A DNA stretch of 64,000 bases from Brachypterus glaber (lineage: Eukaryota > Arthropoda > Insecta > Coleoptera > Kateretidae): contig OY294048.1 in assembly GCA_958510825.1 (NCBI GenBank), forward strand, positions 9,503,589-9,567,588. Reading direction: 5' to 3'. Positions 1-64,000 of this stretch are shown in pieces. Every line of letters starts with the position of its first letter. The first letter of the stretch is position 1. The position numbers were made by a program, and so were the translations under genes. A model generated the notes under the pieces. The model was not told the origin of the DNA, did no database searches, and saw only the letters and a program-made list of their open reading frames with translations.

Positions 1-630
1 AGATATCGACTTCAAATTTGGAAATTTTAAATAAGACAACTTAAACTATCTTTTAGCATATATTTAATACTTTCAGCTCTTAAAATGTTGGCAGGGGGGC
101 ATGGGGGCACATTTTTTTAAATGGAAAGGGGGGTCGTGTAATACATCATTTTAACATATTTTTAAATTAAAAAAAAAAAAAATTGTGTTTAAAATGGGGT
201 TGAAAATGGGTATTAATGTCGAAATTCCTCTAAAAAAAACAAATATTTTTTTAAAAATGCCTAATTTCATCATAAAAAAATGTTAATTATACTTTTAAAC
301 TAATTTTAGTTGACACAAAAAAAAAATTATAAAAAAAACTTAAAAAATCGAATGTTTTAGCACAAAAAATTGAAAAATCAAAACCTTAAAAAACATTTTT
401 AAAAAATTTAAAAATGTTAGTTTAAATAGACAATTTTATAAGCTTTAAAATGATGTATCACACGACCCCCCTTTCCTTTTAAAAAAATGTCCCCCCCATG
501 CCCCCCTGCCCACATTTTAAGAGCTAAAAATATTAAATATATGCTAAAAGATAGTTCAAGTTGTCTTATTTAAGAGTTCTAAATTTAAAGTCGATATTTC
601 AACTCGTTCAAAAGTTAAAAGGGGGGGGGG
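1..630. repeat. Foldback (TIR) element, family FB1, copy 1, cut by the window start
   Basis: Two long arms are inverted to each other. The left arm starts at base 1 with the ATATCGACTTCAAATTTGG motif; the right arm ends near 630 in a run of G. The arms contain the G-rich and C-rich blocks GGGGGGCATGGGGGCAC and its complement. A complete relative lies at 55528-56207 and shows the true ends (TACAGAGCGGTCC). No coding capacity is seen, so this is a non-autonomous element. The outer left end is outside the window. Confidence 0.8.
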
Positions 631-1629
631 TATACAAGCATATATACATATTAATCAACCTTCGTATACAGAAGACATTATTTGTTTCTGCAAGTCGAGT
701 AAAAAAATTAAATTTCAATTCGAAACCGGGTGGATTTTTTGTTTTTTGAATTTTTCTTATTGGAATATACTTTTTAACGTAAAAATACACAAAAAAGTGT
801 GTATATTGTAACACGCAGGATTAACCATTTTGAAGATAAATGTATTTAAAAGTAATTACATAAAAGCCGCAGAATATATCCGTGAACCAAACTATTATAA
901 CAAAAACTGTTTTATTTGATTAAGTAATTTAGGTGCAAAATAAGAGAATATACTTTTTCGTAAAGCCAAGATTAATTTTTACCAAGATAATGAATCGTAG
1001 GGTAAAATAAAAAAAGTTGAAAACCCAGCATCAGGATTGATTAGATCCATTTAATAAAGGGTCTTTATTAGATCATTATACTGACAAACCCAGCAAAAAC
1101 ATTGCAAAGACGGCCCATTAATCTATGTTTTTTTTTCGTGGCCTACTTTCTAATAACATGCCCTTATTCAATTTAAAAAAATCTCATCAAAAACCAAAAC
1201 TTGTCAAATAAGAAAAGTTAAACCCTCGGCAAAACTGCTTCATCTTTTTTATGCAGCCTAATGTAAATTTTACCTTATACAGGGTTTCTAATAAATGCTA
1301 CATTATTATGAATAATTTTAGCGCATAATAATAATTATTAAGAAGATATGGAGTCATAAAAATATGAGATAAAATTGGCATTATCTTAAAATAAAAAAAA
1401 TATATTTTTTTTTCAATTTTCCAGCAAAGGGGACTAATTTATTGGCTTTTTGCTAAAATTTTACATAAAAACCTTGTTTTCAAATAAAACAAAACAAAAA
1501 CAATTATAACAGTTTTTTTTTATTTTTTATTTTTAAAGTTTCTTATGTTTTCGTGAAACACATTTTTATCTAAAAATTTTTGGTATAGGACATTTTTTGG
1601 AAATTTTGGTTAATTCGAAACTACCATAT
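631..1629. other. AT-rich spacer with no recognised gene
   Basis: I see only AT-rich sequence with short homopolymers and small open frames without domain features. The short frames around 561-814 lie in the end of the foldback element and its flank and are not convincing genes. Confidence 0.5.
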
Positions 1630-1832
1630 AAAGTCGTATTTATGGTGCAGGCCGCTTGCAAAACAACTTTATAATACGATATTTCAAGAACGCTTTGATA
1701 TAGAGACTTGAAATTTGAACCAAATGTTTATTGCCGTGTTAAAAATCTTTTGAGTAATTTAAGTCCCACAGCGTTCTTGAAATATCGTAGTATAAAGCTG
1801 TTTTGCAAGCGACGTCCACCATTAATACGACT
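1630..1832. repeat. Inverted repeat with about 65-bp arms
   Basis: The left arm (1630-1695) and right arm (1768-1832) are near-perfect reverse complements, sharing GCGTTCTTGAAATATCGTA and TTTTGCAAGCG. A single related arm occurs at 24615-24664, so this is a dispersed non-autonomous element and not a local hairpin only. Confidence 0.7.
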
Positions 1833-1864
1833 ATAATACTATTGTAGCGCTTACGCGCTGTGAA

Positions 1865-2183
1865 TAATGCAAATATAAGATCCTGTACCAGAATTTAATT
1901 TAAAAAAATAAAATTAGGGTCCGCCTCAATTTATTTTAAAATTAGAAAAAAAAAATAAAAATATTATTTTCTTTATAGGGCACTTTTAACATTTGAACGA
2001 CTAGAGATATCGATTTCAAATTTTAAGAAGGGGGAGGTGACTTTTGGACCGCACGGTATAAAAAAGTGCCCTATAAAGAAAATAATATTTTTATTTTTTT
2101 TTCTAATTTTCAAATAAATTGAGGCGGACCCTAATTTTATTTTTTTTAAATTAAATTCTGGTACAGGATCTTATATTTGCATT
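1865..2183. repeat. Foldback element with 118-bp arms and an FB1 fragment as its loop
   Basis: The arms 1865-1983 and 2066-2183 are almost perfect reverse complements (AATGCAAATATAAGATCC at the outer edge, GGGCACTTTT at the inner edge). The loop 1984-2065 is a shortened FB1 terminal segment: it has the ATATCGATTTCAAAT block and ends in GTGACTTTTGGACCGCAC, matching the right end of the copy at 55528-56207. Confidence 0.75.
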
Positions 2184-2510
2184 TTTCACGAAAATAAGGA
2201 GGGGAATTTAAAATGTTCGAAAAACTAAATTTTTGAAATACCCTAAAGTACGTGGCTGTTATATTTTTACAACCTTTAAAATTCTTAATACATTAAATAA
2301 TTTTAATTTTTAAAATGTGGATGGTTTTATACATCTATGTAAAAACTTAATGTGCAAGGCAGTATTATCTGTCTAGACTTGAGGTAATAAAAACATAAAT
2401 CTTATTGCAAAATAAATTTTGAAGAAATCCAAATATAATAATTTATTATTTATTATTTATTATTAAGTATTTTTAGTTTTTGTATATTCATGTCTATAGC
2501 CCACAAAATG
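2184..2510. other. AT-rich spacer
   Basis: No gene, RNA gene or clear repeat was recognised. ATT-type microsatellite sequence occurs at 2437-2465. Confidence 0.5.
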
Positions 2511-2625
2511 TAGTGGCAAACATCCTACTCTAATTTTTCCTACTCTCAACTCCTGCTTCAACCCTATACTGTAACATCCCTACTCTATAAGATCACTACT
2601 ACTCAACAACCCTACTCTGCACTAT
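2511..2625. repeat. Degenerate (CTACTCYRTAACATC)n minisatellite remnant
   Basis: Several copies of a roughly 15-bp motif (CCCTACTCTATAA and variants) are present, preceded by a GTGGCAAACATC flank. The same motif forms the arms of the foldback inside the Tc1-like element at 20481-22362. This is probably a decayed arm of that family. Confidence 0.65.
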
Positions 2626-2705
2626 ATATTTATTTTTTATTATTATTATTTATTTTTTTGTATTTAGTACAGCGTCATGAAGAGCCACAAATAAGCTACA
2701 AAAAA
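2626..2705 (-). repeat. Probable non-LTR retrotransposon 3' end with (AAAT/AAT)n tail
   Basis: Read on the minus strand, a short unique segment (AGCTTATTTGTGGCTCTTC) is followed by GTACTAAATAC and an AATA/AATAAT tail. A similar segment lies at 10579-10690. The tail type fits the 3' ends of insect LINEs. No coding part is attached. Confidence 0.45.
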
Positions 2706-3789
2706 TTTTTTTGAGATATTTACATAATAATACTTCTAATTTCCAAAAAATCTTCAAATTAAAATACAGCTTTTGCAAAGCATATTAATATATTGCACAA
2801 TGATATAATAAAATGGATGAGATGCCTAGAGTCCAGACAAATCTGTCTGTCTATTTTTTAGTCCATCCAGAGGTTTTTTTCGCAATGCACAAATACCTGG
2901 AAGTCTAAAGCTTACCATGCCAATTTAGAAAAAAGTTTACTGGATATAAAAGTCAAAAATCTCAAAATTTTCTTTTGGGGGAATTTTAAGAAACAAAGTA
3001 TATCTTTATTTACAAAAATGGCGAAGGCGCACTTATCAGTAACCGCTTCCACTCCATTGTATCCACGTATGGATATTCTTAGTTATATATATTGGACACA
3101 TCTAAGCTGTTTATTTAGTTTTTTCTGGAAAGTGGCCTCCTTCGTGTTTTTATCAACAACAAGTGTTCAGTATCTCCACCAAAATCTCTTATATAAGTAT
3201 ACTTCTTAATCGATTTTATATATAAAAACAAATAATTCGATCAAAGATGGCGCTGGCATATTATTTTATATTATTTTTATAGCTGTACCCATATGAGTAC
3301 AATGGGACAAAATGGGTTAAATTACACTCTTATCTTGATCTTTTCTTGAAATCGAGACAGTACAAGACAAAACAACTAGATTTCTGGATTCTCGTGAAAC
3401 CCTAATAATACGAGGTCTTTCCAAATTACTTACAAACGGGTAATCAAATTCCTAAGCTTTTTAACACTAATCCTCAAAATTAAATTGCACGCACGAAGGC
3501 AGTTTATTAATAAAGGTATATATTAACAAGCCGGGAAGATCTATAATACTTCGCATTCTGTAGTATAGTCCTCGCAGTTGCAAGTACTTTTTTCAGTTTT
3601 AGGTTAAACTTAATTGTTTTAGGATATTTTTATTTTTTAAGCGTCATTTCCTATAACTTCCTTGTTTTAAAATGGATTTTTTTTCAAATTTAGTGCAATT
3701 GACTGTTTTGATAAAAATGATTTTTCCTGACTTCAACAGCACGTTTCCTTCTTATTTTTATTAAAAAAATTGATTCTTTATTAAAAGTA
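2706..3789. other. Spacer; no supported gene
   Basis: Mostly AT-rich. The 3018-3209 segment is less AT-rich and has an open frame of 63 codons starting MAKAHLSVTAS, but it shows no conserved motif, no splice borders and no hydrophobic or repeat pattern that would support a gene. Confidence 0.4.
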
Positions 3790-4107
3790 TAGGAAAGACG
3801 CATAATTTCGGACGGTTTTCTAATTTCGGATAGTAGTGTATCTAAGTCCAAACAGAAAACTACTTTTATGTGAAGCCAAAAGTCAAACTAAATCCATCCT
3901 GTAATAATGCATTGATTTTTTTTTTTTTTTATATTTCCGAAATTAGGAACCCTTTTTCAAATGCACAAAAATGAGCAGTTTTTTTAACCTTGTTTTTTTT
4001 TTTAATAAACTGTATGTTGTTATATAAAACAATATATCAAAAAGTAATACCGCCAATTAAATATTGGATAAATTGTAAATGGTATCCGAAATTAGGCGAC
4101 TTTCCTA
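3790..4107. mobile_element. Short Tc1/mariner-like MITE (TAGGAAAG ends)
   Basis: The ends TAGGAAAGACGCATAATTT (left) and its imperfect reverse complement at 4084-4107 form terminal inverted repeats, with TA on both sides as in Tc1/mariner insertions. About 318 bp, no coding capacity. A second TTTCGGATA motif near the left end is a subterminal repeat. Confidence 0.75.
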
Positions 4108-4282
4108 TATTTTTTTCCTGAAAAAATTATGTTGATCTCACTTTTTCTTCTATTTTTTTTTATTTTCTTAAAAAAATCTTTCAAATTTGGTACAACTGTT
4201 TTTTTTTATGTTTAGCCGCCTTAACTTTCTCACTTTTTAATGGATTGTTTCCAATTTTAAGGCATATCCACAAGCTCGCAAC

Positions 4283-4292
4283 AACAACATAG
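4283..4292. repeat. Target-site duplication, left copy (AACAACATAG)
   Basis: The 10-bp AACAACATAG immediately precedes the inserted array and is repeated exactly at 5601-5610, just after it. This is the expected footprint of an insertion event and its length fits LINE-type target-primed reverse transcription. Confidence 0.75.
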
Positions 4293-4449
4293 TAAGGACA
4301 GAAATTTTTAATTTTAAACAAAATTATAAAAATATTAATTATTATTCCATCAATCTATTTTCGCACAAGTCTACATCAATCTAATGGCTATATTGCTTTT
4401 GCGAGTAAAGTCTAAAAACGTTTTCTTAATCAGCGTGCAGAGTTGACTC

Positions 4450-4494
4450 TTGGTACTGAAGAGGGCCAGCAGCCCGAAACTGTCAGTCTACCAA
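4450..4494 (+). ncRNA. Type I hammerhead ribozyme, unit 1
   Basis: All core elements are present in order. Stem I 5' strand is TTGGTA (4450-4455). The core CTGAAGA (4456-4462) fits CUGANGA. Stem II is GGGC/GCCC closed by loop CAGCA (4463-4475). GAA (4476-4478) follows. Stem III is ACT/AGT with loop GTC (4479-4487). C17 is at 4488, so the predicted cleavage is after AGTC, between 4488 and 4489. Stem I 3' strand TACCAA (4489-4494) pairs perfectly with TTGGTA. Stem III is only 3 bp, so a dimeric fold of two neighbouring copies may be the better catalyst. Confidence 0.9.
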
Positions 4495-4803
4495 TATCAC
4501 TCTGTACGATGATTAGAAAATAGATTGATGGAATAATAAATTAATATTTTTATAATTTTGTTTAAAATTAAAAATTTCTGTCCTTACTAATTTTACGTCT
4601 AACCACCCGTTAGTGGTACTATGTGCTTGAGACACACAAGTCTTCAACTTGCTACCATTCAAAGTCTCCAGATTAGGAGAGGTATGAGTAGTTGTCTACA
4701 TCTAGAAATAGATGGCGCACAAGTCTACATCAATCTAATGGCTATATTCCTTTTGCGAGTAAAGTCTAAAAACGTTTTCTTAATCAGCGTGCAGAGTTGA
4801 CTC

Positions 4804-4848
4804 TTGGTACTGAAGAGGGCCAGCAGCCCGAAACTGTCAGTCTACCCA
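4804..4848 (+). ncRNA. Type I hammerhead ribozyme, unit 2 (stem I variant)
   Basis: Same core, stem II and stem III as unit 1. The 3' strand of stem I reads TACCCA, giving one mismatch with TTGGTA near the outer end. Predicted cleavage is between 4842 and 4843; cleavage at this site and at that of unit 1 would release 354 nt. Confidence 0.87.
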
Positions 4849-5157
4849 TATCACTCTGTACGATGATTAGAAAATAGATTGATGGAATAATAAATTAATA
4901 TTTTTATAATTTTGTTTAAAATTAAAAATTTCTGTCCTTACTAATTTTACGTCTAACCACCCGTTAGTGGTACTATGTGCTTGAGACACACAAGTCTTCA
5001 ACTTGCTACCATTCAAAGTCTCCAGATTAGGAGAGGTATGAGTAGTTGTCTACATCTAGAAATAGATGGCGCACAAGTCTACATCAATCTAATGGTTATA
5101 TTCCTTTTGCGAGTAAAGTCTAAAAACGTTTTCTTAATCAGCGTGCAGAGTTGACTC

Positions 5158-5202
5158 TTGGTACTGAAGAGGGCCAGCAGCCCGAAACTGTCAGTCTACC
5201 AA
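5158..5202 (+). ncRNA. Type I hammerhead ribozyme, unit 3
   Basis: Identical in every ribozyme position to unit 1, with perfect 6-bp stem I (TTGGTA/TACCAA). Predicted cleavage is between 5196 and 5197. Confidence 0.9.
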
Positions 5203-5511
5203 TATCACTCTGTACGATGATTAGAAAATAGATTGATGGAATAATAAATTAATATTTTTATAATTTTGTTTAAAATTAAAAATTTCTGTCCTTACTAATT
5301 TTACGTCTAACCACCCGTTAGTGGTACTATGTGCTTGAGACACACAAGTCTTCAACTTGCTACCATTCAAAGTCTCCAGATTAGGAGAGGTATGAGTAGT
5401 TGTCTACATCTAGAAATAGATGGCGCACAAGTCTACATCAATCTAATGGCTATATTCCTTTTGCGAGTAAAGTCTAAAAACGTTTTCTTAATCAGCGTGC
5501 AGAGTTGACTC

Positions 5512-5556
5512 TTGGTACTGAAGAGGGCCAGCAGCCCGAAACTGTCAGTCTACCCA
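5512..5556 (+). ncRNA. Type I hammerhead ribozyme, unit 4 (stem I variant)
   Basis: Same as unit 2, with TACCCA as the 3' strand of stem I. Predicted cleavage is between 5550 and 5551. The array ends about 45 bp further on, so this ribozyme would trim the 3' end of an array transcript. Confidence 0.87.
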
Positions 5557-5600
5557 TATCACTCTGTACGATGATTAGAAAATAGATTGATGGAATAATA

Positions 5601-5610
5601 AACAACATAG
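5601..5610. repeat. Target-site duplication, right copy (AACAACATAG)
   Basis: Exact repeat of 4283-4292. Beyond it the interrupted host palindrome resumes. Confidence 0.75.
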
Positions 5611-5886
5611 TACATAAGAATGCGGTACCGTGATTGGCTTACAACATATATGGTGTCACTTCAAGCCAATCACGGCATCGCATTGTTATGTGTTACGTTC
5701 TTATGCGAGCCTGTGGATATGCCCTTGATAGGCCTCATGTCATTACCAAGGTTATTCTTATTCTTTTTCGAGTTATAGTGCGAACCTGAACATGTGATTT
5801 CTGGACAGACGGACGGACTTGTTTAAAAGTTGTTAAGATTGTATACTTTTTGTACAATTTTTTTTGATTTTTGACAAAAAATTTCT

Positions 5887-6195
5887 TTTATCCAATACAT
5901 ACAGATAATAAGACAATTACCAGCTTTATTTTAAATAGATAAACTCAATAATAACCCCCGCGTGGCTTTTACTTTATTGAGTGGATAATTATTTATTTTA
6001 CCCACTCAACTGTCACTTGTCAAATTATTTTCTTGTAAATGTCATTAAAATGTTTAATAAAAATATGAATTCCTAAGCTATTTTTTGGATAAAACCTTGT
6101 ATGGCACTCATGGGTAAACCGATATTGCCTCGAAGGTTAATTTTCGCATGGGCAATATCTTACTTTACCCACTAGTACCATAAATAACTATTTTC
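5887..6195. repeat. Dispersed repeat DR1, copy 1
   Basis: About 310 bp that recur in opposite orientation at 23677-24017 with high identity, including GGCACTCA(T/A)GGGTAAACCG and CACTTGTCAAATTATTTTC. One end is a hairpin: TGGGTAAACCGATATTGCC pairs imperfectly with GGGCAATATCTTACTTTACC (6112-6173). No coding capacity; class unknown. Confidence 0.75.
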
Positions 6196-6535
6196 ACATT
6201 TACGTGTGTAATGCACACTGTGTTTTCCAAATGGTTGTGAATAAAAGTATACTATCTACTTCTCTGCTATGAAGCTGCAAGGAGTATAATAACATAATTT
6301 ACTGCAGGATTTATAAAGATAATCCTGCTAAATTAATTAATTTACTGAAATAGAATGGTAATTTGATAATGAAAATATTATAATCCTCATAGCTTTACAG
6401 TAGAGGAGTATTATACATACGTTTAGGTACTTCAAACCCCGAAAAAAGTCAGTTTTTTCGCACAATAGCACAAGAAAGAATAATCCAGTCGAATTCAAAT
6501 TTTTAGGAAAAATTAACCTTGATAATACCACGAAG

Positions 6536-7199
6536 TAGGGACAGTAGATCTAGGTCTTAAGTTGGCAGTGTCTCGTGTTTGCTAACTTCAGACCTAGATC
6601 TGAGACGTATAGTGCAAGAGTGGCCCATATGTGTTTTTTTGAGATTTGCGTATTTTTTTTATAAATGTAATAAGGACATCTATATCTTTCATTACATACC
6701 ACCCTCATAACAGAGGGTTTTCTTCTGAAATCCATTTAGGTATTTGAACAATGTTTACGCATTAGTTATTCTTCATGTTTAAAGGTAATTACTTCAAGAA
6801 TAGTAAAAAAACGTTTATTTAACTATTCCAGAGCATAATTATTGGTATTTTGACTATTCTGTTATGTAAAAATAATTAAAATTTCAAAGTAAAATGTGAG
6901 GTTAGATGTACTCAAAAAAAAACGTGTTATTGAAGGTCAGATCTCGTTCGTAACGCAATAGTGGCCCAAAATGAACACAATGTATAGTGCAAAAGTAAGG
7001 AAAGTAAAATAAATTTGTTTGTCGTACATTGCCTGAATGTTGGTTGAGTCTAAAAACCCTAACAGAAAAATTTTAAATAAAATAATGCGTCCTAGATCAA
7101 AGATTAAAAAATCGGAGAAATTTAAATAGACAATATCTCGTTTTTTCCATAAAGTGAGATGGGTCACTCTTGCACTATACGCCTCATCTAGTGTCCCTA
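6536..7199. mobile_element. TIR element with TAGGGACA ends
   Basis: The left end TAGGGACAGTAGAT (6536) and right end ATCTAGTGTCCCTA (7199) are inverted. A longer inverted match (CGTATAGTGCAAGAGTG) lies 70 bp inside the left end because the left arm carries an inserted palindrome (GATCTAGGTC near 6547 with its partner near 6590). About 664 bp without a credible reading frame. TA ends suggest Tc1/mariner relationship, but this is inference. Confidence 0.7.
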
Positions 7200-8416
7200 C
7201 AAGAAGCCTATTGACATTAAAAAAAATACTCCAAAAATAAATAGGTATGGGCATAAAACATTAAAAACAATCGAAAATAGCAGAAGAAAAATTACATTTA
7301 TTAAAAATGTTAATCGTACCGGACGACAAGGTAGAACAAATTCAAAATATTCTCTAAAAAAAACTACACCTGACAAGTAAACACATTTGTTATTATTTTT
7401 ACAAGTATTAAAATTTATGCTAAACGCCAATCTTTGAACTATTTGCTTTGTTTATGATTTTTTACGTAAATTTTAGAATTAGCTTCCTATATAGTTTTGG
7501 GAGGTATAACTTTTTCTTCCATTTCCATTTTAAAATGTTATTATTTTTAAAATTAGGATGCAGTACAAACTCAGTTAGAAAAGCAAGATGGCTAAAGCTT
7601 TCAGCCATCTTGTAGAGAATATACGATGATAAATCTTAATCCCAAGTCCTTTAGCCATCTTGTAGAAAACATACAATGGCGAATCTCAATCTCAAAAGTT
7701 GTCAATTTATTTTTACTAGCAACTAAAAATAGGCTACTTTGTTCTGAGATAATTCTTTCGTTATTTAATAATTATTTTGCCTAGTTTTTTCATATTTTTA
7801 ATTAGTCTTTAAAAAAAACGTTGTATGTAACTCGTGCGGGCAATAACTGTGGTGCTTTCGAATTATTTTTTCTTTCATTCTTCCAAGTATAATTTCTATT
7901 AAATGTACTTAAATAGCTATTATTTCGCTTTCTAAATTTTTAGCAATAAATACAAAAATGTCATCTTTTGGGAACTCATGTCATGACAACATCCTTAAAA
8001 TAAAAACAAAGAGCAATAAAGCTTATCCTTATTCTTTTAATAAAAAAAATCGTATGTCTACACGCCAGGTGGCATCTAAAACCTTTTTTTTTACCATCTC
8101 GTTTTAAACACAAATATGAATACACTAAAAGAAATATTGTTTTAATGTAACGATAATATAATAGTATATTATGCACCTAGTATGTGAACTAAGTCTTTAG
8201 TGTTCGAGACTGAAGTTTTTTTTGCTGAGACGGAGTCGAGGCAAAAACAGTGGAGAACATTAATTTTTTTCTCATTATTGACCTTCGTCAATAAACAATA
8301 AGTTTGGTCAATAATAAATGAGTTCACTGATTTTATTGGTTGCCAAGGTAAACAAGCCTTGACAACTGCAGATAGTATGTAAGCTAGAACTTAATTATGT
8401 GGTAGAAAATAGTATA
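7200..8416. other. AT-rich spacer with a small local duplication
   Basis: No gene recognised. AGCCATCTTGTAGA occurs at about 7602 and 7653 within a roughly 50-bp imperfect direct duplication. The open frames at 7197-7430 and 7976-8176 are AT-driven, rich in F, I, L and Y, and lack any supporting feature. Confidence 0.45.
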
Positions 8417-8654
8417 TTAACACGTTCGCTGCCGACAACCCACCTGGTGGGTCCATCACCTACTCATATTCAATGACGAGAGCCTGGTGGGCTCACTATA
8501 GATTTGAATATAAGTTAAATTTTATCGTTTTATAGCTTAAAGATTCCTCTACAAAATAAATGCACTTTTTTATCTCTACAAATAAAGCGGGAAATTAATT
8601 TTGAACACGACCGCTATATTTTATACCACTGTGCGTCGGCAGCGAACGTGTTAA
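8417..8654. mobile_element. piggyBac-type MITE with TTAA duplications
   Basis: TTAA (8417-8420) and TTAA (8651-8654) flank a 230-bp element. Its ends CACGTTCGCTGCCGAC and GTCGGCAGCGAACGTG are exact reverse complements. TTAA duplication is the hallmark of piggyBac transposition. Inside are a short perfect hairpin, CCCACCTGGTGGG (8439-8451), and a second CCTGGTGGG. No coding capacity. Confidence 0.85.
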
Positions 8655-8684
8655 GCAATGAGTGAGCCATTTTTTTACATTTTT

Positions 8685-8846
8685 TTGTTTAACCTCGTAC
8701 TATTCTACTTAATTAAGCATCACCTAGTCCAGGACTTGTGTGGGCTAGTAGTAGAGGAAACCACCGGCTTTAATTGACTTTCGAACCAATTTATAGGGAG
8801 TGTCCGCTTCACTTACGCCTTCGCCAAATTTCAATTATTAATTAAG
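8685..8846 (-). mobile_element. tRNA-derived SINE, copy A, 5'-truncated
   Basis: On the minus strand this matches the body and 3' end of the SINE seen in full at 37295-37557: AATTGAAATTTGGCGAAGGC, GGTTCGAAAGTCAATT, CTTAATTAAGTAGAATAG and ACGAGGTTAAACAAA. The tRNA-like head is missing, as is common after incomplete reverse transcription. Confidence 0.85.
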
Positions 8847-9103
8847 ACTTAAACGCATGAACATACATGTGCTTTGACAACGCGAAGCATTCATTCTTTT
8901 TGAGTAGGTATCTCATGTTGTATAAAGAAAAAAAAACATAATATAATTACAGGAAAGTCCTTAAAACGGAAATCCTTTAATATATAAAATAATTAAATTA
9001 ATTAAATTATAGTTCATGTTTTTTGGCGTAAAATCAACATGATTCACGTCAATTTAAGAAAAGCATAGGCGTTAAGTTGGCGTTTTTATTAACAGTAACT
9101 CTT

Positions 9104-9950
9104 TAGTCCAGTCAAATAATAAATGAAAATTGCATTAAATGTACACGGGCTGATATTTTAAAGGGTAGTAGTGGATGGTAACAGAACATTCCTGTTCGCT
9201 ATCTTGAAGTTTAGGGGTGAGTTGCTTAATATGCATCTCACGATAAAAATGTATATAACAAATTTTGTTAAGGAGGGAATTTCTAACAATTTTTGTTTGG
9301 ATCATTTTTTTAATATATTAATAACAATCGAGTTAATTCAAAAATAGCCATGTTGGAGGTGAAATTGTTTTTTTCCATTTTTCAGCCAAATTAGTCATCG
9401 GACGATAAAAATGGTTATTAGCAAACTTGTAGCTCTTGAAATTCTCTATAAGTTTTATAGATTATAAATTTTCATAGGTACTTTGGTACAGTTTGAGGGC
9501 TTAACTCGACTTTCAGCGCCCACTGTAACCGTAAAAAAATACTTAAGAAAATGAATAATATATAAAACTTATAATTTCAAGAGCTACAAGTTCGCTCATA
9601 ACCACTTTTATCATCCGATGAATAATTTGGCTAAAAAATAAAAAAAAAAAAAATTCACCCCCAACATGGCCATATTTGAATATTCATAACTCGATTGTTG
9701 TGATTAATATATTAAAAAAATTATCCCTACAAAAATTGTTGGACATTTTCTCCTTAACAAAATTTGTTATATACATAAAATGCATATTTTTATTGCTAGA
9801 TGCATATTACCGCATTCACCCCTAAAATTCAAGAAAGCGGACATCCCTTACGCAAATCACCCGGTGAAAAACTAATAGAACACTTCTGTTAGTGCCCGTG
9901 TACATTTATTGCAATTTAACATAAGAATTTCTTGTTATTTGACTGGACTA
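9104..9950. mobile_element. Foldback MITE, family FB2 (TAGTCCAGTCAAATAA ends), copy 1
   Basis: The ends TAGTCCAGTC (9104) and GACTGGACTA (9950) are inverted and the inverted relation extends deep inside: CACGGGCTGATATTTTAAAG against its complement, and GAGCTACAAGTT against AACTTGTAGCTC. About 847 bp. Other copies are at 36967-38079 and 45257-45672. No transposase is encoded. TA at each end suggests a Tc1/mariner-like target, not proven. Confidence 0.85.
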
Positions 9951-10459
9951 CTTCTCCACAGCACAAACACCAGATTCCTTAGATTCGGACACCAATTGAG
10001 GTTTAAAACCACATTGTGTGAGGAGTATTATTGAAAAAGGAGATACCGCTACAGGCACTTCGGTGAGATTTCAGTTTGGTAGTGGTGAGTGGGAGTGGCG
10101 TTCAGTATTGCGTCTGTGGATATATCCACACCGACGCGGCGCAGCTTCATGTAATAATGCCCTCTCCTACAGTTTCCGCGCGTTTCTCTCACCAAGAGGT
10201 CGCTAGACTACCCTAATCGAATCTTTCTCTTAATAAAAATATTAACACGTATATATGAATCATCAGTCCACTTATTTTCCACATATTTTTATATAAATGA
10301 AGATGGCCGTGAATGACAATTTTTTTAACAATATGTTTCATTCATCCGAAAAGTTTACTTGAATCGAGACAATATTTTTAAATTTGGTGCATTTGTGCAT
10401 TTTGTGATTGTTTAAAAATTTAAATTGTGATTCACGATTTGTGAGAGGAAAATTTAAAG

Positions 10460-10529
10460 ATGTGTGCCAACAGTTTCAGCAGGAAAACATTTTATTTGAT
10501 TATTGCTCTGGCTTTTACACATTTTACCG
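10460..10529 (+). CDS. Candidate first exon coding a signal-peptide-like leader, unit 1
   Basis: The exon starts at ATG 10460 and ends before a GTAAAT donor at 10530. It codes for 23 residues beginning MCANSFSRKTFYLI, with two basic residues and then a hydrophobic stretch (FYLIIALAF) typical of a secretory signal peptide; it leaves the frame in phase 1. A TATAAAT box at 10292, conserved in the other units, lies about 170 bp upstream. Nearly the same exon occurs at 12291. The mature protein is not visible, so its identity is unknown. It could be a live gene start or a duplicated fragment. Confidence 0.45.
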
Positions 10530-10578
10530 GTAAATACTCTTTGTTTTAATTTAACATAGATTAACAAGTTTAAAATTT

Positions 10579-10690
10579 GGATTGTTATTATTTATTATTT
10601 ATTTATTTATTTGTTGTTGTATTTAAATTACAGATCCATGGAGAGCCCCAAATAAGCTTTAGCTTGTGCTAGGGGCTCTCCATTAATTTT
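10579..10690 (-). repeat. Probable LINE 3' end with hairpin and (AAAT)n tail
   Basis: On the minus strand GGAGAGCCCC and GGGGCTCTCC (10672-10681 and 10640-10649) form a perfect 10-bp hairpin, followed by TACAACAACAAATAAATAAA. The element sits in the intron of unit 1 and is related to 2626-2705. Confidence 0.5.
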
Positions 10691-11480
10691 GAACATAAGA
10701 ATTAAAAATTCTGAAAAAAAATAATAATCTTCATTATTCATTGTAGTCGTTTTCGTCCAGGCACTTCATATTCAGTAAATGTATGGTATATGTACTCTTC
10801 CCTTACATATTTTAACGTTTTTCTTGCAGATTCTGGATTATTATTCATAAATATAACTACTTTTTTAATATCACAAAAATTTTGATGATGTGGTTTGACA
10901 TTGACTTTAAAATATTGTGGGTAGCAAAATATTAAATAGGTACATACTTTTTAAGATAATTTTCCAGAAGTCTTAGTAAAACAAAGCATTGTAATCAAAA
11001 GATTAACAATACAGGATTCATAATTACAAATGAAACATGGTTTGAAATTAAAAACGTATTTTGTGATTATTTCAAGATAAACAATGTTAGAAATAGAAGA
11101 CAGGTTTCAAAATAGTAGTTGTTGGAGTATTTTATATAAGAGAACTACTATACTTTATGAATGTCGTCTTATTTTAAGCGAAAAATTTGTTTTTAATGTC
11201 ATTAAATTGTCATTAAGTTAACGACAAAGTTTGGTAGAACGTAAAATCCTACTCTACTATAGTCTGTTATATTCGTTTCTAAATAAAAAAACATTGGGAG
11301 TTACTTACAAATATTGGTAAAAGCATTTATGGAGATTTGCTAATATTTCTCCTAGTAAAAATAAAATAGGAAGTATTCGGAATTATCAGACGACTTATTT
11401 CCCAAATGATTTTGTATAAGAAAATGGCCGTGAATGACAAATTTTCTGCAATATTTCATTTGATAGGAAAATTTAAAGAT

Positions 11481-11550
11481 ATGTGCCAACAGTTTTAGAA
11501 GAAAAAACAATAATTTAATTCTTGATCTTACATATTTTACTTTTAAATAC
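11481..11550 (+). pseudogene. Broken copy of the signal-peptide exon, unit 2
   Basis: The copy aligns to 10460-10529 (ATGTGCCAACAGTTT) but an in-frame TAG follows after five codons, and the donor GT is replaced by TAAATAC after TTTACTTT. Upstream AATGGCCGTGAATGACAA matches unit 1. It is clearly a decayed duplicate. Confidence 0.65.
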
Positions 11551-12290
11551 ATTTTGTTTTTAATTTTTACGTTACGTTAAATTAAGAACAAGTTTAAAGT
11601 TAGGATGTTTACATGGTATAATTGTGTAAAGCAAAATATTAAACATATATAATTTTTCAAGTTTAAGTAAAACAACGCGTTTTAATCGAAATAATAACAA
11701 TATATAATTAATTAATATAATTTATACTTAAAAATTAAACATGATTTAAAAGAAATAACGCACTTTATGATTAAGATAAACAATTTTATAAATAAAATAT
11801 AAGTTATTGTATTAATTTGTAGTAAAGAAATACTAAGCTTTGCGCACCTCATCTTATTTTATGCGAAAAATTTATTATTAAGAACAAAGTTTGGTAGAAG
11901 GTAGAGCATATTTTTGTAAATAAAAACATAATTAGGACTCCTTATTTTGAAGATACTTATAAACACGAGCAAACGCCTTTATTTTTTGTATACTTTGTTA
12001 TTGTTTTTACGCCCTTATCTCACTAAAAGATCGTTAGTCTACCCTAAGCTAATATTTCTCTTTGTAAAAATAATTAATATAATAAGTATTCTGAATCATC
12101 GACCACTTTTTTTCACATATTTTTTTATAAATGAAGATGCAGGTGAACAAAAAATTTTCTAACAATATTTTATTTATCCGAAATGTTTGCTTGAATCGAG
12201 GTAATATTTTTTAATTTGGTGCATTTGTGCATTTTGTGATTGTTTAAAAATTATATTGTGATTCACGATTTGTGAGAGGAAAATTTAAAA

Positions 12291-12360
12291 ATGTGTGCCA
12301 ACAGTTTCAGCAGGAAAACATTTTATTTGATTATTGCTCTGGATTTTACACATTTTACCG
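12291..12360 (+). CDS. Candidate first exon coding a signal-peptide-like leader, unit 3
   Basis: It is 70 nt, with the same start, length, phase and donor position (GTAAAA at 12361) as unit 1. The only coding difference seen is GCT to GAT in the hydrophobic core (alanine to aspartate), which would weaken signal-peptide function. A MITE (12380-12703) sits about 20 bp after the donor, which may disturb expression. No downstream exon is seen. Confidence 0.4.
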
Positions 12361-12379
12361 GTAAAAAAAAATTAATTTA

Positions 12380-12703
12380 AAGGTAAAATTTCACGGATCG
12401 AGTACGAAAAATTAAGTACTAATATGTTTAAAACCAAAATTTCAATGATGCAGGGTTATTCTATATCAAAAACTAAGAAAATTTTTTTATACATGTAGGT
12501 CGAAAAATCGCTTTTAAAGCTGCAATGGCTCTTTATAAATGGTGAATTTTTAGGAGCCCATAGTTCCCTTAGGACTTCTGGAAGTATCTGTATATGAGGC
12601 TTTTTCTTAGTTTTTGATGTACATTCACCTTGTATCATTTAAATTTAGGTTTTCAACATTTTAGTATTTAATTTTTCGTCCTCGAACCGTGAAATTACAC
12701 CTT
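12380..12703. mobile_element. TIR element with AAGGTAAAATTTCACGG ends
   Basis: The left arm AAGGTAAAATTTCACGG and the right arm CCGTGAAATTACACCTT are inverted with few mismatches over about 55 bp, including CGAAAAATTAA on both sides. About 324 bp, non-coding. No certain flanking duplication, class open. Confidence 0.7.
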
Positions 12704-12742
12704 CAAATATTTTTTTTTTCGAAAACGGTTAATCCTACAGTA

Positions 12743-12985
12743 TTACAACAATGAAGCTGAAGTTTGCAACGTTTTTTTGCAACGAAAATTTAAATAGTAT
12801 ATTAAAGTACTAGTTTCATAATATACGTTTTTAGCGCACGAGTACAAGTTTAGAAAACAAGCCGCTTGCGGCGAGATTTCTTAAGTACTAGTACGCTAAA
12901 AACGTGTTGTGGGATAAGTGCTTTAATATACTAATTCAATTTTCGATGCAAAAAAACGTTGCAAACTTCAGCTTCATTTACAACA
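12743..12985. mobile_element. hAT-type MITE with 8-bp target duplication
   Basis: TTACAACA at 12743-12750 and 12978-12985 flank a 227-bp element whose ends ATGAAGCTGAAG and CTTCAGCTTCAT are exact complements. The arms continue inward (TTGCAACGTTTTTTTGCA). An 8-bp duplication is characteristic of the hAT superfamily (P elements also give 8 bp). The centre has AAGCCGCTTGCGGC. No transposase. Confidence 0.8.
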
Positions 12986-12999
12986 AGAGTGCCTTTTTA

Positions 13000-13200
13000 T
13001 GTATTTTGACCTAAGAAATTATACCCCAAAAATAAAAATAAAATAAAGCTACACAGAAAAAAGTTTGAGACAAAAAACTAATAAGGCCCCCAGTTTCGCA
13101 CATTCCTGTTTATAGGAACTTTTTTTTCATATTTTCCTATGTAGAATCGCCCCTTAAAATTAATGACATCATTTACTGGATATCCTGTATACTTTTAGAA
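13000..13200. repeat. Fragment of a mariner-like element related to 60030-61020
   Basis: TTTATAGGAACTTTTTTTTC followed by a TATGTAGAATCGCCCCTTAA block and ATATCCTGTATA match the arms of the element at 60030-61020. Only one end is present. Confidence 0.55.
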
Positions 13201-13800
13201 TTTTAGAAATACGATATAAGTTTAAAAATATAAGTTGTTGGATCAATTTGTTTTATGAAATTCTAAACTTTATGCACCTCATCTTGTTTTATGCGAAAAA
13301 TTTGTTATTAAGAAAAAAGTTCGGTGGAAGGTAGAATTCTGCTTTCTACTAAAGTATTTTTTTAGGGATAAACACATTATTAGGACTTTTTATTTTGGAG
13401 ATACTTATTAATATTAGCGAAAGCCTTTATTCTTTGTATACTTTGTTATTGTTTTCACGCCCTTATCTCACTAAAAGATCGTTAGTTAACCCTAAGCTAA
13501 TATTTCTCTCAACAAAAATAATTATTATAATAACAAATATTATGAATCACAGACCAGTTTTTTTTCACATATTTTTTATAAATGAAGATACCTGTAAACG
13601 AAAAACAATATTTTTTTTATCCGAAATGTTTACTTAAAACAAGACAATATTTTTAAATTTGGTGCATTTGTGCATTTTAAAAATTATATTATCTCAAAAA
13701 CAATGTAATTATAACTTAATTGCTAATAACCCAGAGAGGTTGATGCAAAAAAAATTATATTGTGATTCGAATATTCATGATTTGTTAGAGAAATAGTTGA

Positions 13801-14345
13801 AGCTAAATACATATTTACTTTCCCCAAGGAAAGTCTTGCGTTTGTAAAAAAATTGAAAAATTTGTATTGCTTTTTTACGTTTCTGGAAGTTTTATATCCA
13901 AAAAATACGAGTTCCGTCAAAAAAAAATTCTGTCTGTCGGTCTGTGTGTCCCGGCTAAAGACTTAAAATTTGGATTGTAGGTTGATTATCCAAAGTTCTA
14001 GGCTGGGATTGTTTTTGGTAAAAACCGGGCTGGGGTAAGGGGGTAAAATGAGGTAAAACAATTGTTTTAAAAAACATTTTTTTATTTTTTTTTTGTTTTT
14101 TTTTTAATTTTTTTTTATAAATTTACTACGGTAACGCGTTCTCAGTGTGCCCTTGCTTTTTAATCTACAGCTCCACGCCAAACGTATTTTTTTTTTCAGA
14201 AATTTAAAGGTCAAAATAAGTAAAATCTATTTGAAAAACTAAAATAATTAATTTTTATTTAATTTTTCTGCTGATTTTTATTTATATTCAATTTTGAATA
14301 TTTTTAAATATTTATTAATTTCTAAATTTAATTTATAAAGGATTG
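13801..14345. other. AT-rich spacer
   Basis: No gene seen. A CTGTCTGTCGGTCTGTGTGT tract at 13931-13950 resembles the CTGT-rich tracts in the dispersed repeats at 18060 and 29100. Confidence 0.45.
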
Positions 14346-14945
14346 AAGGTCGATTCAGGCATAATTATCACTAACTACACTAAACTGAATTAAGAAATTA
14401 AGAAATTAACAAAATTAAGAAACATAACCTTAAATTCTATAATACATTTTCCGTGGTATGCAACAATTAAGATAAAAGAAAAAATAAAGCATAAAATAAT
14501 AATAGAATCTTAAAATACACCATAGAAAAAGAATTTCTGAAATACACAAACTTTAGTGCAACATTTTATAAACAATCTTTATCCAAGTATTAAAATAAAA
14601 ATGAAGATGGCGACACATCTGTATTTTAAATATCCTACATTTTCAGGATTAAGGAAAAACACAGTAGTTACATAAAAAATAAAAGGTACTTTTAGAGTTA
14701 AGTAGGTTAAAACACGATTTTTAGACCCAACAACTGCAAATATAGTAATAATCGTCCTAAGCAATAGATCATTTTTTTTTACTTATTCAGTCGTATTTGC
14801 ACATGCCTATTATCTATTTAGCAGTTACCTTATTGTTGCATACCACGGAAAATTTATTATAAAATTTGAGGTTATGTTTCTTAATTTTGTTAATTTCTTA
14901 ATTCAATTTAGTGTAGTTAGTGATAATTATGCCTGAATCGACCTT
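14346..14945. mobile_element. Foldback element with about 120-bp arms (AAGGTCGATTCAGGC ends)
   Basis: The arms 14346-14475 and 14833-14945 are reverse complements with few differences; inner edges carry CCGTGGTATGCAACAA and its complement. The loop of about 360 bp has no credible gene. No clear target duplication was found. Confidence 0.8.
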
Positions 14946-16294
14946 GATATAGAGATTCTATTAGTTAAATTTTACATTCATAAGTTTTGGAGAAAACAAT
15001 ATGTATATAAGTAAGTTACCCTGGTAAAACAACACAATGGTATAATTAATTTTCAGATAACCAATATCCAATATTTAACAATTAAACGCTTAGAAGTTTC
15101 CCAAAATAGTTGCTGAAGTAATTTATGTGAAACAGGATGAACCAGTTTGTAAACTTTGTCCTGTCCTACACTGTAAAAATTTAAAGCAGTTATCCTTGTG
15201 GGGAAATACTGAATTATGCTATCTCATATAAGCAAATTTACAAAAAACTGTAAAAATATTGCTTAACTTTTCATGTTATTTGTAAATTTTAATTTAAACC
15301 ACAGGTTAGGTTGTAATATCCCTTCAAAAATACAGGAAGTGCTTGTAACAATTCAATTCACAGTATCATTAAAAAACACAGTAAAAAAATCTGTAAAAGC
15401 ACGACGGTAATACAGTCAAACGCTTTAAATTTACTTTAAAAATTAAGGTATTATATGTTGCATTTTAGAAGGCCGTGACTCTTTTGGATTTGATTTTTGG
15501 AATGTGCCACAGGAAATTTTTATTTCTTATACAAAATACAAAAAAAAATCGTTTTTTGCTAAAATTTATTTTTAGGACAAATTGCCTAAAATGGTGAATT
15601 CAAAGATTTTTTTTTAATGGTCGCTAAAAACAAATCTGACAATAAAAATATTGTAAATTTACCTTTGAGGAGCGGTGGCATTAATTTTTAAATTTTTAAA
15701 ATATTTTGACAAAAACGGGAAAGCCTTTTATTTATTCAGTGTATTTGGGATAAGATTTGATTTTGTATATTCTAAAAACCCCTAGGTAAAAATTTTGATT
15801 AATGATATTAAAAAAAAATGTCCACAATTTCTTTGTTTGTTTTTTCTGGCTGCCATTTTTAATTCTAAAATTTTAAGATCAGGCCAAGTTTTAGCGACCT
15901 AAAAAACCATAAGATATATATTTTTAGGTAAATTGTCCTAAAAATAAAATTACAACTTTTTTGGCCATTCAGGAGGGTATATCTTGGGAACGCACCTAAT
16001 TTTTTTTTCTTAAGTTAAAAATAAAATAAAAATAAAATAGTGTATTTAAAAGAACTATAAAAACATAATTAAATCAGTTGGTTACGAGTTATTTAATTAA
16101 AAATATACCCTTTTATTTTTTACAATAATTGGTAATTATTAGCAATTTTAAATTTGAAATCAACCACAAAATGTAGCCACAAAAATGTAAACTAGTTTTA
16201 ATGATAGCTTTGTTATTGTTTGTGGATATAGATATAAAATTTATAAGAAAAAATACGTCAAATGCCAACTATTAGTTTTTAAATGATTTAGATA
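14946..16294. other. AT-rich spacer with possible MITE debris
   Basis: I see no gene. CACTGTAAAAAT-like motifs at about 15170 resemble sequence near 55395-55405, so fragments of one non-autonomous family may be present, but ends are not clear. Confidence 0.4.
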
Positions 16295-16532
16295 GGGAAC
16301 GTTCAATTATTACCTAACGCAAATTGTACCAAAATTCATACACTTCATACCCCGGTTCTCGCGTTATTATAGATTATAGAGATTTCATATTTTGGCTACC
16401 CCTCTAATAGGGGGTGTGTTAGGGGCGGTTGCCAAAATATGAAATCTCTATAGCCTTGAATAACGCGAGAACCAAGGTATGAAGTGTATTAATTTTGGTA
16501 CATTTTGCTTTACGTAATACTTGAACGTTCCC
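16295..16532. mobile_element. MITE with GGGAACGTTCAA ends
   Basis: GGGAACGTTCAA (16295) and TTGAACGTTCCC (16532) are exact inverted ends, and the arms match over about 90 bp (CGCGAGAACC against GGTTCTCGCG). The flanks ATA and ATA may be a 3-bp target duplication, which would suit PIF/Harbinger, but this is weak. 238 bp, non-coding. Confidence 0.8.
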
Positions 16533-16804
16533 ATACATGAAAATAAAAAAAAAAATTTGGAGAACTGTATGACAGATTTTTTTAAATATGTTTTTAGTAA
16601 TGAGCATCCAAAAATCTATTATAATAAAATCAAAAAATCTCCTACAGGTTTTTCGTCACAGCCCTGTATAATCTTACAAAGAATATCAAGAATCAACAAA
16701 ACTATTTAAAAGCATAAATAATTATGAGATTTATGTTATTTCTAAATATTTCCGTATCAACAAATTTTTGAAATAACAGTTTTATAACAATAATTTCATT
16801 TAAA

Positions 16805-17005
16805 ATGTTTGCTAAGAAAATATTTTCCATTTTGTGCGACTTCTCTAGTAAGAGAACTAGTTTTCTTAAGGAATTTAATAGAAAATCTTCAGACGCATTC
16901 CATATATTCCAGCAGGCAAATAATATGTTTTATTATTGTTTTGATTTTATTGAGTTGATTTATTGGTCTTCAACATCAACATCAACACATTCAACCAGTA
17001 AGTAG
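16805..17005 (+). other. Open frame with splice-like borders, related to decayed leader units
   Basis: Starts MFAKKIFSILCDF and remains open for 66 codons. A GTAAGAG donor-like site lies at 16848 and a GTAAGTAG donor-like site at 16998. The segment CAGCAGGCAAATAATATG onward resembles the start-codon region of the array at 10460 and the hydrophobic-leader repeats at 20290-22690. It may be another decayed first exon. I do not assign a function. Confidence 0.25.
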
Positions 17006-17024
17006 TAATCTTGAGTATTTATTA

Positions 17025-18021
17025 TACCGGGTGTCCCACCAGGTTTTTGACAAGCTATATCTCCGTTATTTTAAAAGATAGAATTTTTTGCAAAAACAGC
17101 GGTAAATGGAAGCCATTGGAGGTTTTATTCACGTATCCAAAACAACCCCTTGCTTAGCCATTCCCTTGAAACCACCCCCAACTTCTGTTTTTAAAATAGC
17201 ACCCCCCATTTTTAACAAAAGAATATGCAAGTAAATCTTATTCGTAATTCAACCATTTGCTATAAGTAGTATCTTATTTCTTAAAGGGGCTTTAAATAAC
17301 AACTATTATATATTAATAATATTTTCCCACCAGGTTTTAAACGGGCTATATCTCCGTTGTTTAAAAAGATAAAAAAAAATCGAAAAAAAAACTAAATGCG
17401 AGTCAAAGTAGAATTTGCTGATTTATGCAAAACTACCCCTTACTTACCCACCCTCTTGGAACCACCCCAACTTTTGTTTTTTAAATAGCACCCCCCTATT
17501 TTTACTAAAGAATATGAAAGCACATTTTATTCTAAATTCCACCATAAGTGATATCTTATTTTTTAAGGGGCTCCAAAGTACAACCCTATCAAATCACAAG
17601 CAATATTTTTCATCAGTTTTGTTTCCAAAAACAAGTTAGATTATATCTAAAAGAGAACTTATTAATGTATCCAAAAACCACCCTTAATAACCCACTCTCC
17701 TAGAACCACTAAATACCACCCTATTATTAATAAATAATAATTGTTATCTGGAGCCCCTTAAATGATAAGATACCACTTATAATACATGTTTGAATTCAGA
17801 ATGAGAAAAAAAGTATTCATATTCTTTGATAAAAATGGGAGGATGCTATTTGAAAAACAAAAGTTGGGGGTGGTTTTAAGGGGGTGGGCAAGCAAGTTGT
17901 GGTTTTGGATACGTAAATAAAAACTTCAACGGCTCCCATTTAACGCTGTTTTTTGCAAAAAATTCTATCTTTTCAAATAACGGAGATATAGCTTGTCGAG
18001 AACCTGGTGGGACACCCGGTA
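17025..18021. mobile_element. Mariner-like non-autonomous element with TACCGGGTGTCCC ends
   Basis: The left end TACCGGGTGTCCCACCAGG and the right end CCTGGTGGGACACCCGGTA are exact complements; the arms continue (CTATATCTCCGTTATTT). An internal partial duplicate of the arm is at 17328-17372. About 1 kb, with only small AT-driven frames. A short deletion derivative lies at 40779-40954. TA flanks fit Tc1/mariner. Confidence 0.85.
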
Positions 18022-18059
18022 TTATTCACAGCGCCTGCGCTAGAATAATATTATAGGGC

Positions 18060-18370
18060 AGTTTTAATTTTCAAAAAATTTCAAAAATCGTCCTAGACAA
18101 AAAATTCTTGGATATAAATTTGTTTCATAAAAAAATAAGCAAAGTTTTTTTTTAATGTCCGTCTGTCCGTCTGCCCGTCTGTCTGTCCGTTCGATTTCAC
18201 GATTTTTGTGAACACGATAACTAAAGAACGAATAATCCGATCGACTTGAAATTTTTAGGAAAAGTTTTAGGGGAAGATATAGTTCTCCACATGACACAAA
18301 GTCTCCAACGAAAGGGGGAGGTATCATGCGCGCTTTCTTCTTTCCGTCAAAAGCCTACAACGGGCCTCTC
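18060..18370 (+). repeat. Dispersed repeat DR2, copy 1, with CTGTCCGT tract
   Basis: Shares CTAGACAAAAAATTCTTGG, a tract of GTCCGTCTGTCC, and a CGATAACTAAAGAACGAAT-type segment with 29120-29320, and AAGTCTCCAACGAAAGGGGG with 57340-57440. It looks like a composite dispersed repeat of unknown class. The minus-strand frame across it is forced by this repeat and is not a gene. Confidence 0.65.
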
Positions 18371-19642
18371 ACTTGCACACACAGGGTGGTTCAAAACAAA
18401 AAAGTTGGAGTTTTTTTCTCTATGAGAAAATAAAGCTCATTTTGATGAGTTAATATCCCACAAAAAAAAAATATATTGGAGTATATTAACCACTCCCTCA
18501 CGAGAGTGCAAGTTTTGGCACCTTATCCACGGTGGGTTCGAAGTGATTTTAACTAAAATGCTCGCTACCTTTAAAAAATCCACGGGTATTGGAATAGGGG
18601 TAAAACTTTAAATTGGGGACCTCCCCGAATGTTTTGTTTCAAAAAAAATATAATGGACTGCCGCCGCGCTGAAAAAAAATAGTCCGCAGTGCTTGTGTTA
18701 GGTATAGTCCAGGGATATGAAACTTTTGGCATGACTGTGGCTCATCCAGAGGTCTGTCAATTTTTTTTAGGTAATACAGATGTATAAAATCAAAACTTAT
18801 GTATTTTCTGCGGAGGATTTGGTGTGATTTTTAAGATATTAACAATTAAAGGTCAGAAAATGTCTATTTTTGCACATTTTTGCATACCAATAAAAAAGTT
18901 TTATCAACAATCAAAGTAACTATCTTGTAGAAAATTAAAAAAACCTTCAAAATGCATTTTTTTTAATGTCGATAGGATGATTTGTTGCTTAGAAAACTGC
19001 AAAAAACGATCAAAATTTGTATATTATTCAATAAACAATAAATTTTGCAAAAATCAACCTACGACTTTGTTATTGTGTAAAAAGTTGCGTCTTATAGTAC
19101 TCAATATGTGGTTAAAATTTCAGAACGATTCATTCAATAGTTTTTGCAAAATTGCAATTGTTTATCCCAAAGATATTTTTTTTTTGCAATAATATTATGC
19201 GTTATTGCATAATGAGGATATAATGATTCTACGGATATCTTATTAAAAGAGAAGAGTTGTTTTATCAAATATATTATTAATTAAAAAAAAATTGATTTTT
19301 AGCATTGCAACATCTCGTTTTAAAACACTGTCATTTTTACCTTATAAATAATTTGAATAACTTTGTTGCAATTACGTATAGGAGAATGATTTTTTCATAT
19401 TTGAAAACCTGGCTTTTTTACACGAATTTAGAAAAAAAAAGATTGTTCTAGGTTAATATGGGGCGAAGTTAGTCACTTTTTTTTATTCACAGCTACTTGG
19501 TTTAAATAAAATTGAATAAAAATCAATTATTTATAACAATATTTTGTATATTAAAGTATAAATTGCCCATTTCTATATTTGCCAATAACAATAACATAAA
19601 AAATATTGATATTTTGCAAAAAAAATTGTACTGCAAAAAATG
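18371..19642. other. Spacer with a single mariner-like end
   Basis: CACAGGGTGGTTCAAAAC at 18381-18398 resembles one end of a mariner-like element, but no matching opposite end was found. The open frame at 18977-19192 is AT-driven and unsupported. Confidence 0.4.
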
Positions 19643-19763
19643 GTGTATATACCTCAAGACTAAACGTGGCTGTTTTAGTCCCTTGTATTTCTGTTTCCTT
19701 CGCTCGCTCAGGAAACACTCATACAGCGGGACTAAAACAGCCAGTTTAGTCCCTAGGTATATA
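19643..19763. repeat. Palindromic hairpin element
   Basis: GGCTGTTTTAGTCCC (19669-19683) and GGGACTAAAACAGCC (19728-19742) are exact complements, with outer TATATACCT and AGGTATATA. The loop holds a second hairpin around TTCGCTCGCTC. It explains the open frame running through here, which is not a gene. Confidence 0.7.
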
Positions 19764-20139
19764 AATAACTATTATTATTCAAAACAAGCACTTTTTCGTA
19801 ATTTTAAAACCTAGTAATAATAAAAATTAACTTTCAACCACTTGATCTAAACACTACATAGAAAGAAAAAAGTATATTTAAATTAAAAAAATTAACCAAA
19901 CACTAAAAAAAATGTTATTTTAACTACTTTTTAACCACGTTGTTAACTCTGAATTTTAATAAAAAAAACAAATAGGTCAGTTAATTTTACAATAAAATAA
20001 TAATTATTTACAATTATTATAATTATTATTATCTTTGTTGGCGCCAAATCAAATAAGTTTGCTAGTTGATTTTACTATTTATTTTTTCAATGTACGTACT
20101 TGCTTTTATTAATAATTTCTAACTAATAATAAAAAAAAT

Positions 20140-20478
20140 CAAAGTTCAGTAATTTATTTTTGCAATAGTGTAACTAAAAAAATTGTAAGTTACATTTCTT
20201 TTAGATACACTTTTGTTACAGTTAGTTACAGTTCCGTAACTGAAAATTTGATATATGAAATTTTAGATTCATAAATGAAATATCAGATCATCTTTCATGT
20301 TCATTTTATTATTGTTTTGGCTGTACCTACATATTTGATTTATTGATCTTACATTAAAACGTTTAATAAATAATAAAAGAAAAAATTAAAGAAATATATC
20401 TTTGCAAAAGTTTAAAACGAAAATTGTAACCGTAACTGAGAATTTAACTAATGAAATGTCAGATTTATTAATGAAATG
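20140..20478. repeat. About 200-bp tandem unit, left part of a split array
   Basis: Units contain CTTTCATGTTCATTTTATTA, GATTTATTGATCT and AATGTCAGATTTATTAA. The array continues at 22365-22700 after the Tc1-like insertion. Each unit holds an ATG with a short hydrophobic frame (MFILLLFWLY at 20299) that soon stops, so the units may be decayed leader exons. Confidence 0.5.
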
Positions 20479-20480
20479 TA

Positions 20481-22362
20481 CAGTGGTGGCATTAAATATC
20501 GGGACAAACAATTTTGGCAGACTAACATCTCTACTCTAAATTTCACTACTCCGTAACATTTCTAATCCATAACATCCCTACTCCATAACAACTCTACTCC
20601 CTAACATCTCTACTCCATAACATCTCTACTCCATAACATCCCTACTCCATAACATCCCTACTCCCCAACAACCCTACTCCGTAACATCTCTACTCTATAA
20701 CATCTCTACTCCATAACATCTCTACTCCGTAACATCTCTACTCCGCACTATATGCACTTGATTAGCAACTTATTAATTAAGGAGTGATTGACGGAACAAA
20801 GTACATTATTTGATCACAATTTTTCCTAGTAAGTGTTTGTCTTCATACAAAATAAAAAAAAATTACAGACGTATGTTATAAATACAAACTTAAATATACA
20901 TAGTAATATATTTGTTAATTTAATTTAATTTAAAAAAACTTTGTGACAATTTCGATAATTATTGTTTTACAGTTCTGTACAAAAGGTGTTTTAGCACCTT
21001 TTATAAAATTGACTTGTCAAAAAAATATTTGTCACGGTAAGCAATTTGAATTTTTACATTTAAAATATTTAGTTCAATAATACCTTATTTATTAGAATAT
21101 TTTGTTTTTTTTTATTAGAATATGTTAAGAGTACGCGGGCAAAGAGACGGGACTTGGAGGTACATATACAGGGAACAAATATACCACCAAGACTCCAAGT
21201 CCGTAGGTCGCAGGTATGTTTGTGATAAAATAATGTACTTTGTTCCGTCAATCACTCCTTAATTAATAAGTTGCTAATCAAGTGCATATAGTGCGGAGTA
21301 GAGATGTTACGGAGTAGAGATGTTATGGAGTAGAGATGTTATAGAGTAGAAATGTTACGGAGTAGGGTTGTTGGGGAGTAGGGATGTTATGGAGTAGGGA
21401 TGTTATGGAGTAGAGGTGTTATGGAGTAGAGATGTTATGTAGTAGAGTTGTTATGGAGTAGGGATGTTATGGGGTAGAGATGTTACGGAGTAGTGAAATT
21501 TAGAGTAGAGATGTTAGTCTGCCACAATTTTTCATAGATTATAGTGGGTCTTGTGTCATTTGTTAAAAAACGTCTAAAATATGTCAAATGTTTTTTTATT
21601 TTTTGCTGTTATACAAGAAGTTTGTAAAAAAAAGTGTTTTTTATCTTTATTTTAATATAAAATGATTTACTTATCGTGGAAATTTAAGAGAAAAAATGCT
21701 CAGTCGTCCTTAGTATTAGGAGATATGGATGAGGTTTGATTTTAGTGAAAACAGTTCAAGCAATAGATCTGTTTCTTAAGAAATGTTTTATTGGGAAAAA
21801 CTTAGGTTCTTATATCAAACCGAAATTGGATCATCGGTGGTCAAAAGCTACAATGGATGGTTAAGCAATTTTTAATTATATAAGGAAAACCGAGAAAAAT
21901 AAGGTACAGTTGCCGTATACTAGGAATTTTTTTTCGCTTACCTCAATGCGGCTCTTCAGTAATGAACTCTTAAACTCAAATCTATTTGCAGTAGAAAATT
22001 TATAAAACCTTATGCGTTTTTAGCTGTACTGAAGAGTAAAATTAGGTGTGTGTTTTTTTAATAAATATTAAACACATATTCTTTACCCATATGGTACCAT
22101 TTTGATCCAAAGATTATCAATTTTATTATTATTTAAATATAACAACATTTGTGTAAAATTAATTGAATATATATTTATCAATAAACATTAATTTATTAAT
22201 TTAATATTTTTTGACAGTAAACTTCAACTTAATAATTCAGTTATGTCAAAACGAAGTAACCTAGTTTTTAATTTTTAAAATAATCCCATGTTAATCCATG
22301 AAAAAAATATAAAAATGACACGAATTTTTTTGAGGTTGTCCCGATATTTAATGCCACAACTG
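20481..22362. mobile_element. Tc1-like non-autonomous element carrying a nested foldback
   Basis: The ends CAGTGGTGGCATTAAATATC and (right, complement) CAGTTGTGGCATTAAATATC are followed by GGGACAA, with TA at 20479-20480 and 22363-22364. This is the Tc1/mariner signature. The left arm is interrupted right after its end by a foldback (20508-21533). No transposase frame is found in the rest (21534-22335). A related single end lies at 25986-26013. Confidence 0.85.
20508..21533. mobile_element. Foldback with minisatellite arms (ACTCCATAACATCTCT)n
   Basis: The two arms (about 20508-20820 and 21218-21533) are reverse complements. Each is built mainly of about 14 imperfect copies of a roughly 15-16-bp motif (CTACTCCATAACATCTC), then GTGCACTTGATTAG-like and AGGAGTGATTGACGGAAC segments. 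Arms made of short tandem repeats resemble Drosophila FB/Galileo-type foldbacks, but no sequence relation is claimed. The loop has no gene. Confidence 0.75.
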
Positions 22363-22364
22363 TA

Positions 22365-22740
22365 AGTATTTTTCATCTTTCATGTTCATGTGTTATTATT
22401 GTTTGGGCTTTACCGACTCGATTAATTAGCCTAACATCAACACTTTTAACCAGTAACTATTTAATAATAATAAAATAATTCAGAGTTCAACATTTTCTTT
22501 TTGAAAATTTTAAATGAAAATTGCAACTGTAACTGATAATTTTCCAGTTAAATGTCAGATTTATTAACGAGATGTCAAATTAGTTTGTCATCGATTTATC
22601 TTCTTTCATGTAATTTTTATTATTGTTTTGGCTTTACCTGGATGATTTATTGATCTAAAATTAACACGTTAGATAAAAAATAAAAGGAAACAAAATTTAA
22701 AACAAGTTTTAAGTAATTTACTCGTGCTTAAATTTAATTT
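22365..22740. repeat. About 200-bp tandem unit, right part of the split array
   Basis: Two units repeat CTTTCATGT, TTATTATTGTTT(T/G)GGCTTTACC and TTAATAATAA-like sequence and AAATGTCAGATTTATTAA. They match 20140-20478 and are decayed, with early stops. Confidence 0.5.
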
Positions 22741-23160
22741 ATCCATTTCTTTTTTGTTAATAAGAATAATTTACAGAAATAATTAAAAAAAGGCATGAAA
22801 AAGTAAATAATTTTATAAAAAATTTCATGCAAAGCTAAAGGAGTAACGGGCTGTCTATATATTTCGTAACATGCCTTAGGGAGGAGGGGATCACAGAAAA
22901 TGTGACAGTTTGTGACAGGGGGGAAGTGGGGGTCTAGAAAAATATTAGGTAACGGACGTTAATTTAAGCGAATATTCACCAAAAATTGAAGAAATAGAAA
23001 GATCTGTAATGCCGTTTGTCTACGTGAAAAAACACATGACCAGGGCCGTAGATATGGGGAATGGGGGAGCCTTTCCCTACCTACATTAAAATTTGAAAAA
23101 GTTGTAAATTTTTTGGGTTAAAAATATAAAACTTTTATTAAAAGTTGTATTTTAGTAGTA
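22741..23160. other. Spacer; no supported gene
   Basis: No element ends or coding signals recognised. A GGGAGGAGGGGATCACAG stretch near 22871 is unusually G-rich for the region. Confidence 0.4.
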
Positions 23161-23170
23161 CTGCAATTGT

Positions 23171-23218
23171 CAGTCCAGTATGGTATAAAACACCTTCGAT
23201 CGAAGGTCCTAAACGACT

Positions 23219-23294
<76 letters not shown>

Positions 23295-23380
23295 ATACAA
23301 TTACTATTTAGTCAAACCGTTTTCTTTGGACAGTCCAGTATGGTATAAAACACCTTCGATCGAAGGTCTTAAACGACTTT

Positions 23381-23411
<31 letters not shown>

Positions 23412-23494
23412 CAATTACTATTTAGTCAAACCGTTTTCTTTGGACAGTCCAGTATGGTATAAAACACCTTCGATCGAAGGTCTTAAACGACTTT

Positions 23495-23534
<40 letters not shown>

Positions 23535-23538
23535 AAAA
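23171..23538 (+). repeat. Three tandem copies of a LINE-like 3' end with (AAAT)n tails
   Basis: Each unit has CAGTCCAGTATGGTATAAAA, a perfect palindrome ACCTTCGATCGAAGGT, CTTAAACGACTTT and an (AAAT)n tract; units 1 and 2 are followed by ACAATTACTATTTAGTCAAA. The tracts differ in length (about 19, 7 and 10 AAAT). The frame of repeated LFIY residues on the minus strand is only the translated microsatellite. Confidence 0.75.
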
Positions 23539-23676
23539 ATTCGAAAAATTGCGGTACGAAATATATGAACATCCCCTAACGATGAATAAATGGCTTCTTA
23601 CAATTTTTGCTTTTCTTAAAACCAAGAAAAATTTAAACAGTTGAATGCGCATTTTTTTATTCTATGGAATATGTTT

Positions 23677-24017
23677 AAAAATAGTTATTTATGGTACTAG
23701 TGGGTAAAGTAAGATATTGCCCATGAGAAAATTAACCTGCGAGGCGTCAGCCAAGCAGGTTAATTTTCGAGAGGGCAATATCGGTTTACCCTTGAGTGCC
23801 ATACAAGGTTTTATCCAATAAATAGCTTAGGAATTCATATTTTTATTAAAAATTTTAATGACATTTACAAGAAAATTATTTGACAAGTGACAGTTGAGTG
23901 GGTAAAATAAATAATTATCCACTCAATAAAGTAAAAGCCACGCGGGGGTTATTATTGAGTTTATCTATTTAAAATAAAGCTGGTAATTGTCTTATTATCT
24001 GTATGTATTGGATAAAG
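23677..24017. repeat. Dispersed repeat DR1, copy 2
   Basis: Reverse-complement match to 5887-6195. It carries an extra small hairpin, AACCTGC / GCAGGTT, around 23734-23761, inside the larger GGGTAAAG...TTTACCC hairpin. Confidence 0.75.
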
Positions 24018-25200
24018 CATATTTTTGAATTATTTCAGCAGTAATTTTTGTTTATTGACTTTTATGTTTTACTGGCCTCTTGTTTAAATTATTTACGCTA
24101 AACTAGTTTCCACATATGGACGTTTAACTGAAAAACAAAAAAAAAATAATTTAGCTTTGAAAAAATACAACAATGAGTGGTCGGTCATTTAAACAAAAGG
24201 GTTAAAATTTCTCATAGTTCTTTTTTAGCGAGTTTTTGGCCCAGTAAAAAACGGGCACTTTTTAAAACGTAATAACTATTTTGCCTTTTAACCGACCCAT
24301 ACCAAATTTGGAATGAATGCGTCCAAAAATGTGCCCAAAACATGATTTGAAAGATATTTTTACTTACTTAAAATATTAATTTATTTTTCATTAATGAATC
24401 TTTTTCTGAAGGAGTTGTTTTAAAGCTTTGGGATTTAGAGCAAAATATGTATTTTGGCAATTTTCCGACATCATTATGTTCGGTGATCTTTCTTCAATAG
24501 GAGAGTATGTTTATTTTTTAATTTGAAATTTTAGTCTATTTTTTATTCATATTTTTCCGAAAGGCTACAGATTTCAATAACTATCTTTTTTTTTTAAATT
24601 TCAAGTATCTGGGTCAAAGCGTTTTTGAAATATCGTATTGTAAAGTTGTTTTGCAAGCGACTTGAATCTTAACACTAACTACTACTATATGCATCATTCT
24701 ACACTTGTTACAGAATATACTATTTTATTCATTCGGAAACTCCCCGATTTATCATATTTTATTTATTTATTTATCACTGAAAACAGTAACAATAGCTACT
24801 TCATAATGCTTTTGGAAATCATTTGTAAAACTTTGCAAAGTAGTTTTAGTAGTAATTCATTTTTGGAGGCTGAACCTTTTAGTTTCTTGTTGCCGATCTT
24901 TCAAAACTTTAGTCGTTAAATTATCTCGTTTTAATCTTTTTCATGATCAATACAATGGTTGCATAAATATTATTTATGCAACTTGTTATTTAATAATATA
25001 ATAATATTTATGCAACTTGTTATTTTTTAATTATTTAATATGCAAACTAGATTTTTTTTATAAAATACACGTTTTATAACACATTCACACGTTAACTTAA
25101 AAAGTTCTACATGAATTTGATTGATGCTGTGCTTTAAATTTGAAGCTTAACCGAGTTACGTTTTTCTTCTAATCAGGTTTATCAAAAACATAAATTGGTT
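24018..25200. other. Spacer with single element arms
   Basis: 24615-24664 is one arm of the inverted repeat at 1630-1832. 24745-24775 has an AAAT-type tract that on the minus strand could be a LINE tail. The 24662-24919 frame starts without ATG and has no recognisable motif, so no gene is called. Confidence 0.4.
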
Positions 25201-25203
25201 TGA

Positions 25204-25392
25204 AAAACCTTACAAGAAGAAAAAATAGGGTCACTCCGTCCGGCGGCAATTTTGCGAAAGCCTCCGTCAGACGGCAATAAAAAGTTGCCCCGGGATGAAG
25301 AAACTGTAGAAGAAGAAGTAAAAGACATGATCTTAGAAGAAGAAGTAATAGACATGAGCTTCAAAAAAAAACTCTGCTCATTTAGTACTTTT
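25204..25392 (+). other. Acidic open frame without a start codon, possible exon or element fragment
   Basis: From 25204 to the stop at 25390-25392 the frame reads 62 residues with an acidic run (RDEETVEEEVKDM and LEEEVIDM) preceded by proline and basic residues (RKPPSDGNKKLP). Base composition is less AT-rich than around it. There is no initiating ATG early in the frame and no family match I can name; the opposite strand has only a serine-rich mirror frame. Confidence 0.25.
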
Positions 25393-25596
25393 TGAGATGA
25401 CTGAAAAAAAAACAACTTTCAGGAAAATCCTGATATCTCCTAAACCAGAAGTAAAAATGTAAAAAAATAAAAAAGAAAATATTCATTAAAACTGCGGCAA
25501 TAAGAAAGACTTTAATAATTTGATAAACAGTTGCAGTGGCGTACCATGCAAGTCCTAGAAGATGGGGTAAAAAACATAGTTGTACATTATTTGTTG

Positions 25597-25794
25597 CTTT
25601 CACTTTCGGGTTTAGACCGTGTTAATGGATTTTCACTTTCCGACGTTTCGTCTCTTACTACTAGAGACATCTTCAGGGATTAATCTGAAACTGTGCACAG
25701 TTTCAGATTAATCCCTGAAGATGTCTCTAGTAGTAAGAGACGAAACGTCGGAAAGTGAAAATCCATTAACACGGTCTAAACCCGAAAATGAAAG
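25597..25794. repeat. Near-perfect 198-bp palindrome with a hammerhead-like motif in each arm
   Basis: Arms of 99 bp meet at GTGCAC (25693-25698) and I find one mismatch between them (CACTTTCG against CATTTTCG). The right arm on the plus strand contains CCTGAAGATG, GTCTC...GAGAC and GAAACGTCGG (25716-25751); the left arm has the same on the minus strand. This order resembles the CUGANGA, stem II, GAAAC and GUC parts of hammerheads described from Penelope-like elements. An extra U after the CUGAAGA core and a stem III with no loop leave activity doubtful. Confidence 0.7.
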
Positions 25795-25985
25795 TTCTTT
25801 ATATCTTAATGGCCGTGAAAGCTTAAAATCTAAAATATTTGTTGCTGTTAATACGAAAAAAAAAAATTATCATTCTTAAAACAAACAAAAGTAGAGAATG
25901 TTTAAGCTTCAAAACAAAAAAAGAATCAGTCAAATTCATTAATTAGTTTTCGAAATATTTCAATTTAAAAAATGTCAATTTTTTA

Positions 25986-26013
25986 GGTGTCCGGAATTTA
26001 ATGCGCGGCAGTG
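25986..26013. repeat. Single end related to the Tc1-like element at 20481
   Basis: Read on the minus strand, CACTGCCGCGCATTAAATTC and CGGACA resemble CAGTGGTGGCATTAAATATC and GGGACA. Only one end is present, so this is a remnant. Confidence 0.45.
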
Positions 26014-26062
26014 TATTTATTGTATCGTTATTGTATTTAATACTATAAGAGTCTGTGTGTAT

Positions 26063-26167
26063 ATGTGTGTAACAAATCCATTGCTTCACATAAGTGATAT
26101 TTTATATAATAGTGGTGACGTAGACGCAGCAGCTGAAGATGCATTTGCTTCGTTAAGGTTGTTTTAA
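26063..26167 (+). other. Short open frame of 34 codons, possible coding remnant
   Basis: ATG at 26063 to TAA at 26165-26167. The C-terminal half (SGDVDAAAEDAFASLRLF) has balanced composition unlike the AT-driven frames nearby, which suggests descent from a real protein. No family recognised, no splice borders seen. Confidence 0.25.
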
Positions 26168-26478
26168 GAAAAGTAACTAGCATGTTTGCTATTTTTCTCT
26201 ATTATCCCGTGAGAGGCAAAAGTCCAAACCAACGCTTATGTGACACATTTATTTTTAAAAGAGAATACAATTTATATATATGTAGTATGCTGTACTGATA
26301 AGTGAAAATACCTTACCCCTATGATGGTTTTTTTTACCCCTCTTTTCTCTAATCTAAAATCGTGCTTATTGTTTGCTTTTTAATTTATAAAATGTAATTT
26401 ATTTGTGGATTAATACGTTATAATTAAGAGGTATGTGTATTAAATATAAATTATATTCTCTCCCTAAATATCAATTCG

Positions 26479-26641
26479 TGATACAAGGTTAGGTACCGGT
26501 GTTTTTTTTTCAAATTTTACTCAGATTAATCCCAATTTTTGGAAAATGCAACTCCTGCTAAAGCAGTCGTTGCATTTTCGTCATTGGGATTAATATTCGT
26601 AAAATTTATGTAAAAAACCACCGATACCTAACCTAGTATCA
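26479..26641. mobile_element. MITE with GTGATACAAGGTTAGGTA ends
   Basis: The arms GTGATACAAGGTTAGGTACC and TACCTAACCTAGTATCAC are inverted, and TTAATCCCAAT recurs in inverted form inside, so the element is one hairpin with TGCAACTCCTGCTAAAGCAG near the centre. A fragment with GGTTAGGTGTCGGTGG is at 57209-57290. Confidence 0.75.
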
Positions 26642-26738
26642 CTTATGATATTACCCCTGAAAATACACCGCAAAAATATGCAATGCTTCGCACTCCATAA
26701 TACCTATATACAGTGCGTGTTTGATATAAGAAAGTTAT

Positions 26739-26933
26739 CTACCTGTCGTCAAAATCAAATGGACAGGAAACAGTGAATAGTCCCATTTCATCCTTTCTGG
26801 GAATCATCAGCACTGTGTATCCTGTATGTTGCCAATATTCAAATAAAACGTTAGGTAGATATAAAATCATGGTGCCATCTATTAATGTGGTCACTGTTAT
26901 CTGTTCACTTGTTCCCAAAAAGCAAATCGCCAC
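26739..26933 (-). other. Candidate exon on the minus strand, function unknown
   Basis: The frame codes for about 64 residues of balanced composition: TSEQITVTTLIDGTMILYL, then a FEYWQHTGYTVLMIPRKDE region, ending CPFDFDD. It ends at GACGACAG followed by GTAGAT, a good donor, although an in-frame TAG also occurs there. There is no ATG at its start and no clear AG acceptor. It reads like a fragment of a genuine protein. I cannot name the family. Confidence 0.35.
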
Positions 26934-27421
26934 AATTTAGGGTGTAACGTGCATTCAAAAGCCACGGACCTAAACCATTATATGAACCTTAGCCGGTTAA
27001 GCTTAACCAGCTTAAGTTGTCTTTTTTTTAAGAGCTTCTATACCAAACTTCGTGTTTCTGTGCCAAGGCTTTTAAAATTTACCAAAATACGACCTTGAGC
27101 TGACAAGCTAAGTCAAATCGTCCAGAGAGCACCTATATCAAATTTAAATTTCTTGGGTCAAAACGTTTAAACTGTCATTTTGATAGGTGGGTCGATTACT
27201 TGATACAAAGGCCGTCCATATCAAATTAAATGTCTATTTTTTGTAATTTGTGTCCCCTTTAACTCTTTTATTTTAAAGAGTTTTTTTATAAGGTTTTCCT
27301 CTCGCAGAACTCGAAATGAAAAAAAACTTGGGTGATATAAAAGTTGAGCTAAAAATCGTTTCCAGACCGGGGTACCTGGAGGGTAAAGGTTAAAATCAAA
27401 ATTGACAAAACTCATTTTTAA

Positions 27422-27668
27422 ATCAAGTCTGCCATTGTAACCTGTTGAGATATTTAAAAATTTTAAAATAATTTGAATTTAGAGCTTAACGCTTTGGCTC
27501 TAACGTAGTACCAATGACAACTTTATTGTATAGGTATTGTGTTCTGTCGCTTAGAGCCATTTTGTGGTAATTTTCTAACATAAAATTTGTAGATGGCGTT
27601 AAGCTATAGCTTAATTATAATTTCAAATTATTTTAAAATTTTTAAATATCTCAACAGGCAGACTTGAT
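27422..27668. mobile_element. Hairpin MITE with AAGTCTGCC ends
   Basis: The arms share TGTTGAGATATTTAAAAATT and TTAAAATAATTTGAA-type sequence in inverted order, and GCTTAACGC / GCGTTAAGC mark the inner edges. About 247 bp, non-coding, class unknown. Confidence 0.7.
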
Positions 27669-27924
27669 CAAAATTTTGATTTTAAATATCTTAGAAAAGA
27701 ATGCAAATAAAAAGAAAGATATTCTACAAAATGGCCTAAAAATCTAAACTTTTTCGATATCCGTAATAGAAATTAAACATACTTTGAAAAAATATATAAA
27801 AACAAATGAAAATCGAATTTTCTTAAAAACCGCCCAAAGATTTTTTCTTTTCGTTTTTTTTTCCTATATAATCAGAGGATGTCCCCAAATCAATGTCCAA
27901 AAAAAAAAAACTAAAAGTGACTAC

Positions 27925-28830
27925 AATAACCCAGGCCCACAAAATAAAAAAAGTGGTCTGTGCTGGGGTTGAGACCCACCTACTCTTATGTATTTTGGGA
28001 TGCTGAACACGAATCTGTCATAAAAAAAGGCACTTCATGGGCTCATTTCTTTGCTACACTGAAAAAACTGTCTAAAATGGTAAAAATCTCATATTATGTA
28101 TATGAAACAAAAAAATGAGCCATTGAAGTGCATTTTTTATGACAGATTCTTGTTCACCATCTCAAAATACATAAGAATAGGTGGGTCTAAACCCCAGCAC
28201 AGATTGCTCTTTTTTTTTGTGGCACCAGACAGTTTTTTCCAGTGTAGAAAAAAAAATGAGCCTATGAAGTGCTCATTTCTTTGCTACACTGAAAAAACTG
28301 TCTAAAATGGTAATTGAAGTGCATTTTTTATGACAGATTTGTGTTCAGCATCCCAAAATACATAAGAATAGATGGGTCTCAACCCCGGCACAGACGACTA
28401 TTTATTTTTTGTTTGTTTTGTTTTTTCAGTGTAGAAAAAAAATGAGCCGATGAAGTGCCTTTTTTATGACAGATTCGTGTTCATCATCCCAAAATACTTA
28501 AGAATAAGTGGATCTCAACCCCAGCACAGACCACTTTTTTTTTGTGGGCCCAGACAGTTTTTTCAGACTAGATACAAAATAAGCCCATGAGGTGCCTTTT
28601 TTTTATGGCAGATTCGTGTTCAGCATCCCAAAATACATAAGAATCCGTGGGTCTTAACCACAGCACCGACCACTTTTTTTTGTGGGTCCAGACAGTTTAT
28701 TCAGTGTAGAAACAAAATAAGCTCACGAGGTGCCTTTTTTTATGACAGATTCGTATTCAGCATCCCAAAATACATAAGAACAGTTAGGTCTCAACCCCAG
28801 CACAGCCCACTTTTTTCTTTTGTGGGCCTG
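27925..28830. repeat. About 140-bp satellite array, six to seven units, first unit inverted
   Basis: Units carry CAGACAGTTTTTTCAGTGTA, ATGAGCC(C/T)ATGAAGTGC, TTATGACAGATTCGTGTTCA, GCATCCCAAAATACATAAG and GGGTCTCAACCCCAGCACA. The first unit (27935-28075) is in reverse orientation, and a direct fragment is repeated at 28270-28310. The frames that read KKSGLCWG at both edges are products of the repeat. Confidence 0.75.
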
Positions 28831-29012
28831 TGTAATGATTTAAAGTTAGTCCAAGTTCGCTGTGTCCTATAATACTCTTCCAGCTCGGGAGCTGTAAAGA
28901 GTATAGAAACACAAAAATTGCACCATACACGTGAGTTCAATACGCTCGTATTTGCGTAAAACCCATTGTTTTCAGCTTCCGCGCTGTCTCTCAGTTTCGA
29001 TTGGGATTCCAT
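28820..29012 (-). other. Candidate coding exon on the minus strand, function unknown
   Basis: The ATG at 29012-29010 starts MESQSKLRDSAEAENNGFYA. The frame stays open through a WCNFCVSILF segment and PELEEYYRTQRTWTNF, then runs into the satellite at 28830. It is much less AT-rich than its surroundings. No donor site was settled on. It may be the 5' exon of a host gene or a fragment captured beside the satellite. Confidence 0.35.
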
Positions 29013-29099
29013 AGTATAGATATAACAAAGAATACAAAGTTTCATTATTATACTATTCACAGCGATAGAATAGTACAATACGGTATACCGGTAGTATCA

Positions 29100-29330
29100 A
29101 ATTTCCCAAAATCGCCAAAAAAAATTCTAGACAAAAAATTCTTGGATATAAATGTTTTTCATGAAAAAATAAGAAACTTTAAAAATGCCCGTCGCCTGTT
29201 CGTCCGGCAGTCCGTCCGCCTCTCCATCCGATTTCATATTTTTTGTGGACACGGTAACTCAAGAACGAATTATCCGATAGACTCAACATATTCAGGAAAA
29301 ATCAAGTTCGTGGTGTAGAGGTCAATGTAA
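29100..29330 (+). repeat. Dispersed repeat DR2, copy 2
   Basis: Matches 18060-18290: CTAGACAAAAAATTCTTGG, a GTCCG-rich tract and CGGTAACTCAAGAACGAATT. Ends differ, so the family borders are not defined. Confidence 0.65.
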
Positions 29331-29675
29331 CCTGCTGCCATCCAAAAGATGCCATTTCCGGACTGCTTTTTTTGTTTTGATTTTTTTAATTTTTTTATTT
29401 ATTTTTTATTGTTAAATCAATAATTTTAACTTGCATTAAATTTGAGAGTATTTGAGATAATGCAATCAACTATCCACTGTTAATAGTATAAAATGAAATG
29501 CGAAGCATTACATATCTTTACGACTTGTTTTGTCATAAGCAGTATAGAACATGAAAGAATATTATTCAATGAACGTTTAATATTGCTATTTCTATTAGAG
29601 AAAAAAACATTCTAATATAAAGTATTTCTGATACTTGTAAATATAAAAATCTTCTTCTGAAAACACTAAGAATAA
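29331..29675. other. AT-rich spacer
   Basis: I see no gene or element ends. A GCGAAGCATTACATATC motif near 29501 recurs in variant form at 8881, 26683 and 56369. Confidence 0.4.
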
Positions 29676-30018
29676 GTACAGAAATTTTTAATTTTAAACA
29701 AAATTATAAAAATATTAATTTATTATTCTATCAATCTATTTTCTAATCATCGTACATAGTGATATTGGTAGACTTGCTACCATTCAAAGTCTCCAGACTA
29801 GGAGAGGTATGAATAGTTGTCTACATCTAGCAAAAGATGGCGCAAAAGTCTACATCAATCCAATGACTGTATTCCTTTTGCGAATAAAGTCTAAAAACTT
29901 TTTCTTTCTTAATCAGCGTGCAGAGTTGACTTGGTACTGAAGAGGGCCAGCATCCCGAAACTGTCATTCTACCAATATCACTCTGTACGATGATTAGAAA
30001 ATGGATGAAATAATACTT
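29676..30018 (+). mobile_element. Single decayed retrozyme-like monomer with an inverted leader
   Basis: The part 29676-29773 is the reverse complement of the unit from the ribozyme cleavage site (TACCAATATCAC) onward. The part 29774-30018 is forward and contains the ribozyme. The outer ends match those of the array at 4293-5600, where the leader is also inverted. The two pieces together make up roughly one 354-bp monomer. Divergence from the array units is considerable, so this is an older insertion. The minus-strand frame across it is accidental. Confidence 0.8.
29931..29975 (+). ncRNA. Degenerate hammerhead ribozyme
   Basis: Stem I (TTGGTA/TACCAA) and the core CTGAAGA and GAA are intact. 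Stem II GGGC faces TCCC, losing one pair, and stem III ACT faces ATT, losing the central C-G pair and changing the cleavage triplet from GTC to TTC. Activity is unlikely. Confidence 0.75.
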
Positions 30019-30276
30019 TAAGAACCAGTTTGCACCCTTTTCGCCTCTCTTAATCCCTTTTGATTTTATCCCCTCCGAGATCCTTAAACAAGATACCAAG
30101 ACTATAAGTTTGAAGCCCTAACTGGTATCCTATAGAATGTATTTATCATAACACCTCTAAATTAAACCATAACACAAGATAATTCAGAAGAGTTTAAAGT
30201 TAGATATACCCTACAGTGAGAATTTGTTAGTATTAAATACCGAACGATTTTGTATATTTGGAACACCTAGAAACTT

Positions 30277-30751
30277 TGCGATGGAACTCAAAATATCTCG
30301 GGGTTGGTTTTTGGGTTGGTGGCTGGTATATGTCGAGCGATAATAAAAATACTGTTTTTATTTTGGGTTAGGTTGGTTTTATTTGCACACTGGATGTTAT
30401 CCTGTAAAACTATAAAAATTGTACATTAAAAAGAGAAAATATCTTCGCAGAAGACGGTAACTTACCTATAAAAATGACTAGGCCCCCAGATGATTTACTA
30501 GCAGTAAAAAGTTGGTCGATGACCCAAAAGTTCACTTGTATGTCTACGAATGATTGAAATGCAAATGAACGAAATTTGTCCTGCTATCGCTGAAAAAGTA
30601 CGTTATAGTTTTTTGTTCGGTTTGAACAAAAAACTCAAAATAATAATAACTGATATTTTTGATTAAAATTTAAAAGTAGAGTAGGTGGGGACACCTAGTG
30701 TGTAGGGGTTAAATTACCGTTAGATGGAGGTAGACTTCCAGTTTTGCTACA
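30277..30751 (-). repeat. LTR (3' LTR of the minus-strand Ty3/Gypsy element)
   Basis: 475 bp that match 35486-35960 base for base as far as I can read. The plus-strand borders are TGCGATGG and TTGCTACA, so the LTR begins TG and ends CA on both strands. An AATAAA poly(A)-type signal is present on the minus strand near 30357-30362. It is preceded by ACTT (30273-30276), the left copy of the 4-bp target duplication. Confidence 0.93.
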
Positions 30752-30771
30752 TCTTAGCCCCCCCCCTAAAC
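30752..30771 (-). other. Polypurine tract next to the 3' LTR
   Basis: On the minus strand a run of nine G followed by CTAAGA directly abuts the LTR start (TGTAGCAA). This is where plus-strand DNA synthesis would be primed. Confidence 0.7.
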
Positions 30772-30811
30772 ATAGTTTCAAAAAATAATTTTTTTTTTTT
30801 TTTTTTGAAAA

Positions 30812-33079
30812 CTAGGTTGGAGCATGATATAATTTTAAGTGCGAAGCGTGGAAAGTTCCACGTTCTGTGTTATCTTCTAAATGGAGTAACACATAGGTAG
30901 CATTGCTAACCTTTTTCTTAATTTTGTACGGACCAGTAAATAATAGTAGCATTTTTTTGGTCTCCGCGCGCAGTTTGGACGAGACATTGTTTGCCCTTAA
31001 TAATACCAAGTCATCCGGTTGAAAATCGTAAAATGGTTTACCAGGGTTCGCTAGAGCACGTCGGGCTGCCTTACCTTGCAAAGTTGCTTCAGCCAAGACT
31101 AGTTTTGTATCTAAGGATAGTTCGGTTCTTTCCCCGGGATATTCCCAATCAGCGGGTAATAATTTAGGACGCGATATTCCTAACTGTAGCTCGTTCGGAG
31201 AAAACCCTGTGCTTTCGTGGACAACTGAGTTTAAAAATTCCGCAAAATTATCCACTTCCCAGGCCCATCTAGAGTGACGCTCGTTACAATAAGTGCGCAA
31301 AAGCCGCCCCAACTCCCTCATAACTCGTTCTGAGGGATTGGCACATGGATGACGTACGCTGGTATATACTAACTGAATATTTAGTTCCGACAAACGAGTG
31401 GTCCAAAGCTTGGATGTAAATTGGGAACCGTGATCCTGAAGGATCCGTAGCGGTCTACCATGCGTCGGGAGATAATCCTTGGTAAGACGGTTTATCATAG
31501 AGCGAGCAGTAGCATTTTTAAGGGGATACAATGCTACGTGTTTGGTGAACAGGTTTAAAATTACTAAAATGTAAGTCAAACCGGCCCTACTATGTATCAG
31601 GGGTCCAAGGACATCTAAAGCTATAATATCGCCTTTATTGCGTGGGATAATTTGCATTTGCGGGGGATTTGGTAATTTGGAGATTTTTGTTTTTTGACAA
31701 ATCTCGCAAGTTTTTATTTGCTTTTTTATTGTTCGATGCATATTTGTCCACCATAATTCGTCACGCATAGCAATCCACGTTTTGTATACCCCGAAATGCC
31801 CATACGCATTGTGATAAGCGGTAACAAAACGATTTATCAAATTACGAGGGACACACAATAAGTACTCATCTACCCCTCTTCCAATTTTGTAAAGCAAATT
31901 ATTATGTAAAATAAATTGACGACGGAGCTTTTCAGTGGTGGGTAACTGTTGTTTAATGCTTATGAGTTTTTCATCCCCATTTTGGTGTAAAACAAAGTTA
32001 TGTAACATTTCCTGCAGATCTGTGGACAATTTGATTACCGAAAACAGCTGAAAATATTTATCTTTGGGAACCGGGAACCTAGAACCTGCAAAACGACTTA
32101 AAGCATCGGCCTGGACGTTAGCTACGCCTGGGACGAAAATAACCTCAAACCAATATTCTTGTAAAACAAGTGCCCAACGGGAAATCCGGTCTGACAATAA
32201 ACGACAGCGGTTTATATAAGTTATTGCTTTATTATCTACATGCAGAAAAAATTTCCGGCCAATGAGGTAAACCCTCCATTTCTGGAAAGCGAACAAAACG
32301 GCCGTGATTTCCTTTTCCGTAGATCCATAGCGCGTTTCTCTATCCAACAGCAACCGGGAAGCATAAGCAATAACCCTGCGACTGCCATCTATTATCTGAA
32401 ATAATAAAGCTCCTACGGCAAAGTCACTTGAATCGGTTTGGACATGAAGAGCTTGCGAAAAAATTGGATGATAAAGTAGAGCTTCCTCCTGTAATAAAGA
32501 CTTAAGATTTTGAAAGGCTTTTTCGTGTTCTTCGGTCCATTTCCACGAAACTTTCTTTCTTAAAAGCTGCGTTAGTGGTGCTGAAAGCTCTGCGAAATTT
32601 ATAGAAAACATTCTATCATATTGACAGAGACCTAAAAAAGATTGAAGTTGTTTGACATTCTTAGGGCGAGTATAATCCTGGATAGCCTGGACTCGTTCAG
32701 GATTTGGACGGACGGTGTCTCCATTTATGATGTAGCCTAAGTATGAAAGCTCAGTTTGAAAAAACCTACACTTACTTAGCTTTACTGTTAATCCAGCTTC
32801 CTGTAAACGGGAAAACACTCTTTCGAGATGCTCAACATGTTCTAAAAAATTAGAACTCGCCACCCCCATATCATCAACGTATTTAAACAAAAAGTCATTG
32901 AATGTGGTACCAAAAATAAGGTCTAAAGCTCTCGTAAAAGCACTAACTGCGGTACGTATACCAAAGGGTAACACACAAAAACGGTAGGTTTTATTACCTA
33001 ACATAAAACCTAAGTATTGACGATCCTCTTGTCTTAATGGTATTTGCCAATACCCGTGAGATAAATCAATAAGCGACAA
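30812..33079 (-). CDS. pol: pol, downstream part: reverse transcriptase, RNase H, integrase
   Basis: 755 codons in one frame. The reverse transcriptase part has DLSHGYWQIPL at residues 5-15, LPFG at 37-40 and the catalytic YVDD at 67-70. RNase H has TDSSDF (D216), E255 and HVDNK (D282). Integrase has a zinc-binding H423/H428/C458/C461 set and catalytic D489, D549 and E584. FTGPYK near the C-terminus is the GPY/F module; no chromodomain is seen. The start listed is only the first usable codon in the frame: the real protein continues from the upstream pol frame, and the two are separated by one base too many in an A8 run near 33083-33090. The integrase and RNase H parts look intact. The clade within Ty3/Gypsy is not settled. 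Confidence 0.93.
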   Translation of the reverse strand: MSLIDLSHGYWQIPLRQEDRQYLGFMLGNKTYRFCVLPFGIRTAVSAFTRALDLIFGTTFNDFLFKYVDDMGVASSNFLEHVEHLERVFSRLQEAGLTVKLSKCRFFQTELSYLGYIINGDTVRPNPERVQAIQDYTRPKNVKQLQSFLGLCQYDRMFSINFAELSAPLTQLLRKKVSWKWTEEHEKAFQNLKSLLQEEALLYHPIFSQALHVQTDSSDFAVGALLFQIIDGSRRVIAYASRLLLDRETRYGSTEKEITAVLFAFQKWRVYLIGRKFFLHVDNKAITYINRCRLLSDRISRWALVLQEYWFEVIFVPGVANVQADALSRFAGSRFPVPKDKYFQLFSVIKLSTDLQEMLHNFVLHQNGDEKLISIKQQLPTTEKLRRQFILHNNLLYKIGRGVDEYLLCVPRNLINRFVTAYHNAYGHFGVYKTWIAMRDELWWTNMHRTIKKQIKTCEICQKTKISKLPNPPQMQIIPRNKGDIIALDVLGPLIHSRAGLTYILVILNLFTKHVALYPLKNATARSMINRLTKDYLPTHGRPLRILQDHGSQFTSKLWTTRLSELNIQLVYTSVRHPCANPSERVMRELGRLLRTYCNERHSRWAWEVDNFAEFLNSVVHESTGFSPNELQLGISRPKLLPADWEYPGERTELSLDTKLVLAEATLQGKAARRALANPGKPFYDFQPDDLVLLRANNVSSKLRAETKKMLLLFTGPYKIKKKVSNATYVLLHLEDNTERGTFHASHLKLYHAPT

Positions 33080-34331
33080 ACATTTTTTTTCCTCCCATAA
33101 ATTTTACTAATTCGTCAATTAAAAGCGTTTTCTCAAAATCTGGAGCCATTACTGAGTTTAAGTGGCGTGCATCCAAACATATGCGCACGCTCCCATCGCG
33201 TTTTAAGGTGCTCATAATTGGCGATATGTATTTCGAAGGAGCTCGCTCTATAACACCCCATTCTTCCATTTGTTGGATAGCTTTTTCCACTGCGTCTCTA
33301 TGTGCCACAGGGATGGCATAGGGCTTGACAAAAAACGGGGTATGATCGAGGAGTTCTATGGAGTGTGTATACAAATGAGTCCGTCCTGGAGTGTCAGAAA
33401 AAATATCCGAGTATTTATTTAATAAATTATTAAAAATAATTTTTTCACTTTCAGACAGATTTGTTTTTTGTACCACCTCGTAAAATTTACTATTAGGATC
33501 GATTGTAGCTTTATTATTTAAAGATTGATGGGACTTTGGCAAAAACTTAAAAAGATTTTCTGAAGTACTTTCCGTAACATTTTCATTGATTTTTGGGAAA
33601 GCATTTTTTTTATTTTCAAAATCATTACCTAAAAAACGGGTTTCATTGGTATTTACATTTTTTTTTACTGACGTTAAATTTTGTACAGTACCGGTTTTTG
33701 CCAGAGTACCTTCAAATTTAATTTTATTGTTTTGTGAGGAACACAATTTTTTTTCACTATTTACAAGTTTACACATATTTAACGACACAGAGTTATTGTG
33801 CTGAATATTTTTTTCAGGAACAATAATATATTTATCATTTATTTTTAATACTATGTGCTGTTCTGCTAAATTTATGTTGGCATGAAAAATTCTTAAGAAA
33901 TCGCACCCTAAAATTACGGGATATGTTAGACTTGGTATTATTAAGAACTCTTGTACAAAATTTTCGTTTTTTATAACAAATAAAATATCAGCTTGAAGAG
34001 TGACTTTTTTATATTTTGATTTAAATGCGCCTACAACTTTTATACCGGAACACTTAAAGTGTGGAATTTCCTCATGAAATTTAGTTATTTGGTTCCAGAC
34101 ATCTTCTGAAATTGCAGAAATTTGACTGCCACTGTCAATAAGTCCTAAGAACCAAAAATCAAAGATTTTTAACTCTATTGTCGGTGAACGATTTTCGGCT
34201 AATTCATGACTAAAATCACACTCTTCGAGTAATTCATCTTTTGGATTATTTTGTACACGAATGTTAGTCCCTGCGAACGGAGTCTCCAAAACGGAACTTA
34301 ATTTTGGGGCTCCATCTCGTTTTCCGAGATT
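33066..34331 (-). CDS. pol: pol, upstream part: aspartic protease and N-terminal reverse transcriptase
   Basis: The frame is open from 34331 to 33066. The protease shows DSGSQISAI, the D-S-G catalytic triad (about residue 66 of the open frame), and LGCDFLR of its C-terminal part. A weakly conserved linker rich in N and K follows. The reverse transcriptase N-terminus then has an IERAPSKYISPI segment and VRICLDARHLNSV. The frame ends early at the A8 run. It overlaps gag by 34 nt in the -1 frame, so gag-pol is probably made by -1 frameshifting; I see no textbook slippery heptamer, only a GGAAAAC stretch. The stop may be a real mutation or a homopolymer assembly error. Confidence 0.9.
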   Translation of the reverse strand, partial: NLGKRDGAPKLSSVLETPFAGTNIRVQNNPKDELLEECDFSHELAENRSPTIELKIFDFWFLGLIDSGSQISAISEDVWNQITKFHEEIPHFKCSGIKVVGAFKSKYKKVTLQADILFVIKNENFVQEFLIIPSLTYPVILGCDFLRIFHANINLAEQHIVLKINDKYIIVPEKNIQHNNSVSLNMCKLVNSEKKLCSSQNNKIKFEGTLAKTGTVQNLTSVKKNVNTNETRFLGNDFENKKNAFPKINENVTESTSENLFKFLPKSHQSLNNKATIDPNSKFYEVVQKTNLSESEKIIFNNLLNKYSDIFSDTPGRTHLYTHSIELLDHTPFFVKPYAIPVAHRDAVEKAIQQMEEWGVIERAPSKYISPIMSTLKRDGSVRICLDARHLNSVMAPDFEKTLLIDELVKFMGGKKMFVAY

Positions 34332-35416
34332 TTATTTTCTTCGACCCCCAAGGTAGAAATATTAGGACGAGGATTTCTATTAAAATTTCTATTATACTGG
34401 TGGGGACCACTAGTAAAATTATTATTATTAGGAAAATGTTTTGGTGGTGTGTCCCTTTGACCTGCAAATTGATTTTTTTCTACTGGAAATTTTTTTACAT
34501 TTAAATTTATATAATTATCAGCCTGTCTAAGTCTACTTAAACCTTCTGATAAATTATATACGCCAATAAGTGTGGTGGACACATTAGGGGGAAAATGGCG
34601 GGCTAAAATACTTATTAACTGTTGCTCTGTATAGGGAGGTTGAAGATATTTAGCAAGGGCGACATAACGGCTAAAGTGGTCGGTAAATAGACCTTGTTCA
34701 TATCTTCCTGCCTCCAACTGTAATTTAACCCCTAACTGTTTGTCAGGACCCCAAAAATGATCTGAAAATTCTCTTTTAAACTGATCATAATTTTGAAAAA
34801 ATCCTGAAAAAGCATCCCACCATATTTTGGCGGATTTTTTCAGCAGGTTATTAATTATTGTGAAAATTTTATGAAACGGTGTATTGTTTACATCTAAAAA
34901 ATTTTCTAACGATAGCAAAAACTCAATTGGGTGTGTGGTATTTTCATTGTCAAATATAGGGATAAATTTACCGGCTTCTGCGGGAGATATTGTACAAACA
35001 TTTTCATTTAAATTAGATTGGTTATTGTTTATATTTAAGTTTCTCATAGAATTTACGACTGTAGCTACTAATTGGACGATATCCTCTTGGCTAGGAGGCG
35101 GATATAAAATTGGCTGTGCAGCCCCAGTTGAATACGGCGGCGGATTTTCGCTCGCTGCTGCCTGGTGTGATTGACGGCTTCTGCGAGGTACGTATTCTGG
35201 CGCACTAGGTGAAAATGTACACTGCGTGACATTTTCATTGTACGTCGGCAAATTAAATAGGCCTTCGGTAGATGTAGAATAAACAGGAAAATTCCTACCT
35301 TGGTTATTCTGCGTTTCCGTTACCCTGGGTTGTCCTGGATTTGCTGGCGTATGCTCCAGATTGCGTCCACGTCCGTTACCGTTGACCGATGTTGGTGGCG
35401 GCGTGTGTATAACCAT
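34298..35416 (-). CDS. gag: gag polyprotein
   Basis: 372 codons from ATG 35416 (MVIHTPPPTSV). An in-frame extension upstream reaches into the LTR but has no ATG, so this start is preferred. The N-terminal third is proline and asparagine rich. The middle has the retrotransposon Gag-type capsid fold region, recognisable from HPIEFLLSLENFLD, KIWWDAFSGFF and ADNYINL. The C-terminus is rich in N, R and F and basic, with no CCHC zinc knuckle, so RNA binding probably relies on basic residues. The stop lies inside the overlap with pol. Confidence 0.88.
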   Translation of the reverse strand: MVIHTPPPTSVNGNGRGRNLEHTPANPGQPRVTETQNNQGRNFPVYSTSTEGLFNLPTYNENVTQCTFSPSAPEYVPRRSRQSHQAAASENPPPYSTGAAQPILYPPPSQEDIVQLVATVVNSMRNLNINNNQSNLNENVCTISPAEAGKFIPIFDNENTTHPIEFLLSLENFLDVNNTPFHKIFTIINNLLKKSAKIWWDAFSGFFQNYDQFKREFSDHFWGPDKQLGVKLQLEAGRYEQGLFTDHFSRYVALAKYLQPPYTEQQLISILARHFPPNVSTTLIGVYNLSEGLSRLRQADNYINLNVKKFPVEKNQFAGQRDTPPKHFPNNNNFTSGPHQYNRNFNRNPRPNISTLGVEENKISENEMEPQN

Positions 35417-35460
35417 CTTCTTTTGCAGTTTTCCGATAAAAAATCCCAAAAAAAACTCGA

Positions 35461-35482
35461 ACCAGCCCCTCGTTGGTAGCCA
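35461..35482 (-). other. Primer-binding-site-like sequence
   Basis: TGGCTACCAACGAGGGGC on the minus strand starts 3 nt inside the 5' LTR. The TGG start is what complements a tRNA CCA end. The exact tRNA is not assigned. Confidence 0.55.
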
Positions 35483-35485
35483 CGT

Positions 35486-35960
35486 TGCGATGGAACTCAA
35501 AATATCTCGGGGTTGGTTTTTGGGTTGGTGGCTGGTATATGTCGAGCGATAATAAAAATACTGTTTTTATTTTGGGTTAGGTTGGTTTTATTTGCACACT
35601 GGATGTTATCCTGTAAAACTATAAAAATTGTACATTAAAAAGAGAAAATATCTTCGCAGAAGACGGTAACTTACCTATAAAAATGACTAGGCCCCCAGAT
35701 GATTTACTAGCAGTAAAAAGTTGGTCGATGACCCAAAAGTTCACTTGTATGTCTACGAATGATTGAAATGCAAATGAACGAAATTTGTCCTGCTATCGCT
35801 GAAAAAGTACGTTATAGTTTTTTGTTCGGTTTGAACAAAAAACTCAAAATAATAATAACTGATATTTTTGATTAAAATTTAAAAGTAGAGTAGGTGGGGA
35901 CACCTAGTGTGTAGGGGTTAAATTACCGTTAGATGGAGGTAGACTTCCAGTTTTGCTACA
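35486..35960 (-). repeat. LTR (5' LTR of the minus-strand Ty3/Gypsy element)
   Basis: 475 bp, apparently identical to 30277-30751. It is followed on the plus strand by ACTT (35961-35964), the right copy of the target duplication. Confidence 0.93.
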
Positions 35961-35964
35961 ACTT

Positions 35965-36146
35965 TATTTATTGAATACAAGTTTTTACACTAAGAATAAC
36001 AAAACAACGTTTTCCTACGATTATCTATGAAAATAACATTTAGCACACTCTTTTGTTCTTTAGAAAACGCCTCATATCGCATTAGTTTGATATTTTTATA
36101 TCACACTCGTGTGATATTTATGTATGGAGGTTTGCCTAATTTTATT

Positions 36147-36188
<42 letters not shown>

Positions 36189-36966
36189 ATTATATTTATC
36201 TCGTAGATTCTACGAATTTTATTCACCTTGTTTTATAAACCATTTTCCACCTTTCACCACAGCCTTTTAGGTATATCTTTTAAGTGTTTTAGTCCAAAGA
36301 TTTCTGTTTTTCATGTCAAAAATAAAAACTATAATTATAACGTTACTATTTTGACCATTACTGTCTAGTCTAGATCTTATAAAAATTACTTAATTTTTTA
36401 TTTAGTTACCTTACATTACATAAAAAACATCAAAATACACAGTATTTTTCTTATGAAATGTAAAACAATACAATTTTACTGTCTTATATGGCAGCATAAC
36501 CACAGAAATCTAATTTAATAAGTTAACTCAAGTTTGCATTTATTTAGGAATATGCAACCCATTAAACAGCTATGTATTGTATTAAATATAAAACCAAGAA
36601 AACTAAAGCTAAATGAAAATCATATTTCCTGTTTGACATACCTACATATATAAATTTGTATGCTCTTTATTATTATTTTGTGCTTTGCTTTTCTTATTAA
36701 TAAAAATTAGAAAATTTTAAAATAAGAAACTTCATACTTTTTCGGGATCGTACGAAAAATAGTGTACATAACTCGTTGGAAAGTGTATTTCATACACACC
36801 TTTCCACTCACGTGAAATATGTCACTTTCCACACTACTTATGTAATATACTATATGTTTTTGTAACAGCTTGTATTCAGTAACTAAAGTTGCGTGGAGTT
36901 CTATATTTAAAAATATAGTTGAATATTTAATTCTGGTTCAGAACGCTTTGCGAAAAAGTTTCCGAA
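35965..36966. other. AT-rich spacer with a (TA)n microsatellite
   Basis: 36149-36184 is a pure TA run of about 18 units. Around 36770-36835, GGAAAGTG and CACTTTCC-type segments form a loose inverted repeat. No gene. Confidence 0.5.
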
Positions 36967-38079
36967 TAGTCCAGTCAAATAATAAATGTAAATTTCAATA
37001 AATGTACACGGGCTGATGTTTTAAAGGGTGGTAGGGGATGGTAACAGAACACACCTGTTAGTTTTTTACCCGTAGATTTGCGTAAGAGGTGTCCGCTATC
37101 TTGAATTTTAGGGGTGAGTTGCTTAATATGTATCTTACGATAAAAATGCATATAACCAATTTTGTTAAGGACGAAATTTCCAACAATTTTTGTTTGGGTC
37201 ATTTTTTTAATATATTAACAATCGAGTTATTTTAAAAACAGCCATGTTAAAGGTGAGATTGTTTTTTTTTTTTCAATTTTTCAGTCAAATTATTGGGAGG
37301 CATAGCGTAGTGGCTAGCGCGTATGCATAGCAAGTCTACTATCGTGAGTTCGATTCTCACTGGCGCCGATTTGCCTTTTTCAGTTAATTAATAATTGAAA
37401 TTTGGTGAAGGCGATAAGTGAAACGGACACTCCCTAGAAACTGGTTCGAAAGTCAGTATAAGCCGGTGGTTCCCTCTACTACTAGCCCACACAAGTCCTG
37501 GACTTAGGGGATGCTTAATTAAGTAGAATAGAACGAGGTTAAACAAACAAACAAACAAAATTATTCATCGGACAATAAAAGTGCTCATGAGCAAACTTGT
37601 AGCTCCTAAAATTCTCTATAAGTTTCATACATTATAAATTTTCATAGGTGCTTTGGTACGGTTACAGAGGGCGCAACTAGATTTTCAGCGCCCACTTTTA
37701 CCGTAAGAAAATACTTATGAAAATTCATAATTTACAAAGCTTATAGAGGATTTCAAGCGATACAATTTTGCTTATAACTACTTTTATCCTCCGATGAATA
37801 ATTAGGCTGAAAAATCGAAAAAAAAACAATTTCACCCCCAACATGGCCATTTTTGAATATTTAGAACTCGATTGTTATTAATATATTTAAAAAATGATCC
37901 AAACAAAAATTGTTGGAAATAACCGCACTCACCCCTAAAATTCAAGATAGCGGACACCCCTTTCGCAAATTACCCGGTAAAAAACTAACAGGAGTGTTCT
38001 GTTACTTTACCCTTTAAAATATCAGCCCGTGTACATTTATTGCAATTGGTCGTTATTTTGTCGTTATTTGACTGGACTA
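36967..38079. mobile_element. Foldback MITE FB2, copy 2, split by a SINE
   Basis: TAGTCCAGTCAAATAA (36967) and TTATTTGACTGGACTA (38079) are exact inverted ends. Without the SINE and one target copy it is about 840 bp, close to copy 1. The ATTATTCATCGGA block is interrupted at 37294. The minus-strand frame at 36975-37202 is the translated arm and is not a gene. Confidence 0.87.
37295..37557 (+). mobile_element. tRNA-derived SINE, copy B, full length
   Basis: The head is tRNA-like: A box TAGCGTAGTGG (37303-37313) and B box GAGTTCGATTCTC (37346-37358) form an internal RNA polymerase III promoter, followed by CACTGGCGCCG. The body has AATAATTGAAATTTGGTGAA and GCCGGTGGTTCCCTCTACTA. The tail is AAACAAACAAAC. 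An 8-bp duplication AAATTATT (37287-37294 and 37558-37565) flanks it. Such SINEs move with a partner LINE; the partner is not identified. Other copies: 8685-8846, 46104-46364, 58279-58526. Confidence 0.9.
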
Positions 38080-39054
38080 GAAGTCAACTCGGTTGACGGT
38101 ACTATTATTTATTGTATAAGCATTTAATTACGCCTTAAAAATGTTTTTTTTTTTTTGAGAATGTTCACTTCATTCATAATTCTATATTTAATGTTTAAAA
38201 TGTTATTAATAACTAACATGTATTTTCCAAATTAAATTATATAAATAGAAACATGTTACATCAGATAAATCAAAACAGGTGCTGAAGATATACATATATT
38301 GCTTTATATTATAAGTACACTCTTTGTAGTGGCAAAATATTATTTAATATTTTTTTATCTCTTAAATAATTAAAAAGTATTGTCCCAAAATTTTATTTTA
38401 TAGAAGAATAAAAACTACAAGTGATACATTATGTTTTTTTATTGGGAATTTAAACATGTTTTCAAAAAGTGCTACAAAAAATGATAAAACTGGCCATAAC
38501 TCAAAAGATCTCATTTGCAGTTAGGACAAGTTGTCCTGGCCTGGCAGTACCTACACGGGAAAGCAGCGTGCTTTCTAAGTCAGAGAATTTTTCTCAGATA
38601 AATCTCATTTTCATCTAAACGGTTATGTAAACAAACAAAATTGTCTCTATTGAATCTACGAGAATCCACGCTTGAACGTCAAAAACCACTTCACTCTTCA
38701 AAGGTGCTGCAATTGCAAGTGGGGAATTACTGGACCTTTTTTTTAAGATAATCGAGGCCAAACCATTACTGTAAATTTGGAAAGCTACTTAGTTATGCTA
38801 AGACACTTTTTGGCCCAACAGCTGCAAAACTCGCGATATATACATATATTTAATGCACCATGATGCATGTGCAATTTTTTCTTTGCGCTGTTTTTAGCAG
38901 CGCGACTTTTCTACTGCGCCGTTTTTGTCGTTAGCTAAAAAAGTCCTACGTTGTTTTGCGCTATTTTACCTCCCACACCCCTGCGGGGCTCTGCATGCTG
39001 CACCAAAACACAAAAAATAAACATTACAGTGGACTAGAGGGGTACTTAAATGAA
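38080..39054. other. Spacer; no supported gene
   Basis: Mostly AT-rich. 38870-39005 is less AT-rich and includes GCGCTGTTTTTAGCAGCGC, a small hairpin. No coding or RNA gene recognised. Confidence 0.4.
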
Positions 39055-39270
39055 TACAGTGCGATTATAAAGTGCCGAACAGTTTAAAAAGAAAATACTC
39101 TTGGTTTGAAGCCGCGTCTCTGTTAGAGTTGTGCGCCACAAGCCCATGTGATTGCTACTACGTACAACAGCTCGGTGGCCAGTAAAACGCACACAGCTTT
39201 CTTGCATTTTACTCATCGCTAATGCCAGTTTTGCATTAAAAAGTTTTCGGCACTTTATAATCGCACGGTA
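39055..39270. mobile_element. Tc1/mariner-type MITE with CAGTGCGATTATAAAG ends
   Basis: TA (39055-39056 and 39269-39270) flanks 212 bp whose ends CAGTGCGATTATAAAGTGCC and (complement of right) CCGTGCGATTATAAAGTGCC differ at one base. The inside is GC-richer than the region. The minus-strand frame here is an accident of that composition. Confidence 0.82.
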
Positions 39271-40778
39271 TAGTTTTGCTGTCTGTAGCTCCAACGGAGA
39301 GTAAAATGCTTAATTTATTTATGGCAACTGTTCTACTAAAATCGACGCGTCGCGGCGTATCATAACTATCAGATTAGGCCCGTCAGTGGAATATTAAAAT
39401 ATTAAATTTAATAAACGACATCCTATATTTCGAAACAGATTTTTCATACAAAATAGTTTATATTTCAAAATAGATTTTTTTAAACCCACTTACTGGCTTC
39501 TTAGTTAACCTTCCGGTGGGTGCGCCTTTCGAACTTACACGAGTGGGCGCGCTGCAGCTTTTAAAAATAATAAAATTTTATACTGCATTTGCGATGTATA
39601 GATATTTTTAGTAATAGTACTAGTTAGTAAAAAGAATATATCATAAAAATAAATTAAGTATTATATTAGCAACTAAACCGTCAAATACGGGAACGGCACG
39701 TGCGTAGGGGTGGTGGCGCGTGTTATGATAAACAAATACTTTAGTGTTTATAATTGTAACTTGATAACCAATTCTGATACAAACCCGAAATTCAAATATG
39801 TGGTTACTAAAAGAACTTTTACCTCAAGAATGAACATGATGAAATCTACCGTATGCTTTGTTTGAAGCGTGAACCAACTACGGAGAGGGGCTGGTGGGGA
39901 GTGACTATTGTTTACACTTAGTACTCGTAAAGAGAGAGAAAAAATGTGTAAACTCACAGTCTAATGTCGTAAACTTTGTCAAGCAATAAATAACCTCAAT
40001 TTTATTCATAAATAATATGTACAGAATATGTTTTTATTAAAGTTCTAATAAATAAATACTAATGGCAATATGGTTTGTTTAAACTTTAATGTAGGTATAA
40101 AGATTTATCATAATGATAAAGTGAAAATTACGCAACATCGCTCTGGTCACCAGAAGGTCAAAACTAGCGATACTTATGTTTACACCAGAAGCAGTATCGC
40201 GTACGTTTATGTAAACAATCAAAAAGATGATACCTTCATAAACATTGGTCTGAAATAACTTCTTGAGGTTAAAGTTCTTTGGATTACTCGCTAAAGCGCG
40301 CATTGGGCGCCCCACCGGAGAGTTAATTAAAAATTTATTTTTTCTATTTTGATTCTAAAGTCAACTTGAGTTTCTTAAAAAGTTCTAAAGAAGTTTATCA
40401 CATGATTCACAAATTTGTAACATTTATGCATATACAACTGGTGCAGTCTTATTTTGATCTTCCTGAATCGATGTTTAAAGCTCTTTTGAAGTATATTTGA
40501 TGTTTATCGATACTCATTTTTGAGGACTTTCAGGAATCTGGAGGTCGTTATTTGATGTCCGAAGACAGGAGTCCAACGTTCCATTTGTAAAATAAATGTC
40601 GTATATTTCTTTTAATATAACTTTTAAAAACATTTCATAACTTTGTCTGTAACTTAAAATTTCATAATATAAAATTTAAACTTAAATACAATTGGTTGTA
40701 TCGATAATATTTTTGTGATTAGTTTTCTTCAAATATTATGAATTTTAGTTATAGCAGGATAAGATAGTTTCCGAGATA
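39271..40778. other. Spacer with no recognised gene
   Basis: Moderately AT-rich with some GC-richer patches at 39320-39390, 39520-39560 and 40130-40210. The last holds AGCGATACTTATGTTTACAC and a partly inverted partner near 40190-40220. No domain or element ends found. Confidence 0.4.
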
Positions 40779-40954
40779 TACCGGGTGTCCCACCAGGTTC
40801 TTGACAAGCTATATCTCCGTTATTTAAAAAGATATATTTTTTTTGCAAAAAACAGCGTTAAATGGGAGCTATTGAAGTTTTTATTCACGTATCCAAAACC
40901 ACCCCTTGCTTACCCATCCCCTTGGAACCACCCTCAACTTTTGGACACCCGGTA
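40779..40954. mobile_element. Short mariner-like MITE, TACCGGGTGTCCC family
   Basis: Left end TACCGGGTGTCCCACCAGG, right end GGACACCCGGTA, flanked by TA. It matches the left arm of 17025-18021 and is an internal-deletion derivative of about 176 bp. Confidence 0.85.
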
Positions 40955-40956
40955 TA

Positions 40957-42429
40957 CAGATTTATTTAAACATAAAAATAAAACTTGCAACAAATTTTGA
41001 AATAATTTAATTTTATTCCTTATTTTCTGTTTATTTTTTATTTAGGTACTATATCATAGAACGATTTATTTTGGGTAAAAAAGTTTTAAAACACATGTTT
41101 CTAAAAATGCATAGTTTTGGACTTATAAGCATTTACCAGTCCGACGCTTGTCAAAATATTAAAAATGCGGCATTCTTTGTAAATCATATATCTTGGGTTG
41201 CCCCCGTAGATTATATTTAAAGTTTAATTAATTCCAACGAGCACTTGACATTCTAAATTAGGTAAAAAATGTGTCTTAATTAAGCACTTGAGTATCACTT
41301 CAGGGTGCCATTTAATTGCTGATTAAAAACATTATGGTCCAGTGGATAGGTCCTTTAGGGTACAGTTTTCTATTACGCTATACCTACCTGAATAAGGAAA
41401 GGAATAGTATACTCTATAACTAGTATGGAATAGACCATATTCCGCGCGAGCGGAAAGTTTGTTATACGAGCCGGTAGGCGTCTACGTGTTGTAGACTATA
41501 CTTTTTCTTCGACTGCAAATATGAAACACTGTATGGCTTTAAACTGCGGACAAGGTTTAAAACAATGTTTTTTGTGACTTGACATTGTAAATGCAACAAA
41601 ACACATATTTTTAAATAAAGGAATTAATGTTATTTAATAATTTTATCAAATCAGTACTTAAAAAAGATTTTTATTTAATTTTAGCACATATTTACAAATT
41701 ATAATGCAAAAATTGAAGGCTATGTCAGATTGTGGTGACAGATATCAGGTTTAAATATTTAACAATGGATGGAGCAGTTTTAATTTTTTGAACTAAATTG
41801 ATAAAAAAAAACTGGCCAAATATTAAGAAAAACTAATAAACTTTATGTAATTTTAACGCAAAACTTTAAATTTCATTAAATTATTCAATATTTCATGGTA
41901 AATTATATATATTTTTGCTAATTTTGTTAGTTTTCTTTACTTTTATAAACAAGAGATGGCACTACATGTGCTCATTCTAACACTTCATACGGAATATTCA
42001 TACCGTATCTAGAGTTAGAATGGATTTATTCTTTGTTTGAAAAGTGTGTGTATTTGCGTACATTCTAAAGCAGTCGTAGAAAAAAATTAGGACTAGACTT
42101 TGACTTATTTCAGTACATATTTGATTGTTTTATTACTACGGTACGGTACGGTAAGATAACCAAAAAAAGTGCATGCGCTATAGTGTCTATAGACGCAAAA
42201 ACCTATGATACATACATAAAATAACTTTTTAAATAATTTATTTATGTTTTATGTTACTACTGTCACTAATCTAAATCTTCTGCACTGGCAATAAACAACT
42301 TTAAAGAATATTTTTTTAAGTTTAAAGAAAACACTGTTGTATTCCACCGTTCGGCTGGAATATATTAAAAAAGACACACTAAAAAAAAAAAATCTACTAG
42401 CAGAACTTTTCTTCGATTTTGAATAAGAA
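40957..42429. other. Spacer with a short hairpin
   Basis: 41973-42022 forms a hairpin: CATTCTAAC and GTTAGAATG outside, ATACGG and CCGTAT inside. No gene recognised; 41440-41480 (CCGCGCGAGCGG) is locally GC-rich. Confidence 0.4.
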
Positions 42430-42775
42430 AAAACATAAATTTAAAATAATCGAATGGTCAATTTTTTTTTCGCCACCCTATTACGCAAAAAAATTAAAAT
42501 ATGCTTATAGAGAAAATAAAAAAAAATACTTCGTAGAATTTTTTCTGCTGATTTAAAATCTGCATTTAAAAGTATTCTAAACCGTCTTAGGGTGGCAAAG
42601 AAAACAATTTAAAATAATCCAATGGTCAATTTTTTTGGCCACCCTATTGCCACCAAAAATTTAAAATATGCTTATAGAGAAAACAAAAAAAGTTTAGTTC
42701 GTAGATTTTTTTCCGCTGTTTTCAAATCTGCATTTAAAAGTATCTTAGGGTGGCAAAGAAAACAATTTAATCAAA
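42430..42775. repeat. Two tandem copies of a 160-170-bp unit
   Basis: Both copies carry AATGGTCAATTTTTTT, ATATGCTTATAGAGAAAA and AATCTGCATTTAAAAGTAT, and end CTTAGGGTGGCAAAGAAAAC. Confidence 0.75.
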
Positions 42776-43949
42776 AACTTGAATTTTTGTATTTTTATTA
42801 ATTTACTAATCGAGTCCTGTTAGCAGACTTTGTAGTGCATTTTTCCGTTTTTTTTTACTTTCCAGCTGATTCGTTAGTAACAATACCTCTCCAGTGGACC
42901 ATTTTTAGCTACACTCAGATATGTGAATTAGTCATTAAAAACATAACCAACTTGTTAATTTTATACGTGTTAAAAGGACACCAGAGTAGCTTAATTATAA
43001 TAGGTTTGTTTTAAATGGTTAATTGAAAAAGCGACGAAAACGATTCTGTGTCGCTTTTAGTTAAATCCAATTTATTTTTAATTAAATTAAAATTTTCACA
43101 TATTTAAATATTTAAAATTAATTTAGTTTTTTTTATGTATATATTAATCTACCTTCTTAATTATATTAAAGTATATTAAAATTTAAAGTATTGAATTAAA
43201 TTATACAGGGTTACACAGAAACTACATTAAAAATAGTGATTTATTAAAAATACCGATTTATCGGAATGCTTTAAAGAAATGTTTAGAAATCAAGCTTTTC
43301 TCATTGACTTTTGTAAAAAGCATTTTATTATTTAATTTAGTGACTTATTGACCTTAGTCATTACAAAAAAAAATGTTTTCTTAAGCAGCGTGGAGATTTG
43401 ACTTATAGTACTACAAATATCAATCACATAGGTACAGAAGCTATAGTGGGTATTAGATAAAGACAAAAACACATTGGGTGTGTAAAATTTAGTCCGCCAT
43501 TTTTACCCTTTAAACGTTAAAGTTTGTAAACAAAAACAAAACCTAAAAATGTGTAATGGATTTTGGATCTTTTTGCTTTTTGATGTAAGAAAATATATTT
43601 GTAATATCTGTGTTGGATTTTTTTCCTTTTTGAAATAAGAAAATATTATATTTAATAAGTTTCTAGTTTTAAATCTCATTTTAAAATGCTTCATGGAAAC
43701 TCAACAACAATAAAATAGATTTAATTTTGAAATTTGTTTTGCGACTCATTATATAGCGCCCTAATTAGATTCTGCACAACTTTATTTGATATCTCCTACG
43801 CGAAGCAAAATAATGAGAATTAGCTTTATTCTCGAGGTCTCAATGCATTGGATTTACAATCTACTTTTGAAAACGCGGCTTGCAATTAACTAAAAATGTC
43901 TTACCTACTTTTGCTTTTTTATAAGTTATAAACAGTAGTCGACGTAAAC
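42776..43949. other. AT-rich spacer with a decayed retrozyme-like segment
   Basis: TGTTTTCTTAAGCAGCGTGG followed by AGATTTGACTTATAGTACTAC (43374-43413) resembles the segment just before and at the ribozyme of the 354-bp unit, but the ribozyme core is gone. No gene is seen. Confidence 0.4.
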
Positions 43950-45206
43950 TCAGTTATTTATTTATTTATTTATTTATTTATTCAAAAACTCACACAGGTT
44001 TCCCCAATTACAGAGTTTGTTATGTTAAGTAAATTAATAACAATATCAGTGATCATTACCAGCAGGTGCAGCAAAAAAGTTTTTTATTTTGCAAATAGAA
44101 GTATTTAAAATATCGACCCTAGAGCAAATACTATTATAGTAATTGCACATAAGAATCACAGGTGAAAACAGATAAACATTAGTTCTGGACGTTCTAACAT
44201 AAAAAAATAGAGAGATTCTAGCAGAAACTCTGGCACGTTTATTTGCAATAAGTTTAATAGCTCTATACAGTCAATCTTATTATTGATCAATTTATACAAA
44301 AATATAATTGATGCTTGTTGACGTCTTACAGATAACGATTAAAACGAGAAATCATTTAGCAAATTCACATTAGGTATCCCTCTAGCTGGATACTCACCAT
44401 ATTTCCTAAGATACAGATATTTGAGGTAACGTCTTTGAACGTTTTTTAAAGCAGCATAATTAGGACACCAAACTACCGAACAATATTCCAAATGTGATCT
44501 GACATAGAACATATAGAGAAAATTAACAGTTTTAATGCTAAAACATTTAGTATTCCTAATAATAAACCCAAGTGATTTGTAAGCTTTGGATACAATATTG
44601 TTTATGTGTGGATGAAAAGATAATTTTTTGTCAAAAGTGACACCAAGATCCTTGATGGTATCAGGTCTGTCCAAACTGTGCCCATCGATATTGTAGTCAA
44701 AAGTGATGACATTTAATTTTGTAGTAAAACTGAATATGTGACATTTATCAGCATTTAAGGGTAACTTGTGTCCATTGCACCATTTAACTACAGTATCTAA
44801 GATATCTTGTAGTTGAATACAATCATTTAAACTTTGGATTATCTTATATAACTTCATATCGTCTGCGAAAAGAAGACCATATACATTAATCAGGATCATT
44901 ATTAGATCATTAATAAAAATGATAAACAACAGTGGACCCATAATGGATCCTTGCGGAACACCCGACGTTGCAATGTATATGAAGGATTTTATACCATTGC
45001 ATTCAACATATTGCATTCTGTTATATAAATAAGTAATCATTAGACATAAGAGAGGAATTGAAAAACCGAATATGTCGAGCATCATGATAAGAATTCTGTG
45101 GTCTAGTCTTTCTAAAGCCTTTGAAAATTAGCACAGAAACAGGCTTACGGAATAATTTTGCCGAATTATGAGGGAAATTTTTATAAAGGTCACTAAATCG
45201 AAACAT
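43950..45206 (-). pseudogene. 5'-truncated non-LTR retrotransposon (CR1/Jockey-like reverse transcriptase)
   Basis: The main frame 45085-44339 (248 residues) has SGVPQGSIMGPLLF at 41-54 and LFADDMKLY at 72-80, the catalytic FADD form, then the thumb region through LEYCSVVWCP. Just upstream, in a shifted frame, FSKALERLDH matches the preceding conserved motif, separated by a frame change. Downstream of 44339 further C-terminal sequence is readable in other frames (LSVRRQQASIIFLYKLIN), so there are several lesions. The 3' end has GGGGAAACCTGTGTGAG and an (AAAT)n tail at 43957-43983. Endonuclease and ORF1 are absent, typical of 5' truncation. It is a dead copy. Confidence 0.88.
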
Positions 45207-45256
45207 TTGACGACTAATTTGTTACACACAAAAATATTGACTATACATATTAACTA

Positions 45257-45672
45257 AATGGATAAAAATGGCTATGAGAAAACTTGTAGCTCTTGAAATT
45301 CTCTATAGGTCTTATACATTATGCATTTTCATAAGTATTTTGTTATGGTTACAGTGGGCGATGAAAGTCGGGTTGCTCCCTCTGTAACCGTACCAAAGTA
45401 CCTATGAAAATTTATAATATATGAAACTTATAGAGAATTTTAAGAGCTACAACTTTGCCCATAACCATTCGTCCGATGAATAATTTAGCTGAAAAATGGA
45501 AAACAAAAAAATTTCATCTCAAACGTGGCTATTTTTAAATTAACTCGATTGTTATTAATATAGCGGACATCCCTTAAGCAAATCACCCGGTGAATAACTA
45601 ACAGGAGTGGTCTATTACCATCTACTACTACCCTTTAAAATATCAGCCCGTGTACATTTATTGCAATTTAAA
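45257..45672. repeat. Foldback MITE FB2, copy 3, incomplete
   Basis: Matches the inner and right parts of FB2: AACTTGTAGCTCTTGAAATT, GAGCTACAACTTTG and ATCAGCCCGTGTACATTTAT. The left outer arm is missing and the right end decays at AAAAGTCCA. Confidence 0.75.
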
Positions 45673-46065
45673 TTTAAAAGTCCAAACGTTTCCAGATCGA
45701 CATCGAAAACAGCTAATTTTGAACTAACAAAATGATTTATCAAACTTCATCTGACACACAAATTCCAATTTTAATTGATGAAAACAACCCCAACTAGGCT
45801 CGTATAATTAATTTGTAATAAATTTAAATTTTCTGAAAAAACAATTTTCGAAAATTGTAAATAATCGGAAAACAAATAATTTTTAATTCTTCAGAGTACA
45901 GTACAATGGTCGGAATTCCATTTTTTTTTATTTATATAACCTATAAAATCTCAAATTAATAAAACAGACATATTGATTTAAAGCTTTTTGGAAGTACTCA
46001 AACAATAGTTTATTGCGTTTTCTCAAAAAACGTATTTTAGATAGAGAATTTAACATATTACATAT

Positions 46066-46103
46066 TTTGTATGTAAATTACATTACATTACATTACATTA
46101 CAT
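46066..46103. repeat. (ATTAC)n microsatellite
   Basis: About seven units of ATTAC run up to the 3' end of SINE copy C. Confidence 0.8.
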
Positions 46104-46364
46104 CTTTGTTTAACCTCGTACTATTCTACTTAATTAAGCATCCCCTAAGTCCAGGACTTAGGCTAGTAGTAGAGGGAACCACTGGCTTATACAGACTTTC
46201 GAACCAGTTTTTATAGGGAGTGTCCGCTTCACTTACGCCTTCGCCAAATTTCAATTTTTAATTAATTGAAAAAGGCAAATCGGTGCCAGTGAGAATCGAA
46301 CTAACGCTAGTTGTAGTAGACTTGTCATGAACAGACGCGGTAGACGACTTAACCAATCCTCCCA
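46104..46364 (-). mobile_element. tRNA-derived SINE, copy C, nearly full length
   Basis: On the minus strand it starts TGGGAGGATTGGTTAAGTCG and continues through the B-box region TTAGTTCGATTCTCACTGGC to the 3' CGAGGTTAAACAAAG. The A box is diverged. There is a small deletion in the CCTAAGTCCAGGACTTAGG region. Confidence 0.87.
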
Positions 46365-46695
46365 TAATGAAAATTATTTTTCAGAATAAACAAATACCAG
46401 GTTTTTAAAAATTTTATGTTTGTAATGTTTTGGTAAGTGTATAAGGTACCTGTAAAAAAAATTGTCATCCTATCGCTATTTCACTGCAGTGGGCCTTAGT
46501 AGAGCAAATAAACCGTTACACTCAACCCTAAATTAATAAAGCTTTTTTGGAAGTTTAAGTATTGACGTTTTTTCAAAAAAAGTAATATTAGTGTTTTTTT
46601 CGTCTATGTGTAAGGTGGACAACTGTCGCACATACAGAGTTTTTTATAATACAAAAAATCCTCTCGCGTTAAGTCTATCCATATATGCATAAAAT

Positions 46696-46846
46696 AGTTA
46701 TTTATAATACAAGGGCAAAAAGTTAAGTTTTTCGATTGAGTAGGTTTTTAGAAACCGAGGGCAGACCGATCGGGCCGGCCCGAGGGTAATAAAACTACGA
46801 AATCGAAATTTAACTTTTTGCCCGTGTATTATACAATATTTTTTAT
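46696..46846. repeat. Hairpin element with GC-rich loop
   Basis: TAATACAAGGGCAAAAAGTTA and its complement around 46808-46841 form the arms, with CCGATCGGGCCGGCCCGAGG in the loop. GGGCAAAAAGT-type motifs recur at 47338-47375 and 49370-49402. Confidence 0.65.
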
Positions 46847-47772
46847 TCGATTGTTACTAATTATAATAAATTATTAAAATATATTTAATTTTAAATTGCA
46901 AAAAGTATTTCTTTTTAGTGTCTTATTACTTATCTAGCTATCCATGACAAATTGCTATCCATATTTATTTTCAAATTAAAAAAGCTATAGCTTGGTGATT
47001 ACTTTCTGTCAAAATGTGTCTGTTATGAAAATAGGAATACTTCTGAACCGTTCTATGAATATTATAAATATTGAAATTGATTTTACAATTGAAATTTTGT
47101 GTTTTTAATTTATATTATTGGATGAATACAGATTAATCAGTTAACATATATTTTGAGGTTATGTTATAGAAGAAATTTTTATTTTGTATAAAATGATTAT
47201 AATAACTGTATCTGGTCGAAAAGAACAGTTAGTTCAAAACCAAAAATGAACCAAAGGTGATATTTCTTTATAAATATTACAGTAAAGGTAAAGCATCTTC
47301 TTTTAAAAAGCTTAAAAATAACAAGTTTTAGTTAGCGGGCGAAAAAAACTTTTTGGCCCTAGGGCCACAAAGTTCAACTTTTCGCCCGTAAAACATGGAC
47401 GAAAAGTGTCTCTTTTAGAATCAATCGAATAAAAAAAAATAGTTAATTTTGATTTTAAGTAATGAATCCTCACAAATTTGTAAATAAATTAATGAAAACA
47501 AAGTTATCTCTAGGGTGAGTCACAAATTTTAATTAATTAAAACAACCCCAACTATGCGTGTACAGTTAATTCGTAATAAATTCCAATTTTCTGTAAAAAC
47601 AATTTCCGAAAATACGAAAATATTTCCTCCTGTCAAATACTTAATCGCCGGATAACAATTTATTCTTAATTATAAGCTTATATGAGGGTGAGTTTCGTGC
47701 GTCCAAAAAAGAAGATAGGATCACCCTACCGTCAGAAGCCGATGACACCTACCCTAAGTAAACAGAATGTAA

Positions 47773-48579
47773 CATTAGGTTGGACCTTATATGTTTTTAT
47801 TATCTTAAAATTTTCATTTAGGTGTAACTAGAAAATTCTGAAAATATAAAAATATAAACTTCTCCAAGGATCCTAATTGGGCCCCTAAAATTCGTAAGTT
47901 ACCTATAAATCGTAAAAAATCTATTTAACTTCACGAAAAAAAATCGTAATTCATCTCTTGAACTTTAAAATGAAAGGGTAAGAGTGATACTAAATGATGT
48001 AACTGGAGAGGCAGACCACAAAAATTTTTGCGCCCTGTACATAACCTCAAAAGTAGGAAAAAACGCCGTTTCTCGGGTATATAACCTCAAATATCTCAAA
48101 ATTCTGACGTAATGGGCCAATTCTGACCCGGATTCGGATTTTACCCAGAAAATTACTTCGGAAATGATCCTCAGCTTTCCAACAACTGACATGACCAGGT
48201 ATTTGTAGACCTGTGTTAGTAGAATGTATTAAACAAAAAATAAATTCAGTCCTATCTGAAAATTTTTTAAAATGTTTTTTACCGTTTGGTAGAAATTCGT
48301 AAATTTTAGTTTTAGAATCTTTTGATCAATCTGAAGTTTTACACATCATTTTGCATGCTGAAAAGAAAAAAATAAGATATCAAGCCCTTTACATTTTTCA
48401 ATTTTACAAAAATTACAGACAATTTTCAACGATTTTTTACGAATTATGGGAATTTTACGAATTTTAGGGTCCCAATTAGGACCCTTAGTGAAGTTTGATC
48501 ACTTTCATGTTTTCGGAGTTTTCTAGTTACACATAATGACCATTTTAAGATAATAAAAAATATAAGGTCCACCCTAATA
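47773..48579. repeat. Nested foldback element
   Basis: ATTAGGTTGGACCTTATATG pairs with ATATAAGGTCCACCCTAAT, GGTGTAACTAGAAAA with TTTTCTAGTTACAC, and GGGCCCCTAAAATTCGTAA with TTACGAATTTTAGGGTCCC. The loop (about 47960-48410) has no supported gene. Confidence 0.75.
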
Positions 48580-48758
48580 TAACACATTATGTACATAGGC
48601 TCCCTTATGTTACTCTTCACTTCTATACAAAAGTTGATTTTTAAATAATATTTGTTTCGTGTGTTTATTTAGTACTCAAAATAGTTATTTGTCTGCCAAC
48701 TAAAAGTCCAAGCCCAGAAATAACGTATTTGCTGGACTAGTCTGATCTGCGAGAAAAT

Positions 48759-49025
48759 GTACGAGCAACGAACTAATAACTCTTCTCCCTAGAATAGGCA
48801 TTTCAGTCGTAAAAACTGACAAAAACGTAGCCAACATATACATTCCTCTGTCTTACTTGCACAGCTTTGTTCTAACAGAGACAACAATAACAGTTACTGG
48901 TTATTGTTATTGTTCAGGCCTGAATATACCTACTATTTGTTTACAAACAAACCGAGATGTTGGCGATAATTTATATTAACGGTATGCGTATTCTAGAGAG
49001 AAGAGTTATTAGTTTGTTGGGTACG
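48759..49025. repeat. Nested foldback with GAACTAATAACTCTTCTC arms
   Basis: AACTAATAACTCTTCTCCCT and the complementary AGAGAGAAGAGTTATTAGTT lie at its two ends. The middle has a small AACAATAACAG / CTGGTTATTGTTATTGTT pair. Confidence 0.65.
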
Positions 49026-49915
49026 AGGCTAACAAAAATGCCAGTTCAGCAAAGAAGTAGTTTCGGCCACTATAAAAATAATTATTTTTTCTATTTTGCG
49101 ACTCGTATAAGCTCATAATTTTGCGTGTTCTTGTAGGCCCATAAGAGGTCTGTACTTTTTTTCTTTTGGGTTGGCAACAGATGAAACCCTATCGCTTCGC
49201 CTTTTCCATGCAAATGTCAACGTCGCTTTAAATTTAACCCTATACCAGATTAAAATTTATATTGAAAAGATCGTATACGAATCAATTAGTTAAAACAGAT
49301 AGCTTTTGTAAGATTTAATTTACACAATAATGGGGTTTAAAATTTTTGAGTAGTATGGACCTTGTGGCCATAGGGCCAAAAAGTTTTTTTGCCCGTTAAC
49401 TAAAACTTATTATTTTTAAGCTTTTTGAAATAAGGTGCTTTACCTTTAAAGTAATTTTTATAAAAAATATGACCTTTTGGCCACTTTTAGTTTTGAACTA
49501 TATGTTCTTTTTGACCAGATACAAGTAGTAATCATTTCATATAAATAAAAATGTCTTTTATAACATAACCTCAAAACATATGGTTAACCGGTTAATCTGG
49601 ATTAATCCACTAAAATAAATCACAAACACAAAATTTCAATTGTAAAATCAATTTCAATATTTATAATATTACGGTTTCAGAAGTATTAATATTTTCATAA
49701 AAAATACATTTTAACACTGTGTGTTAATTTGTAAATTAATCAAAACCTAAGCTGATTTGAAAATGAAACCTACGCAGACGAAAAGATTCAATTGTTTTTT
49801 TAGCAATTTGTCATGGATAACTAGATAGGTTATAAGACAGTTAAACGAAATATTTTTTGCACTTTAATATATGTATATATATATATATATATTAATAATT
49901 TATTATAATTAGCAT

Positions 49916-49921
49916 GCTTCA

Positions 49922-49952
<31 letters not shown>

Positions 49953-51310
49953 CAGGTCCCTTTACTAATATTTTAAGCCGAATTTAATCTGATCAGCTGC
50001 ATTTTATTGAGTTAATCTATTAGCTATTAATCGGTAAATATTAATTTATTGATGACTTATAAAAAGTTTATAAACTTCATGAATATTTTAGTGGAAATTT
50101 AAATTATTTGGTTATAATTAATTAATTGTGGAATAGATTTCAAAACCAAATATTAATTTATATTAGCGTTTTATTGGCGGTGAGATACCGGGTGAGTTTC
50201 AGTCCATGGACACCCCCTAAAATGGGATTTTTTTGTAGCTCATATTTCTTAACAAGGGCTAGAAAATGGCGTACAAAATTATTGTTTTGCACTTCCGGTT
50301 TCGCCGGAAACTAAGTTAAATTATTTTTTTTTAATGACACCCCCTGTGTATTGTTGCACTGTTGAAAAAAAAATAAAAAATAAATATTTTTTATTATCAG
50401 ATTTTAATAATTCAGTACACAAGAGGTTAAATGAAGTATTGGAGGCCATACTGGTCTTAGGAGATCTCCCAGACGCTGAAAACCAAAACGACGAGCCTCC
50501 ATGTAATTTTTTACAATGGACAAATCCATTTAATAGCCTTACTGAGACAAAATTCATAAAAAAAATTATAAACGTTCCTTGTTTTCGTTCCATTTAAATT
50601 TAAATGCATTTATAACAACAACAGGCAGGTTTATGATTAGCGAAAACTCTTAGCAACGAACTAAATTCGTGAAATTCGTGAATACCGAAATATTGAAATG
50701 TGTAAAAAAGCGTGATATGATAATATAATTTCGCCGGAAATTTATCACATCACATCTACGTTTAGAATTGATCCCCAGGAAATTTGAAGAGTAAACTATA
50801 GTTTATAGGATAGATCCTATTCTGTACATTGCAATGCATTGCTTTACTACTGAGAAAATGAATCATCCACTGGAGAATTGATACTTACTCAGGTTTCTAG
50901 TCAGTTAGAAACGTCAAATTTGTTTTATTTTTATAAATTACATGTAGTGCAAGAGACACTCCCTTCTGGAAAGGTCTAGATTTCATTTCATTGGGGACAC
51001 AAAACAAATGCCTATAATAAAAGCTCTGGAATATTAGATTAACTACAGTTAATCTTAATTTCTCTAAAAATCTGCCGTGGCACCTAATAAAATTATATTC
51101 CAAGTACGTCATGCCAAGGTTTAAAAATAAAAAATTAAAAATATGGTGAAAAGTAGGTATGGACAAATTTGACCATACTTCCTTTCATTTTTTTCTTTCG
51201 AGTTTATTGTAAATTGTAATACACAATTGTATATAACAGTGTACTCAAATACATTCAATAAACTTATTATTTATTTATTTATTTAAACAAACTCCTATAT
51301 CGGCCTTTGA
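49916..51310. other. Spacer with a mariner-like single element
   Basis: 50186-50350 begins TACCGGGTGAGTTTCAG and includes CACTTCCGGTTTCGCCGGAA, shared with 57543-57711, and ends in a decayed ACACCCCCTGTGTA. The frames on both strands at 50321-50597 overlap; neither could be supported. An (AAAT)n tract is at 49927-49942 and AT tracts at 51262-51284. Confidence 0.45.
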
Positions 51311-52098
51311 AATCAAATCAAATACAATCCGACAGACAGACTTTTATTTAATATCGTTTTAAAGTTTGGAATAAAGCACTTAAAATTAAGCACTTACTTT
51401 CCTTGTTTCTGTATTAGAACAAATTTGCAAACTTGAATTTAATTTGCTTAAAAGTTGATTTTTGATATTCCCTTGTATATTTTTCATACTCAAACATTAA
51501 ACATCAGTCCAAATCAAATACAGTTCGACAGACAGACTTTTTCTTTAATATCGTTTTAATGTTTGGAATAAAGCACTTAAAATTAAGCACTTACTTTCCT
51601 TGTTTCTGTATTAGAACAAATTTGTAAACTTGAATTTAATTTGCTTAAAATTTGATTTTTGATATTCCCTTGTATAATTTTCATACTCAAACATTAAACA
51701 TCAGTCCAAATCAAATAAAATCCGACAGACAGACTTTTCTTTAATATCGTTTTAAAGTTTGGAATAAAGCACTTAAAATTAAGCACTTACTTTCCTTGTT
51801 TCTGTATTAGAACAAATTAGTAAACTTGAATTTAATTTGCTTAAAAGTTGATTTTTGATATTCCCTTGTATAATTTCCATACTCAAACATTAAACATCAG
51901 TCCAAATCAAATACAATCCGACAGACAGACTTTTTCTTTAATATCGTTTTAATGTTTGGAATAAAGCACTTAAAATTAAGCACTTACTTTCCTTGTTTCT
52001 GTATTAGAACAAATTTGTAAACTTGAACTTAATTTGCTTAAAAGTTGATTTTTGATATTCCCTTGTATAATTTTCATACTCAAACATTAAACATCAGC
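51311..52098. repeat. Four tandem copies of a 196-bp satellite
   Basis: GACAGACAGACTTTT starts at 51331, 51527, 51724 and 51920, spacing 196-197. Each unit has the palindrome GCACTTAAAATTAAGCAC and TGATATTCCCTTGTATA. Units are nearly identical. No ribozyme motif was found on either strand. Confidence 0.85.
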
Positions 52099-52238
52099 TC
52101 CAATAATTTTTGAACCGCAAAATAGTATTGACATGCTAATGGGTATAAGCGGAAGTTCATGCTTCAGTTAATATTTAATAAACCTTTTTTAATTAATTCT
52201 ATTTTACACTCTACGAACACCCCTTGCCCGGAACTTGC

Positions 52239-53471
52239 TATACAGGGTTATTCTTTTAAATGGTGCAGTGCCTCTAACTTTCAAATTTTTGTATAAATTT
52301 TCGTGAAACTCATAAATTAAATTGAAATTTTTCGAATTATTCATCAAAAACTATTAAAATTAGTAAGCATTGAAGTGTGACGATGAATATCTTTTAAACG
52401 CTTAATTTAATCGACAAATCATAAAAGACCATTTTTGTAGAGCAGTTAATTTCCTACAAAACTATGAATTGCGCAATTCATAACAATTTTTTTCTAAGCG
52501 AGTTATAAAATTCAAAAGCAAAACAGAAAAGTCTTCTAAAATTATCAAACTTTAACCTTTGATATCTTTTAAGCGGTGAGGTTTACGAAAAAATTGTAAG
52601 AGACCTTTTTTGTAGAGCGTTCGATTTCCTACAAAAATATGAGGAGAGATACTTTTTAACGAACAGTTGTCAAAGAGATATAAATTTTTGTTTCTAATAC
52701 TGAGGAAAAAATGGAAAATTGTAAAGCGGAGAACCTTTTTATCAAAATTAAGAGCTCATATTTGGTGAGAATTTTCTAGAGGTGTCTAGCAACCGATTTT
52801 TCAGAGTATAAAGTAAAAAAAAATAGTCGTTTTTTTTACCCACCCTACTATTCAAATTTCCTATTTAAACCTATGTTTATTTTTTAATTTTTTATTAAAT
52901 TGGAATATTTTATTCAGCTTTTAAATTTTGAAATACCGTCAACATATTGCATTCGAATGTGATTATTCTCCCTTAATATCTCCGAAACCAAGGAAAACAT
53001 TAAAATTTTACAAAAGAGGTCAATTTAATTCATCATTAGAGCAACTTAAATTTGTATATTTGAACATTATAATTATAACCCCCATACCCCCAACTACCCA
53101 AAAAAAAATCTTAAATACCCCTTACTTTTATGTCATATATTAAGGGGTATCAAAAATGTTTTACGTTGGTTATAAAAAAAATTAAATCGCTTTACCCCTT
53201 CCTACCCCGAGATAATTTTAATGAAAATAGCCCTGTCCCCCAAGTAAGAGGTTGGTCAATAATATATATGTTTTTAATTTATTAATAAATAACTTTATTT
53301 TCACTTTAATTTAAAAGTATAAAAAATAGGGGGTTGTTATTTAAAATTTTCATTTTGGGGTAGTTACATAATAGTTTATGTAATGTAATATCTGTTCCAA
53401 ATTTTAATTTGATATCTTACGCCATTTAAAAGTTAGAGGCACTGTACCATTTAAAAGAATAACCCTGTATA
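52239..53471. mobile_element. Mariner-like non-autonomous element with TACAGGGTTATTC ends
   Basis: Ends TACAGGGTTATTCTTTTAAA and its complement (53450-53469) continue as AGTGCCTCTAACTTT and AAAGTTAGAGGCACT; TA flanks on both sides. About 1.23 kb. The inside has two diverged copies of a TGTAGAGC...TTTCCTACAAAA segment (52436 and 52612). No transposase frame. Confidence 0.85.
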
Positions 53472-54831
53472 CTGACAATCAAAACTTTTATTCGGGCGAA
53501 GTCAGGGATGTTAAATTTATTTCGCAAATATAAAACTCAAATAGTTGAGCTAAAACTGCAACCGTTGTCTATATGTTTAGGATTACATTTACATTTTGTA
53601 AGTTCATCTCATCAAGTCATAGAAATGATTGATGAACAAAAATGACGTTTATTTATGTTGCAAGTCCATGTAATGAATAGTTTTAGTCTCGAGTTTCTGT
53701 GTAAAAACTTGTGTGCAATAGGGTGCCCAAGAGAATTTAAAAAATAACTTTTTTGTCCAAGTGGGTGTAAAATAATAGTTTATGCTCAAAAAGTTTGGCC
53801 CTAGAGCTAGTTTTTTTTTGTGTGACTTTGTTACATATATTTGTTTTTATTTTATATGTAGGTATATACAATTTTGTCAACCGTATAGAATTAGGGTGTC
53901 GATATGTGACTATAATGTTATTATAATACTTATATTATAATAATTTTAAATAAAAATTCTCTATAGAAGGCTTTAGTCTAATATACACATAAACTTTATC
54001 AACTTTACGACTTTCCATTAAAAAGTTATTATCTTGCATCTTTATTTATGTTTATAACTGTGGTCAAATTCTACGTAAATTTATTCAAATTCTACGTAAA
54101 TTTATTAAATGTATTGTTATATTTTGGCTATTTTTTTAACACAATGACTGCTGGAATAGTACGAAATAAGTCTCCAAACCACCTAATTCAGTTTTTTCAA
54201 ACCAATATTTAAACACTATTGCAAGAATCTGTAAATACATTCCATATATACTAAATACTGTTACTACAACTTAAAGTATACTAAAATATAACTGTGATAC
54301 AATTTACCAAATGTTACAGTATTAATAAACACATGTTGCGTGGGGATCCAAATGTACCAGCACAGTCTCTATATTAGTATGACAACATTTTGTATACAAT
54401 ACACACATTGCAGTATTTAATATCACAAGTAAAGTATTAAATACCAATGGTGGCGATATAAATAAAAAATATGTATTAACAAATAACATTTAGCATTAAA
54501 AATCCAACGAAATTTTCGTTTGGAGTATAAGCCTGCGCACAAGACACATGACGGCACTTTGAGCCAATCATAGAATGTTATGTATTATGGTACGGTATGC
54601 GAGCCTCTCGACAAGGCAATGTCCAAAAACTTCTAATCTGTACACCATAAAAGCACTTAGGGAATGAAACTGCTTTGTCCAAATACTACTAAATTAAATT
54701 TGCTAAATGTTACGAAAAACTTTTCAGTTACTCTAATGAAAGTACTTACTGAGTCACCTTGTATGTACTTAATGTCTATTTAAAATACTCTTCGCAGTTT
54801 GAGGTAGAAAAATAACTATTTAGAAATTACA
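53472..54831. other. AT-rich spacer with small repeats
   Basis: A 23-bp direct duplication (AAATTCTACGTAAATTTATT) is at 54066-54109. 54570-54625 resembles the inner and right part of the palindromic MITE at 4261-5722 (GAGCCAATCA, GGTATGCGAGCCT). No gene. Confidence 0.45.
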
Positions 54832-55118
54832 CTCTAAATTTGTCCGTCAATCTTTCAGTAATATCAACTGTAATAATTAAAGCAAATTCACCATGTCAGA
54901 ACATGAATTTACAATATTTATTAAAATTAACCTCAATATTACTCGGTTTAGTAAAATCTTAGCTCTTTGCCTGTCGCACCTTAAATTTGTCCGTCAATCT
55001 TTCAGTAGTATTAACCGTAATAATTAAAGCAAAATAAAGCAAATTCACCGTCAGAATGTGAGTTTAAAATATTTATTAAATTAACCTCAATATTACTCGG
55101 TTTAGTAAAATCTCAGGT
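54832..55118. repeat. Two tandem copies of a roughly 145-bp unit
   Basis: Both have AAATTTGTCCGTCAATCTTT, AATAATTAAAGCAAA and CCTCAATATTACTCGG, ending TAGTAAAATCT. The second copy has a short internal AAATAAAGC duplication. Confidence 0.75.
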
Positions 55119-55527
55119 CTTTTCTGGTCGGTACAATAATTTTGCATTAAAATTCATGCATGTGGTCCAAAAAGCCGGCACTTTTACAGATAGTCCAAAC
55201 GAAAATTACAAGAGCCCGTAATACTGCTTGAAATACTCATTAAATTCGCTGCTTAATTTACTGTGAAATCACAGGTAAAAATTCACATTTTTACAGGCAA
55301 CAGTGAATTTACAGTACTGATTTAAATTTACCACTTTCTTTGCTGGTAACATATGACCTACTTTATTTGCTGGGAAATTACCATATTTTCATTTACAGTG
55401 TATTCAGTTTCCGAAATTTCTATTTTTCAGGGTTTAAACCCAAATCCAAATCTAAATTGACACAAGCATATTGTTAGAACTTCACCAGTAGGGTATTGCA
55501 AAAAAAACACATATTCCTAATTTTTCA

Positions 55528-56207
55528 TATACAGAGCGGTCCAAAAGTCACCCCCCCCCCCCTCTTAACTTTTGAACCACTTGAGTTATCGACTTCAAAT
55601 TTGGAACTTTTAAATAAGACAACTTAAACTATCCTTTAGCATATATTTAATACTTTCAGCTCTAAAAATCTGGGGGCATGGGGGCACTTTTTTTTAAATG
55701 GAAAGGGGGGTCGTGTAATACATCATTTTAAAGCTTATAAAATTCTCCATTTAACTGCATATTTTTAAATTAAAAAAAAAAATATTCCTCTAAAAAAAAA
55801 CCAATAATTTTTTTAAAATGCCTAATTTCATCATAAAACAATGTTAATTATACTTTTAAACTAATTTTAGTTGACATAAATAAAAATTAAAAAAAAAAAC
55901 TTAAAAAATTGAATATTTTAGCACAAAAAATTGAAAAATCAAAACCTTAAAACATTTTTAAAAAATTTAAAAATGTTAATTTAAATAGAGATTTTTATAA
56001 GCTTTAAAATGATGTATCACACGACCCCCTTTCCATTAAAAAAATGTCCCCGCATGCCCCCCTGCCCACATTTTAAGAGCTGAAAATATCAAATATATGC
56101 TAAAAGATAGTTTAAGTTGTCTTATTTAATAGTTCTAAATTTGAAGTCGATATCTCAACTCGTTCAAAAGTTGAAAGGGAGGGGTGACTTTTAGACCGCA
56201 CTGTATA
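55528..56207. mobile_element. Foldback element FB1, copy 2, complete
   Basis: TA at 55528-55529 and 56206-56207 flanks ends TACAGAGCGGTCCAAAAGTC and (complement) TACAGTGCGGTCTAAAAGTC. The arms run through poly-C/poly-G and GGGGGCATGGGGGCA blocks. 676 bp, non-coding. TA duplication fits Tc1/mariner. Confidence 0.85.
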
Positions 56208-57319
56208 TCCCTCCTATATTGTTTCCATTGAAAAACTATGCTTGCATACCAAATTTCAGGTTAATTAAACTTTTTTTTGAACCCCGCCTAACTCAAGTAC
56301 AATAATGAGGTATTTGATTTGTTTAATTTCTTACATTGTTTAGATTTAAAGACAAAAAAAGCCGTGACGATATGTAATGCTACGCATTCCATTATATACT
56401 AATCACCGTGGATGGTATATCGCATTTTTCCAAATAACGCAACTTCAAAATAAAAAAAATAAATAAAAATAATAAAAAAAAAATCAAAAAAAAAATCTTT
56501 TTTTAGAAAACTTTTTTTTCTAAATTTTTTCGTTTTTCAAAAAAAAAATATTTAGGTAACCTGAAATTTTATATGAAAGCATAGTTTATTAATTGAAACA
56601 ACATAGAAGGGGTACATATGAAAAATGTTTTTTTTTTCACCAGTTTTTAAAATCTATTAAAAAAAAAAAGAATTTAATTACTTCTAGAATAATTTTTGAT
56701 ATTCCCAAAAACATGTGAATCGTATTCCTCCATCCTAAAACGATTAGTCGTATGCAAAAAAAATATTGTTGGTTTTATTCATATCTGGGATCCTTATTTA
56801 ACCAAGAATTCCAAATATGAATAGAACCAAAAATAATTTTTTTTTGTAGATACGACTTCTTGTCTTAGGACGGTAGTGTTATTATATGCCTTTATAGCAC
56901 TTTAGAGATTTTCCTTCCCCCAACACCACTAAATTAAATTTAGCAAATATAACGAAAAACTTCTCAATCACTTCTGACAAAAACACTTCTGCTGACTCAC
57001 CCTGTACCTATAAATTGTAGAAAAATACTACTGCCAAACAAAACAATACACTCCCCCCCCTTAGTTAATGTGTAATAAAATGTAAGGAAAAAAACATAAG
57101 ATGGTTTTGACAGTGGGTCATTTTCTAAATCTGAACTCGTGCGCTAAAATCTTATCTTAAGAAATTACATATTTTTTAATATATTATCTGGGGTAATATC
57201 ATAATTGATCCTGGGTTAGGTGTCGGTGGTTTTTTTACATAAATTTTACAGATATTAATCCCAATTAAAAAAATGTAACGACTGCTTTACCATGAAATGA
57301 CAAAATTTTAACTTTTTTA
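56208..57319. other. AT-rich spacer with element fragments
   Basis: 56745-56875 holds an inverted pair around ATGAATAGAACCAA. 57209-57290 is a fragment of the MITE at 26479-26641. Long A and T runs dominate 56440-56680. No gene. Confidence 0.45.
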
Positions 57320-57450
57320 TTATAGTTCTCCGCATGAAACAAAGTCTCCGACGAAAGGGGGAGGAATCATTCGGGCTCTCTTCTTTCCGTCAAAAGCGTT
57401 AAAAGGCGTGCGTGCCTGCAACGGACCTTCCACTTGCACACACATTCCAA
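57320..57450 (+). repeat. Dispersed repeat DR2, copy 3 (right part only)
   Basis: AAGTCTCCGACGAAAGGGGG, CTCTTCTTTCCGTCAAAAGC and CCACTTGCACACACA match 18301-18380. The CTGT-rich left part is absent. Confidence 0.65.
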
Positions 57451-57542
57451 ACATAGTTCCCGTAGCCACAGATCCGTGCGTCAAAGTATATTTTATATTT
57501 TCGCATATTTCATGGTAAAATACTTAAGTATATATATATATA

Positions 57543-57711
57543 TACCGGGTGTTTCAGGAGGGTGGTTCACCCCCCTTAACTTTTTTACTTTTTTAGGTAG
57601 GATCTTGAAATTTGCAGAAGCTATATTACGTATAATTTAAGATTTTTTTTGGTACTTCCGGTTTCGCCGGAAATGAATCGAACTTTCGATTTTTAAATGG
57701 AATACCCTGTA
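57543..57711. mobile_element. Short mariner-like MITE (TACCGGGTGTTTCAG ends)
   Basis: TACCGGGTGTTTCAGGAG on the left and AATACCCTGTA on the right, with TA flanks. It shares ACTTCCGGTTTCGCCGGAA with 50186-50350. The frame running in from 57434 is accidental. Confidence 0.65.
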
Positions 57712-58278
57712 TATTTTTACATATTTTGATTCAGAAATCAATTCTGAGAGCAAGCATGTGTCACTTGTCAAATTTTGATAGGTCATGTAATTTTTTAGTT
57801 TAATCTTCATTTTAAATCTTCTGTGTTTTCATGCATTTTCAGTAGATCAACGACGGGTAGTCTTAAACAAAGGTAAATGGAAAGACAAACCACTCCGGAT
57901 TTTTTGATTTTAGGTTGGTTTCGGGACATTTCCAAACAGGTTTTGACAAAAATTGAAATCGCTCACAATACGGAGTTTTTTCTATGACTAACTCCATAGC
58001 ATAGGTACTACCCATTATACTCAATATAATCACGACCATTCACAGGTCTACTTTGTTAATGTCCAAAATTACTGTCGTTTTATTGCTGACTGCTAATTAC
58101 ATATAAAAAATGAGGCATTGGGGACATTTTTAAACATATTTCTCAGATCATAACTCGAGAACAGTTTAACCTAATAATATGAAATATTTTATATAGTTTA
58201 CACTAACAAGTAGTGGTCGGATCTAAGTATTTATTTGCCCAAGGCATGCAAAAATAGAATGAAAAAAAATGTTTTTTA

Positions 58279-58526
58279 TGGGAGAATTAGCTCAGCGGCC
58301 TAAGGTATCGATATAGACACTGAGCCAATGATCGTGAGTTCAAACCTCACTGGCGCCGATTGCCTTTTTCAGTTAATTAATAATTGAAATTTGGCGAAGG
58401 CGTACTCCCTAGATATATTGGTTCGAAAGTCAATTAAAGCCGGTGGTTCCCTCTATTACTAGCCCACACAAGTCCTGGACTTAGGGGATGCTTAATTAAG
58501 TAGAATAGTACGAGGTTCAAAAACAA
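58279..58526 (+). mobile_element. tRNA-derived SINE, copy D, full head, small body deletion
   Basis: GGGAGAATTAGCTCAGCGG is a good tRNA-type start with the A box TTAGCTCAGCGG, and the B box is GAGTTCAAACCTCAC. The body follows with a short deletion before ACTCCCTAGA, then AGCCGGTGGTTCCCTC and ACGAGGTTCAAAAACAAAC. Confidence 0.9.
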
Positions 58527-58867
58527 ACATGTAAATAAATATACACTTTAAACTAAACTTTATTTTTCACTAACTCGCGATATATCGGTTCCTCAGGAAC
58601 CACCACCTGGTATCTTATATATTCTATAAAAAAAATAGTATTTATGCATTGTAACCTTTACAGTGCACCCTGTATTTACCATATCTAATATTAAAATAGA
58701 CACCCTGTATTTACAATACCCAATATTAAGATCGACTTATTTGGTTTAAGCGTCTTTGATCTTCAAATAATAGCTGAAAAATAAATACCAATTTCATTCT
58801 TTCAAGAACTCGTACCGCTGAATTTCGACGACAAAAAGTCACACAAAAGAATTTAATTAAAAACAAA

Positions 58868-58889
58868 ATGTGTGCTTACGCGAGAAAAG
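58868..58889 (+). CDS. Candidate first coding exon (MCAYARK)
   Basis: ATG 58868 lies in the favourable context AACAAAATG. Seven codons follow and the exon ends in phase 1 before GTAAAT at 58890. The 5' leader (58795-58867) is less AT-rich and contains TCATTC, an arthropod initiator-like motif, at 58795-58800. The phase would join correctly to the exon at 63545, also on the plus strand, about 4.7 kb away, but an assembly gap and other exons could lie between. Short, so weak on its own. Confidence 0.3.
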
Positions 58890-60029
58890 GTAAATATTAC
58901 ATATTTTATAGTTTAGAAGACATTAACAAATTATTCGTTTTCCTCAAACAGTTTTACGCACACTAACTTTAAATAACCAGCGCCCTCTACAACTTTTTTT
59001 AATAGAAATAAGTTATTAAACAAGTAGGACTTACTATTTTACGCACCGAGTACCCGAACCTAGTTTTTAGAGCACGTGAGTGCGTAAAAAAAGCACTCGA
59101 TGTGCAGTGAAAAAAGTCCAAACCTAAACATAAAAAAAACGCAAAAATTATCTCAAAATTAGTTAGTAGTCAATTTGAGGTTATGTGTTTGACTTTTACT
59201 AATTTCTGACAGCAGGTATGTAAAATCAGCTGATCGTCACTTCCCATCCGTTGTCATAGGCAACGGATGGAAAATACGCACTAACTAGGTAGTACAGTCG
59301 CAGCGTGTTCTTTGTAAGATACGGATGTGGCCGCTTAGGCGGATTTATTCCTGCATCAGCCTTGCTATCGTAGATATGCACAGGACTTGATTTATTTTAT
59401 GTTGTTTCATGAAAATATTACTTTAATAGTAAAGTTTTAAGTGAATCGTGAATATTTATGTTTTTTTTGTTATGTTAAATTTTAACGTGGAACTGTTGAA
59501 CATGTAAAGTCAATTTTTTTATAAATTTTAAAGATATATTTTTATTGGAATTGGAATTGTAACTAGGTAGTAGAAAAATTTTATTACCTATAATTGGGTC
59601 GTAATACTGTAACGTCTGAAAGGTGGACGAATACGATTTCGACATTATGTTTGTTTCTCAGATTGAGAGATGAAATTATAAAAACAAGGCTATTTTGTGC
59701 ATAAGTATAAAAATAAATTGCAGAATTCGATTTCAATCTTTCACCATAGGGATTTAGACGAGATTTCATTCTTTTAAATTAAACCAACTAATTTAAAAAT
59801 ACCACTGCTAGCAAATGCTGCAAATTAGAATATATGCTATTTTGTTTTAAAATCCAATGTTTTTTTTTAAGCGTGGAAAAAAATTGTGTCCTGAGTAATT
59901 CTGAGGTCAGATTCGGTTTCAGTGACCCCGAAAATATAAAAATGCGTTGGTCTAGTCTCTGGCATATGATTTTTTTTGGGTGGCTGTGTTATTAACAATA
60001 AATATTTTTTTTTTCAACAATATTGACTA
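58890..60029. other. Spacer with a short perfect hairpin
   Basis: 59244-59270 reads CCATCCGTTG, 7 nt, CAACGGATGG, a perfect 10-bp hairpin. 59280-59390 is GC-richer and has a GTAAGATAC donor-like site at 59310, so a 5' untranslated exon is conceivable. No coding region recognised. Confidence 0.4.
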
Positions 60030-61020
60030 TACAGGGTGGTCAATAACTGGCATGCCAGAATTTAAGAGGTGATTCTGCATCCAAAAATATCAAAATAAAG
60101 TTCATATAAAGGTTGGTCTGCAAATGAGCCCTAAGGGAGCTACGGTCCTTTAAAATTGTAATAAAAATAAGGTTTTTAATTAATAACTCTGGTACCCTTT
60201 AAGCTAGAGCGATGACCTTTGCACGTATACTAGTATTAATAAGGGCAATAAGTTTATGTTAATTTATTTTTTTTGAATTTATCCAGAGACGTCCCTAGAC
60301 GGAAAAATGTATTAGGCTTAACACATTTTTGCCCCAAAATTTTATATGTGTACTTTTTTTGGATTTTTTGTAAAAAATATGGATTCCTTGAGTAAAAATT
60401 CATAAAAAATGTCATATAGTATAATGCTGTGAGAGCAACCGTTAAAAAAAATGCAATTAAGAGGAAGTAACATTTTGTGCCACCAAAAACGTTACTTTTT
60501 AAAAGGCTATTTATTACTCCTTTAATAGTAAATTTAGGTGTTTTGGTGAATAACACTTTTTTGATCTGTTAAATGAAGAGTCACCCTGCAGCATTACAAT
60601 TTTATTGATGCTTTTTTTTTGTTCCTCGTTCAATATGTCATCTTCGAAGGGCCGGAGCTCCCTTAGGGCTCATTTCCGGAACCGCCTTTATAGAAACTTT
60701 TTTTCATATTTTTGGATGTAGAATCACCCCTTAAATTTTGGCATGGCAATTACTGATACATTTTTCCGTCTAGGGACGCCTCTGGATAAATACAAAAAAA
60801 TAAATTGACATAAACTTATTGCCCTTATTAATACTAGTATACATGCAAAAGCTCGTCGCTCTAGCTTAAATGGTACCAGAGTTATTAATTAAAAACCTTA
60901 TTTTTATTACAATTTTAAAGGGCTCATTTCCGGACCAACCTTTATAGGAACTTTTTTTAATATTTTTGAATGAAGAATCACCTCTTAAATTTTGGCATGC
61001 CAGTTATTGATCACCCTGTA
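60030..61020. mobile_element. Mariner-like non-autonomous element with TACAGGGTGGTCAAT ends
   Basis: Left end TACAGGGTGGTCAATAACTG, right end CAGTTATTGATCACCCTGTA; the arms are about 260 bp long, and include GGCATGCCA and a TTAATACTAGTAT segment. An extra copy of the inner arm end (CTAGACGGAAAAAT / ATTTTTCCGTCTAGGGACG) is near 60290 and 60765. About 990 bp; the minus-strand frame at 60254-60556 lacks transposase motifs. Confidence 0.82.
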
Positions 61021-62249
61021 TTTGCACCTGTGTACTAAAAAGTCCCAAATTAATTTCTTTCATAATTATTATTACATACTGTTGGAGGTAAAAATGGTTT
61101 TATATGCCAAATGATTTTAGAGAGGTTTTGTTGACTCCCAAGGAGTTGTAAAGCCGTACAAAAAAAACTAGAATAGATTATTTATATTTTAGAAGTACCA
61201 CTAGCATAGTTTCTATCTTCAATAATAATAGACTAAAATGCATAGGGATAATTATACATATACAATTATAATCAAAAAAGACTTACCCAAGATTTCTGTA
61301 GATTCCTAGGAATGAGAGCTGTCTTGTTGAAATAGTTTTATCTTCGAATGATCCTTGAAGATGGTTTAAAATATAGTAAATACACATGACACTTTAAAAT
61401 ATTATTAAACGTTTATTTTAGTTGTACACATTTTCTTAAGATCGCGACGTAATTTTAGAATGCTTCTGTTCGCGAAACAAATTATACTAATGGGACCCCG
61501 TAGGTCCGCTGTCATGCTCAATTACATACTGATTTTTGTGTTTTATTCACCTGTTGACAAGGGCAGTGGAAGAGTCAATTATCTTCTTTCTTGGGGGGTG
61601 TAAGCTTATTTGAAAACAACCGCCAAGTACATATCTAATGTATGGAACCTTATTTATTTAATGTAATTTATTTAACTATGCTTTATTTAACATATACTAT
61701 GTTTCACTACTAGCTTTAAAACATACCATTATTTATCATGTTTTCAGATTGTGAAATCAATTTTCTTCACCTATAGTAATCAAATTTTTTTCTCTCCTAG
61801 TAGGAGTAAATTTTATAAACAATTGATTTCTGTCACTTTAGATGTTTCAGTACTTTGTGCAATTTTTACTAATTAAACCCAAGAAAATAGCTATAAGTAA
61901 CTTTTTATTTATTAAATATAATTAATCATAATTATTACCAATCAATACAATCAATAATTAGCTAAATATCATGAAAAAAAAATAAAAAAACTAAATTTTT
62001 AAACGTCAGTTCAAAGTATTTATTTGAGCAAATGTCACTGATCAAGGCTACTTGATTTTTATTTTTATAAAAATTTCAAGAAATATAATTTCTGTTAATA
62101 ATTATTAATAAATTATAATTTATTTTATTATTTGAATAATAATAATTATTATTATATTATTATATTATTTTATTATTTGAATAAAAATAGTTAAATAGTG
62201 CTAGTAGTGAAAAACTAATATAAATAAAATATAAAAACTACAAACTACG
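61021..62249. other. AT-rich spacer
   Basis: No gene recognised. 61430-61600 is somewhat less AT-rich. ATT/AAT microsatellite sequence at 62090-62180. Confidence 0.4.
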
Positions 62250-62346
62250 GTAGAGATGACTATTATAGCCTCGCACTCTTAAATCCCTCGATGCTACACA
62301 GCTCGGGATTTAATACGCTCGGCTATAAGAACTGTCTTCTCTACCT
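62250..62346. repeat. Palindromic hairpin element
   Basis: GGTAGAGATGACTATTATAG and its imperfect complement ending CTTCTCTACC form the outer arms; AAATCCC(T)CG and GCTCGGGATTT the inner. About 97 bp. Confidence 0.65.
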
Positions 62347-62492
62347 TGGTATATAATTACTATTATTAAATTGTAATACGGTTGTAGACAAAATCTTGTA
62401 TATATAAATATTTTACGTGATTTAAAAAAAAAATATATATATTAAGTTTATTTTCATGTTTACATTTTTGCGGTTTTAACTGAATTTTACAG

Positions 62493-62692
62493 NNNNNNNN
62501 NNNNNNNNNNNNNNNNNNNNNNNNNNNNNNNNNNNNNNNNNNNNNNNNNNNNNNNNNNNNNNNNNNNNNNNNNNNNNNNNNNNNNNNNNNNNNNNNNNNN
62601 NNNNNNNNNNNNNNNNNNNNNNNNNNNNNNNNNNNNNNNNNNNNNNNNNNNNNNNNNNNNNNNNNNNNNNNNNNNNNNNNNNNNNNNNNNNN
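62493..62692. other. Assembly gap (200 N)
   Basis: Exactly 200 N. The sequence just before it, TTTTAACTGAATTTTACAG, looks like a 3' splice site, so an exon could be hidden here; the gap length is probably nominal. Confidence 0.98.
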
Positions 62693-63544
62693 TTAAAAAA
62701 AAACTCGAAAACTAATTTTTATAAAGAAAAATTAAAAAATAATCTAAATAAATTAAAAAAAAACTTTTCACATTAAAGAAAATTATATTACGAATATAAA
62801 GTGAGCTAGCTAGCTATTACAGAACATAATCTTGAATAAAAACTTATTTTTATCGATAGCGTTTTCAAGTCATGTTGACCTTAAATTTTACATACATCAG
62901 GCCGAACTCTTTTGCAGAGAAAGCGTCGAGAAAGTTAAAGAAAGCTTTAAAAACTTTATTATTAACACAAGGTTTCTAATTTTTCTGTTATGATTTATAG
63001 TATATTTCTAAACCAATAAGAAAATATATTTCCATTTCGAGAGATGCAATTTGGCCAAGGCGCAGCGCGAGATTTGAAAATGTCATTTACTTATGAGGTT
63101 GTTCATAATAAATAATAACAAAAATAATAACATAACAAATGTTTGGTTATGTTGCTTACAATGACAATCGTAGCGCGCCATCTATAATGTATAATCTAAA
63201 GCCAAAACAGGTTAGAAAAGAGCTCTTTTCTGCTCTTGGTTAGAAAAAAGGTAACTTGTTTAAAAGCAAATAAAAATGATATACAAATGGCACTTTGCAA
63301 CCTTCTATAATGCAAAAAAAAAACGTTTTTCTGTATGATTGTGAATAAAATTATTTTTGTGATTACCTACTTCCTTTGTGAAAGTCTATTTCGGCCTGAA
63401 AAAAATAATAAAATACCAGTTGCTACTGTATAATTGAATATATTTTTTTATTAACATTCACAAAAAACATCACATCTATAGTTCTAAGAATTAAAACAAT
63501 TAAAATTCTCTTTGACAATTATAATTACGTATATTTTTCTCTAG
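62693..63544. other. Probable intron of the gene at 63545
   Basis: AT-rich without repeats I recognise. 63527-63544 is a pyrimidine-rich tract ending CTCTAG, the acceptor for the next exon. Confidence 0.45.
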
Positions 63545-63680
63545 ACACTAACATTTTCATAAAGTGGTTTGAAATCACGCCCCATGAGATGGAGAAAGTT
63601 TACAGCCGACGTCGTCGCCTAGGTAAAGTCTACTCTTTTGACACTTGGGGTTTGATAATGTTCTTCTCCGGCATTTCCCG
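63545..63680 (+). CDS. Internal exon of a host gene, probably a membrane protein
   Basis: TTTTTCTCTAG acceptor before 63545 and GTAGGT donor at 63681. The 136 nt are open in one frame, starting with two bases of a split codon and ending with two bases of another. It codes for 44 residues: TNIFIKWFEITPHEMEKVYS, then RRRRLG, then KVYSFDTWGLIMFFSGIS. A hydrophobic stretch (GLIMFFSGI) and the basic RRRR suggest a loop next to a membrane segment. Lower AT content and balanced composition support real coding. I do not recognise the family. The upstream exon may be at 58868-58889 or inside the gap. Confidence 0.6.
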
Positions 63681-64000
63681 GTAGGTAAAATGGGATATTG
63701 TAGATATTAACAATGTGGAATATGAAAATGAACTAGCTTGATCTAATAAGAAATTTAAAAGCCTAGAAATAAAAAGAAACTCATTCTATGATGCAAAAAA
63801 TGGAAATTAATAGATTTTTGTGTACCGTAAAAGTTTAAATTTGTTACTTATTTATGGAGATTTATAAGTACTTTAAAGCTAAAGAAGAGCTTTAATGCGC
63901 TATAAGCTCTTTTGTTTTACTTTAAAATTAAAAGAATTTGATAAATAAAAAAAAATTAAAAAGCTGAAAGCGATAGCATTCGCGCATAATTACGTCGAAA
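63681..64000. other. Probable intron downstream of the exon at 63545
   Basis: Begins GTAGGTAAAATGG and is AT-rich to the window end. No further exon seen. Confidence 0.45.

Follow-up and report, generated by a model that had tools for sequence, protein, structure and literature searches.

The window analysed here, a 64,000-nt stretch of contig OY294048.1 of Brachypterus glaber, contains a short tandem array of 354-bp units with a hammerhead motif, and this locus raises the question of what such an array is and which machinery placed it there. Animal retrozymes are tandem repeats with type I hammerheads that give rise to linear and circular RNA; insects are among the groups that carry them, they have a wide distribution, and the circular forms of their RNA can reach high levels (PMC7229834; this and all other papers are cited from excerpts). 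Who moves them has hitherto been suggested on indirect grounds, with either LINEs or Penelope-like elements (PLEs) as candidates, and the latter are considered a strong candidate on account of shared hammerheads, tandem copies and co-occurrence (PMC7229834). The ends of insertions are a direct record of the mobilising machinery. Our reading, to which we assign a probability of about 0.87, is that the array represents one insertion of a non-autonomous, non-LTR insect retrozyme family that would have spread through PLE machinery. Coordinates are window positions throughout, and "phase" denotes a position given in the coordinates of unit 1.

The hammerhead array and its insertion into a MITE

The features of the array, of its flanks and of a second copy in the window are as follows.

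4260..5726, no strand: host MITE, a palindrome with the ends GGCATATCCACA..TGTGGATATGCC, interrupted by copy 1
4283..4294, no strand: left target-site duplication of copy 1, AACAACATAGTA, matching 5601-5612 at 12/12 positions
4295..4361, minus: left arm of copy 1, inverted (98.6% to the reverse-complemented unit by BLAST and nhmmer)
4362..5600, plus: direct arm of copy 1, 3.5 tandem 354-bp units, the array spanning 4362-5602 (TRF and repeat search, 99% matches)
4427..4515, plus: hammerhead 1 including distal stem I (descriptor and pair check)
4427-4443/4499-4515, plus: distal stem I of hammerhead 1 (pair check)
4450-4455/4489-4494, plus: proximal stem I of hammerhead 1
4456-4462, plus: core CTGAAGA of hammerhead 1
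4463-4466/4472-4475, plus: stem II of hammerhead 1, followed by GAA at 4476-4478
4479-4481/4485-4487, plus: stem III of hammerhead 1 with the loop GTC; predicted cut between 4488 and 4489
4781..4869, plus: hammerhead 2, stem I with C for A at phase 4493 (descriptor and unit comparison)
5135..5223, plus: hammerhead 3 (descriptor)
5489..5577, plus: hammerhead 4, stem I with C for A at phase 4493 (descriptor and unit comparison)
5601..5612, no strand: right target-site duplication of copy 1, AACAACATAGTA, matching the left one
29663..29672, no strand: possible left target duplication of copy 2
29673..29774, minus: left arm of copy 2, inverted; its outer end lies at site B (97% to 4485-4586 in reverse complement)
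29772..30014, plus: direct arm of copy 2 (about 91%), which ends on the right at site A

The unit comparison showed that the units, three full and one half, vary at only three phases, 4388, 4395 and 4493. The elements CTGAAGA, GGGC/GCCC, GAA, ACT/AGT and the C/T step of the cut follow one another in type I order at 4456, 4810, 5164 and 5518, with a spacing of exactly 354. A generic hammerhead descriptor (CTGANGA, stem II of at least 3 pairs, GAA, an A15.1..U16.1 stem III of at least 3 pairs, H17 and stem I of at least 4 pairs) matched the four hammerheads of the array and nothing else on either strand of the 64 kb, and gave no match in 400 first-order Markov windows. These results bore out in all four units what the initial annotation had claimed, i.e., copies exactly 354 bp apart with core, stem II, GAA and stem III, and strands ordered as in a type I hammerhead. 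It had also described the hammerhead as intact in every unit, which was too strong; the 6-bp stem I TTGGTA/TACCAA holds in units 1 and 3, and in units 2 and 4 it reads TACCCA, with 4 contiguous pairs, so that stem I carries a mismatch in two of the four. The Rfam comparison that it had proposed returned no family at the gathering score over the array, the best match being RAGATH-1-hammerhead with 21.3 against 56.3 bits (E 0.08), and the whole window at gathering scores yielded one tRNA and nothing else.

Beyond an internal loop, stem I continues with a distal part, TAATCA-g-CGTGCAGAGT facing ACTCTGTACG-a-TGATTA, with 16 standard pairs. Among 114 pieces there were no compensatory changes in stem I, and the one-sided changes kept the pair in 25 cases and broke it in 56, so that covariation lends this stem no support. 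Divergence was 2.1% in distal stem I, 1.5% in its loop and 3.1-4.3% in the rest of the unit, values open to bias because the loci were chosen by the neighbouring core. Core position 7 of the array hammerheads is A; in cave-cricket hammerheads, this is the sole core position free to vary (PMC2837043). The frame scan found no stop-to-stop frame of at least 110 aa overlapping 4283-5612, indicating a retrozyme without a long coding frame. Two minor observations concern the same region of the unit. Within stem I, window positions 4493, 4847, 5201 and 5555 alternate A, C, A, C, as expected from a dimeric template, and such clear unit-to-unit alternation had no counterpart in other arrays. At 43369-43412, a diverged piece (nhmmer E 1.5e-5) resembles the hammerhead region on the 5' side and is perhaps the remnant of a related family.

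The flanks of copy 1 are those of an insertion. The score of its 12-bp duplication was equalled by 1 in 2000 random pairs of places, and when the insertion is removed and the left arm of the MITE is joined to the right flank, the product aligns to the right arm in reverse complement. A sub-threshold mir-5882-like match was found on both strands; it corresponds to the MITE palindrome and was not read as a miRNA gene. The left arm of copy 1 has its outer end at site B (phase 4584-4589) and its inner end at phase about 4516, and the direct arm ends on the right at site A (phase 4538-4540). Copy 2 is older than copy 1. An array-derived pattern search located its hammerhead, in which stems II and III are damaged, with the core at 29937, and its possible target duplication is weak, with 8/10 matches to 30015-30024 and 90 of 2000 random pairs scoring as high. 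Both copies share one plan, an inverted left arm that starts from near phase 4584-4589 and a right arm that runs to near 4538-4540, and it was from these two copies that both end sites and the PLE idea were formulated, ahead of any genome data. As regards the extent of the element, the annotated array proved real, and the distal stem I, the inverted left arm, the target duplications, the MITE host and the second copy at 29673-30014 had been missed.

Insertion ends across the genome

The host genome (648 Mb, 842 contigs) contains 2,649 exact 37-nt cores and no match to the reversed control sequence. For the end survey, the first 60 core clusters on one contig were taken unselected and mapped against the unit, which gave 67 chains; all surveyed loci were thus chosen by an exact hammerhead core and lie on one contig. 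Each chain was described by the RNA-3' and RNA-5' sides of its arms, and the outer RNA-3' ends gathered at two sites, for which the window widths were fixed after the loci had been mapped.

4538..4540, plus, unit 1 coordinates: site A, 41/106 outer RNA-3' ends at 4530-4552, refined by duplications to about 4534-4540
4582..4587, plus, unit 1 coordinates: site B, 41/106 outer RNA-3' ends at 4580-4600, refined by target duplications

Sites A and B lie about 51 and 96-98 nt beyond the predicted ribozyme cut. Together, they account for 82 of the 106 outer RNA-3' ends in the 60 loci, and of the 24 found elsewhere, 9 fall at 4556-4570. The 28 outer RNA-5' ends were distributed differently, with 2 at A, 2 at B and 24 elsewhere. 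As for the form of the 67 chains, 39 were head-to-head, 14 minus only, 12 plus only and 2 plus-minus-plus, both of the latter at locus L045; none had RNA-5' sides outward at both ends. In the 25 head-to-head chains with both ends assigned, the arrangement was AB in 13, BA in 11, AA in one and BB in none, and at least one end was unassigned in the remaining 14 of the 39. One end of each kind was therefore present in 24/25 chains (binomial p 8e-7 against half and half), or in 23/24 when the duplicate at L015 is left out. Loci L015 and L045 each hold a duplicated retrozyme copy, and the two chains of either locus are not independent; in the duplicated stretch of L045, two site-A ends make an internal tail-to-tail contact. 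The one-of-each rule suggests that both starts may lie on one RNA molecule.

Target duplications were scored at the ends of the same chains. A score of at least 9 was reached in 22 of the 39 head-to-head chains, compared with 1.5% of 455 shuffled pairings, and the duplications were 9-17 bp long, often 13. The ends that they define fall at 4534-4540 and 4582-4587, with the exceptions of L016 (4528) and L041 (4513). At the inner junctions (n=41), the arms overlapped by at least 1 nt in 30, at least 2 nt in 26 and at least 4 nt in 16, against chance values of 47%, 18% and 2%, although BLAST may have lengthened these overlaps slightly.

The arms also carry information on their template. Only 2 of 82 inner ends lay within 3 nt of the predicted cut, with 1.6 expected, and cut linear monomers were rejected as the template since the inner ends were not enriched at the hammerhead cut. 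The longest direct arm in the 60 loci has about 5.6 units (L047), and arms that span several units point to a template that was circular or multimeric. Both arms of one insertion had 45 non-consensus bases in common over 5,865 positions in 43 insertions, i.e., 7.7 per kb, whereas sharing between insertions amounted to 1.5 per kb, and the highest of 40 shuffles gave 2.4. This sharing suggests one RNA, or RNAs of one source, as the template of both strands. At sites covered by at least three units of an array, non-consensus bases occurred in all units in 20 cases, in one unit in 193 and in between in 24; the in-between variants often occurred in runs of neighbouring units (L025, L041, L047). Circular monomers and multimers may each have served as the template, as both are compatible with the way in which the variants are shared.

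Penelope-like elements and the probable agent of insertion

No autonomous PLE partner was found in the window, where the frames of at least 110 aa belong to an element of the Ty3/gypsy type and to a LINE-type reverse transcriptase. In the host genome, at least 31 GIY-YIG matches were found among the 150 of 419 candidates that were scored. In 20 PLE loci (L069-L088), 12 contained minimal hammerhead-like motifs, 17 in total, and 14 of these belong to one family, PLE1, in which the sequence past the hammerhead was seen by eye to stop at two places, 6 near and 8 far. For PLE1, the end sites were located by eye on a single copy, 65 and 99 nt downstream of the cut, compared with 51 and 96-98 nt in the retrozyme. 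Four PLE insertions had both arms in view (L076, L079, L080 and L082, with L079 from another PLE family), and in 4/4 the best target duplication was obtained from one-of-each ends; these duplications measured 12, 14, 15 and 18 bp with at most one mismatch, and at L080 the one-of-each score was narrowly ahead of the next (8.5 against 7.5). Judged from their sequences, the host PLEs and the retrozyme have one insertion architecture in common. As a separate observation, a second PLE family stands in tandem on the reverse strand of contig C556 (L075), with two GIY-YIG matches 2,994 bp apart and a hammerhead-like motif that, by eye, has TTGAAGA for CTGAAGA and a palindromic CTAG stem III loop.

This architecture has parallels in described PLEs. 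A purified PLE protein cut and extended both strands in vitro, with starts at two internal sites that matched the tail (PMC11167929), and in Adineta, Pen2a has an inverted pLTR and a 9-bp duplication, and a 31-bp tail is attached to one of its inverted pLTRs (PMC3846280). Adineta PLEs also moved an unrelated gene in trans (PMC3846280). With Anolis PAc (PMC11167929), Adineta Pen2a (PMC3846280) and PLE1, the retrozyme shares the inverted arm, the tail between two end sites past the hammerhead, the target duplication, the tandem units and the one-of-each ends, and by this analogy it fits the published PLE pattern at every point examined. It differs from them in that it codes for nothing long, its hammerhead is canonical and site A lies 51 rather than 65 nt past the cut.

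We propose the following route. A PLE protein would nick both target strands a dozen bases apart, and reverse transcription would begin inside the retrozyme RNA, downstream of the ribozyme, at A for one strand and at B for its partner. Both antisense cDNAs would extend inward and be joined at short homologies, and the outcome would be a head-to-head insertion with the duplicated target on either side. The end comparisons, made on DNA sequence, establish the two sites, the one-of-each rule, the head-to-head form, the target duplications and the architecture common with PLEs; that a PLE protein was the agent, and that both strands came from one RNA or from RNAs of one source, we infer. At even odds, a more specific model may hold for retrozyme and Penelope insertions alike, in which each consists of two first strands. 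Two PLE-protein protomers would sit on the two start sites of one RNA, one for each target strand, so that a normal insertion would receive both kinds of end, and neither strand would be an end-to-end copy of the other; retrozymes would then be parasites with only a ribozyme and a two-site start region.

Three other origins were weighed against mobilisation by PLE machinery. The 354-bp unit could be a cut-down PLE, a pLTR minus the coding part, which moves by descent and not by borrowing. The insertion architecture and a hammerhead with A at position 7 are indeed common to both, but the retrozyme has a canonical hammerhead, in which stem I is long and stem III has 3 bp, and the PLE hammerheads are minimal; moreover, BLAST of the unit against the PLE pieces in L069-L088, which are partial PLEs, gave no convincing DNA likeness among the matches listed, save for 44 nt in L072 (E 8e-7) that lie over the hammerhead sequence. 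We consider this origin unlikely. In addition, since the element has no long frame, and with it no reverse transcriptase or GIY-YIG endonuclease of its own, it is not classed as a PLE. Movement by a LINE through target-primed reverse transcription, with the inverted left arms as twin-priming inversions, is less probable still. Target duplications of 9-17 bp would suit LINEs too, Nematostella retrozyme repeats with 15-bp duplications have been likened to them (PMC4918200), and a non-LTR reverse transcriptase is present in the window at 44339-45127; however, twin priming expects one fixed 3' end with scattered inversion points, and not 13 AB and 11 BA, and it does not predict that the PLEs of the genome have the same architecture. 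An ordinary satellite DNA that unequal crossing-over or DNA circles had spread, with the hammerhead as a passenger, would account for the tandem form and the near-identical units but hardly for short, dispersed copies that have target duplications and end at two fixed sites, nor for copy 1, which interrupts a MITE with a 12-bp duplication, and it is scarcely credible here.

The array is, on its sequence characters, a genuine insertion of a new retrozyme family of a known kind, and its identity as a retrozyme is well supported. The initial annotation had already read it as a retrozyme, and the unit size, the type I hammerhead and the dispersed copies with long target duplications agree with this, while the Penelope-type integration was absent from that account. 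It had further predicted that array transcripts would cleave themselves into 354-nt monomers able to form circles, a putative series of RNA steps of which the insertions bear no trace at the cut. Animal non-LTR retrozymes of coral, mussel and axolotl (PMC7229834) are likewise tandem repeats of 150-450 bp with a canonical type I hammerhead and no long ORF, and their copies are dispersed, with target duplications of more than 4 bp and insect hosts reported. In comparison with them, the family described here is new in sequence, and its ends are resolved, with two fixed sites, one per end, and head-to-head arms. Plant LTR retrozymes (PMC4918200) also carry a hammerhead RNA in a non-autonomous retroelement, and differ in having LTRs, hammerheads of type III and duplications of 4 bp. 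Dolichopoda pDo500 (PMC2837043) is another insect repeat with a hammerhead in which core position 7 may vary; it has been described as a satellite DNA, and no account of its insertion ends was found in the excerpts of that paper. In the excerpted retrozyme and PLE literature, where mobilisation by Penelope is only proposed, we found no report on the insertion ends of animal retrozymes, and a prior description is possible. Exact-pattern scans of viral and genome contig collections, which hold few or no insects, returned no relatives, an outcome of little weight. If the two-site, one-of-each rule is general, it would tie retrozymes to Penelope elements in a manner that can be checked by mapping ends in any sequenced genome; it would match, in vivo, the two internal starts made by one purified PLE protein, and would supply thousands of natural insertions for the study of PLE integration, which is poorly known.

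RNA folding and other features of the window

Computed folds of the unit raise a further point about the ribozyme. By energy alone, the monomer prefers a structure in which the core CUGA is paired with UCAG (-36.8 kcal/mol) over the hammerhead (-28.7 kcal/mol), and in the monomer fold, the CUGA:UCAG pair had a probability of at least 0.99 and stem III of 0. The computed fold of the 354-nt circle had an energy of -93.3, with a z of -4.3 against 100 shuffles and 64% of the bases paired. On the basis of these models, the ribozyme could have two states: in the monomer it would be blocked, because the core CUGA pairs with the UCAG strand of stem III, and in multimers a double hammerhead would do the cutting; we regard this as a tentative reading that falls just short of an even chance. 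In its favour, stem III, ACUGUCAGU, can pair with itself between two copies at 8/9 positions, and the cost of the double hammerhead over the alternatives (-57.7 against 2 x -30.7) is lower than that of a single one. Amphibian retrozymes with a weak stem III, moreover, cut well only as dimers (PMC7229834). Against this, the unconstrained two-strand fold (-65.5) is better than the double hammerhead, and all these energies omit the tertiary core and loop contacts.

Other repeats and mobile elements were observed elsewhere in the window. On the minus strand, the Ty3/gypsy element occupies 30812-35566 in at least three frames (gag-like, protease and RT/RNaseH/integrase), and the nearest named relative of its protein is from Photinus pyralis, with 50% identity. 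The reverse transcriptase fragment at 44339-45127, also on the minus strand, matches RVT_1 and is LINE-like by eye. Two 16-bp minisatellites of about 14 copies each, with reverse-complement units, lie about 550 bp apart at 20523-20744 and 21295-21516. A 137-bp tandem repeat with 3.6 copies and 83% matches was found at 28324-28816, and at 51314-52103, a 197-bp tandem repeat with 4 copies has a higher-order period of 393 bp.
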